DNA of 64,000 nt, taken from Nymphaea colorata. Lineage: Eukaryota; Streptophyta; Magnoliopsida; Nymphaeales; Nymphaeaceae. The position numbers and the translations under genes were made by a program. Below the pieces are notes generated by a model. It searched no databases. It was given only the letters and a program-made list of their open reading frames with translations, and was not told the origin of the DNA. How positions within the stretch are numbered: the stretch's first letter is position 1; every line of letters begins with the position of its first letter. Below, piece after piece: positions 1 to 64,000 of this stretch. Where the stretch lies: contig NC_045140.1 of assembly GCF_008831285.2 (NCBI RefSeq), positions 25,686,131-25,750,130 of the forward strand, read 5' to 3'.

Positions 1-1106
1 ATTGAATTTTAGAATCAAAATGCTTATTTTTTAATAAATTAGAATTATTAAACAAACAGAGTACTTTATTTCCAGAATTGGAAAACTAAAACCTGGAATT
101 TTCATTCCATTCCAGTTTGGAGAGGAATTATGATTATGAAATATATATATATATATATACAAGTGATTCATAAAGTAAGGGGGGCCTCCTCCCAGCAGCT
201 TGCATCGGTATATAATTTTAAAAAGTGAAAAATCATAAAAGGTTAATAGGTCGTGCAATCAATGTAAAACCATATTGGGTCCCATGCAATTAGACTATTA
301 GAGTAAAAAAATCTAATTTTTTTCACTGGGTTAGATTTTATCCCAAACTCATACAATAGATTGATTAGATTTTTATCAATATCCAGTTTTATTTTTGTCA
401 TTTTCTCCTAGGTAGCTGGGATTGGACATAAATTTCCTACATTGTGACATGCGATGCGACCCATGCAACGAACTTTCGACTCTTTTTCAACTTAAAAGTA
501 TGAAGTTTCAACGCCCAATTCAGGTGGGTGGTGCTCTTGTTGACATCAGAGTTGCAAATGAGGTGGATCCGGTAGGAGGGTTTTGTCAAGAATTTCTTTT
601 TTCTTTAAAAGAACAATACGAATTTCTTTTTTATTTAAAAAAAAATACAGTTATTTTAAATGTCATTATTGGCTACAAGGACATTATAACAATGATGGAC
701 TACAAAACAAGCCATTGAGTATTATATTGAATAATGGAAAACTCATTAAAAAAAAGTTAATGTATTCTTTCCATGAAGCAAGGTGAGGTGACTTGATAGA
801 CCAACATTTCACTTCTTCCACCTTGATTGCTCCATAAGCGATTGATTAACATCAACACCTGTCCACCTGTTGCTAAAAGCAAAAGTAAATGCATTTCTTT
901 GGTCCCTCGATACCAACGTAAAACTAAAACTTATATTATAGTGTGGAAGCTCGTGAAAATGTATATATAACCAATGGCAACGATATGGATATCTGGTCTT
1001 CATCAACTGTAGAGGATCTTGCTTAAAGCAATGAATTAGAGAAAGTGTCCCAATTCCAGTTCAAAGAGTACTTTGTCTCAACAAGTTGCTCCTAACACAT
1101 CTAGCT

Positions 1107-1395
1107 TTTAAAAAATCAGATCAGATTTGGATTTAAGAAATGACATTTGATCATATTCTGATTCAGATATAATAAGTATATGATCGGATTCGGATTCAGA
1201 CCGGATTAAGTTTTAAATAAATACCCTATATCTAATACCCTTGCATTTTGAAGATTCGATCCAATTTGGATGCAGATATCATTGTAAAAGTCAGATTCTG
1301 ACTGAAAAATCAGATTTTTTGAATTCAGATATGACTTTTCTTCATTTATATTTGAATCTGAGTATATGAATATCCGAAAAACAGATATGGTTACT
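1107..1395 (+). repeat. Dispersed repeat family A, copy 1
   Basis: This segment can be aligned by eye with 51235-51530. Shared blocks in the same order are a 'gat(c)agatttggatttaagaa' block, a 'cggattcggattca' block, a 'cccttrcattttgaa' block and an 'attcagatatgacttttt' block followed by 'atttatatttraat'. It has no coding capacity and no clear terminal repeats, so the class is unknown. The divergence between the two copies suggests an old family. Confidence 0.6.
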
Positions 1396-2517
1396 CTGCC
1401 ACTGCTTCCCATCAATTTAAAATAACTTGCAAATGGCAGCGGAAATTAATGAATGAGAGCTTGCAACTCAACTGGGACCCTTAGCCCACTAATGGAGAGG
1501 CACAAGAAGATTATTATTAATGAGAAGTAGCCAAGCAGGTGTAGAGGTTGAACCTCTGCAATCTCTTGATGAAAATGACTACCTTTCCCTCTTCTCCCTT
1601 TGAGTAACACACCACAACCATCATGACAGATAGTGTGCTTCATCATTTATAAGAATATAGATGGTAGCTTCATGCTTACACAAGACTTTTTTTAAAGGAA
1701 AATGTGCCTTCTTCTCATCATAACCCTTACTTAAACATGAATGAAACTTTTAGGGCACTACTTTTCATTTTTAGATATGATTTTTACAGGTTTTAGCTGT
1801 ACCCCCAACACTTTGGGCTGTCATGGATCTTACTCTGGATTGGATGTGCCAAGATTCAGGTTTGGGCTTTACTAGATCTTGCTTGTTGGATTCAAATGAG
1901 TCTGCACTTAAGGTGCGTTTGTTTCACCGTGGATCTCAGATCCGTGGTTATCCATGGATTTAAAGCCGGACGCCCACTCTATCCCATCTTATATAGGATG
2001 TCATATTCATGAAATCCTAAAACTAGTCTTGCATGAATCTACCTCGATCTTCGAAGCAAATTCAGAAGACACTCACTAAGTGCCCATTACTACCAAATGA
2101 TCACTTTAGTTTCACTTTTCTCTTGGGGTGAAAGATGGGGCATGCTCAAGCAAGTTTCTGTTCAGTCTCAGGAAACTACATTACTTAGACTGAGAGCATT
2201 AGTCAATACAAAACCAAATCAGCAGTGCAAAGATGTGGACTTAGGAGCATATAAGTACTTTGGATTCGGATTGATCTAATTCACGTAACCACAGAAGGTG
2301 AAACATTGCATTATTCTAATCCATCTGGTGATTTTCAAGCCTTTGAAACGCTACACAATTTGGGCAATTGGGTATTCTGTCATCCAATCTTATAAATTCA
2401 ACGACAAACAGATTGACTAATTTGTTTCTGCAAAACAAATCAATGTTGAACACATCTATATAGCTGAGAAGTGCAGAAAAATGAACAGGCTCTTTAAGGT
2501 ATTCGTGGCATGTCATG

Positions 2518-2647
<130 letters not shown>

Positions 2648-4007
2648 TAGCGTGATTGACGATATGATTGACCGGAATTTTGCACTTTGTTGATTCTTTT
2701 ACCGGCGAATCCAATTCTCCTTCTTGTCTTTCAAGTCAAAATGAGAGAAGCACTTTTCTTGCTTTGTAAGACAAAGAAGGAATTGGGCCATTGAGTGACC
2801 ATCATTCATCCGGACGAGGAATCGCTTTTATGAGAACTCTTTGGTTGTATTTTTTTTCTAATTAAAGTGGCCTTAGTCTCATACTTAAAAATTTAATATA
2901 GTAAGAAGTGAAAACTCAATTCAAAAAGGAGTTGGCGCAACGGCTTGGGGAAAAGACTGGTAGGTTGTTAGTCTTCATTTTGGGTGTTGGAAAAAAAGGG
3001 TAATCAATACTCAAATAGCAGCGACAACACTAGGTGCACTAAAAGCAGACCCTCTCTTAAAAAGAAAAAAAATTGGATGGAAACTTCAACTCTAATGAAA
3101 TATGACCGTCCCCTATTCACCCGAAAGGAGGGAAAACGCAGAAAAAATGTACAGACAAAGGTCCAAAGTAAGTAATGGAAGAGAAATATTTAGAAATCAA
3201 TTCTCTTTCTAAAGTTTCTTTTTAAAGTTTTAAGGGCGTCATGCTCAAATATTCATAAGGTTTCAAAAACATGGAGAGCTCAATACTCGTTCTAAATTAC
3301 TGTCTCGAAACCATGTCTCATCCCATCTGCCCGTCCTTCACCTCAAAATGAGCGAAATAATCGGCCATTTTCCACCATCGTTCAAAATTTAAATTGGTAA
3401 AGGACAAGAATACCAATCAAAGTCTTCTTTTCTCTGTTCTCAGAGAAGTTGCTACTTTTAATGCACTACCGAGCGCAAAATCGAGTTTGAAGCAGAATCA
3501 TATTTTGACAACAAATGGCAGCAACAATCTTATAATGCAACACTATTATTTTGAAGATCTGGTATATTTATGGCTTTACAGAAGAAACAGTTTCATATAT
3601 ATATATACATACGAAGTTACGTTTCTAGCTTTCTTATTAACGTCCCTTCAAAAATTTTTACAGGAAAATGTGAAGCCAAGTTATCGGAATTGAACTTAAG
3701 AGGGGATCCAACAGAGTTCGAGTCAACCGCGCAAGGTCTACATGAAACGAGCACATACTGAGATGGGCATGACTGCAATCTCTATGTGTGTGCTTATTTA
3801 CAAACACATGAACCAGACAGTTTAACTAAGATACAAAAGCAAACGTATTTACACTACTCAGAATACAACGCGCTAGTAGTAAGCGTCAGAAGATTCTTCA
3901 GTGGTTTCATACTTGAGAGAAGGCTACACGGCAATGAACAGTCCAGGGGTCTCAGTTTCTAAATCTTGCTAGTCACCTGAACAACGACCTGCCCACACAG
4001 CAAGCAG

Positions 4008-6714
4008 CTATGGAGGTCCTGGATGGGTTGGTTGGCCGCGGGGTGGTGCTGGTTGTGGAATGTATGGGATCAGTGGCGTTCCATGCTCGATTGGACCGGA
4101 TTTTACAGTTGCTTTAGAAGTTGGAACAGGATCTATTGGGTGATAATCTTCCATGCTTATCATACTGAGATCCTCCTGAACAAGGAGAAGCGACGTGGAA
4201 GTCATTAGTCATCATGGTAATTTAACCATAAAGTACACTAGTCTGGGCGTGATCAAGATGATCTAGAGTCTAATATCGACTGGAGATTAATAAAAGAGCA
4301 ATATAAACTTCTCAGGTAGCAGACATGCTGAGTTCTGGAGAACTTTTCAGAAAAAACCAAAGTTCTTAATATCAGGATATTTTTCTAGACCGAGACTGCA
4401 ATAAATAACTACACATCTTACCTTCAGCTTTCGGTTCTTTGTTGATAAAATCACTTCTGTAACATAGTTCGAGGATCCTGCTCCTACATTCCATTCAATA
4501 AGTAAGATTAATGGCAAACGTGGTCATACAAAGGTGCAGTAATCTTCAAGAAAAGTCCCCAACCATCCGTTTAGGAGTCAAAAACAGAGAGTAGATCCAA
4601 TTCCTATATTCCACTAAGTAAATTTAACATCAACTCGACATGAAATGGACCACATGAACCAATCCAAGTGCTAAAATGAGAAATTGCATACAAATTGGAT
4701 GAGTCATACCATTCAGGTCATATATTCTGCTTTTCAAGAACAATAGTTTGAACACTGATCCTTCAGAAATGGAAGAGTATAATTAGATGTGCTGCTAGAC
4801 TGTCACAGATAACTTTCTGTTGCATTCAATTCCTGACTTGTGACTCAAAATTGCACCAGTCTGGATGCCTATCTCAAAGTTCCGTAATGGGGTGCAGTGG
4901 AGATGGTAACAGATCCAGGGAGAAATAAAAGGATTCAATAATAGGAGAGGTTGTCGGCAGAAACTAATAGTGGGGCCACGATGACTGTAGGAAAGGGGAG
5001 ATGCAAAATTATAGAATCAAAGGCAACTGCAAATAATTAACAGTGAATTAATTTCACAGGCTTTCCAAGTAATCTAGCTATTATTGGACAGGTAGCATAA
5101 AGGGAAGTGACCGCCAAAGAGAACATGTGCTGTAACACAAAATTATTGGCAGTCTAAAAAATGGATGTTGGCAGCCTTAAATCACAGTCAAATACTCATG
5201 TGTAACACGTGCATTCAGATGAAAGTGTTGGAACATAAATATCACTTACACAAGCATTACACAGTACTAAAAAATTTACATGCCTTAACTTGCTGCAAAA
5301 CGTTTCAATATGTGAAGAAGAAGATGTCAGAAACACTTGAGATTAATGGCATTCCAACAAAACTTCCCCTAATTCATTGAAAGCCTTGGCTGATAAAGAC
5401 CATAGAGATCAGATCTACAAGCATACTAATCATGATTTGGAGGCACATGAAACAGAAAGCCTATGTTGCTTGGATGTTATCCGCATTGGAGAGATTAGTA
5501 TCCATAAAGAATTGGATGAGTGTCGGCTAAATTCTAGCTTAGTAGTTTCACTGATCATTTTCAGTATCTGAAAGAAAAAAATGCTTTCTGAATTGTTTTT
5601 CATGCTCTTCCAAGCACGTTCAGCACAGAAAAAGATATTAACTAAGAATCGTTTTTGCTGCTTAGCATTAAAAAGCATCATTAAAGAGTTGGATTTGTAT
5701 GAATACCAAACGTTGACCAAAGCCAGCACAAAACCTTTAAAATTGATTATAGAATCTTACAAACATTAAGAATTAAACTCAGCTAAACTTTCAAAACTAG
5801 GAGCTGCAATCGTGTGTAATTCTTGTCATCTTTGCTTGTCAAAGCACATTAAACATTTGCTGTACGGAAATATTTCTGACCAATGAAAGTTTCTTTATGC
5901 TCAAAATTATACTGTCATATAAATAATCCAGAAAAGAATAGTTATGCAGCTAGTTGTAATAATGCAGCAATATGCAGTAATAATCAGTACAAGAAGAACT
6001 TTATATGGCCCAAGATGAACATCATAATCACCACTAAACATTAACTGCTTAAAGCTCAATAAGATTACCACCGTTGAAATTTTCCAGATCCATGATGCCT
6101 GAGCATTTCAGAATAAATAATGAACTAAAAAAATGAAAAAAGACTCGTTTTAGCAGAATAAGTTGTCCAATCAAGCATAAAGCACATGCAGCGTGCATTA
6201 TGCAGAATCACTCGTTGACTCTTGTAGTTTAGGATTTTTCAATTTTGGGGGTTAGTGAACCCCAGACCTTTGGGGCGTGTGAAAATGAGCAAGTGCATCG
6301 TTGCAGAGTAGGAAATAAAACGCCTATGCCTGTGAACGATCACAAACACGCGTCTCGAAAGAAATAAATGCCCCCAAAATGACATCATGATCCAAAAGAA
6401 GTGTAATCTGGACCTCAGGTTGGAGAAGAAGACAAAACCATAGATCTAATATAGATCTCAATAACGAGAATGTGGGGAGTTTAATGACAGAAAAAAACAT
6501 CCCAAGGCAACAGAAACCAATTTCGATGCTTCAGTAGCAGAATCAATCTCAGAAAAACAAACAAAATATTCTCATATGTTATTCTACTATCAACAACTAG
6601 GTAATCAAGAAAAGACAAGAGCGATGGGAGCTTCTACTTTTCCACCCGGTTGGCACTACTTTACAAATGTTGAAGCATATTGCAGAAGTGCACTATCCCA
6701 TGCTGAAGCTCTCT

Positions 6715-6746
<32 letters not shown>

Positions 6747-6772
6747 GTACACACACACACACACACATACAG

Positions 6773-6819
<47 letters not shown>

Positions 6820-6919
6820 CTTGGGAACGGTAGCTTCTGTTCGTGTTGGTGAATGCGAGGAACAGAGAAGACGCTCCTAACGCCAAAATCAGGACGCCCC
6901 ACAGACGGGAAGCCCTCAT
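4008..6919 (-). CDS. Secreted peptide precursor, TWS1/CIF-like (candidate tyrosine-sulfated peptide)
   Basis: Three exons on the minus strand, 6919-6820, 4483-4422 and 4175-4008, give 109 residues with phases 1 and 0 and GT-AG borders. Residues 1-28 have a basic start and a hydrophobic core (LWGVLILALGASSLFLAF), as in a signal peptide. The tail carries an acidic tyrosine motif (M-E-D64-Y65), then a Lys/Pro-rich stretch to GPIEH85-GTPLIPYIP, and ends proline-rich. In the CIF/TWS family an Asp-Tyr pair marks the mature peptide start and Tyr is sulfated by TPST. From memory, TWS1 is cut by the subtilase ALE1 after a His followed by Gly; here D64-H85 would be a 22-residue peptide. Splicing is well supported; the TWS1 assignment is inference from motif memory. 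A conserved secreted protein of unknown role is the alternative. Intron 1 begins directly with a microsatellite. Confidence 0.68.
6711..6818. repeat. Compound microsatellite (CT)n(CA)n(GA)n at the intron 1 donor
   Basis: On the plus strand a CT run is followed by a CA run (one CGTA interruption) and a long GA run. On the coding (minus) strand the GA run reads as CT and starts one or two bases after the exon 1 splice donor at 6819-6818, so the 5' end of intron 1 of the peptide-precursor gene is simple repeat. Confidence 0.95.
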
Positions 6920-6978
6920 GGCTCAGAAACAACTATCACCAACAAATGCAGATACCCTAAAAAACCGTAAAACTCATC

Positions 6979-6990
6979 TATGTATATATA
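6979..6990 (-). promoter_or_regulatory. Possible TATA box of the peptide-precursor gene
   Basis: On the minus strand the sequence reads TATATATACA about 65 bases upstream of the start codon at 6919. That spacing would give a 5' leader of roughly 35 bases. TA-rich tracts are common here, so this rests on motif and distance alone. Confidence 0.4.
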
Positions 6991-8098
6991 CCTCTACCAC
7001 CTTCACCGCCTTAAACAGACCTCATGGGCTGGCTCATGGCACAAACAGAAGAGATCGACACTGACCAAAATCCTGCAGCACCCACCTGAGAAGCCTCCTG
7101 ACAAAACAAGAAATGGGAGACAGAACAAGGGAGAAAAGAAGAGACAAGCATATATCATCATGCATTCTTTAGTGTTATGTATTCAAACTTCAAAGAAGAG
7201 AAATTAATGGAGAAGGTGGTGGAACTCCGCAGGAGAGTAATTAATGGAGGGGAAGGGATGGTGGAACTTGAACCGCCACTTTACGGTGCAGGGATTTGAT
7301 AAATTGGCGTAGAGCACGTCTCCTCATGACTGCTCGACAGACCTTGGTTTCTGAGTTCATGGTTCCTTTGCCTCTGAAACAGAATCGCCCAAAATAACCT
7401 CTTGCATTCTTTATGCGTTTATGGGGTTCGAATTGTGGGCAGGCTTTAACTCCCATTAAAGATTTCACATCATTACTCATTTGCACGTCAGTGTTGTGCT
7501 TGGACCAACAGAGCTATTTACAACGAAAACGCAGACCAGGATGGCTGAGCTTTTATTGCATTTCTGGTTTCTGATTCCTTTTGAAGGGAACAGGATACGA
7601 CCGGAGTCATACTTTTACGATGATCTTGTTGACCATACATGCATTTTTGTCAAGAACTAAAGGAAATAAAGAAGAAACACTATGCTGCTCTGTTCACATG
7701 TCAGTGCGGCCTAGGTGTTTAAGGTGCTCCAGGGGAATTAAAACATAGTCAGATAGTTTCCTTTTTTTTTTTAGTTTATGAGGCATGGGAAATCGAAATT
7801 ATTAATCAATTGTCATTTGGCTAGAAACATTAAAAAAATATTTTAAAATAGATAAATAACATAAATATTTTTTAAAATACATTAAAAATGGATTAATTAT
7901 GACACTTGGCACTCTTAAATCGGCCCTGGGATTGAATAGATCATTGTATGCTGTATCCTATAGATTTAGACTCAACCATGGGAGGGTACGAAACCTAGCT
8001 AGAGCATCAGCCACTGTTTGTGACAAACTAAGCATCTACCGGCTATCTTGCATCTGATAACATTATATATATATATATATATATACCGACTTTTGAAT

Positions 8099-8247
8099 GT
8101 TATCAAATGGCTAAATGTTTTAAACCATAGCAAAATGCATCATAAGTAATGCTAAAAACACCATATTGTCGTTATAACATAAACCATTTCTAGTGCTTCC
8201 ACGATGTTTTTAGTAATAATTGTTAAATATTTTGTCATCCGGCAGCA
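8099..8247. mobile_element. MITE-like element, family B, copy 1
   Basis: The left end reads gttatcaaatggctaaatgt and the right end, on the other strand, reads atgctgccggatgacaaaat. These are imperfect terminal inverted repeats with the core GGATGGYYAAAATTT. The interior contains short blocks such as cataaacca. Two segments at 39431-39553 and 39799-39955 have the same ends and layout. It is non-coding and about 150 bp, so it would depend on another element's transposase. Confidence 0.5.
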
Positions 8248-10874
8248 TTCAATACTATATATATATATTTGTTGAAATCAATATCCAGTTAAAACCACGC
8301 ATAAACCATCGTTAAAAACAGTATAACTATTGTTACATCATAAACAGTTGCTCGTTTCGTTGTGTGGTATTTTTAGTGTCTGTATTTATATTTAATCGTT
8401 CAAATGTTCAATAAGGTTTTGATAGGTTTTGTTAAGAGCGATGGGTCTTGTCAACCAAAAAGCAACAAAACCCTTACGGGGCACACGATGGCAGGATAAC
8501 AGGACTGAGCCTACCTCTCTGTCTTTCATCAGATCCGTGCGAGAAATTTGGCCCTCCATCGGATTTGAGATCGGCAGATTTCAACTCTTCCAAAAATCTC
8601 CAATCCCGCGTTTATTATCAGCACCGCTTCATCACTATTAATCTTAGTCATTGAATACTAAAAAAAATTGTATAATAATTAGGTGTCAGACAATTTGAGA
8701 TATAATAGTGATGAATATACAATGTCTTATATACATAAAACACTTTATGTATATGTGTGTGAGTGCGTGTGTTTATGTGCAATCATTTTACATTTTAGCC
8801 GTTCATTATTTCAACACAGGTAACTAAGAAAAAGAAAAGGAGCTTGAGAGTTTTAGTCAAATTAATGACTTTTTTCTTCTTAATTTTCTTCCAACTATCC
8901 ATTTTTAGAGAAAGAAGCTTGAGAATGATGACTTTGGCTTTCTAAAGTCAACTAACCATTTATTCAAGCCGTCTGGTCCAACATGATGACAACTAAAATA
9001 AAAGCAAAAGAGAGAAAAAAAGTGATAAAACATTTTGTCATTTAGTATTCTTGTACACCTTTCTTTTTTGCTTTTTTCTCAACCATTCTGCTGATTAAAT
9101 GGTTGGGTCACTCTATTATATATATATATATATATTTATATCAGGCTTTTTGTGTATTCAGATAATGACACAGAGTGGTGCGCTATATATCATGAACGTG
9201 ACAGTGGCGTATATATTTCAAACTTAGTGTGTTGCATAATTGTGTCAATTATTATGTATGGCCATGCATATCTCTACATTCCGTGATTAGAATTTCCCTT
9301 GCTTTATTTGTGTGTTTCTCTTGGGAGCTCATGTTCTTAATTTGGCTACATTTAGTAGTTAGCTATTTTTTTTTTACGACAAAACGACAGGCCCAATTGC
9401 AAAGAGATTTTCTCAATTATTGTCGGATTTTCATCTATAACTATATGAGCTTCTCATTTGGCATTTTTGGAACTTTCCATTCATATCCATCGCTTTCTAT
9501 AAAAATTCAAATTACTGCCTTTAAATCATTTTCCTAGGTTGGCACAATAGGCGGGGGTGTGAGCTGATAGGTCAACTTTTTGTACTGCAAAATGGAGCCA
9601 ACATTGAAGTGAGAGAGCACCCCAAGACACTAAAACAGGTGGGTGGATGAAGCTTTCGGCTTTCAATCGAGCAGTGTGTCTCTTCTGCTCACCCAAAAAA
9701 TATTGTCTTTGAATCACTAGTACTGCAGGTTATTCTCCATTTGCGCGCCTTTCATCAATTATTCATAACAACAAGGAGAGACTGATATTGAATCGAAGCT
9801 TTTAGCACTTTCATCCATGCATCGACCCAACTAACTTTAGATTGATTAGTTGCTCTGCCTACGTCCCATAATTCCAGTAGCATCAAAGAAGTGCTCTACA
9901 GCAAAATATGTAGGAAGCTCTGGCGCAAACATAAGTATGAATTACTGACGCTTACTAGGATCGTCACCGTTGCTCATGCCAGTGTGATAATGTTACAGGG
10001 GATCCAATATATATACATCATTGTCGATTATTTACGTTTTTGATCAACCACTACTGGAGCAAAAAATTTTAGCTAGATGAGTACTAATTCAATAATTTAG
10101 TGCTTTTAGGGGCACTTTATGTATATGTAAACAATCAAATATATCAAAATATTAATGTAAAAATAGGCATACTTTGTGAGGCTGATGTGGACACAGCCAC
10201 CATCTGGCTCCGCCGCTGTCTTGAACCGTCAACAATATATATATTTGAGCGACGGTCTGGCTTCCTACTGCTCTTGTAATCTTTTAACGAGAGAAAGCGT
10301 AGCTTTGTAGTCTTGCTAAACTTGTTCGATATCCTCAACCCTCACAAGATCCTTCTATCATGCAAGTTCTCGACGAAGTTGATGCTTCCGTTCTTTGTTT
10401 CTCCGTTTTCCTTTTTTTTTATCAAACCAATTGAATTATATCCAAGAAGCTAAAATTTCTCTCCTTTCTAATTTCTCCCAAGTTTGAAGATGAGTCAATT
10501 TACTTACGCTCAGTAATTTTCAAAAATTATGGTTGGGGATCAGATTGGATTTGTTTGACAAACAAGATCTAATCTGCTAGCTCCGGTTTGTTTAGCTGCT
10601 AAGGCTTGTTCAAGTTGTTCCACCTCTACCGCTTGTTCCAATTGAAACACGACCGTTATACATGAGGGCACTAATATTTTTCATTTTGGTTCATTCTTAC
10701 ATGCACAAAAGCATGGCAATTTTTTCCAGAAGAGAAAAAAAGCGGCCCGTGAACCAGACCATTCCCAGTACCTTTCCCATGGATGTGTGCATTTGTCATT
10801 GAATGAGTGCGTTGCTTGCACTTCTTTCCAACGCCGAATTGACGTTGATGTAAAGCTGGAAGCTGTCAATCACC

Positions 10875-10898
10875 ATATATATATATATATATATATAT

Positions 10899-10929
<31 letters not shown>

Positions 10930-10937
10930 TATTTATA
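10875..10937. repeat. Compound microsatellite (AT)n(TTTA)n
   Basis: An AT dinucleotide tract passes into about eight copies of ATTT, followed by a short GT/GC-rich run. Simple sequence only. Confidence 0.95.
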
Positions 10938-12406
10938 TGTGCGTGTGCGCGCGGACGTGAGGTGACTGTCCAACTATCAGCTGTCTGGCGTTTCTTAGTA
11001 ATGTTGTTTCAAAAATCTAACCCTCGAATGGAGAACGTTAGAAAGTATGTAAAGAAATAATGCTGTAAATTTGATGTATTCTAGATCGATGGAAGGTAAA
11101 AACAGTAAGACTGTTAATTTTAGAAGCTAATAAAATATGATGTATGAGATTTGTGGATTTTTGAGTCTGTGTTTGGATGAAGAAATCCTTCTGTGCTTGT
11201 CGATGATGTAAAGGTACATAGTCATATGTGCATGACTCGTACTCATGTATAGGTCAGAAACATTGTGAAAGTGGGTCAACTGACCATATGTCATACACAT
11301 GAGGCTTTGTAATGCACCTTGGTACACATAATCATCTCCCATCATACACTTGAGGCTCTATACAATGCACCTAGTACACTTAACCATCTCTCATTTAGCA
11401 TCCATTTGTTATGGAGAGATAAGAAAACCAGCTAGATGGCCGGTGGATAATGTGCTATAATCCCAACAAAATCTAATCATGTTTTTTTGACATATGGTTT
11501 CTTCCACCGACTTCCAATGACAATTGAATTAGGGAAACCCTCTTAATCAGATAACGATAAATGACACACACATATAACAAATTGGATTAGTAACTCTAAC
11601 TTTTTAGAGTCACCAAGTTATGGAACCAGTGCCGTTAGATCAATTATGATGGAAAAATAAAGAAAAAAAATGATGGCCATTTTCATCATCAAATATTAGT
11701 TCTCATTCTTTTTTTTATGTTTATGTTTTTCTCTCAACCTTTCATGTAAATCAGATGAATGACCTCTAACTATTCAAAGTATATATATAAGTGTTTGGAA
11801 AAAAATCGATGCAAACGTAGATTCGTAGGACAATTGGAATCACATTTGGGCAGTTAAGATTATGTGGACAATATTAAAATTTTTGATTTCTAAACGAGAA
11901 AAGCACAATCTTTGCGGAATTTATTACCCGATCGATCCGTTCTGCGTGATGATATGGATGACAGGTTCGCCTTAAAAATGAAGACTGAAACTGCCTTTTT
12001 ACAAATAAATATACGTGGCCTTCTGGAAACTCCTCAGCAGTACTCGAAGCTCTCATTTCTCTTCACCAACGACAGACTCTGATCCAATTTGACATCATGA
12101 TGCGTGCCAACGTTAAAGTCTTTAGAAATAAATGGCTCAGACAGCTATTAGCTTGTGGAGATCAAAAGTAAAATAGTATAATTCGACTTTAGACTACAAT
12201 TTTCAAGGAAATGACCATAAATCAAAACTATATTTTGAGCTACAATCGTTGTCATGTTTCGCAGTAAGAACAATCGTTACCATGTTTCTAAATCAGCACA
12301 TACAAATAAAAAGGGAGAAGAATAAAAAGAAACAAGAGTTAGAAACAACTAAGGAAAAACAAAGAAAACAGTAATTTACAGTCTTCCATTTTCTATCTGT
12401 TCTTAC

Positions 12407-13846
12407 TTATGTGGGCACCCAAGCGGTAGCAAACACCACATTGTGTCCCTTCCATGTCAACACCAAATCATCATCCTCCTTCTTCAACCCCCATCCAGCA
12501 GCATGCTCCTCCAACAAGCTCTTCATCTCTGCAACTGTGTCGTCACTGAAGCCAATATTTCTAAAAGAAACTCTTTCCATCCGTTGGACCCATCTTGCCT
12601 TGGACTCTAATCTTTCTATTCTCCTCTCTCCTTCAAACGCAATAATGTTCTCAATCTTATGGCAGATATCTGATTCATATAGGATCCTTTGCTTGTTTTC
12701 TCTGGGAAGGAATGTCTCCACTGCATCAAAGGGAATCCACAGGTAATTGAAAGCTGATTTAAGCCTTGCCACCAAATTGGTAGATGTCAGATCAGCATCT
12801 TCGTCAACAAGGGTTACAATGGTGGGTTCCATGCTTCTGATCTCTTTCAGAAGTTCAAATCGAAGAGAACTAGAAGCAGAAGCAGGAGAACTGATATGAA
12901 AGCCAGAGCTCGAATTGGCATCCAGTGTTTCGTCTGGAATATAATGCAACAACATCTGGCAATTGACAACAAGTGCCTCTTCCAACATGGTATCAAGCCT
13001 TTGGTTCATTATTTCTAGCCTTTGATTCTGCAACTCTTTCATCAAGGATGGGATTCCATCAACGGAAATGAGTGTGAACTCCAACCCCACATTCCGCGAC
13101 CGTGCGAAGTTGGTGAGCCTAATGCCAAGCTCTTCGTAGGTCATGTCAATTTCCGGCAAGTGGCTGGAAATTGTACCGGAGAAGACTTGCAGCCGTATAA
13201 AGGGTGCACCTTCCGGCCTGTTTGAGAGGGAGTCGATTAAAGTAGGCCATTGCATGCAATGTGAAAGGCTGAGATCAATAATCCGAACAACTGAGAAGCT
13301 CTCCACAGCTTCGGCTATGGCTGCATTGGCAGCAGAGAACCCAAACCGGTTCCAAGGAGTGAGATCGAGGAATCCAGCAAGCTCGATCACGCTGAGGCGA
13401 CGGGTCGGCGGCTCGGTGCGGCAGGGAAAGTGCTGAAGGAAGCAAGGAGGAGCGGCTCCACCACTTTGAGCAGCACGAGTGATGAGTGCTCGCAGGAATG
13501 CTGAAGTGAGGCGCTGCGTGGAGTCACCATCTGGTGAAGCAATGTTGTTCAAGACCCAGAGGATTTGCTGAGCTGAAGTTGAGTCATGTGTTTCAAGAGC
13601 CGTGGCGCAATGGATCAGCAGCTGCTCCATGCAACTGGATCCACTACTGCTGCTGCCGCCGCTGCCGCCGCCGCCGCCGCCGCCGCCGTCGGCACCATTA
13701 GTGAGGTAGTCGAACGGCAGAGTTAAACGTGGTAGAGGAGATACGAGGATGGTGTTGGCTGATCCGTTGTTAGGCAAAGAAGGTTGAATATAGAAAGGGA
13801 GAGCATTATCGGATGGTGCACGGTGCAGTGCAGTCTCTAGCTCCAT
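12407..13846 (-). CDS. SCL32: GRAS-family transcriptional regulator, SCARECROW-like 32
   Basis: A single uninterrupted frame of 479 codons; SCL32 genes are normally intronless. After a variable N-terminus with a poly-Gly/poly-Ser linker (about residues 53-71), the GRAS domain runs to the end: first leucine-rich region (CMEQLLIHCATALE, WVLNNIASPDGDSTQRL), the VHIID-type motif as VRIIDLSLSHCMQWPTLIDS, the second leucine-rich and PFYRE-like middle (ALVVNCQMLLHYIP), and a SAW region ending AAGWGLKKEDDDLVLTWKGH...FATAWVP. The ending and the NNIASPDGDSTQRLTSAFLRAL block match Arabidopsis SCL32 closely. It should act in the nucleus as a transcriptional co-regulator, by family knowledge. The N-terminus is somewhat longer than the Arabidopsis protein, partly through the GGC repeat. 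The next gene, the peroxidase, is divergent from it. Confidence 0.96.
   Translation of the reverse strand: MELETALHRAPSDNALPFYIQPSLPNNGSANTILVSPLPRLTLPFDYLTNGADGGGGGGGGSGGSSSSGSSCMEQLLIHCATALETHDSTSAQQILWVLNNIASPDGDSTQRLTSAFLRALITRAAQSGGAAPPCFLQHFPCRTEPPTRRLSVIELAGFLDLTPWNRFGFSAANAAIAEAVESFSVVRIIDLSLSHCMQWPTLIDSLSNRPEGAPFIRLQVFSGTISSHLPEIDMTYEELGIRLTNFARSRNVGLEFTLISVDGIPSLMKELQNQRLEIMNQRLDTMLEEALVVNCQMLLHYIPDETLDANSSSGFHISSPASASSSLRFELLKEIRSMEPTIVTLVDEDADLTSTNLVARLKSAFNYLWIPFDAVETFLPRENKQRILYESDICHKIENIIAFEGERRIERLESKARWVQRMERVSFRNIGFSDDTVAEMKSLLEEHAAGWGLKKEDDDLVLTWKGHNVVFATAWVPT
13656..13691. repeat. In-frame CCG trinucleotide repeat coding poly-glycine in SCL32
   Basis: A run of GCCGCC/CCG units on the plus strand encodes eight consecutive glycines followed by a Gly/Ser linker, just before the GRAS domain. 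Such triplet tracts are length-variable within species and change only linker length. Confidence 0.9.
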
Positions 13847-16639
13847 GGATGCTGTAGTGATGCAGCGAGAAACATGAAGAAAAGAAAAGCTAAAAGGAGG
13901 CCTTCCTTTTCTCCTCTTAGTAGAGATGATGACAAATGAAATGACAGGAGAGGAAGATTATAAGACGGAAATGATGTTCAGGATTCTAACATAATATAAG
14001 GGTTAGTGGATGCAGTAGTCATGATTTTGATGAACATAATACTGGGAAGAAATATGAAGGATTTATGCTTCCGTTGGGATAGAGGATCAGGTATTAACAA
14101 TAGCAGTTCTGGCCGGAAAAGGATGAGGGTGACGATGATTTTGAAGAAGATGGCAATGATGGTGGTGGTTAAGACGGCAATATCATAAGGGAATAACGCA
14201 GTTCCCTTCTGATTCTGATAATGGCAACGTCGCAGTGATGGAGGTTGCGGTGACGGCAGGGGCAGCAAGAAAGAGAGGAGGAAGATAACTGTAGGGGAAG
14301 ATCTACAGGTTCCAATTTCTTCAAGTAAGCGCAGGCAACTATATTTAAGTTTTAACAGAAACTAGAAAATTCATAACCAATAGCAACAACAATCACTTGA
14401 TGATGGTGTCGGTAGTTATCAAAGGAAGAAGAACTGCCATCTTTCCAGATGTGGTTACCAATAATCATTCCAGCTGATGATGTTTTTGTTCTTTTGTTAA
14501 AAAGGTGATACAAATCTGAGTTTTCTCTTTTACATCCAAATAATTAGCTAGAAAGCACAAGATGGGAGGTCTTCTTCCTTTGACACGAAAGAACAATAAA
14601 CAGAAAGGCAAGTAAGCAAATGGGCTTTCTCTGAAAGGGAAAAATTAACTCAAGAGATCATCCCTTGCCTGGTCTGCTTCTTGAAAGGGAAGACGCATGA
14701 TGAGAAGATTGCAGCTTCTTTTGTGAAGTGGAGGAGATAGATCTTCCCTGACGTTTCCTTCTAACTGCTGATGAAGAAGAACAGTAGAAGGGAGGACAGG
14801 ATAAAGAGGTGAAGCAGAAGAAGGGAACAGTGTGACGAAGAAGAAGAAAGGCTGTAAGGGGTTGGTTGCCTGGACATTACTTTACTCATTCTTGAGACTT
14901 GTTTATTTGTTATTTTATATATGGTTGGCATGTGTGAAAGCAGGCAAGAGGTCAAAAGCTGCACAACTCAGCAGGAACTCACTTAGCTGACTGAGCCATG
15001 TCCAGACCTAGTAAACCGAGCTCTGGGTTCATGCCGTTGGCTTGATCTCAAATGGATGGGAACGGATCCAAAAAGGTTGAGTAGGAGGCAAATCAAATCA
15101 CATGATCACAAAATCATTTAAAGTAGCAGATAATATCTTGTCTTTTTTATTCCATGGATGATTTGTTTAAGCTAAATGGGGAAAGGGGAAAGCTTGTGGG
15201 GTTGTGTACTTGTGTAACCAACCCCTTGTTTGCATCGACATGGACGCCTTATTTATTCATGGTCATGCTAAGTTCTGGGCCTCTGGCTTGTTAGTGATTC
15301 CATTATGCTGGCCTATCTGTATCATCCATGCATGGCTCCTAAGCGATAATTGATGGTGAGCATGTGCATGTGCATATGTATATACAGTTTCTGAATTATG
15401 TACTTTGAATCAATATGAACATTATATGAACCGATTCATATGTTGGTCGATCAACTTGGTTGGTAGTTTAATTTACTTCTTTCAAAGTTAACTTACAACT
15501 TGTCAATTTGTTTTTTAAGACTAAACTTTATAAATTGCCAATAAACTGATTGAGCATTTCATAATCAGTTAATGTATACAGTTTTTATATTTATACAATC
15601 AACATATTTTATGAATTGTCAAAGGGGGAGTTGGCACACTCGATGTCAGACAAAGAGTCTTAGTCCGATTCTGGTGAGGATCTTGCGCGAAACAGATATC
15701 CAGAGTAGGCCCTACAATGGGGATTTACAATCGACTTGGATCTTAATTACCTATCCAAAAGCATATTTAAAGCCGATGTATTATCAGACTTTAGGTTATA
15801 ATTTTCTCCATGACTATATCGAAGGAATACTATATCTAGACAATGGGCTTTAGAAACGAAAATTTCAATCAAAGCACGATCCCATTAATTTATTTTCGGA
15901 GAGTTTAAACAATGCAGTGTTGATATTTTTCATTTTTCTGACCATTTTTAAAACCACTATCTTTTAATAAAAGATAAGACAGACAGCCGATACGGCAGGA
16001 TTTTCTGTATTATTTTGGAAAAAAAAAAATCACCTACCGATTTTGACCACAATGGACCCTACCTTGATCTTGAATGGACTGCCATACCAACCAAATATAG
16101 CAGCAAATGCTTCGCATCTGCAGTTGATTCATTTTGGCTACAAGAATTATCGAGTCAGAACTTTCCTTTCTTTCTGCAGTCATGCTGCAGGTACATCATA
16201 CACATTGTGTGTGATGACCGGAATTCTTCTTTTGCTCAAGCAACTACTTGCCATTGTCATTCTCCACGAAACACAAGCCGAAAAAGTATACACCACCAAG
16301 TATAAAAAACGTCACGGGAGAAATGCTCATATATATATGTGTGTATACATTCATCACGTTTGTGATGGCCAATCTTGGCGGCTAGAGTGTTAAGTTGTGT
16401 TTTGATTAATCTAATTGACCGCATACAGAGTCCCAAAATATCAAAAACTGTAAGAACAAAAAGTTCATGTTTGAAAAATATGCAGATTAGGTTTTATAGA
16501 CCCATAATGCTAAGGCTGTTGATTTTTAAACTCCTATAAATTTAATCTGCAATTTCTATATGAAATTCTAATTTTTTAGTTCGGACATCTTGCTAGCATA
16601 TTGTACAGAAATCATTTACACCGTTATATCCATAAAAAG

Positions 16640-16659
16640 TCTCTCTCTCTCTCTCTCTC

Positions 16660-16692
<33 letters not shown>
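16640..16692. repeat. Compound microsatellite (CT)n(TA)n
   Basis: A CT dinucleotide tract is followed by TTT and then a TA tract, the same order as at 2521-2641 and 49946-50057, with unrelated flanks. Confidence 0.93.
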
Positions 16693-19600
16693 AGAAATGC
16701 TGGCAGATCGACTGGACAAACATATTTAAGAAAACAGTAGGATGGAGACCACAAATATATTATATAAGCTGTGTTTATGGTTCTTGCTAAGTCTTTCTAG
16801 GGGCAGCCTATATCGCCAAGGACATTTGATATTCGTGTTATATATAGGATATTTAAGTAACTATTTAGTTAGCTGTATTTGCACAGCCATTGGCACATGC
16901 TCATCTTTTCGCCCATTAATTGCATCAGAAATGCATCTGAAGTGTCCAACTCTTGGCCCTCAAGTCCATGTTTAGGCCAAACAGGACAACATTGGTATTG
17001 ACAAATTAACCATATAGGTTAAAATATTACTAGTAGAATATTGAATCAAACGTGGTACTTTTGATCCTATATGTATATATATATACAAAAAAAATGACAA
17101 GACGAACTATATGGAAACCATTATATACATGGGTGCGTGTTTGTGTCTGGGTGAGTAGCTATCAGACCATAATGAACCAGATTTGATGGGAATTATTTGA
17201 GCTTCTGGTTTAATGAAGATTAAGTTGAAAAAATGAAAATCCAGTTATATTTTCAAGAAAATCAAATACTCTTCAATGATGAGTTTCCTGAGATTTCTTG
17301 CCTCCTTTAAAGGCTATTCCAATTTCTTAAAAATGTAACTAAGCTTTACCTTTTCAACTTAATTTCTACTATATGATCTTTTTAAAATCAATGACCCAGA
17401 CAATTTTCATCAAGTTTGACATATTAAGATAGGATATATATATAAATATATTATAGGCTGTGGTAAATGCGAGAGTCTGCACGTGAGAATGTCTGGATTT
17501 AAACTTGTCATGAAGACAATCATCAGTTGGCCGCTAATATTTTTAATTGAAGCACAAGAGGAGCGCTTCTGGATCAAAGGCAGTTGCTCTTCTCTTGTCC
17601 TCCTCAGTATCAGTTGTTAATCCCAATGCTTTCGATGTGGACTTATTTTTACTTGTTTAATATTCTCTGCACATGGGCTTGGGAGAGAGGGACATAATTC
17701 CAATTTCTTCACATCCTCACTCCTGTTCTCATTTTCATGCTCAAATGCACAGAGAACAGAGGCCATTGATCTCTGCAAAATTCCCCAAGATCTACAAGTC
17801 CACAAACGTATCCAAACAGCCCTTAAAATTAGTGACTTTGTCCTTAATCCTTGGATCTTAAGCCCAGGAATATTACCATCCATTTTTATATTATTACTTT
17901 CTTTCAATCCTTAGAAGTACATGCTTTTGCTTACACGCTTTCTTGGGATTCCTTTTAAACCTATTCTCCCTGTTGCATGATTTTCAAAACCCTAGATCTG
18001 ACAAAAACCTCAAGCACAGTGTCGAGATACTCTCCGAGCAGGTAGTTTGCTGCCAGCTAAAAACCAAGGGGATAGAAACACTGTGGAACTTTTGTCTCAG
18101 AGGGCGTTTGACTCCATTAATGGCGAGGAAAGCTGGTATCTGGGGTTGCTACAGATGAATGCTTCAAGCTTTGAGCTTTTTGATGCAGGAAAAGTGGCTT
18201 TCCTTCAATTAATTATTTGGTTAGGTGCATTTTCAGTAATTTAATTCACTTTTGCATTTGTTTATTGCCTGATGAATGCACGGATGTTGGAGATCCGTAG
18301 TGGTTAATTAAATTATTTCATCTCTATGAAATCCGATCTGGATCTGAATGTGGCCACAAAGTATGAATTGTCCGGTTTGTAACCGAGTTTAAATTCGATG
18401 TAAGATTTTGATACTGAATCTGACCAAATTTACAACCTGATTTTACGGAGAAAATCAAACTTTGGTTATTTGGGAAGTGTGCTTTCCAGGGCCAAACAAA
18501 TATCATATCATGTTTCTTGGACTCGTCTGGTACTCAGACGTTTACATTTGTGCTTTGTTTGTTTGATTATTTTCAAACCGTAAAGTATTTTATTTGTGTG
18601 TAAGTAGGAGGGGTATTTCATCCTACCATCTAGAGGAAAGCCAAAGACTCTACCCAACCCTTCATCCCACTAAGATATAAAATGTACTTTCAGTATTTCA
18701 CAGTGCCGCTTCTACTGTGTTTCAGCTTGTACATCAATGACTCTCTCTTGTTGCAGCACAGAGAGTTGACACATCAAAGATTTGAAACAGGAATTGGCAG
18801 CCTACCAACACCCGCCCGGATCGTTGTGTCAATCATGGTGGTGACAAATCTAAAGACTCTACAACCACCAAAAAACAACACCAATCTAGTTATATGTTTG
18901 GGCCCAAACACATGTGATGTGTTCGGGTGTCCTAGTTTACAGAAAAAGACCCCAGTCATTTCTGAAAAAAAAAAGTAATAAAGAATAACCCCGGGTAAGG
19001 ACAAAATCTGAAAATAAAAAGTCATCTTTCCATTTTGTCCTCGTGGCCATACCGTGCATGTGTTCGCTCCTATACGGCCATCTCGGTCTCTCACTATCCA
19101 AAAGTACCAGTGCTCTAGCCTCTTAGGTGATGTTTGATAGACTCGGATCTGAAATCCAAGACTACAACAAATCTGTGGGGATCTTAAAAGCCCATATCGA
19201 TAGTTCAACCGACTCTTTCGCATAATGTAACACTGATCTCAATAAGGCAATTTTGAAATTCACCACTTGCTTCCGCAGTAGCTTTCACCTAATTAGGGGC
19301 CAGCCTCATATCTCTGATCCAAGATTATCAAACATAACTTTAGAGGATTAATAGAATTTTGAAATATGGAGATCAAAATATTTATCTGGTTTAGGAATGA
19401 TAAACTAACATTAATTCTTTTAGGCATGCCTTACGCTTTATACACTAGAGCTTGTACTTCAAATCACCATGTTCGTAAGCTCATTTTCTTAAGATCAGAC
19501 ATCCCCTCCTTCCGACCACACTTACCTCTATAAATGTCCAGTTTGTCAAAGGACAGTCACTGCGGAGAGTTGTATTGATTGAATGCAGTTACGAAGGACA

Positions 19601-20350
19601 AAGCACTGTAGTTCCACACAAAGATGCCTAATAGATTATGACCAACGAACCAAACTCTGCTTGTATGCACGTTTGATGAGCTCTTTGCAGTCTAAATTGG
19701 GAAGAACAGGTTCGCCCATACAGGGGCAGCAAGCCATTCGCCTCTCTACCTTGCACCAAAACTTGGGTATCAACGGTTTAGATTATATGACTCGAGTCCA
19801 AAGTCAAGTGATTGAATTCGATCTATTTAAAAAAATATGATATGGGGTTCGAATTTGATTTTCATAAATACCTGAATCCAATAAAATAGTAAAAACTTGG
19901 ATATGGTTTAGTTTTTTCATTGTCGAACCTGAATCCAATTTCAAGACATTTAAGTTCAAGCAAACGGTTATATATGAAAGAAGTACCCAAATCCGATTCA
20001 TTAGCACCTAACAAAATCCCCATTTCATGGTGAACTGTAAGAATATCAGTTATCAGAAAATACTTTATATTATTATTATTAATAGTAGTAGTAGTAGTAG
20101 TAGAAAACAATGAAAATAATAGTAACCACAATAACACAGCTGACGTGGTTACTCGTTCAAATATGGTTCGCACTTTTCCTCTCGAAAAGGGGAAAAAATT
20201 GCCACTGCCACTCTCTCTAATCGATTTCCTTTAGACTTTTATATCAGTCATCAATCATAAACTAATTACATCACATCCAAGTTTGACAACCACAAGATGA
20301 TGGTAGGTGCAACCTCTTGCCTACCTTGCTTTTGGACTTTGAATGTTTGT

Positions 20351-20351
20351 C

Positions 20352-20386
<35 letters not shown>

Positions 20387-20387
20387 C
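20351..20387. repeat. Compound microsatellite (AT)n(GT)n
   Basis: A short AT tract is followed directly by about ten TG units. Confidence 0.93.
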
Positions 20388-20973
20388 AGGAAACATGCAC
20401 TTTCAATATACTTCCCACTTTACACCACTCACTATGGTGATCTATGCTAATGAGATATTTTTTAAAACATTCAACTAACTCATGCTTCGGTTGCCGATTC
20501 CCAGTATCTTTTTCGTTTATTGGCCACTTTAATTTGCTCTTGGCTAAAGCATACGGACAGCTTGAGATGAACCAACTTGCATCTGAATCTACACAAACTC
20601 TGCCATTCATTTTTCTCCTCTCTTCTTTAAAATCTTCCAAGACCATTACAGTAACCGGTCCATTAAAGCAATTGCTGAGCTATTTTACTTGGTCCCACCT
20701 GAAATCACAAAGTGAATGTTCAAATCCTTGAAAAACATGCAATGTTCTAGATGCAACACTTTTCAAAAACCTACTGCTCCTTCTAGTAGCTTTGGTAAAT
20801 TTGGAATGGCTTGCCATGAGCTTGTCTCTCACCTACTGGGTCCATATATACATGACAATAAGGGGAAGAGGTATCAAAAACAGACATCAATGGCAGGCTT
20901 AGTTCTCCTCTAATGGGACCCTCCCAATACCACCAACCACAATCCTTCTCTCATCCCCTTTCAGATCTTTACA

Positions 20974-20981
20974 CTATAAAT
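20974..20981 (+). promoter_or_regulatory. Probable TATA box of the peroxidase gene
   Basis: The sequence CTATAAAT lies about 70 bases before the start codon at 21048, in a pyrimidine-rich leader context. With usual plant spacing, transcription would begin near 21005 and leave a leader of about 40 bases. Confidence 0.5.
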
Positions 20982-21047
20982 CTCTTTACTGTCTTCCCAT
21001 TGTCAATAACAACAAACCTTGAGTCATCTTCTCAACCTTCAAGAATC

Positions 21048-22501
<1,454 letters not shown>

Positions 22502-23593
22502 GGAAAATTGGGGACTTTTTCTTCAGTACTGGTTTTAAGCTTTTGTATAAGATGGGGGATGGGAAGATACGCCGCTAGCGGCTAAGAGTTTTGATTCTTG
22601 GTGTTGCTAGTGAGTTGCACGTGTTATGTTCCCTTGATACTCAAATTACTTTTTTGGAGCAGTAATTCTTGAGCTTTGTTTTATTGTGATCTCCTTGGCT
22701 GCAAGGAATCAAGAGTACAAATAACTTCAGGGTGTATATTTTCTCCTCATTTTAAAAGTAATGTCTTATTTATATCCCGATTATTGAGAAAAAGGTTGTG
22801 AGCAAGAATTTCGTTTGCTTAGATAAAAAGGGATCGACTTGAGATACTTAAGTTGAAAATGATCGAAGGTCAGGTCTAACCCATTACCATATTCGATTAA
22901 ACTTGAAGCCTATGTAATTGGATTCAGACGTATACTTAGATTCGGATACCATTTTTATGAAACCAAATTTGGATTCGGCAAGTATAAGGTCTGACCTTCA
23001 TATGTAAACAAGTTGGATCAAGTATCGGATCCCAGTTTACTATGAATTTCACATCGGATTGGTCATCGGGTACACCCGATGCATTTACCTACCCTGTATA
23101 CACCAAAAGCTAAGTTACAGAGCTTGACCCTAACCACCTATATGATGAAAATGTGTACTACATTTCTTAAGTTTTGTATCCAAGGTGATATAGAATGAAA
23201 CGCAGCAACCATATTTTAGAAGTGGTGTCTTTGCTTCTCAGACCGTGTCTCCTGAACTCAGAGAAGTATTGGGATTCTGAAACTTAATTCAATAAACCAG
23301 CAAATTTGGACCCACAAATGCTTGTTAGCTGGTTAGGTTAACTCAAAATCGTGAGCAAGTTAATAATCAGAACGCATTGCTTCTTCTACAAGGTGGAAAG
23401 TGAAAATCATTATATCAGGACGTGGATAATATGCAGCTAAAAATCGAACGCGTCATTGGAACTACGATCTGAGAATCCTTAACGGGGCAATCTCCGGCAA
23501 ACATACGAGCCATGAAATTCCCTTCAACTGCGTAAATCTCCTACCCTTCCACGACCATTCCCGTTGCCCATTTGGGGTTTTCATCGATCGGCA
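22502..23593. other. Intergenic DNA between peroxidase and ZnF-UBP genes
   Basis: The left part is the peroxidase 3' region. About 22880-23080 is rich in 'gattcgga' and 'ggattca' blocks resembling other degraded dispersed repeats in this window. The last few hundred bases should hold the promoter and leader of the downstream gene. I see no gene. Confidence 0.55.
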
Positions 23594-25024
23594 ATGGCAG
23601 AGGGCTCTTCGTGTTCACACTTCGCAATGCTGGTGGGTATCGGGTTATTTATCAATTTTCTTCGTTTTTCTTCAAAATTGAGGATACCCACAACTTCTTT
23701 TTTATCAATCTCCCTTAAATCTTTTGATTTCAGGGAAACAACAAGGAATACGGAGGCGACGCTGGTTGGGTGGAGGCCCGCAGATTCTGCGAACACCTCA
23801 ACACTTTGTCCTCCGATCTTCTTCACATCCCTCCCCCTCAGTCTTCTTGCTCCAGGTATCCTCCGTTCTCCGACTCTTCGTTTGCTTTTTGCTTTTTTCT
23901 TTGCCCATTCTTTTCGATACTTTTCCCTTTAGAGTAGATAGCAGGAGTAGATACCAGAAATCAGCCGTCCTCTCGATTTTCTTTTTATGTGTGCTAACAG
24001 ATAATAAGGTATAAACCCTGTTGGAAGAACGTTTCTCGTTCCTGTTGCTAAATGCTATAGAGGCGGCCAAAATAAGGGGAAAATGTACCGGAGGTTGTCT
24101 GTTAGGCTATTTCCCGACCCATGCGAGAATTTTTAGTTTCCTTACGGAGCTTGTTCTTAACTTATTGGATGGACGGGGAACATCAACATCTTACCTTGGA
24201 TTAGATTGAAGTACGGAGAAATATCTCATCGTACGACATTGGAAAGGGAATGCAACTTCTTTTTCCAGATCAAGAGTTTGGATTTCTGTATCTCCAGAGT
24301 TGGCTTGATGTAGAGACGTAATTAGTTTCCTTATTGTTTGCACGAATAATGACAGAACTGTATTCATATGCAGCATGCTTATCAGATATTAGCTATTTTT
24401 CTATAACTGCGACGGTTACCAGGGTCAACTATTGGTTGTATAACTGCAGATGATTTGTATATATTCTATGTTTGTTTAGGTTTCCTGTTACACCCATAAG
24501 GTTCGACATCTACTCCTGTTTTCTCTTCCTTCTCTTCTGTTATGTGAATGGCGTTATGATTTACTTCTTTGTTGTTAGTAGGAGTTGTCATAGGGTCAAT
24601 CTTATTTCAGGTGTGAGAATCCGTCTGAGAATTGGTTGTGCCTTGGTTGCAAGGGTGTCTTCTGTAGTCGGTTCGTGAACAAACACATGGTTGAGCATTT
24701 TCAGAATACGAGTCACTGTCTTGCACTTAGTTACAGGTACGAAAAATGCCGTTTGTTTTATTTCATTGGCCTTACTGTAACATGATCTGTTCATATTTTT
24801 TTTGCAGTGACCTTTCTGTCTGGTGCTATCTTTGTGATGCATATCTAGATGCTCACTTTATTTTGGAGCTCCGACCTGTTTATGAGACTGTTTATCTCTT
24901 GAAATTCAACGAGAGGCCGCCGGTTCAGGCGATGGGATTTGAACTAGGTGCAGCAGATTCTGATGCTCAGAAGTCTTGCAATGACAAAGGTAGTGGCCCA
25001 TCAAATTCGACCTGTAATTATTGA
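23594..25024 (+). CDS. Small ZnF-UBP (zf-UBP) domain protein, ubiquitin C-terminus reader
   Basis: Four exons, 23594-23632, 23734-23855, 24611-24736 and 24808-25024, give 167 residues. One zf-UBP domain fills residues about 25-110. Visible zinc ligands are Cys32-x-His34, Cys52-x2-Cys55, Cys64-x2-Cys67, Cys72, His79, His83 and His89. The pocket that grips the free diglycine tail of ubiquitin in HDAC6 and USP5 looks intact: Arg74 in FCSRFVNKHM and Trp101 in SDLSVWCYLCDAYL. No deacetylase or protease domain is attached, so it should act as a stand-alone reader or adaptor of unanchored ubiquitin; that role is inferred from the domain. The C-terminal 55 residues are low-complexity and uncharacterised. 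The start is the first ATG of the frame and phases agree at every junction (0, 2, 2). Confidence 0.9.
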
Positions 25025-27246
25025 ACCTCAACGAAGTGGATTGAATCAAGCTTAGTATTTGAATTTATAGTACCGGTTGTGGATAGTGGACAGACGAAGA
25101 TCTGAATTATTTTATGCAAGGAAACTCTTAATGGTGCATCATAACTTGGTAATTGTATGATATGATACACGGCATCTGCGTCATGGTTGTAATGTGTTCT
25201 AACAATGAGCTCCTCTACTCCTATTATCTTTGTTAGCGTACTTGCGGATTTGGGTAGTAGCTGAAACTGATTAAGTGAAGCAAGCATCATGAGCCTTGCA
25301 AATGGTGTCCTCTCTCTCCCTCTCTCTTTGTGGCAATGAGCACCACCGCAAGGGATTGGATTGACCATGTGGATCATGGTCTTGGATTTTCAGATCACCA
25401 CGCGAAGCAGGAAGACTTGCATGGTGAGCTTTTCTTTCTCCATGCTGAGGCCTCCTGTTCTCACCGGCTATTCCTTTGTTTACAGGGAAAATGTTCTCTT
25501 TGTTTCATTTTCGTAAGAGCAAGTATCCAATCATCCAATATATAGGAGAACAAAAATAATCACGAACCACCTTAATCATGTCTGTGCATCTTCCATAAGT
25601 ATACTCTGCGAGTCATACTAATCATGCGGTAACTTCTCCCTCAGTGGATAGACTCAACTACTTTGATGATGGTAACACCCACATCATGGGAGAGATTTCT
25701 TTTTCTCCTTAGGCCACGTTTGTTTCAGAAGACGAGAAAATGCCGCAGTTTCTCTGCATTGGGTTTCATGCCCTGCCCCATTCGCTGGTGAGAAGCAGAA
25801 AGTCGAATTTTGCCTTCAAAATCGGGTGGAGGAAGAGAAGGTGTGGATCCGACTCCTCCAGCTCAAGACTTCTTGGCGAGAAAGTTTTTAAACTTTCCTT
25901 CGAGCTCAGCATTTTCGTCAGCCTGGGCGAAAAAGCCATTGAATTTGGATGCCATGTGTTTGAGGCTGGCAAGTTTATGATACTCTGTTCTAATTGTCTC
26001 TGGCCATTTCTCTTCAACCCTATAGCCTGCATACTAGTAACGAAATCCATAATTCTGTTGGCGTTTCATATGAATAAGAACTAGTCTCTTCTTTTAGTCG
26101 TCCACAGGGCGTCTACCCGTTCAACTTTTTTTGTACCTTGTGCTGCCAATAAATTGGATTTAGATTGGACTTTCTGTGTCCAAGTCCAGAACTGAGGGAC
26201 TATAAAGCATGTAAGCCGGGCATCTACACTGATCACCAAAACTCCATCTGCGTTGGGTGCTTGTCAGATCTTCTCAAGTTGGATGTAGAACTTATTCTAG
26301 TTAAAGTTGGAAACCAAGTCGGGATGGTGATCTAGGTTACAATTGGGCCGTGCTTCCCATATCAACAAGTTTATTCGAACTTCACCTTCTAACAGGTCAG
26401 ATCCAGGCTGAGGTGTAACACCACTATAAGGCTAAACTGGATTGAATATTCATTTTTCTGCATATATAAAAATATCAACAAGAAAGATTTTGAATGCAGC
26501 ATATCATTATCGAGTGCATATACATGCAGTCGATGCGTATCAAATGGCCCCTCGCAACGATACAGGCCTTTCCAAATATCCGGATGGTAGCAAATTATTT
26601 GTTAACGTAAAAATATCTTCATTGCAATCATGAGGACAAGATTTCGAGGTGTTAGCCAGGGCCATTCACTCGGATTTTGCTTTTTCTCATCGGCAAATTC
26701 ATGAGTCGATGCGGATAACTGGAGTGTTAAATTTTTTACCTCCTCCATCCTCCAGCTCAAACACATCAACGACCTCTTTGACTTATAATCGGTAGAGATA
26801 GAAGTTTTCCCTTCATAATGAAGAAACCCTTTTTCAGGTGGTAGACATGATCATGCTACAATTGCTTTTTAGCATTGTAAAGTTTTGAGATTTAGAGGTC
26901 GTTAAATATCATATTAATCATAGATTCATAAGTTCGAACTCACGACTAGTAGTGATTCATCGTACCCTCTCTAGTTTCGGAAAAGAAACAATGTGATGAT
27001 GTAAACTATCAGAAACTTTGGATACTAAAATATATGAAAATTAAATTTGACATGCATTGTACGCATTGACTAATTTTCGCTTCTTTTTTATAGGTCTGTG
27101 GCAATCTCCTCGCAGGCTATTTCGTTGTGGCGGCTATCCTCTCGGTCTTCTATGATTACCTTTTTGCTGTTAAATTTATAGGTAATAAGAAAATTTCATC
27201 TCGGCCTTCTGGGTGACGTTAGTCTGCCGTCTCAATGATCGCCACC
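25025..27246. other. Intergenic DNA between ZnF-UBP and HflX genes
   Basis: I find no supported gene. The plus-strand frame at 25740-26084 (114 codons) begins in DNA with a MITE-end look (gccacgtttgtttcag at about 25714) and matches no family. The stretch 26880-26960 contains a gttcgaactc block resembling a polymerase III B box, but no clear A box. The right edge should include the HflX promoter. Confidence 0.5.
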
Positions 27247-27300
27247 ATGCTTAGTCTGCCGCTCTCCCTCCCTCTCCCTCTCTTTCTACGGGATTGTTAA
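27247..27300 (+). CDS. Possible upstream ORF of the HflX gene (17 residues)
   Basis: An ATG in the very strong context GCCACCATGC opens a 17-codon frame rich in Leu, Pro and Ser, starting MLSLPLSLPL and ending at TAA 27298-27300, which is 50 bases before the HflX start codon at 27351. If the transcript begins upstream of 27247, ribosomes would be expected to translate it and lower HflX output. The transcription start is not known, so it may lie outside the mRNA. Confidence 0.4.
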   Translation: MLSLPLSLPLPLFLRDC

Positions 27301-27350
27301 CCTTACAGCCGTTACAGTTCGATTTCGGCAGCCCCTGGCAGAGAGAGCAA

Positions 27351-30300
27351 ATGTTCAGATCAAGCTTTGGATTGCAAACCATAACCAAGCTTATCAAAAA
27401 CGCCATAAATTGCAGATTCTCGAGTGACCCATATGTCAGGGCCGTCCATTCTTCCCGTGTCTGGCACATCTCCTCCAAGGACGAAGAAGGGTATTCGGTA
27501 CATAAGGATCCCACGAGGCCGCCAAAGCTCTTTGTGGTTCAACCTCGTCTGAGGCCGGACACCCTATTCAAGGCCAAGCTAGATGAAGCGTTAAACCTCG
27601 CCAATTCCCTTGAAGAACAGAGAGATGGCGTCTTTTCTGTCGAGTTTGGCGAGAAGCAGGCGCCCCCTCATCTCGTTGTTCAGAACCCTGCTGCTAGATC
27701 ACTCAAGGCACACGCAGGTTCTATACTGCTTTCGACGGCTCTCTTTCTTCCGTTTCTTCGTTGTTTGTTTATTTTTTGTGGGTAGCTGGTGAATGGTCCT
27801 TTTAGCTTTTGGATGAAAAATGGTTTTCTTGCTTCCGTTCTTTCTTACTGTCTTACTCTGCTGAGGAAGCGTGAAACGATCTTTCATGTCTGGATGACAG
27901 CGTTGGTGGTTCTTCCTTCTTTCATTCTTCGTTGAGAAGTTGGGGAATGCTCTTTGATATAACGTGTGATAAACATTGATCATTTTTCTTGTTTCATTTA
28001 TTTCTTTCGTTGCTGGAGGGTGGGAATTAATCTTTCCAATTGTGGGTGACGTTTGAAGGGTTTTGTTTCTTTCCCTTTTTCTATCTTTTGTAAGGAGTTG
28101 GAGAATGGTCTTTCTCTGTTGTGGGTGACGAGCACTGATGGTTGCCTTCCTGTCTATCTTTGTTTGTTGCTTTTCTTTGGTGAGGAGTTGGGTCGTGATC
28201 GTTTTACTTGTGTCTGATAATCGTGGTGCTACTGCTGCTTCAGATACATATTTCGGACCTGGCACTGTTGAAACTGTGAAATATCACGTCAATGCTCTTG
28301 ACTCGGAGGCAAGTTACTTCTTCTATTCCTTGGCATTGTCTGATGGTTTCTATTCGTCGATTTGCCATGTTTATGAGCCTCATGGTTCAATCTTTTGGTG
28401 GTATAATTTCGTTTATCTCACCTGATGGTTCAATTTTTTAGCGGTATAATCTCGTTTATCTAACCTTGCTCAGCGGCGTTGGTTGACTTCAACATAAGCA
28501 TGCCTGATGGTTAAGTCTTTTGATCATCTGACAAAGGGGAAATGTTTACCATATTTCTTCATGAGATATTGTCTGTCATTGTGTTCAACAATGGGTGTGC
28601 CGTTTATCTTGTATGTATCGACTGGGTCATGTTAAAATCTGGTTGTTTATTCCTCATCCTCTGATCCGTTCATTGTGAATGGCTGTACCCTTTGGCCTCA
28701 GTTTATCTGTTTATATTTTCTGTGCACCTGTGTGGCATTTTCATGCCTCTTTCCGATTATGCTACTTGGTTGCATCTTCTTGTTTCAGTTTAACAATTAG
28801 GGGGTTTCTGAACCTAGTTCCATATTTTTATTAAATAGCAGTTTGCTTGAATGATGTGTTAATTTTTCACTTGCTTGAATATGTCAACATGCTCACAGTT
28901 CCAACTGGTTTGCATCTACACCTGATGTTTGAAAATACGTGTAATGGCATCTTTATTTTCTTTTGGTTAGTGATCGTTTTCCTTTTCTCGCTCTCCACTT
29001 TGCAACCCATACTATGTATTAAGCTGTTTGTGATCGTCTGAATCATGGTGCCAGGTGGTCTACCTTTTACGTTGCTTTTGCTGTCTAATGTACAGTTTGC
29101 TATGTTACAAAAGTGATCGCTTTCCTTTTCTCGCTCTCCACTCTGCAACCCATACTATGTATTAAGCTGTTTGTGATCGTCTGAATCATGGTGCCAGGTG
29201 GTCCACCTTTTATGTTGCTTTTGCTGTCTAATGTACAGTTTGCTATGTTACAATTAATGAAATTATCGTTTATCAACTATCAATGTTATAACTCTGACAG
29301 GGAGATTTAGATGCAATTTTTGTCAACTCAATTCTTTCTGGTGTTCAGCAGCGTAATTTGGAGGCAAGTCCTGTTCCTTTTTTTTCCTGATCCAAGAAAA
29401 TGGGACAATTAAGTTGAATGCTTCAGTGTAATTTTTTTTAAGTTTTTGCAAAACCTTTATACTTGTTCTACTCTGCAAATATGGCAGCGGGAATGGGGGA
29501 GGCCTGTTTTGGATCGTGTGGGCCTTATAATAGAGATATTCAATGCTCATGCTCAGACAAAAGAAGCAAAACTTCAGGTGCTCTTCTTAATTCTCATGAA
29601 CGATTTGTTCTTGACTATGGTCTTTCTTAACTTTTCTTTTTTTGGACAAGGAACTACATAACTGGAAGCCTGTTTTTTTATGTAGATGTTCAAAATAGTC
29701 ATCTTTTTGGTTCTTACTTTTTTAAGTCTTGCATTGAATGCCAGTCAGAGTTGGCAGCACTAATGTACAAGAGAACCAGGCTTGTTCGTGTAAGGGGTCC
29801 TGGAGGGCGTTTAACATTTGGAGCAGATGGTGAAGCTGAGGTTGTTAGTGCTCGTGGGTGAGTATGAAATTGCAACATACTTCCAGAGTATGTGTATTTA
29901 GAAGTAAGTTGTTCCAGTTGAATCAAATTTTGGAGTAAGCAGTAAATTTAACAGCAAAACTCTCCAAAATGTTAACAATCCAAGTATTTATTTTTCCCCA
30001 ATCTCCGCATAAGGTATGATACATTAAAGGTCTTGCCATGAAGATATATCTCATCTTAGTTGTTACATGAGTCAACAATGAACCTATGTCATGAAAATGG
30101 AAGAATTGATGCAAACAGCAGGTCGATCAGCCATAAAGTTTGCATTGTTAATACCAAAAAGATTAAGAAATGACTACAGGAAAAATAACTATTAGGTAAT
30201 AAAGCAGGTGGGAAAACGATAAATGGGAAGACAACACTAACGTTTCCTGCTGTCTTTCTCTCTCTCCCTAAAGAAACTGTTTTCTTTAATGTGAAAACTG

Positions 30301-33300
30301 TAGCCACTTCCATTATGTTATTGTTGAGTTGCTTTTCAGATGGCTAGTAATAAAAGAGCTTCTCTGTCTATCTACACAGGCACACACACACACGTGTGTG
30401 CATATAATGTACATATATAAAGGTCCATGATACAAATTTTCTTCGGCTTGTTTTTTTTAAAAAAAAATTGCTCGCATTCCTATTCTGTTTCCTGTACTTG
30501 TTTGATGATTTTCCCTTGATTTGGACTTTCGTTGACTATTTTTTTTAATATTTATTGTGTATTTGGTTTCATATGCTTAATGTATGTTAATGGTAAGAAT
30601 TTTTTGTTTGACCTGCTTCTACTAACCAACATGTTGATTTGGCTACCATCTTCACAGGAGGGCAAGTGGTGGACGTGGCTTCATCAGTGGTGCTGGTGAG
30701 ACAGAGCTGCAGCTTCAGCGTAGGAGGTGTTTACACATTTCTTTCTATTCAAATTGTATTCTGACTGGGAGGACTATAGTCTATATTATAACCCTCTTGC
30801 TTTTCTTAATTGCATGTAGTGTATGTTATGTTTTTCTACTATCGATTTCCACAGAAAAGTTTTGGCTTCTCTGCACATAGTATACCTGTGCTTTGTTTGC
30901 TTACAAAGTATTCTGTAGTAGAAAATAAGTATCAGTAATTCATATGAACTAAGAGACTTCACTTTCTTGTCCTGGTGATTATATGTTTTTCTATTTTCCT
31001 CTTTGGAAGGAAATAAGAACTTGCATCTTAACCTTGCTGATTGGCATTGCCATATGTAGGCATTAAAATTGTCAACCTTCAGGCAGAAGAGATATGTCAC
31101 CTGAAATTATTTATATTTTCAAGTAAATCTTAATAACCTGTGGAAAGAGAAAACGTCAGATCATAATTCAAGAATCAGTCATGGTTATTCAGAATGATCT
31201 TTACCATCATGGTTATTCAGAATGACCTTTACCATCAACAATTGGAATAATGACACTGAAGTGATAAGTTTTTGAAGGATGCCATAGGTAATTAAGTTTG
31301 TGTGTAGAACTGTAGATCTTCAATATGTGTGTCTAAACATAACATAGTTGGTAGCACAGAAGCTTGAAGAGGAAGGTTTACCTAAATATATATATAATTT
31401 TTTTTCCTTTAAAGAAATGCAACAAATGTAGATAAAAAATTGTAAATAGTTTATTGAAAAAAGTCCAACATCCTGGATGGCGTAATTGAAAATATGAATG
31501 GTGTCAATTGCCTGCTAATTTGTGAAAGAAAAATTCTGATTTGATGTATTATCGCGTTAATGTGTAAAACATTTACATATTCGATATTTTGATGATAAAT
31601 TAAGAAGAGGACATATGAAAGAAGTTGACTAATTTTATAGAGAACTCATAATCAAGTAAATGCTTAACAATTTATATAGGGTTAAATTTGTTCTATTCCA
31701 TATTGGAAATTTATGTAGATGTGTACCTAATTCTTGAAAAGTATAAAATTTCTGTTTGTCAGGGTTTAAGCTTGCTACATTACTCTTCTAGTTTTGATCT
31801 TGAAGAAATCTCTAACCATGGACCATCTTCCCAGCTTCTCATGCTTGGTGATGCAGCTTTGCCTTCCAGTGCAGATGCTTTTGGTTTCTTTTGTATTGAT
31901 TGTAAGCTAATCCAATTTTATATGGTATAATTGCAGAATCCTTGAGCGAAGGAATCATCTTTTGTCTCAGATTGAAGAAGTGCGTCGCACAAGGGCTTTG
32001 CAACGTGCTGCACGCAAAAGGCGTGGTGGTTCACAAGGCCAAGGTCTATCTACAGTTGCAGTAGTTGGGTATACTAATGCTGTATGTTTCACCATGCTAA
32101 CTCACATTTATAGTGATGTTGGTTAGTTGCTAAACTTGTGTATGTCTACTTTAGTTATTTGTGCATGATCAGTTGCTGCATTGTTGCTTAAGAAAATAAA
32201 GAAAATGTCCAGGTATGTTAGTTAAAAAATTACGATAGATGTTTCCAGAATCCAGCCCAAGAATTCACCGATCCTTGAGGATGATATAACCAATCCATGC
32301 TCCAAACATGCATGATGATATGGAGGAATAAAGAGTCTACTTGATTCTACTTGTTCCACAGAATTTTGAGATATTATTGGAGAAAATTTTGCTCTTGATT
32401 TTGTATACTACATGGTCATTATGTTAATGTGGTGCATATTTAATCCAAAGGTTCAAAGCTCTCTATACAGAGGCAGGAACCAATGCAGGTAAACTTAACC
32501 AAACAATAAAATCAACTTGAAATAATAAATTTAACAAGCTGCTGTTGAAACTGATATGTTTCGTCATCTGAACCTTGCCTCAGTACAATAAATACTGTTT
32601 AGACTAGAAAACTGATTTCAATTCATAATTTTAATTTTTAACACATAGAAAATGAATTTTAATTAAAAATTAGCGGGTTCATGCTGTAACGCAAAGGACA
32701 TGAAAGACAGCTATATTTGTTACCCAAGTTTTGATGATATGAGAAGCTAAAATTCCTTACGTGCTCATGGTCCCGGTTATTAGACATGGCCATGCACAAG
32801 TCCTGAGAACTGGAACAAGGAATAAATCACTGGTTTGGACATGAACTTAACCAACCATTTGGGACATTCCAGGGGCAAAAATCTATAATTCCCAAACATT
32901 TCTGTTACCTCATCTAACAGATCTGAGTGCACTGGCATCAATATGTCCAAAATGGCTATAAAGGAGAAATCTTTAAATGTGTTTGTAGAATTAGTTTATC
33001 TTCTGTCAGGAAGCATCAAATTGGACATTTTATATGCAATAAGTCACTAAGATTCTAGTCACATATTAGCCTGGCAAATGTAAAGAGACGCATTAAAGAA
33101 TTTGAACTACCAGATTCCATACTCATTTGAAAGAGCCAGATGACATAACTTGAATGAGAAACGTGTACAAGGTAAGGTGGTTAGCCATTAAGTTTAGTGA
33201 ATGTAACCTTTGTCCTAAATGTGTTTCCTTTTTATTTTCCTGAGTTTTCTTTTCTTTTCCTGATGTCTTTTGCATCACAGTTAACGTTTGCCATTACTTG

Positions 33301-35898
33301 TTCTGTCATGTTACATATTGCTACTCCGACCCTCAATGTTCTGGTTACAGAATTTTGGGGACTAACTGCTGCTTTCGTGCACTTTTTCACTCTCTCTATA
33401 GGGAATTTTTTTTTATCACTGCCTTGACCAATAAAAATTGCAAAATTTTATGGATGAAAATTTTGTAAGTTGATAGATGAAGTGTTTTTGAAATTATGCT
33501 GCATGTATAGGTGGTTCTTTATTGGTCTTTATCTTAATCAAATGACCTCACTTGCTTGTCTTGTTCATGTGTTATCTTTACACAGGGAAAATCAACTCTG
33601 GTTAGTGCCTTATCAGAAACTGACCTATATAGGGATGATAGGTATCCTTGAACTGTAGATTCTTTTGCATTAATTTTGTGCAAAGTTTTTCTACCTGTTT
33701 CTCTGTCCACAATGTGAGGCCCTTGTTTGACTTTTTGTGCACATCTAAACCGTGCAGATTATTTGCAACTGTAGATCCACATTTGAGAAGCGTAATTTTG
33801 CCTTCAGGGTAATTATGATCAATAAGGAGCCATGAGGACATTCATTCAACTACCTTTTTATAGATTAGACAATCAAATCTGCAGTTTAATGGAACCTTTG
33901 GTTTATTATGCAGAAGAAAAGTCCTTCTTAGTGATACTGTTGGGTTTATTTCTGATTTACCAGTTCAGGTAAAGGGCCTTTTCTTTTGTGCTTGTAGTAC
34001 TTTCTATTTAAGGTACATTCTTCCCCTAGAACCTGCCTTAGTCTTTATCAAATTATATGCAGCTAATTGAAGCTTTTCATGCGACATTAGAAGAAGTTGT
34101 TGAAGCGGATCTTCTAGTGGTATGCTTGCTTCAATGATGACCTAACTTGTAGAACTTGGTTTGTTTCTATTCTCTTCCATGTTTATCTGTGGTGATATAA
34201 GTTGGATATAATGTATAGTTGGTTAAATTTGTTTGTGGTTGTCCAATGCATGCTTGGTTATCAGTTAACATATTTTTAATGTGCATCAGATCCATGTGAT
34301 AACAAGCACATTTCTGTATTTCATATTTGCTAAGTTGGTATTTACAATATTATCCAGCTAATATCTGTCTTGCATTAGAAGCCTATCCTTATTTTGCTTG
34401 TCATGGCTATCCTTCAGAACAGTGAACATTTTTTTTTTTTGGGTTCCTTATGGCATCAAATAATTGGAAAGCTGTGTTCCTGTCATTATTCCCTTTAGAG
34501 CTTAAGCAAATATGACTATCTGTTTTTCATTGAATCTGTACAGAATAAGTGGGTTGTTAATGTTGACCTAGCAAATGTGACTGTCTATTTTTTTATTTAA
34601 TGCTGTTTTTATTGAATCATTGCACAATTACTGCACTTGTAACGTTGACCTCTCTGTGGAGGATGAAGATCATGTTTTATTAGATTCCTAAATTTGGAGG
34701 GTTTCTTTTAGGGTGCTCTTGTGCAGTTGTGCCTTGTTTAATATTGGTTGTTATTGGGAGGAATAGTTGTAGAAGAAAGAATAGTTCGTTAAGACTCTAA
34801 TTGGAGGGAGCTATAGATGAGTGATTATAATGGCATACTGGCTAAAGTGCTGAGTAAGATTTATACAGCACAGTGTACAATAGGATGGAAGTGGCTTACT
34901 ACTGTTCAGAGTCTCATGTGCTTTCTCGTTTGATCTCATATCTCTTGGTGGAGGCTGATAATTGTGCTTCATGTTATATCTAAAGTTGCTGGTGATTTTC
35001 TTTCAGTGTCATCATGCCTAGTGCCAGTTTTGCAAGGGTTTGATTAAGGTGAAAACTGTTTCTGTAGAAGAGAATGATAGTTCACATGAATCTGTAAAAA
35101 GTGTGAGATTTTGATTTGAATTTGTCCTTATATGTTCTGGTCACATTCTTGTATTCTCTGGTGGTGGTTCTTTAGTTTTAGGTCAAATGGCAATTACAAA
35201 TATGTTTGTCTTCATTTTGTAATACTTCTCATTTTAATTGTTGGCAGCATGTGTTAGACTCTAGTGCCTTCAACTTGGAAGAACAACGATCAACAGTTCT
35301 GCAAGTACTGCAGCAAATTGGGGTTTCTGAGGAAAAACTGCAAAATATGATTGAAGTTTGGAACAAGGTAATCATCATTGTACTGCTGCCTACAGAATTT
35401 GTTTATACTGCTTTTTATCATGCTGATAAAATAAATAGAACATACACTCAAACTATATTAGGATCTCTTCAGATAGATGTGCTTGAAAAGAAAGAAGATG
35501 CTTCTGAACTTGAAGACAGTGGTGGTCCTGGTGGAGCTGGAGAGAATTCTGAGTCTCCTGAAAAGAATAAGGACAACCTAGCCTTAGAGAGGTCAACAAA
35601 TCATTGTGATGAGGATGAAGCAAGATGTGATCTTCAAGAAGATACAGATGAGAGTGATCTGGAGCCTGAGGCGCCATGTAAACCTACTACTGATCATCAA
35701 GCTACTGATTACCAGCCTCCTCTGCTTCAATGTGTGAAAACATCTGCCATACTTGGAGTTGGGCTGCAAGAGCTTTTAAAGCTTATTGATGATAAGCTTA
35801 GAATTCATCCATCACCAGAAAGAAGCTTTGACCGCAAATGGAGGCCACCCGCAAAAGAAGGAAATTCTCAAATGGAAGAAAGCCAGTACCTGCAGTAG
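27351..35898 (+). CDS. HFLX: HflX-type ribosome-associated GTPase, organelle-targeted
   Basis: Thirteen exons give 558 residues: 27351-27717, 28244-28308, 29301-29363, 29488-29577, 29745-29857, 30658-30726, 31937-32081, 33586-33641, 33758-33808, 33914-33968, 34063-34119, 35248-35367, 35473-35898. Residues 1-45 are Arg/Ser-rich with few acids, a likely transit peptide, perhaps mitochondrial. The HflX N-domain follows (RPVLDRVGLIIEIFNAHAQT, GAGETELQLQRR), then a G domain: G1 GYTNAGKST (300-308), G2 in ATVDP, G3 DTVGF (347-351), G4 NKID (416-419), G5 TSA. HflX proteins bind ribosomes and split stalled ones; plant versions act in organelles. An acidic insert of about 70 residues separates G4 from G5. 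Two introns use GC donors. It resembles Arabidopsis At3g49725 more than the plastid At5g57960; this is from memory. Confidence 0.93.
27718..28243 (+). repeat. Degenerate minisatellite (about 80-bp unit, about six units) filling HflX intron 1
   Basis: The anchor block 'gaggagttgggaatggtctttc' in varied forms recurs near 27783, 27861, 27934, 28011, 28092 and 28181, spaced 73 to 88 bases. Units end in 'tgtgggtgacgagcattgatggtt'-like sequence and a T-rich 'tttctttcttcg' run. The repetition keeps the minus strand open for 188 codons, which is not a gene. Confidence 0.75.
28970..29253 (+). repeat. 143-bp tandem duplication in HflX intron 2
   Basis: Copy 1 (about 28970-29112) and copy 2 (29113-29253) both begin gtgatcg-tttccttttctcg and end tttgctatgttacaa. 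By eye only about four or five positions differ, so the duplication is young. Confidence 0.95.
31180..31235 (+). repeat. 28-bp tandem duplication in HflX intron 6
   Basis: The block catggttattcagaatga followed by (t/c)ctttaccat occurs twice back to back, with one difference. Confidence 0.93.
35368..35472 (+). other. Stop-free, frame-preserving intron 12 of HflX
   Basis: This intron of 105 bases (35 codons) has a GT donor and AG acceptor and contains no stop in the reading frame that crosses it. Retention would insert 35 residues between NK and ID of the G4 guanine-recognition motif, so it would spoil GTP binding while keeping the rest of the protein in frame. Confidence 0.8.
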
Positions 35899-38699
35899 AT
35901 GTTTTTTTCCATTAACATTACAGCCATTCAAAGCCCTCCACACAAGTAATCTGCTTGTGTCTGGTGACCAACCCAGAGGAATTTGTAGAAGGGATTTTGC
36001 ATTAATGTATACTAATCAGGCAGGTAAGACTTGTGGGCCAACTGTCTTGAGGAATCTCTCAAGTTGGGCTATGAGTTCACTGGTTCTCTGGCTCACTTTT
36101 CCATCCCGGAATTATTCTTGGCGGTTCTTGTTATCTGACTTGAATGGAACGTATGAAGAAACCTACGAAATTGTGTTGTGTAATTGAGAGGAATTCTCGA
36201 GCGTACTTGTAATTCTTGCAATGAACGGCTGCTAGGGGAGAGGCGCCCCCCCACCCCCCAACACCCAATTCTGTAATTCTTGTCATTTGTAATTATTATT
36301 GGTGGAATTGTTAAACAATTCTATTTTGTTCTTGGATTTCTCTATAATGGTCTGTGAAACCTATCGTTTGAAACTGTTTTCTACTTTCCAAATGGTTCAT
36401 TCTATCTTAGAAAAAAGGGGATGTGGTTGGGACATCGTCCAAGTGTCTGGACCCCCATGTTCTTCACATACTTTCTCCTTATCACCTGCTCTCCAGTTGA
36501 GGCTTTCACTGTCAAGCTTAAAGCTGCAAGAGCTTAATCAGCTGACATGATGCAGATAAAACAACTAGGTGGTCTGATTTTGAATTATGGGTGAAGCCAT
36601 CAGCATGAGAAAGCGCAAGCTCTGATTGTGGTCTCATCTAGAAAGGTTTTTTTCTATGAATTTCAATGATTTTTGGCAGCATTGACTATGTCGATTTGCC
36701 TATACCAGGCCATAACCGGAGGAACTGTTCTCTTAGTGATGCTGTAAGGTTTAAGCCTATAATAGCTGACAAAACTGAACCCTTTTGAACGAATTGTAAA
36801 CCACGGTTTCATTGTTAGCTTGAGGATTGCCTTTCTCAAAACCAACCAACGTGGTGCAATCTCTTGCAGAACTATAGACTATAGACTACATTTCTTTATC
36901 ATCTATACCTAAGTGACACTGCTGGATGGTCTGGGCATCAGTGTCAAGTTCCACGTTCAGCTTGAGAACCTGAAATTCATACCAAGAGAAATACCTCAAG
37001 TATTGTTTCTTTTCTAGTTTATGGTAAGGTTTCCAACTAATCTAAAGTTCATGCCCACCAAAATTTTGCAAAAAGCAACTTTCTGTTTCATATTTTTGGT
37101 ATTCTTGGTCCTGCAAGATTTAGCTTTGCTAGGTTCTGTTGAGCACTACGTGTTTACGCTTCAAAATCTTTTTCTTGTTTAGGAAAATTTCACCTAAGTT
37201 TTAAGTGGGCCACTTGCTGCGTCCGGTCACAAATGATCCAGCTTCATTCCTGACCTTTACACACCAAGGGGATTATTAAAGCCTATAACAAGTCGCTATT
37301 GCTCATTAAATGCATGAATTTCTGTGTACTTTTTTGTGGGTAGGTTTTTTTTTTTCCTTTTCTTTTTGGTGCAACAAGGTAGGCCTCTATAATAATTTTC
37401 AATAAAGAACATCTGAAAATTACTGGCGTAATTCGGTGGCAGCTAAGAAGCAAGCAAAACACATGACAACTCCTATGAGCATCACTTCTTGCACAAACCA
37501 AAGCTCCAAGTATATAATCTAAGGTCAAGGAGATGAGATGCTGGATAAGGTGGGCTCAGAATGCCGGACATGTTCAGCGTGTTCCTCGTTTGTGTCTCTA
37601 TGTGGAACACACTCTATGTACCCCACATCAATACGCAAGTCAAACATATCTTCTGGGATGATGTCTTTCAATCTAAATTCCTTTTTAGTTTAGGATTCAA
37701 GCAAACTGCACTTGGACCGAGAGACTTGGTTGCCAACGGCATAAAATGAACCCTGAGGTGAATACCCTTGCAAACCTAGCCTATACCTGTTTAGCTTGCA
37801 TGGAAAGTTAACTGACACTCATGAAAATAAACTAATTCCTGGTAAGCAGGGCTTCCCACATCTCAGTAACAGGCTGAAGCCCACATCCAATCCCTCGTCT
37901 TCGTAGGGTACATGGCCTTCTTTCGATATCTCGAAGTGCTGCTCAACTGCACTTCAACTTTCTCATCAATGGCCTTTTGCAGTACAGAAAGTTGATGCTC
38001 TGAGAATTCGATGGATACTGGACACCTACCAGCTGGGCCCCCATTTGCAGCAACCCCTTTAGGGATATGAAAGTAAACTAATTACCATCCTCACACCAGT
38101 GACAGGCTTTACCAACTGTGCCAAAACTCTTGAGCCGCTTTCCATTTAACTTGCAACTTTGTTCTTGTAAGTATGAAACCACCTGTATTTAGAGTCATCA
38201 AGATATTGAAAGTAAACGAAAATGGAATACCATTAAAAGTTCGTGTTCTTCAATCTCCACGCAATTACCAAAATTTCCGTCGGCAGCGCTACCGACAAAG
38301 GCATATCATGGGGAGCTTTCTTTGCATATTTGTTGAGATGGCAATGAATTAAATACGAACATGTTCTTGTGGAATAAAGTTAAGGAGCCTATGCGCAAAC
38401 AGTCTTTGTTTGAATGGAACATGAATGCAACGGGCTACCTAAAAGGACTGCAAGAGGGCCACCAGATGGCTTGAGCGACCCCATATTGATGATCAGGGAG
38501 TCAACATTGTGTAGTTTAGTCAGATTTTTTTTTATGTATTATTTAGGAGAAACCACGTTCAGGTAAAACCTACCCTTATGCTTTAAGGTTTTTGGCTTGC
38601 TTCGGGTATGAATAGACACATGGTACATCATTGAACTCGAATGTTTCACTTGTTACCATTTGTAGTTCAAAAAAATAACATATTGATGCGGACAATGAT

Positions 38700-38755
38700 C
38701 ATGGGATTCGAACCTCATACCCCTCCTTGAATATGAGCCGCCTCGCCACCTTATT
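38700..38755 (-). mobile_element. SINE-like tRNA-derived fragment
   Basis: On the minus strand, an A-box-like TGGCGAGGCGG (near 38750-38738) is followed about 30 bases later by a B-box GGTTCGAATCCC (near 38715-38703). Both polymerase III boxes match their consensus well, but the sequence does not fold into an intact tRNA in my reading. It is most likely the head of a plant SINE; the tail was not delimited. Confidence 0.55.
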
Positions 38756-39430
38756 ATGCTCTGTACTTAGTGGCTTCGTCAATAACATAAAATCTTGACC
38801 CATCAAGGCAAGATTTTTGTATTATCTTCTTGTGTAAAGTTAAGGCTGACAGGCCGCATGCTGGTTAGTTACAAGTGATGAAAAAAGTCGTAGGAGTGCC
38901 GTCAACGTTGAGCGCATTTCATGTGAAAGGTGATTAATGCATGCATGCACATGCACGCGCAGATGTTGTTAAGGAATAAAACCAAGATTGTGACCGTTAT
39001 CTAACCCCGAGTGAGTGCCTGCGTGGTCGTGCATTCTGTTCAACCGGAACCTCTCATATTTTGACGTAACAAATTGCCGATCATCGTTGTGCATTTAATT
39101 ATTGAATTGCTCTGGATTCGTAGTCTTATATATTGTCGTGATAAAAAAAAAATTAATGTATTCGGAATGTGATATTTCATGCTTGATCGTATTAGGTTGC
39201 TGAAATGCGATGCTAAAATCAGGTTACTTTAAAGAGTGCAATGTTTTTTTTTTTTTTCCTGTTTATTACCTAAGAGGAAATTGTGCGGTGACCTCTGAAA
39301 ACTCACTCCACAAAATACATAAATAAAGCAACAAAATTCTTGATACGTTTTACGAATTTGTTCCATGGATCAGAGATGAAGTTCTCGTTCATTTTACCTT
39401 CTTGTATTTTCAAATTTATTAAGTCGGGTG

Positions 39431-39553
39431 TTGTTTAATGGCTAAAAATTTAAAATATTGTTCCTGGGAACAGTCGCTATAGGAACATTTAGCAACTATT
39501 TATAATGCTTTAGAGATAAATTTTTATTTTTTAATTTTGAATTATCTGATAAC
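39431..39553. mobile_element. MITE-like element, family B, copy 2
   Basis: It starts with a taatggctaaaaattta block and ends with an aattttgaattatctgataac block, which is roughly its inverted complement. An internal 'caactatttataatg' block is shared in form with copy 3. Confidence 0.45.
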
Positions 39554-39798
39554 ATTTGATGTGTGATGTTTATATTACTTTTACCGAATGTTCATGGTGT
39601 TTTTAGAGACAGATTTAAAATTTTTATCATCCGACGACATATGATATATTCGAATGTCTCAAACGGAGTGAGGATGAGAGAGGGAGAATAACGGAAGAAC
39701 TTAGCAAAGAGGTGAAAGGGGACAGCCATACTAAAGCCATCTTACTTCCAATACATGTGGGAATGTGATGGATTATACGTATATATGACAGTTTAATC

Positions 39799-39955
39799 TT
39801 GTTGAATGGCTAAAATTTGAAGATACCTTAAAAACAATCACTAAATTGGCGCAACAGTTTATGGTGTGGCAGATTGCAATGATTTATGGTAGTTGTAAAA
39901 GCTATTTATGGTCCTTTTAATAATCAATTTTTAAATTTTGACCATCCGATAACTA
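39799..39955. mobile_element. MITE-like element, family B, copy 3
   Basis: The left end gttgaatggctaaaattt and the right end aaattttgaccatccgataac are imperfect inverted repeats. Internal sequence has repeated 'tttatggt' blocks as in copy 1. It is non-coding and about 155 bp. Confidence 0.5.
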
Positions 39956-40539
39956 TTCGGCAGTCAAGTACGACTCATACGCACAGCCCAATGTATCCTA
40001 TCCGGTAGGGGGAATTCTCTCTCTCTTTATATATATATATATTTGTATAATTCTACTTTTTGCATGTGTACCTTCATATTTGTATAATTCTACATATAAC
40101 CATTTTTAGTTGAGGACTTTGTTAAAGATGTGGATCCTATTAAACAATGAGCTTTTTTTTTTCTACTCTCTTTGCTTTTGGAGATCTCATTGATTATTTT
40201 CTGTTCTTTAAAAACATGTAATAATACACCATAATAAGGAAATAAATTCGGGTTTTTCTTTCTTTTGAGGGGCATTCTTGACTGTTTACTTTTTATGAAG
40301 AAGTTGTCATGAAACCGTCAAAAAGGTTCCAAGACTTTCTTCTCTTAAAATGGAACACCTGCTGCCTCCATTTTTCAGTTTAATTTTATCGCCACAGAGA
40401 CTTTCACCACTTGTTCAATGGAATTGTTTTACACGGTTGAGTCATTTTTTTTTATGAGGTACTAAATATATAATTAATAAATTTTCAATTAACCTGGTAA
40501 TAGTGATTTAGATTCCATGGGGTTGCCTTATATAACTGG

Positions 40540-40581
40540 ACTAAAGTTCACTAAGATTCAACTAAAGTTCACTAAGATTCA
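40540..40581 (+). repeat. 21-bp tandem duplication
   Basis: The block actaaagttcactaagattc plus one base occurs twice in direct succession without differences. Confidence 0.95.
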
Positions 40582-43399
40582 ACATCTAAATTCAAAGTTT
40601 TAGACATGCGCTCCAAGAAGCTCCCATTTATCTATACCCCTAGCTGGATGAGTTTTTTTTTATTATTTTATAATGTTAAAAACCATCATAAATGGTGCAC
40701 TTCACAGTTAAAGTCATGACAAATCAACCATAATAGTGAAACACCATTTACAATAATTTTTAGCATCACAAAATGTAAAAAAGCCTCATGAATATTATTT
40801 GAGTTCATCCATAACAACATAAAAGAAAAAGTACGAAAACAGCTCAACTTTTGTGCGTAATAAATGGCCGTCCATCTTTTCTTTATAATTATCAAATTAC
40901 CGCCTCTTTCTGTGGAGAAAAAATTAAAAAAACCTTGGCCTTGAATTTTGAAAAATATGAAGGGAAAAATATGTAAAAATAATAAAAGTTTTTGAAACAT
41001 GTAAAAAGCTAGCAAAAAACACAAAGCAAAATAAGGCAAATTTGAATTACATTCATTGAAAGCAGGTAAATATACGCCAAGAAGGCTGAGACCACCTGAC
41101 AAGCCTGACTCGCACTAAAGCCGTCCCCTTCTTAGTTCTTACTTCCATTCGAATTTGGATCAATATTTCAAGCAGTCAGCCTAAACCCATGTCCATATCC
41201 AATCTGAATGCTTTTTTCTTTTTTCTTTTTTCTTTTTTTGCCCCGTTTCAGCGAGGATACCACGCTGGACCTCCTCCAAATCCAGACCAGGTCCCCCCAG
41301 CTTCAGATCTGGATCTGAAAACAACATCCGATTTGGATTTCCCCCCTCACACCCGTTTGATTTCAATTCGGGTCTAGTCTGTGATCCAATTTGATTCTCA
41401 TCCATGGTGCCAGTTGGTCCAGGTAAGGGTGGGCAACAGGTCGGGTATCCGGTCTGTGATGGGTTGGGTTTGGATTGGTTATTGACATGGAGGTTGGATA
41501 GATTAAAAAAATTTGTAGGGCCGAGTTGATCTGACCCTGAGTCGAGTATTAAGGGCCCTATATATATTACAGTAGCAATCTTATACATTTTTATAAACTT
41601 TTTATGTATTACCAATGACTCTCATAAAAAGTTATTAAAAGTTTTTGAAATATTAAATATTATGGGTTTCAAATATAAATGAACATCGAACCGACTAAGA
41701 ACTCAACCCGATAATGAAAGAGGTCAACCTGCCATCAAAAACTTCGGGTCAACTCGAACCCAACTTTGTGGAGACGAAGGTTATATGGAGGGCTACTTTC
41801 GTTATATTGTGATCCTACGGAGGATCTTTATGCCAAATCGCGATCAGCCTGCCCTACCAATATTTACACACGCTCCAGTTGACACGTAGGCAGCAGGCTG
41901 GCGCCAGCGTGGCATCCCGGCAACGTTGCGGGGTTGGGACGTGGAGGGAAGGCCCGTCCATCCCTCTTCCACGTGACAACGTCCTTCCAATTGGCCGCTT
42001 TTCACTCGCTCCGACCCGCAAAAAATTTACCTGACCCCAACTCCGGCAGTAAAAAAAATTCATAAGGGCACCCAAAGTTATGCATATTTCATTTAGGTGA
42101 TCATGTTTCCATTAATTTAGCTTCAGCGAACCTCTGTATTTATGCTTGGTTGTTAATAAAGCAGATGCTTCTGCTTGTACGAGCCATTCGAATTATATGG
42201 CTGGTTCTAAAGTAGATGCTTTTTTCTGTTCCCTTTGTTAAGAACGAAGATTGAGTGCAATTAATTGCGTTTGGCTTTCTTAAACGCAAGTAGTTTCCGT
42301 AGCGTGCAGATTTGCAACAGTTTTATGTATAATGGTCGCTGTTCTTTTTTGGCGATCAACTATTACCATATCGACTATTAATGCTGTAGGCAAACTGAAA
42401 ATGAGACTATGAGCCCCTTTTGAATATATAATATATAAAAGCAGCTACTAAAGATGATATGTGATGAAAGGAAAAGTAACTGGTGTCGCCAAAAAGAGCA
42501 TGTTTGGATGACACCATGATGAAAAGTTGCTTTGAAAAAATTGGTTTTGTGAAAAAAATAGTTTTTGAATTATTCTTAAAAATTGATTTATACGTCTTGA
42601 AAAAGAAAAAATAAAAAGAATGAATATGCACATTAGGTAAACCAATATATAATTGAAAAGCAAGCGAAGCTACCATGCACTGTCGAGTACGTATCTGCTA
42701 CCTACTTGAGTTTTGATTTCTTCAGTTTTCTCAATTAAACTTTGCAGGGATGAAGTCATCCTTAGCCAAAGATTCGAATTTCTAACTTTACACAAAACAT
42801 GTAGCATTTGGATAATACATTAAAAAAAAATGGTATTAAAAAACCTGTTGGGCTTTGCCATGGCTGAACCCAAATTCACTTGAAACGGCTTTTTGAAAGC
42901 AAAACCATTTTCTACTTTTAAAAATCGGTTTTTGAGTATCATCTGAACACCACCTAAAGATTTACATGTAATCTCTAAGTTTGAAAACTCTGAAAAGGAA
43001 ATAATGTCACAAGTCAGGAAAAGTGAGTTCCAAGTTAAGAGTTTCAATCAGAAACGTTGGTAAAAATCATCTCTATAGAAGTTCTTTGGGTGGGTGCAGA
43101 TTTTGCAAGTTCCATATGATCACCCTCGGGTCACTAAAATTGGACAAGTTTAGAGGCCTATGTGAAAATATCTAATAGTACGAGGCTCCATGAAATTCCA
43201 TCAAGGAAAAGGGTAAAAAAGGAAATTATTGGAACGGGGCATTCAAGGCAAGGCTGTCTTTCTTTTCCCTTCCCAAGCCCAGCGCTGCTCCTTGTTTTTC
43301 TGCTTCTTTTTCCCTCTCAAAGGTGAAAAAGAACGAAGAATTCCTTCGTAGAAGACTCCTCTCTCTCTCTCCGTTCTCTGTGTGGGGGGTGAGGAGGAA

Positions 43400-46300
43400 A
43401 TGGCGGTGGAACACAAGTGTTGCTCGACGGAGTTCTTCCTCTACATCGTCATCATCATCCTGCTTGTCTTGTTCGCCGGCCTCATGTCCGGCCTCACCCT
43501 CGGCCTCATGTCCCTCAGCCTGGTCGATTTGGAGGTCCTCTCCAAGTCCGGCACGCCGCAGGACCGCAAGCATGCCGGTAAACTTTCTCCCGCGACGTCG
43601 CTGCCTTGACGTCCTGAACGCCTGCTTTGGTTTTCCTTCAGTTGGGAAGCGATTAGTGACGCTTTTCTCTGCAGTTGAATTGTTCAACGATTAGTTGCCT
43701 TGACATGGTTGAAATTATTTTTCGGAGTTTGGAAACTCGAGTATATGTGTATGCCGATCTTAATGGGTAAAACGGGAGAAGCTTTACTTAGCAATTTGAT
43801 GCTTTTCATGGGCTTGGTGTTTCTTGGATTTGTGGAGTTTGGAGGGCCTACGCGTTCTAACTAGGCTCCGATTTATTGTCTTTCTGTTCTGTCTTCCCTT
43901 TAACATTGCTTATTTGGTGCGAGAGCGTGAAAATTTACAACATGCGCTTTTTCTGTTCCTTTCCCGAATGACATTGAATTGGTAATGCATGATGTCTCTA
44001 AGTTTTGTACTTCCATGTATAAATCTGTTTGTAGATTTCTCGTTGCAGTTGAGAAATTCGGTCCAGCCTTCTGATTGTATATGGGTTTTGATTGCATAAC
44101 TTTAGACAGGTGCTATTGCCTCTTTATTCCCTGAGAATGGAATTCTGCTTTATTTGCTTGCTGTCTGAGCGGTCGCGGAACATTTCCAGGTGTGGGAAAA
44201 CTCTTATAAAAACATTCTCTGAATAAAAACCGTGTGGTCAAACGCGAAAGAATCCTGAAGCAGAGGGGATCAATAGAGAGAGTGAAGTTTGTGGGCGGTG
44301 AACCAATTTGTTTCTGCAGATTTGTTGCTTAGAAGATGAGATATGTCACATCCTGTGGGAGGTATATGCTGGCCTTCCCAGTTAGGTAACCTTATCCTAT
44401 GGTGTACATCTTATTGAAGTGCTAATTCAAGTCCATACCGTTTCATGAGGACAGATATAATGAGCGGAAGAGTGGCAGACATTTATATATAAATTTGTTC
44501 TCGTGCTGAAGCAGATAGATATTGAAAGCCAGGAATAACGCTTGAGGTATGCAAGAAAGGACAATGTGCTCATACAGGATAATGATGTGGAAGGAACTGT
44601 GGATAAGCTAGGGTTTTATAAGTCATGAGGTCTGAAGAAAAACTGAATATACATTTATGCCATACAATGTAGACTGGGCAGGAAAATTCATATACAATTA
44701 TCACAGTTTAACTGATGATGAGTTCCAGAATAGAGGAAGAACCGATGATCATTTTGGACATTCATGTTGTTTTGAATTGACTGTACCAACTTCTAGAAAT
44801 ATGTCCGCTTAAAAATATTTGATACTGAGGTTTCGCTAAACTGCCGTCTTGGAGATAAGGCTATGTGTATCGGTTGATTGTTGATCAGGAAGCCATGAAA
44901 GCTTTTTCCAACTACTAGAATTAATTGTAAATATGTCGATAAAATCATCTAATTCTACATTTTCCTTTTTACCCGGAAGGCTGTGCTTGCTAATAAATAA
45001 TCATTTGTTTGCTTTGGCAGAAAAAATACTGCCTGTTGTCAAGAACCAGCATTTGTTGCTATGCACCCTTCTTATCTGCAATGCTGCTGCAATGGAGGTA
45101 AATTTAAAGACAAACCTAGATTTAAGACATGAAGTGTTACATCACTGTCTGCTGCGCTAATATATTTATATATTTTTTTTTATTTCAGGCACTTCCTATA
45201 TTTTTGGATGGACTAGTTTCAGCATGGGGTGCTATTTTGATTTCAGTAACCTTGATACTTATGTTTGGAGAGGTGAGATCAACAGATATCTAGGAATACT
45301 CTTTCTCTCCTTCTCTTAAAGGGATGGTTTACTATTTTGTTGCTGGTTAATTTTGTTAACTAATGCAAATTTAATCATTTTCCTTTCTCTTTTGACAGAT
45401 ATTACCACAGTCTGTCTGCTCAAGGTATGGTTTAGCCGTCGGGGCAGCAGTAACACCAGTGGTTCGGTTGCTTGTTTGGATCTGCTTTCCTGTAGCATAT
45501 CCAATAAGCAAGGTGATATTGTTATTTTTTTGCTTCTTTTGATATGTAACCTGATTATCCTTTTTCCTGTTGCATTCCTTTTTTCTTAATATGATCGAAT
45601 ATTCTCATGAAGTCTTACTTTTCCATGCACAGCTATTGGACTACCTACTGGGTAAGGGACATGTAGCTCTTTTTCGTAGAGCTGAGCTGAAGACACTTGT
45701 CAACTTACATGGGAATGAGGTAGTTCACCTGCTTTTCTTCACATTTTTGCACTAGCTTTTCTTTGTAGTTATGTAATTCAGCAGTTGATATGGGTGGTCA
45801 ATGCATTCAGGCTTCTTTGGGTGCTCCAGATCATGTTTCAGCCATTGGATATCCTCATCAGTGAACCTTCTTCATGTGTTCTTATTTTTTACATGAATAT
45901 TTGCCACATGAAGATCTGCCTGGTTGGATATCCCTGCCTGAACCAGTGAAACTAAGGTTGTAAGATTTGTTTGCAGGCAGGGAAAGGTGGCGAGCTTACT
46001 CATGATGAGACAACAATCATAGCTGGAGCACTTGAGCTAACAGAGAAAACTGCAAAAGATTCTATGACTCCTATTTCTGAAACTTTTACCATTGATATCA
46101 ATGCGAAACTCGATAGGTAAACTGTTCTTGATTTTATCTATTGGTGCCTTTTATATGAAGCTGTTTGGATTGTTTTTGTGAACAATGTGTCTGACAAAGA
46201 TTCATGTGTTTTCAAGTTCTCTAATGCAGTTAATATTGGACAAAGGGCATAGCAGAGTCCCAGTATACTATGAGCAACCAACAAATATAATCGGACTGAT

Positions 46301-49300
46301 TCTGGTAGGCTCAGGATTCCTTCAGTTGTTTGTTCTACTATAACTAGATTCTCTTACAAATCTCTGCAGCCATTTAACTCTTCAGATATTGCCTTCTCTC
46401 ATGTTCAAAAGGTTGTTCATTTTGTAAATATCAGTAAGACTTGTTCAGTTTGTTAATCTTAGTCCTGATGTATAGGTGATATGTTCTGGTTGATTGTGTG
46501 AAGTAGTCACAAAAAACCCATCTTTTTCGAAAAAGATCCGATAAAAACGTTAAACACAACGTAAACAAAAAAAAGCCCGTCTTTTTCCTTTTTTGAAAAA
46601 AACTCCAACATGAATTTTTCATGTTTTCTGTCGTGTTTTTTCTTTTTTTCTCATTATTTTTTAAAGTTTAAAACTTAAGTTAAATTATTTATCTTCATTT
46701 TTGTCATTACTAAAACATCATTTTTATCATTTTATCAAGTTTCTTTTTTATGTTTTCTTATTACCTTTTCATTTATTTTACTTTTTCCTGATTTTTAGGA
46801 TTTTTTTTCTTTTCTAAAAAAATTGCCAATTTTTTTTCGAGAATTTCAGCTTTGCTGAAAAATACCTAAGAAAACCTTACCATTTAAAACCCATTAACGG
46901 TATTTGTGACTATGGAATTAATATAGTTATTATAATTTATGATATATTTATGTGAGAATGATGTGATTTATGTGTTGGTGAGTTTAGATGTCTGCAGAGT
47001 GTAGAGGAAAGTTCATGCAAATTAGTGTCACGGGTTGGTTTAATTCTCAAACTCTTGGTGCCCAGTGACATTTGTGTAGTAACGAATTAAGTTGATATGG
47101 TAAAACCAGACTGATGCACGGGATTAAAATAGGCCAAAGTTAAGAAAAAGAAATTAGTTATTTCAATGAGTAATGCATAATATGTCAAATAGCACTTTTA
47201 TGATATTGTAATGAATTTCTATCTATTAGTCATCTCTCTCTCTCTCTCTCTCCCCCTCTCTCTCTTGTTTTTTATGACTTTGAATGTACTCTCTTAAGTT
47301 TATTAGTTATTACTCTTGAGTGCTGACTTGATAATAGGAATGTAAGAGGAACGCACATACTGAATTTGTCTACCCCATATCTTGTTTATCCATACTACGG
47401 TTCTTGAAGCTGGTCGAGTTGCCAAGTTGTTATATATGTATGAACTTCTTATGCCATTCCTCTACACAATTTTACGCTTGTTTATCCATAGTATACTACT
47501 GTTCTTGAAGCTGGTCAAGTTGTTATATATGTGTGTAACTTCTTATGCCGTTCCTCTACATACATGCTTGTATGCCATTCATGCATGTCTCATAATTTAA
47601 TTTTCGGTTGTTTAGAACCTTGTTGTGGCCATGCATCAAATTGCAGGTGAAGAATTTATTATCTATACATCCAGCAGATGAGGTGCCGGTTAAGAACGTT
47701 ACTATCCGCAAAATTCCTCGGTATGTTCTTTTGGCTCAAAAGAAAAAAGTTTCTTGTGTTTTTGCAAGCACCAAGCAGCCTCTTATCTAAAGCAAGGCTG
47801 GCAAATGAGCCGAACAAGTCAAATGAACTGATTGCTTATGCTTGGTTACCTTTGATATGATCACAAGACTCAAGTCAAGTATGTTGAAGGTGTCATGAGC
47901 TTTTGTGCTGTGTCCTAATGTGAACAGCATGTGCAGGAAGGGCTGGTAATTTCTGCAACCTAGCCCAGTGAAGCAGGCATACTTATATGTGTCAGACACA
48001 TCCTCTATCTAATCCAACGCAAGTCTAGCATGAAAAGGTAACCTAATGGAAGAGGTAAAATTGGTCTAGTAAATGAAAAAGTAATGAGAAAGGTAAAACT
48101 GGGTTAGTAAATGATCTGGAAACAAATCGATTGTGTAACTTCTGGTCGTTTGTGGTTCCAGTAAACTTGTCAATATGTACCCATATAGTTTGATCAGTCC
48201 TTGGGATTCTTAGGGTAACTTTTCCGGTCAGTAATGAAACACTCAAAGACTCAAGAGCACATTGAATGATGGATAAGGCACATGAAGTGAATGTTCTTTT
48301 GTTCTCTTTTCTGGAAATAAATCTGATTTATTGATGACATGGGAACAACAGAGTTCAGACCTTGCACAGTGTGCCCATGTTCATATGCAGACTTGCTGGC
48401 CCATAAACTAATTTTCTTGCTTTTGCTGTGGCAGGGTTCCTGAAAACATGCCCTTGTATGACATTTTGAACGAGTTTCAGAAAGGTCACAGTCACATGGC
48501 TGTTGTTGTAAGACCACGCGAATCATGTGAACAAGCTGATGGTAGGAAAATTTCTCCCTCTTATAGATGTTTGCTATTTTTCTAATTCCTTATGTTTGCT
48601 ATACTGGTTGATTGATGCACCCGTTTTTCTCTAATTTATGGAACCATTCCAATATTCTGATACTTCCCTTGCATTGTAGATCCAGTAAGGGACCTACATG
48701 TGAATATTGACGGTGATACTGCTGCTCCTAGCCAAGAAAAGAATGTCAAAACCCCAAGACAGCTGCAAAAGATAAAGAGTCTGCCTTCCTTTTCCCACCG
48801 AGGCACCCCAAGAGGCAAAAAATGGACGAGAGATGTCTTTGCAGATGTTCTTCATATTGAAGATAATCCTCTGCCAAAGGTCAGCGAAGAAGAAGAAGCT
48901 GTGGGCATAATTACAATGGAAGATGTCATTGAAGAGCTCCTGCAGGTACTTGTTATGGATCTTATTCATTGCAGATTTACATGTTCCTGGAATCAGTGGA
49001 CTTCTATCGCAGAAGAAACAGGAATAGCTATGATAGCATATATGCTAGTCTGTCAAATCACCAATATTAAAGTGGTCTTAATCCTAAACCATCTCCTGCT
49101 AGTGATGAAGCCCATCAAAATGCTCGTTATTGTCACTGTTCGTAATTAAAATGTATGGTGAAGATCTGAGATCACTTTAGGAATGCGGATTGACAGATCA
49201 TTGTGAGATGCTCACTTCTTGGTCCATACCTGTCACCCTTTGGGCTCTTCAGATGCAATCCATCTGCATGGGAGCAGTAAAGCTTATCGAAGGATTATGT

Positions 49301-49697
49301 CTATTCCATACGCTATTCAGCCATCTAGAATGTCCATTCTATTAGCTATTCAGGACCGCGGTCCTTTTAAATGTTGTGCGTCAATTAGTTGGCGTTAGCG
49401 TTACAGTATTGTGTCCACGGTGGTCGATCTAGATGATGGCACAAAAAAAACTCGTAACAGGTTGCCATCAGAGTTCGTATCGGACTTTGAATGGCGCCCG
49501 TTATTGCAAAAATATTTGGCATCACGTCTGAACCTTTGATTTCCTGGACAGGTGAACTCAAACTGTTGGTAATTGCCTAGAACGGATGTAACATCGTAAA
49601 ATAGAAAGCATACTTGTCTTCTTTTTAACTCTTTTCTTTCCATGGTTATGTGCAGGAGGAGATCTTTGATGAGACGGATTGTCGTGATGATTCGTGA
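43400..49697 (+). CDS. CNNM/DUF21 transmembrane protein with CBS-pair domain
   Basis: Eleven exons give 418 residues: 43400-43577, 45021-45097, 45189-45272, 45399-45512, 45633-45719, 45977-46116, 46217-46304, 47647-47720, 48435-48541, 48680-48945, 49656-49697. The N-terminal DUF21 (CNNM transmembrane) domain spans about residues 10-180, with a first helix [20 protein letters not shown] and the [18 protein letters not shown] signature. The cytosolic CBS pair follows, with [57 protein letters not shown] and [23 protein letters not shown]. Length and sequence match Arabidopsis DUF21 proteins At2g14520/At4g33700 (about 423 residues). CNNM/CorC relatives handle Mg2+ transport; the plant role is less settled. 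The seventh exon must use the acceptor at 46216, because a nearer one breaks the frame. Confidence 0.94.
46504..46912 (+). mobile_element. MITE family C, copy 1, in CNNM-like intron 7
   Basis: The ends are tagtcacaaa and tttgtgacta, perfect 10-bp inverted repeats. The 409-bp interior is T-rich and non-coding, with blocks such as taaattatttatcttcat, catcatttttatcat and atgttttcttattacc. The same blocks appear, on the other strand and in the same order, inside 54869-55288, whose ends also carry gtcaca. No target-site duplication is clear. Confidence 0.75.
47383..47572 (+). repeat. About 96-bp tandem duplication in CNNM-like intron 7
   Basis: The block tgtttatccata...gttcttgaagctggtc, then agttgttatatatgt, acttcttatgcc and ttcctctaca occurs twice, starting at 47383 and 47479, with several small indels. 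Confidence 0.88.
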
Positions 49698-49922
49698 CGC
49701 CTGCTTGGTCTGGGTGACTTACAGTAACCCTTTTTTTTTCCAGTATTTGTTATACTGACGACTTTTTTGTCGGTGTTGTATGCATGGAAGTGGTATCTCT
49801 CGGAATGGATATTGTACAGACGGTGGATATGAAACGGAGTTACTGAAACTTGTACAGGCCCAGATGTGATACTTGTATGTTGAAAAAAATCCGTAGAAAA
49901 AAAGAGAAAGTATGACTTGAAA

Positions 49923-49928
49923 AATAAA
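49923..49928 (+). terminator. Possible polyadenylation signal of the CNNM-like gene
   Basis: AATAAA lies about 225 bases after the stop codon at 49697, a normal plant 3' UTR length. The motif is common in AT-rich DNA, so the support is only positional. Confidence 0.35.
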
Positions 49929-49945
49929 CCCCCCTCCCTCGGCGC

Positions 49946-50058
<113 letters not shown>

Positions 50059-51234
50059 AACTAAATGAATATGAAAATTACGTAAACAGATTTATAAGTT
50101 TAACGATGTAGAACATGTAAAGTTGTTATTTCAAAATTAACAAGAAGTTGTCATTCACTTTTTCTTAAGAAAATAACGTCATAAATAATACCTTGTGATT
50201 ATCAGTTAAGATAATTATTAAGTCATAATCCGTTAATGTGGTTTTCATATGTAGTCAGTTCATATGTTTTATGAATTGTGTATAAACTATAACTGCGAGC
50301 CGAGTAAGCACCGTGGGCATGGCAATTGGCTGCCCATAAAATTTGTTTTGTTTACATGTTGACGTCAGTGGTGGAGCCAATTTTTTTTTTATTAAGGGGC
50401 ATTTTTATTTTAAATTTCAAATTTACAGGACATTTATGTGTAAAAACTTAAAAACTAATGAAGTATCCATGTGTAAACAAAGCAAATATTATGAGTTGGT
50501 GTGAGTAATTGCCCACAGCAGCCACTGGTAGATATCTCTATAACTTATAAATTCATTTCAAAATTCTTTAACTTTTACTTATTTGTATATAAACTTTTTT
50601 TAAAATTTAAACTATTAATGCCCCTTAACCAAAAGTTTCTAGCTCGAGCTGGGTCTACAGCTATGAAATTGCTCTCGAGAAGTCTCATCCATAATAACGG
50701 TAAAAACGAGTGTTAGATAAGTTTACTCATTATTCTTGTACGATAAATATTTCATTGCTCTTGTGGATTTGATCTCTCCACTTACACCGAATGAACTGGT
50801 ACAAAGTTCAGGAAAATTTTCATGTTCATGCCCTTCGCCCATAGTTCCGAGGAGAGATCACCTTTCGTGATTTTCCTAGAGAGAGCCAATATTTTGTGAC
50901 AATTATGAAAAAAGGCTTGGAGTAAGCTTTTGCTAATCTGAGAAGCAAAAGCAAGAACTCAGATGGTAATATTGAAAAAGATAGCCAATATTTTTGAAAT
51001 TAATGAAAATTCTCTCCTGGCCTTTATTTGACAATCTTCATGAAAATCATGGCTCTTATCTACAAAAATATTTAGCTTTCTTCAGAATTATGGTCAAAAG
51101 GTTCCAAAAATGAAAGTCTTTCGAAGTGGAAATTCCAAGCACCCGATTGTTAAACATCCATAAAAGGCAAAACTATTCCAACCGAGTTTAGCCGTCACTT
51201 GTTATATTGAACCAACAATTCATTTTTCAAGGAT

Positions 51235-51530
51235 ATCTGATTTAAATTGAATATCTATTGAATCGTTTTAAAAAATTGGGATATAAAAAAAATTAATATT
51301 TGATTAGGAAACCAGATCGGATTTAGATTTAAGAAGTGATATCCGGTCGAATTCGGATTCAAATATATCTGATTGGATTCAAATTCAAACTCAGATCAAA
51401 TTTTGTTTTATACGAGAATGATATATCCACTGCCCTTACATTTTGAAAATTAGTATTCAAAATTCAGATATGACTTTTTCTTATTTATATTTAAATGAAA
51501 AACCCGAATGAAAACATGTTGACATCTCTA
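51235..51530 (+). repeat. Dispersed repeat family A, copy 2
   Basis: Homologous by eye to 1107-1395 in the same orientation; shared ordered blocks include atttagatttaagaagtga, cggattcaaat, cccttacattttgaa and attcagatatgactttttct. Non-coding; class unknown. Confidence 0.6.
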
Positions 51531-52475
51531 AGGTCCAAACCTATTACTTAAACCAAACTGATTTCGATGGTGGGTCGATTAAGTGAACCAAGCTGTGCTC
51601 GCGATGAACACGAGCCGAGCAAGAACGAGCAATTTTTATAACTAATTAAGCCAACCTGAATCTGCGACAAGAACGAGCTCATGAGTTTTCACTATTCAAA
51701 TAACGTAGTGAGCTCAGCGGCTCGACCATCCTCCCTTTGAATATTTTGATCGTTTCGCCTGCTTTAGTGGGCCCACTTCAGGCGTTATCTCTATCTCCTT
51801 GACAACTTGCCAACAGAACTAAAAGTTATCGAAACGTGATCAACCTTTAATAGAACATCAAAAGAGGGCTCAAACTTTTAGAATTTTTTATTCACGATTG
51901 CTTTGGCTAATTGGAAAACTAGAAAACTCAAATTGTGCTTTTGTTATTGCACTGAAGGATGATAGTCGTAAAATATTAACAGAATAATTTGCACAATGCT
52001 ATACTTTTGACTTCTAACAGGAACAGCATTTCGTTCAGAAAGAGTTGGGAACCCGTCTATATGATATCAAAAACATGTTGGAAGTCTGATTTTTGTATTA
52101 AAACAAAATTTGTTCCACTCAAGCTTTTGAAAATGTGAAGTTTTAAAAATTATTCCATGGTGAGAGTCAGTTATTTGTTTTATGTGAGGATTGATGGCGT
52201 TGTTAAGCTAAGGGACAATCAGACTCTAGTTAACCCATTGGTAGTTATGATATGCGGCGCATAAGAACAAAACTTTCAGGGAAGCAGAAACCGAGACTAT
52301 TACTGGAAATAAGGTAAAACAATGGAGTTTAGAGAAATTTTTGCTTGTATTATATTTCTGCGCCTTCATTTTTGGAATTACTCGTCCGAATGAGTGCGTG
52401 CTGGCGGCGGCGCATCTGCCTTTCTGTCATCGCCCCTCCTTGAGCGAGAGAGAGCGAGAGAGAGAGAGAGGGACA

Positions 52476-55400
52476 ATGGCGTCGACGTCGTCGGATGAGA
52501 GCGTGGAGGAGGAGATGGCGGCGCGGGAGAGAGCAGGAGAGGCCGCTCCTCATCAGCCATGGAGCGGTGTCAGTGCGGAGAGGGAAAGAAAGATGAGGCT
52601 GTGGGGGATCCTCATCTTCGGCGTCATTGGAGCGACGGCCACCACCTATGCGGTCTCTCTCTCCCTCTCTCTCTCTAACTTTCTCTCTTTCTCGGTCGCT
52701 CTCGAAAATTCTTCTCTTGGGAATTATTCTTTGATGGTCATTTCCTTTCTTTCTTTTCTGGGTGAATTTACAACAGTAGCGGACCTTTGGGGCTTTTCAA
52801 ATTGAATTTATTTCAGGAGACGAGTTTCCCTGCCGGGTAGCTGAATGATTCGTTAATCGTCATCGGGAAGAGCTCTTAGGGTCTCATGGAGGTACAAGGG
52901 TTTCCATAACTGAAGCTGTGGGACTTAGAGATCTTTTGTTTTTTTGGTTTTTGTTTTGTGTGAATATGCGTAAGCCCCGGTGGGGATTAGGGTTTCAAAG
53001 TGCATTTTTCTCAGGGAATCGCCGGATAATTGAAATATTAATCGTTCAAAAGAATTCTTGGATTTTCATGAAGGCTCAATGGTTTCCCGGGCGAATCTAC
53101 GGGAATTGTAAAACTAGGAGAAAGTTAGCATTTTATATTATTATTTTTCGTTTTAGAGTTGGCATTGAGCACAAATGAGAAGTATTTCAAGTCTTCAGCT
53201 CAACGGGAGCAAATACATTTTTTTTGTTGTGATAGAGTTAGGAATCTGTGATTTTACTTGTCATTTGATTGAAAGAGAGAAATAATCCTCTTTTTTCCCG
53301 TAAAAGAAGAAACTCGCCCTTCGCTCCTTCTGGATTACAGTTGATCATAATTCAAATGTTCATCAAAATAAGTCAGGAATGGGACTTCAGGTCATCATTC
53401 CGTGTCAGCGAAATGGTTGCCCCGCCTTCTAGAAAAAATGGCAAAAGTAGATTTCCATAGTTTGGAGCGTGCATATATGGGGTCGTGAATAAGATACTGA
53501 ACAATGATGTTTGCGAGCTTGGTTGAATCTTGGATCCGGTGATCTTCGTTTTCTTTTGCAACGTGGTGATCAGGCTTGGTGCTTTGGTCTTGGTAAAGAA
53601 CCATGCTGATCAAATATTTTAGTGCATAAGCAAGAACCATTTCAGACGTCTTATTTCAAAACAGTTTATTAGATGTTAACCATTTCGGTGGCTTATTTCA
53701 AAGCATTTTTGTTAGATCTTGTCTTAACTTTGATTCATTCTGCAGGTCACACAACTTCGACGAACGATTGGTTGGTTCTACACTCAGGTACCATGTCCAT
53801 CCAGAACATGTGTTGTCTCTTAATTTCATTTGCTGGCAAATCACTGGAATTACGTGTGTCCAGTTAATTAGTTGTTCTTATCTTTATGCATTGATGGTTA
53901 ATAGCACGTTACAGGTGAAACAGACCTCTAATGTTAAAGTTTGAAAGAGGTAGAAGCCAATTTCTTTCTTAGAAAAATATCGAAATGGTTTGAAGAGTAA
54001 TAACATATCTTGTGAACTTCAACAGTGGAGTCTTATTTGTCAAAATCCTGAGTAGTCGATTACTAGTGCGACTAGTCGGTTATTGACTGACTTGGTGTTT
54101 CAAACAGGCAACTATTTGATCAGACAGTCAATTGCTCAACCTAGTTGTTAGTCAGCTAACTAATCCTTGACATGTACATACATATGCATGTGTATTTTCT
54201 TGTGTTGGTATATATGTTTTTGTATTTATTCCATACAAATATTGTATTTGTATACTTATTTATCTATAAGTCTATAACCAATGGACTCATACTGGGTCTG
54301 GCCAACTGGTCCCGACTAGTCTCTAGTCTGTTTTAGCCGTTTAGGGACTTGAACAACCTCTGTCTGGCTCCCTTTGTCTGACAACTTGCAGTGGAACCTT
54401 GAGAAACAAAGTGGCTTCTCATTAAGAGCCAAAAGAAATGAAAGAGATGTAGATGCCATGAGAGAGACCTACTTTGCATGTACATGAGTAATTATGTGAT
54501 ACGGGTAGGGTACTCCAGTTTTGCCCACGTACCTGTGTCGACACATGGGTACGGGGTATGGCTGGGTTTTGATTTGATATTTTTGAGATTTTGAGATTTT
54601 TCTTTAATTTAGCAGTACCTAACAGGAAAGGTTTCCTCCCATTTTTCTTTAATTTTGAGATTTTTTGTTGATTATAAGACTATTAATTTTTTTTTTTTCA
54701 TTTTATCATTTTGAGAATTTAAAAATTTGCCATACCCGTGTACCGACAATTTTCAAAATCGCCGTACCCGTACCGTACCCGCACCCATGTGACATAGATG
54801 AGTAGTTTCAACTTTCAACTTTCAAGCCATGTTTTTCTTCGACTCGTTTAGCAAATGAGGTTAAATCTAGTGTCACAAATATCGTTCTCAGGTTTTTATC
54901 GGCAAGAGTTTTCTCGGGTTTTTAACGGCAAAATTGTTTTTTTGGGGAAAAACTCAGATTTTTTTTTTTTAAAAAAAGGTATGAATGAAATAAATGAGAA
55001 GCTAGTAGGAAAACATAATAAAACTATATAAAAGTGATGAAATGATTGTTTTAATTATAATAAAAATGGTGAAGATAATTTAGTTTAAGTTTATAGTTAA
55101 ATCCATGATAATATCCATGCTAAAGAAATTAAAAAATGAAAAAATCGCGAAAAAATTGTGATAATAATGCGATAAATATTTTTCCCGATTCTTTCAACAT
55201 ATCGCGATTTTTTCCCTTTTTTCGTTTTTCTGGTCTTTTGACGTTAATATCGCGATATTTTTGAAAATATCGTGATATCTGTGACACTCCAGCCATTAAC
55301 AGATTACAGATAAACATTTAGGCTTCTTAAGTTCAATAGCAAGACCAGAAGTCAAGATTTAAGTTAAATCTTGACTTCTGGTCTTGCTATTGAACTTAAG

Positions 55401-58400
55401 AAGCCTAAATGTTTATTTGTAATCTGTTAATGGCTGGACCTGAGCTGATTGCCATGTCATTTTCCTGTATTTTGTTCACTTGGAACTGAAAGTTTGGTCT
55501 AATTGATAATACCTAGTTTTCCTGTAAATTTTGATTGTGGACGATTCTTGTTTTTGGTTGTTATGCAGTATGATCATCACAGCTTCATGTAAAACTTTTG
55601 GTGGTATATTTAACTGCATATGCCATACACGTGTCATTTTGCTTTTGCATTTAAATTCTTTTCACTGGCTATCTTCTCCTCTTTCTGTTCATTGGAACAC
55701 CATGAACCTAGCAGAAACGTGTTATTACCAGTATTGTAGATTATTTGTGTAAATGGAAGATAATATGATAATTTTTCCTTATTGAAAAAGGGATACAGTT
55801 ATTAGTTTCTTAGTTTCTAATCTGTGCTTCTGAGAGTTTTCTAATCCTCTGGTGGACTATATAAAGATGTTAGGAGGGCTGATGATTTGATTTTGACAAA
55901 GACATTAGCTCTAGGGCTGACATTTGATTTTTCATTTGTTAATGGAAAAGCTGAGCAGGCCATCTTCGAATACATCATGGAGTTCTTCTAGCAATTCAGG
56001 TCGAACAAGTTTTACAGATGAAGTTTGGAAGAGATACAATCGCCGAATGCAGGAAAAATATCAAGAGGAAATTGAAAGAGTGGTCAGTAACATTTCATTA
56101 TTTTCCTTATAGAGTAATCTAGGTGGGTTCACTATAGTATGCATGTCTATGTGTACAAATGAAAAGGTAAAAATGATAAAACAAGATTACCATAGGAATT
56201 GTGCAGCAATGACGAACGTATCTGATGCATATTCTGATTTCTTAAGGCTATAATGTTGCAAATGATGGGGTGCCTCGAGCCTGTGTTGTCACAATGGGTC
56301 CATATTGGCCTGTAACGGCTGATAGTGAACTGGCAAGCCAGATTTTTGTCTCTTGTTATTTTCTTATTCCTTAATTATTCTAAATAACCTTTATTTATTT
56401 ATTCTATTTATAAAGTAAAGCAAGCCACTTTGCTCAGATTCAATATGGCCGACATATTGTGACCTTCTCTATCATTTTACAAATTGAGTTACCTCCAATA
56501 GTCAAAACTGGCAAAATTTCTCCAGGCTATATTGGGTTAAGGACTTGATTGTCATTGATTGTTTTTACAGTACATTTCTCTATTCATGCATAATATTTTC
56601 AGAGAAAATATAAAAAGACAACTCCATAAAATAGCATGGAATACGTTGTTTTGTTGAAAATTAACTGAAATATGTTCCCCATATTGGCTGTTTCTGGTAA
56701 TTCCATAGGAAAGAATAAGGCGAATGCAGAGTATCTTTAATCAAGAAAGAATTAAGTACCAAAAGAGCTATGAGAAATGGAGAGAAAATGGTCCTGGTGC
56801 GTACCAACATTTTCAGCAGGATGATTGGTATTGGAAGACAGAGACATCATATAAGGACCAAAGAACTAATTCAGGAGCAGCTCGTACAGGAAGTGGAATT
56901 CAGCCCATGTCACATCACTATGCTGTTCTGGGCCTTGACAGGTACTTTATTGAAGCATTTCTCTTTGTGTTTTATTTTCTTCTTACATTTTTTTTATGGT
57001 TACAATTTGTTATTGAGGGTGTGACTTATGAAACCATAGTCGTATTCTGGTCTCTGTACTTTGTTGAACTGCAAATGGTGCATCAGTGTATGATTATGAT
57101 ATTAACTGTGTGAGGCCTTTTTCTTTTGGCTTGACTTTGAAGCTTATCTGAGGACTGTGGCATATGTTATTGAACTATTTTTATTTATTCTTGAAATTTG
57201 GTCAAGTTGTCTGTGTAATTGCTACATGGTCTGGTTGTTCTGTCTGTGTACATTTGTGGGTGCAAGTAAAATGGAGAACCATGTGAATATCGAGTACTTA
57301 TATATATTTGCATAATTTCTAGTTTCTACATATTGCATAGTGCTCAGTGCCAGGGCCTGGAAATGGCAGCCAGGACTAGGTTGTGGTGGCAACTTTGTGT
57401 AATATTTGCATATGTAATGTAATCAGGCATGTGTTCTCACTGATGCATATTCCGAACTACATCACATATATGCAGTTCGTTTACCAAGTTACAGACTTTA
57501 TTCCTGTAACCACGTTCTATTTGTTTAGTTGCATAGGAGTCTGTCTAGACTATAAAGTCTTTGTGCGATTGTGGCTGATCAAGGATGAAAATTTCCAGAA
57601 AGCTGATCTTGGCATGGGGTGACCGATGCAAGATTCATAATAAAGATCAGGTCGCCCAGACATCACAACCATTCATTCAGCAGTAGATTGCTACACTGGG
57701 TCCACTGACAGCCAAGTGAATGGCCGAGATTGCTGGGCAACTCATGCAGGGGGCAACCTGATCTCTATTCCAAGATTCACATTACCTCAAGTTCCTTGAT
57801 TCACTGGTCCTCAATGGAAAAACATTAATAAAGGGATCTTCTAAAGGGAATCTTGTAGCAAGTGAATTATCCAAGTGATCTCTTACCTTTTCTTTTTTGT
57901 ATCTCCTCTGCATTAGCTGCAACACTAATCCTTAACTTTGAAGGACATTGTTTGTTAGTGGATTCTGGCTCAGGTCATCTTTTGGCCTTTCTCTTCCTGA
58001 AAATTGTTAGTTTATCACTAATGGACCAACATGCTAAAGCGAACAAAATATTATTGCAGCTTGCTAGGAGTCATCTGACATCGAAAGTGGAAGAATCGGG
58101 AGTTCCTGTTCCAAGTCGTCCTAGAATGGGTGTTAAACTAAACCAGCATGTTGTGTCAGAACTCTTCATAGCTAGGAAAGCTACACTTGTTGGGGAAAAT
58201 AGTCGAAATGGGATAAAATTTGTCAAGGATAGCTGAATTGTCTTTGTTTGTCAAGGAAAACTACTCTATATTGTTTCTTTCTCTAATGAACCCAGAGCAT
58301 TTTTCTTGTTCTGATAGATTTACTTCCTGTCTAGATTACCATATTGAGGGCAATCATGAGACCTTCCAAAGGGCTTTACCAAAGGAGATATTAGCATTTT

Positions 58401-60597
58401 AGTCATAAACATGTAAAATTCTGTCATAAACATGGTCTTAGGACTAGCATTTTAGTTTTACTTTGCAGGATAATTAATTGTTTGTCGATATTGTTGCTTA
58501 CAATTTTCACTGTCAATATATTTACCGTTCTCTCTCTCTTTGAATTTCCACCTCTTTTTTTGTACATGTTAGTTTACATGTATTTATAACAAGTTCTCTC
58601 GACACTCTATATGTTAGTTTGTATTTGTTTAAAATGTTATGCTATAAAATTATTTGCTTTGTATTACAGAAAATGGAAAAAGTAATTAGTGCAGGAGGAT
58701 GATAAATTTGATATACAGCATGCTGTTTTGGACTGGTGTAGTAGATGCTAATAATGATTTTCTTTCTCCTTAGGTTTAGAGCAACTCCATACACAGATGC
58801 TGAGATTAAGGTGCTCCATGCTTATCTTTGCTTATAAATAAATGTTTAGTTCTCTGTTCTCTAAGGTTATTCTTTGATGAAATGAGCTTATGTATATAGT
58901 CTTTCTATTTCTTCATTGCTTACTGCATTTCTGGAGCCAAGAATTCTTTTTAATGTGGCTACATGCTCAAAATTTTTCTGTAATCAGTATTTTTAGATGG
59001 TGAAGGTTTTTTAGCTGTTTCTCTATTATATTTTTCTCTCTTCATAGTACATTGCAATTGGTTACACTGTCAATAATGAAAAATGTGCTATTTTCTCAAG
59101 GCTCTGGGTCATTGAACATCCATGTTATTTTATTTGTATGTAGATTCAGCAATGACAAGGAACAGATGTTTAGATCCAAAGGAATTGGTGTAGTGGGTCA
59201 AGCCTAGTCATTGTCAGGGGCTCAAGCCTAGTTGTTGTCAGGGTGGTTGGTTTGAGTCCCATGTCACTGCTCCTTGCACAAGCCAATGCTATTGATGTGC
59301 AACTTAGCATCAAGGTGGTATATTGAGAGGGTCTATCACTGCTTCCAGGAGGGTTCTTGCCTGGTGTTCCCTTTGAACGAAAAGGAGATAGAGCTCTTTC
59401 TTTAAATTAGAACAAGATCTTAAAAATTGCTTTAAGTCTGTGCCTGCACTCACACCTGCGCCCATTTGACACAGATTTCCTCCTGTCATCCTGTTTGACA
59501 CATGCTCCATGTTACATTTTATCCCTTAGACAAAGGACCAGAATTCTTTCCATGACATTGTTATACAGGTAACTTTTTGATAGTCTCAACTCTCAAGTTC
59601 TCAAAGATAGTTAATGTATGTCGATGTGGTCAGGGTTGGCGAGAGAAGATAAGTCATAAGTGCTTAATGGTTTAATACTTGGACAACCAAACAAACAGAT
59701 AGGGAAAATGAGATCCTATCTACTACATGTCTGTTTAGTTCATACTTCATAGGAATATGAAGGGGTGAGTACCCTTTAGATGTCAGTTCCATTTTCTTTC
59801 CCTCTTTTCCATTTTCCTTCTTTTTTTTTAGGTATATCTTTTAAATTACTCTAATATTATCTGGTGGTATTCTCCCTGTTTTAAAATCCTCGGTGATGCT
59901 TATGTTACTTCTGGGCAAGAACTTTTCCTTTATGGTTGTGCTACTTTATTGATGTTGTGCTGCTGCTGTTGAAGTTTTTTTACTAAAATTGAGCACTTTG
60001 GAAGACGTAGTTCAGGTTTTAGATGACGTTTTTTGCGTTTTGAGTGACTTTTAACAAAGTGTGTTTCTGATTTCAAGACTTTCTTTGTTACTTTGATGCT
60101 TTCCTTTGTTGGTTGATTCTTTCTGTAATTATTTGCAGACTGCATTTAGAGAGAAAGCAAAGGAGTACCACCCTGATCAAAATCAGGGTGATAAAGGTTA
60201 GTTGAAACTTGAAACATGAGAATTTTGGTGTAATGTATCATTTTGTTCCAGATCTGCATTTAATGTGATAAATCATAGATTTGCATGTTATTTTAAGATG
60301 ACACTTTTGTCTGACCAGGTACCATCAAATATAATTGATTCTGTTCAAGTGAGAAATTTTGGTAAAATGGTGGCTGATATCTTCGTTTTAATATGGATGC
60401 TCTCTGTAAAGAACAAATGCCTGACCTGGTGGTGTTTTGAAATTAATGTTCAATGTATAATTTTTAATGTTCAATTAAGTCACTTACATGAATCAATAAG
60501 GTTTGTTTTTTTTGCAGAGGCTGCTGAAACAAAGTTTAAGCAGGTAATGGTGTCTTATGAAGCCATTAAGTCAGAAAGGAGGGTTGCAAATTACTGA
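52476..60597 (+). CDS. Membrane-anchored J-domain (DnaJ/HSP40) protein with C-terminal J domain
   Basis: Seven exons, 52476-52652, 53746-53787, 55951-56082, 56709-56941, 58774-58810, 60139-60196 and 60518-60597, give 252 residues. An acidic N-terminus is followed by one hydrophobic segment (LWGILIFGVIGATATTYAV, about 42-60), a charged coiled-coil-like middle (WKRYNRRMQEKYQEEIERV, ERIRRMQSIFNQER) and a J domain at about 186-247: HHYAVLGLDR, then EIKTAFREKAKEYHPDQNQ with the HPD signature at 218-220, then FKQVMVSYEAIKSERR. HPD stimulates Hsp70 ATPase, so this should recruit Hsp70 to a membrane; which membrane is not shown. There is no Gly/Phe or zinc region, so it is a type III J protein. The exon 1 donor (GTCTCT) and exon 3 acceptor (AAAAG) are weak and were chosen by frame. 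Intron 2 is packed with repeats. Confidence 0.88.
54493..54795. mobile_element. Short element with GTACCCG-rich inverted ends, DnaJ intron 2
   Basis: The left end tatgtgatacgggtagggta and the right end, read on the other strand, tatgtcacatgggtgcgggt, form degenerate inverted repeats. Internal tacgggta/tacccgta motifs repeat near each end, with a T-rich centre. It is non-coding and about 300 bp, and looks like a MITE of unknown superfamily. Confidence 0.5.
54869..55288 (-). mobile_element. MITE family C, copy 2, in DnaJ intron 2
   Basis: The ends are agtgtcacaaatatcg and, on the other strand, agtgtcacagatatcacg. The interior, read on the minus strand, follows the block order of 46504-46912 (taaattatcttca, caatcatttcatcactttt, tatgttttcctacta, tctcatttattt). 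It is about 420 bp and non-coding. Its last bases touch the left arm of the palindrome that follows. Confidence 0.7.
55288..55438. repeat. Near-perfect 2 x 75 bp palindrome, DnaJ intron 2
   Basis: The arms 55288-55362 and 55364-55438 are inverted complements around the single base at 55363, with one mismatch that would be a G:U pair in RNA. The outer ends read tccagccattaac and gttaatggctgga; the centre reads gatttaagttaaatc. Transcribed in the DnaJ pre-mRNA, it would fold into a hairpin of about 70 base pairs. Confidence 0.97.
59181..59262 (+). mobile_element. SINE-like tRNA-derived fragment, DnaJ intron 5
   Basis: An A-box-like TTGGTGTAGTGGGTCAAG (about 59185-59202) and a B-box-like GGTTTGAGTCCC (about 59249-59260) are spaced wider than in a tRNA because a block of about 24 bp (gggtcaagcctagt...) is duplicated between them. 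This is most likely an old SINE head. Confidence 0.5.
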
Positions 60598-63500
60598 ATG
60601 CCTGAAAGGAATCCACCATGCAAGGGCCCTAATATTCTGGAGAGGTGACGCCTTATTTTTTGTACCATTAATCAATTCTTTTAGGTGACTGCACATAATA
60701 TTGCATCTTCGCTGCTACAAAATGAGGCTCTGGCCAGGTGACCCACCAGATCTTTGGAAGGGCTGTTATTGCAACTATGTACATAGGTATATTTGGTAAA
60801 TGAGTACTTGAACCTATGTGTACTTGACTTCATCATAGTATGTATCTGAGCTTTCAAAATATGCAATCAGCTTCTGACGCCAGTGAAATATGTAGTGGAA
60901 TGCTACATGGACACAGCACCTTGGGAATATATCGTGTAATTAAATCACTGAAAAAAGCTTTGTCTCTTTGCTGTCTTGATTTTTTTCTTAAATCGTACTT
61001 GAAAGAAAAGCGCGAGAAGTTTGGTCAGGAAGGTTGCATTGAGTTCCATCAAAACTTTGCAAAATGTACTATCGTCTTCAAACCTTTATTATTACCCGTT
61101 GAAAATGTAGATCTGGTCCTGTAATTTTTTATTTGAGGGTGTAACATAATCTGGAAAGCTATGTTTAAGAGTCAGTCTTGGTTTTAACTCGTGCTACTAC
61201 TGCCTCACCATGTTTTGCATCTTGGAGATAGGCCTTTCGGACAGCTGCAAATCTCTGTGATTGAAGGTGGCTGCCGCTAAACCGAATAAAAGTAATGTTT
61301 TTTTATGAAATCATATTCTGTTGACCCCTCAAATGGACTTCGGAAACCCGCTTTTGTAGCTGATTGAGGTCGGCCTTTAAAAGGCTTATCGTGGCCAGGA
61401 GTTTCTTGGATTGCCACAACTGTTCCAGATATCTTGTTTGAGATGGCGGCCGAACTGAAACGGTGACTGATTACTTCTGCCAGTTACTGTCAACTCTTTT
61501 AACGACTTGTAAAACATTTGCAAATCAAATGCATGACTGCAAGCCTTAGTGGGCATAGTGTAACTGGTTGGTTAGGGCCTGTGGAAAGGATTTTGGTAGC
61601 CGTTATACCTTTGTATCTTAAGCAGTGTAGTGTGGTGCTTAAGTTGGGTTGTACTGCTACGATGACTGATGCAGCCTATGACCCTAGACTTTGAGAGAAC
61701 TGTTAAGTTTAATGAGTGCCTTTAACATGGATGATTTCGTGAGACGTTTATTTTCTGATCTTTGAATGGATTTATCATTTCATATTGAAAGGTCTTAATC
61801 GTGCGTGAATGGGTTTATCATTTCAGATTGAAAGGACTTCATCAGGACGTCAAGATCTGCTTCCAATCTTATTAGCGAAAAGTTGCTGTAAAATATACAT
61901 GTTTTGCCCCAGACAAGAAAAGGAAAAGGTGTAAACCTGGCATTGATAAAAAACATGAATAAGTGCTGGCCTGAGGTTCAGCCGCAACAAGCCTGCGGTA
62001 AATGAGCGGAGATTGAATTGGCTAGTCTCAAAATGGGAATCTTATTTTTTAATATATGATCTTCTTTCCCTCCTGAAGACCAAGAGTCAAATTCGGTTAC
62101 AACCTGAAGCATGACTCCATGGAAGAACGAACATTGAGATTCGATGGTTTGGTACATGAGCTTCTTCATAATCTCATCTTGGAATTAGGCTTCAAGTTGC
62201 CCTGAATAACCTAGTAAGCAACACGAATCGAGTTGCAGCCGGATTAGCCACAACTTGGGAGCCAAACACCTTAACTAAAGCGATCAAACATTTGTTATTT
62301 TTTCAGCAAATTCGACAAGCTGATTCCAATTGTCTAAATGCATGTTTCACTTTCAGTTTGTTGAATGGACTAAACAGGGCACACCTGATCATGGATATAA
62401 TCATCTCATCTCGTTATCTGCCCTCATCTTAGAAAAAGTTGTAACAAAGAAGCGTAGAATCAGAAAGCGTGGTGACTGTGAGCCAGATGCTTGGCCCTCT
62501 TATCACACGAATTGTTTGAGTTATCGGACCCCCTTAGCCAATGGCATGATAAACGACAGCCCTTTCCGTCATTGTTAGCTTCAACCAACTTCGAAAAGTT
62601 TTTCCCATCTATTCTTGTCTAGCATCCCAAGCAGGTGATTTTAGCTCCATGGTGGACTTTAGGAGGCCGATCTGGCAGAGACACTTAACTGGGCTTCAAA
62701 CCCTGCTTCACATATAAACTGAGATTAGAATGGAAGCGGAAACTGTGTTTATCCAGGCTTGAGCGACGGAATGGTGGTCAGTAACAGATAAGTTCAAATA
62801 CAATTACAAGCATAAAAAAAGAACAAAGGTAGTGAAAGAGAGTATGAACTCAACCTCAAGGGATATAGCTTAACTGGTCAAGTGATAGGTATCTAGTTTG
62901 ATTCTCATAGACTCTATACCTCTATAAGTAATTGGTACTCAAGTTAAAGGGTGCACTGTTGTTGACACTAATACCGATACAGCCCAGCATCCCAGAATCA
63001 TGGAGAATGAGAGGGTCGCATCATTTCTGGGCAATAGGTTATTACTCGTATGCACTCCAGGAAATAGAGTACAAAGCGGCTAAAAGTAACCTGTAGAAGG
63101 ATCTGATCCGAAGTAGACAAGCATATTGAAGGATAGGTCAGAATTGTACTGTCAAATGACAAAACCTTCATACCAGCTCCGACCTATTCACGATCCTAGT
63201 TGACGCTCTTCGCATTTAAATATGTATCTTCTATGTTCGTGTCCATAACTGAGGTTGGGCATTTGCTCGTCCTGGGTAGATGTGGTTCGAGTCGTTTGGC
63301 CACTTCCCAAAGGATTCTTTCCCCATGGAATAACATTTAAAGCAAGAGGCGAATGGGGACAATGCGGGTTACTGCACGCGTAATATGAGCTCGATTATTT
63401 ACATGGGTAAACAAGTCAAAAGGACATGATTTTGAAGCTTTCTTTAATCAATAAAAACCAACTTGAATATTTCATGTGAGACACACTCTATTAGCAACAA

Positions 63501-64000
63501 TAACAGTATTTAAGCTTATTAAAGTATTTCAGACATTATAAGTCACAGGTAGTAAAGTACCTGGATTACTGTACCACCACAGGTGGTGGGCAGGTGCGTG
63601 ACGTGAGGGCCAGAATGTGAAGGGTGCCAACTTGAGAAATTCTATTCTGCTGATTGAGCTTTGCCTTGGTGTGGTCGATCTTTGTGCTTGCATGTGCTAT
63701 CATAGAGATGATGGTCCTCCCCATGTCATATATATCTACTAGTAGCTCCACAATTTTGCACCGATTAAAGATTCATTCCAGATGTTGTTGTTTCCTCTCG
63801 ATGCCCACTTGAGGAAGAAGAGAATCCAAATCGTGCCTAGAACAAAGTCCCAGTAAATTATGTTAAAGAAATTCAGCCGAATCAAACTTCAATCTCTTTC
63901 CAACTTGAAGGCTTTAAGACCCTAATTGGAGTTCCTGCAACATTCTTTTTCTCCTTCTGCTCTTTTAACTATCGCTGTTCAGTTTCACATACAACCAACT
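60598..64000. other. DnaJ 3' region and right-hand intergenic DNA
   Basis: The first several hundred bases are probably 3' untranslated region; an AATAAA occurs near 61285. Beyond that I find no supported gene. The frames at 60840-61124, 62330-62578 and 63566-63751 (minus) match no family. A SINE-like fragment lies at 62861-62910. Confidence 0.55.
62861..62910 (+). mobile_element. SINE-like tRNA-derived fragment
   Basis: The A-box-like TAGCTTAACTGGTCAAG (about 62866-62882) and the B-box-like AGTTTGATTCTCA (about 62895-62907) have tRNA-like spacing. The B box differs from GGTTCGATTCC at several places, so this is a decayed SINE head or tRNA relic rather than a working tRNA gene. Confidence 0.5.

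Follow-up and report, generated by a model that had tools for sequence, protein, structure and literature searches.

A water lily gene that very probably encodes the precursor of the peptide hormone TWISTED SEED1

The Arabidopsis peptide TWISTED SEED1 (TWS1) helps the embryo of the seed to seal its cuticle, or waxy skin. It belongs to the CIF family, whose mature peptides are 21-24 residues long, and is released as DYNFPVDPTPTTKASIKPGPIEH from a precursor of 81 residues (PMC11534595). The N-terminal cut, MKVGLE↓DYNFPV (Glu31/Asp32), is made by SBT1.8, the Asn at P3' being suggested to contribute to the specificity of that site, and the C-terminal cut, PGPIEH↓GTPLNP, is made by ALE1 and SBT1.8 (PMC13082318). 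How widely is this peptide distributed? In a published survey, CIF homologues are reported from 29 of 33 species; Amborella has two, those of ginkgo and spruce fall on the AtTWS1 branch, and published TWS1-branch genes run from ginkgo and spruce through eudicots (PMC11855783). CIFs are also described in three gymnosperms (PMC13074997).

We examined a 64,000-nucleotide stretch of the Nymphaea colorata genome, hereafter the window, and consider it very probable that a gene on its minus strand is a TWS1 precursor gene and belongs to the CIF family's seed branch. The gene is laid out as follows.

6820..6919, minus strand: coding part of exon 1, 100 nt, with the start codon and a hydrophobic, signal-like segment; ends at the donor AAG/GTTCTC
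4484..6819, minus strand: intron 1, 2336 nt, GT-AG
6771-6817 and 6734-6771: CT and GT microsatellites, respectively, at the start of intron 1, a few bases past the exon 1 donor
4422..4483, minus strand: exon 2, 62 nt, encoding a portion of the pro-domain
4176..4421, minus strand: intron 2, 246 nt, GT-AG, with the strong donor AAG/GTAAGA and the acceptor TTGTTCAG
4008..4175, minus strand: coding part of exon 3, 168 nt including the stop; completes the pro-domain and goes on to encode the mature TWS1 peptide and a Pro-rich C-terminal extension
4083..4148, minus strand: putative mature TWS1 peptide (D64-H85, DYHPIDPVPTSKATVKSGPIEH), flanked by the cleavage sites E↓DY and H↓GTPL (coordinates counted in frame from the start of exon 3, where residue 55 is 4175-4173)

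Joining 6919-6820, 4483-4422 and 4175-4008 on the minus strand yields an open reading frame of 109 residues with a single terminal stop, and a TGA lies in frame two codons upstream of the ATG. Exon 2 is needed, since without it exons 1 and 3 are out of frame (100, 62 and 168 nt). An earlier note on this DNA had proposed three exons encoding 109 residues; the exon borders and the residue numbering that it gave hold up, and both introns are GT-AG. The motifs that it had singled out, EDY at residues 63-65 and the junction GPIEH85-GTPL, likewise lie where it had placed them. The computed mass of the 109-residue precursor is 11.82 kDa and its pI is 9.69. It contains E63-D64-Y65 and H85-G86, which bound the 22 residues D64-H85 and leave 24 residues after H85. 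At the N-terminus, the best 13-residue hydrophobic window spans residues 9-21, with a mean Kyte-Doolittle value of 2.47, and this stretch appears signal-like. Exons 1 and 2 are predicted from the reading frame, the splice signals and the shape of the precursor.

The two splice donors differ in strength. Scored with an approximate matrix and ranked among the 2968 GT sites on the minus strand of the window, the second donor falls at the 99.9th percentile and the first at the 89th. The first donor, at 6820, nevertheless has the top score among the listed GT sites in frame with exon 2; alternative first donors deeper in the microsatellite were considered and rejected, none that is in frame with exon 2 outscoring 6820. 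A repeat scan of 3800-7200 returned microsatellites, one chance-like pair of 21 nt and one imperfect palindrome. Variation in the length of the CT/GT microsatellites (6734-6817) could influence splicing of the TWS1 gene. Elsewhere in the window, Pfam matched two of the 20 open reading frames submitted, out of 159 stretches of at least 70 residues: a long open stretch at 12410-13957 (minus strand) whose GRAS domain is nearly complete, covering positions 1-373 of the 374 in the profile (E 2e-91), and the exon of a peroxidase gene at 22097-22498 (plus strand; Pfam peroxidase, E 7e-24).

The evidence that carries the TWS1 assignment lies on exon 3, where the window protein reads ISME↓DYHPIDPVPTSKATVKSGPIEH↓GTPLIP. 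Local alignment with Arabidopsis TWS1 gives a score of 122; the maximum among 2000 shuffles is 52, and the second-best of the 2869 open stretches of at least 15 residues in the window scores 33. When the mature peptide is aligned together with GTPLNP, 20 of 29 columns are identical; for the mature peptide by itself the count is 15 of 23. Both proteins share the block DY...P[VI]DP-x-PT[ST]KA[ST][IV]K-x-GPIEH followed by GTPL, as well as the Glu before DY (the Arabidopsis gene is At5g01075). At the N-terminal site, E at P1 and DY at P1'-P2' are the same as in the published TWS1 site, and GPIEH85↓GTPL is identical to the published C-terminal one. The earlier note had taken D64-H85, cut after His, as the mature peptide, and the published Arabidopsis peptide and cleavage sites match this block and its borders. 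Conservation of the block from DY to EHG, on which that note had staked its reading, holds in the comparison with Arabidopsis.

Three differences accompany this likeness. The mature peptide has 22 residues here against 23 in Arabidopsis TWS1, one being missing after DY; the residue after DY, P3', is His here and Asn there; and Ser replaces Pro before GPIEH. A length of 23 residues and an Asn at P3' are not stated as requirements of the CIF family.

The search was extended to the assembly from which the window comes, 407.8 Mb in 783 contigs; match counts are lower bounds. A 35-mer from Arabidopsis TWS1 gave at least two matches at E up to 10, the best listed being the window locus (E 3.3e-8, 66% identity) and the other C9:22572750 (E 0.17, 48% identity). 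Exon 3 of the window gene gave at least three: itself at E 2e-30, a site on C1 at E 0.99 and, more weakly, the C9 locus at E 9.6. With these two queries, a second clear TWS1 was not found in this genome among the matches listed. The C1 match of the exon 3 query (C1:42573581), which has an internal stop, was dropped as chance, and so was C14:6023668 (E 2). The Pfam search with the window protein returned no family, and the PDB sequence search returned no chain either with this protein or with the 23-residue Arabidopsis peptide. A best match to an unrelated membrane protein family, named beforehand as grounds for abandoning the reading, was thus absent from Pfam and PDB; having returned nothing, these searches speak neither for nor against TWS1.

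Two further CIF-family genes came to light in the same genome. The one on C9, near 22572750 (L006:1450-1761, minus strand), is an unspliced open reading frame of 103 residues with a hydrophobic start; it contains EEDYGYTDPTPISDPGVEPGPIPHPDPL, with the peptide border EEDYGYTDPTPISDPGVEPGPIPH↓PDPL. Like AtCIF3 and AtCIF4, it has a DY start, P-x-P and a PH ending, and, like the window gene, both it and CIF4 have a C-terminal extension. AtCIF3, AtCIF4 and the C9 gene, however, are without the SKA..K block of the window gene, and the C9 gene is unspliced and reads PIPH↓PDPL where the spliced window gene reads PIEH↓GTPL. In a small table of pairwise scores it reaches 69 against the window peptide, 77 against Arabidopsis TWS1, 65 against AtCIF4 and 55 against AtCIF3; its PIPH ending and DYG start suggest CIF3/4, yet these scores put it at least as close to TWS1. 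The other gene, on C2:649368 (L007, about 1378-1527, plus strand), is a CIF1/2-like precursor open reading frame that ends in NDYGSYDPSPTFVRPPFKLIPN with the stop directly after; the pattern PPFKLIPN has a single match in this genome, on C2.

Could the gene be something other than a working TWS1 gene? An arbitrary open reading frame might happen to hold DY and H-G, which by themselves are short and common motifs, and the empty Pfam and PDB results would suit such an accident. This chance reading is refuted by the score of 122, reached by 0 of 2000 shuffles, and by the rank of the locus as the best listed genome match at E 3.3e-8; we give it next to no credence. A precursor from another branch of the CIF family, either CIF1/2 (root Casparian strip) or CIF3/4 (pollen wall), would also show DY and P-x-P, which are common to the family members compared, and CIF4 even ends in PGPVPH↓GSL. 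Yet AtCIF1, 2, 3 and 4 score 18, 19, 26 and 30 against the window protein, within the shuffle range, as do four RGF/GLV peptides (15-21), against 122 for TWS1. The genome moreover has a separate CIF1/2-like gene on C2 and, on C9, a gene with a weaker likeness to CIF4 and TWS1 alike. Placement in another branch is therefore very improbable, and the earlier label "TWS1/CIF-like" may be reduced to TWS1.

More room, though still little, must be left for a TWS1 gene that has become a pseudogene or is not expressed, so that the peptide exon is conserved in a dead gene, for instance through the microsatellite at the first donor. That donor is weak and leads directly into the CT repeat, and the C9 gene, with its score of 77 against Arabidopsis TWS1, could in principle substitute for the window gene. 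Against this stand the intact three-exon frame and the strong second donor, and among the matches listed no further locus has a significant E-value for Arabidopsis TWS1. We regard a dead copy as improbable and retain an intact TWS1 precursor gene as the preferred reading.

How might such a precursor act in the water lily seed? Our scheme is modelled on the Arabidopsis TWS1 pathway as given in PMC11534595, PMC13082318 and PMC13022542, and it is from Arabidopsis that we infer expression, sulfation, cleavage and receptor binding of the window peptide. The embryo would secrete the precursor, and Y65 would be sulfated by a tyrosylprotein sulfotransferase. Subtilases, including ALE1 of the endosperm, would then cut at E63/D64 (an SBT1.8-like enzyme) and at H85/G86 (an ALE1- or SBT1.8-like enzyme) to release the 22-residue peptide D64-H85. 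The peptide would pass back through gaps in the cuticle and bind the receptors GSO1/GSO2 on the embryo, whose sensing would lead to cuticle deposition and sealing of the gaps; a closed cuticle would part the precursor from the protease, and the signal would end. The search for the Sulfotransfer_2 family found none in this genome but was also positive in 0 of 14 control genomes, and so it is uninformative.

N-terminal processing might differ from that in Arabidopsis, because P3' is His here and the Asn at this position is suggested to aid SBT1.8 specificity. We suggest tentatively, and with more doubt than conviction, that with P3' His and the shorter spacing after DY the N-terminal cut could be made by another subtilase or could rely on the sulfotyrosine alone, and that the water lily complement of TWS1, one CIF1/2-like gene and one gene intermediate between CIF3/4 and TWS1 could roughly represent the CIF genes carried by early flowering plants. 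The water lily lineage has a very small endosperm.

What does the locus add? The family is already known across seed plants, so the window gene is one more member: the copy is newly read, and the gene type is ordinary. The string GPIEHGTP was not met in a search of literature text, which shows little, as PMC13082318 prints a cleavage mark within this very site. Knowledge of the pathway is unchanged. The gain is a clearly recognisable TWS1 gene whose three-exon structure can escape small-ORF annotation, a locus that led to two more CIF-family genes in the same genome, and a natural variant, with shorter spacing and P3' His, that could be used to probe the recognition of TWS1 by subtilases and GSO receptors.

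Patchouli offers a second comparison, by size, charge and exon number. PatTWS1 has 112 residues, a mass of 11.88 kDa and a pI of 9.51 (PMC11855783), which the window precursor resembles in size and charge, and the mass and pI of PatTWS1-4 are all very similar to those of the window precursor. Seven of the eight precursors PatTWS1-8 have 112-118 residues and PatTWS5 has 84, compared with 109 here; patchouli CIF/TWS genes have 2-6 exons, and the window gene has three. Patchouli carries eight TWS genes, the water lily genome one clear TWS1 locus among the matches listed. The Arabidopsis TWS1 precursor, at 81 residues, is shorter than that of the water lily, with 31 residues before DY against 63. 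Both continue past the mature peptide into a C-terminal extension of similar length, 27 residues after His54 in Arabidopsis and 24 after H85 in the window protein.
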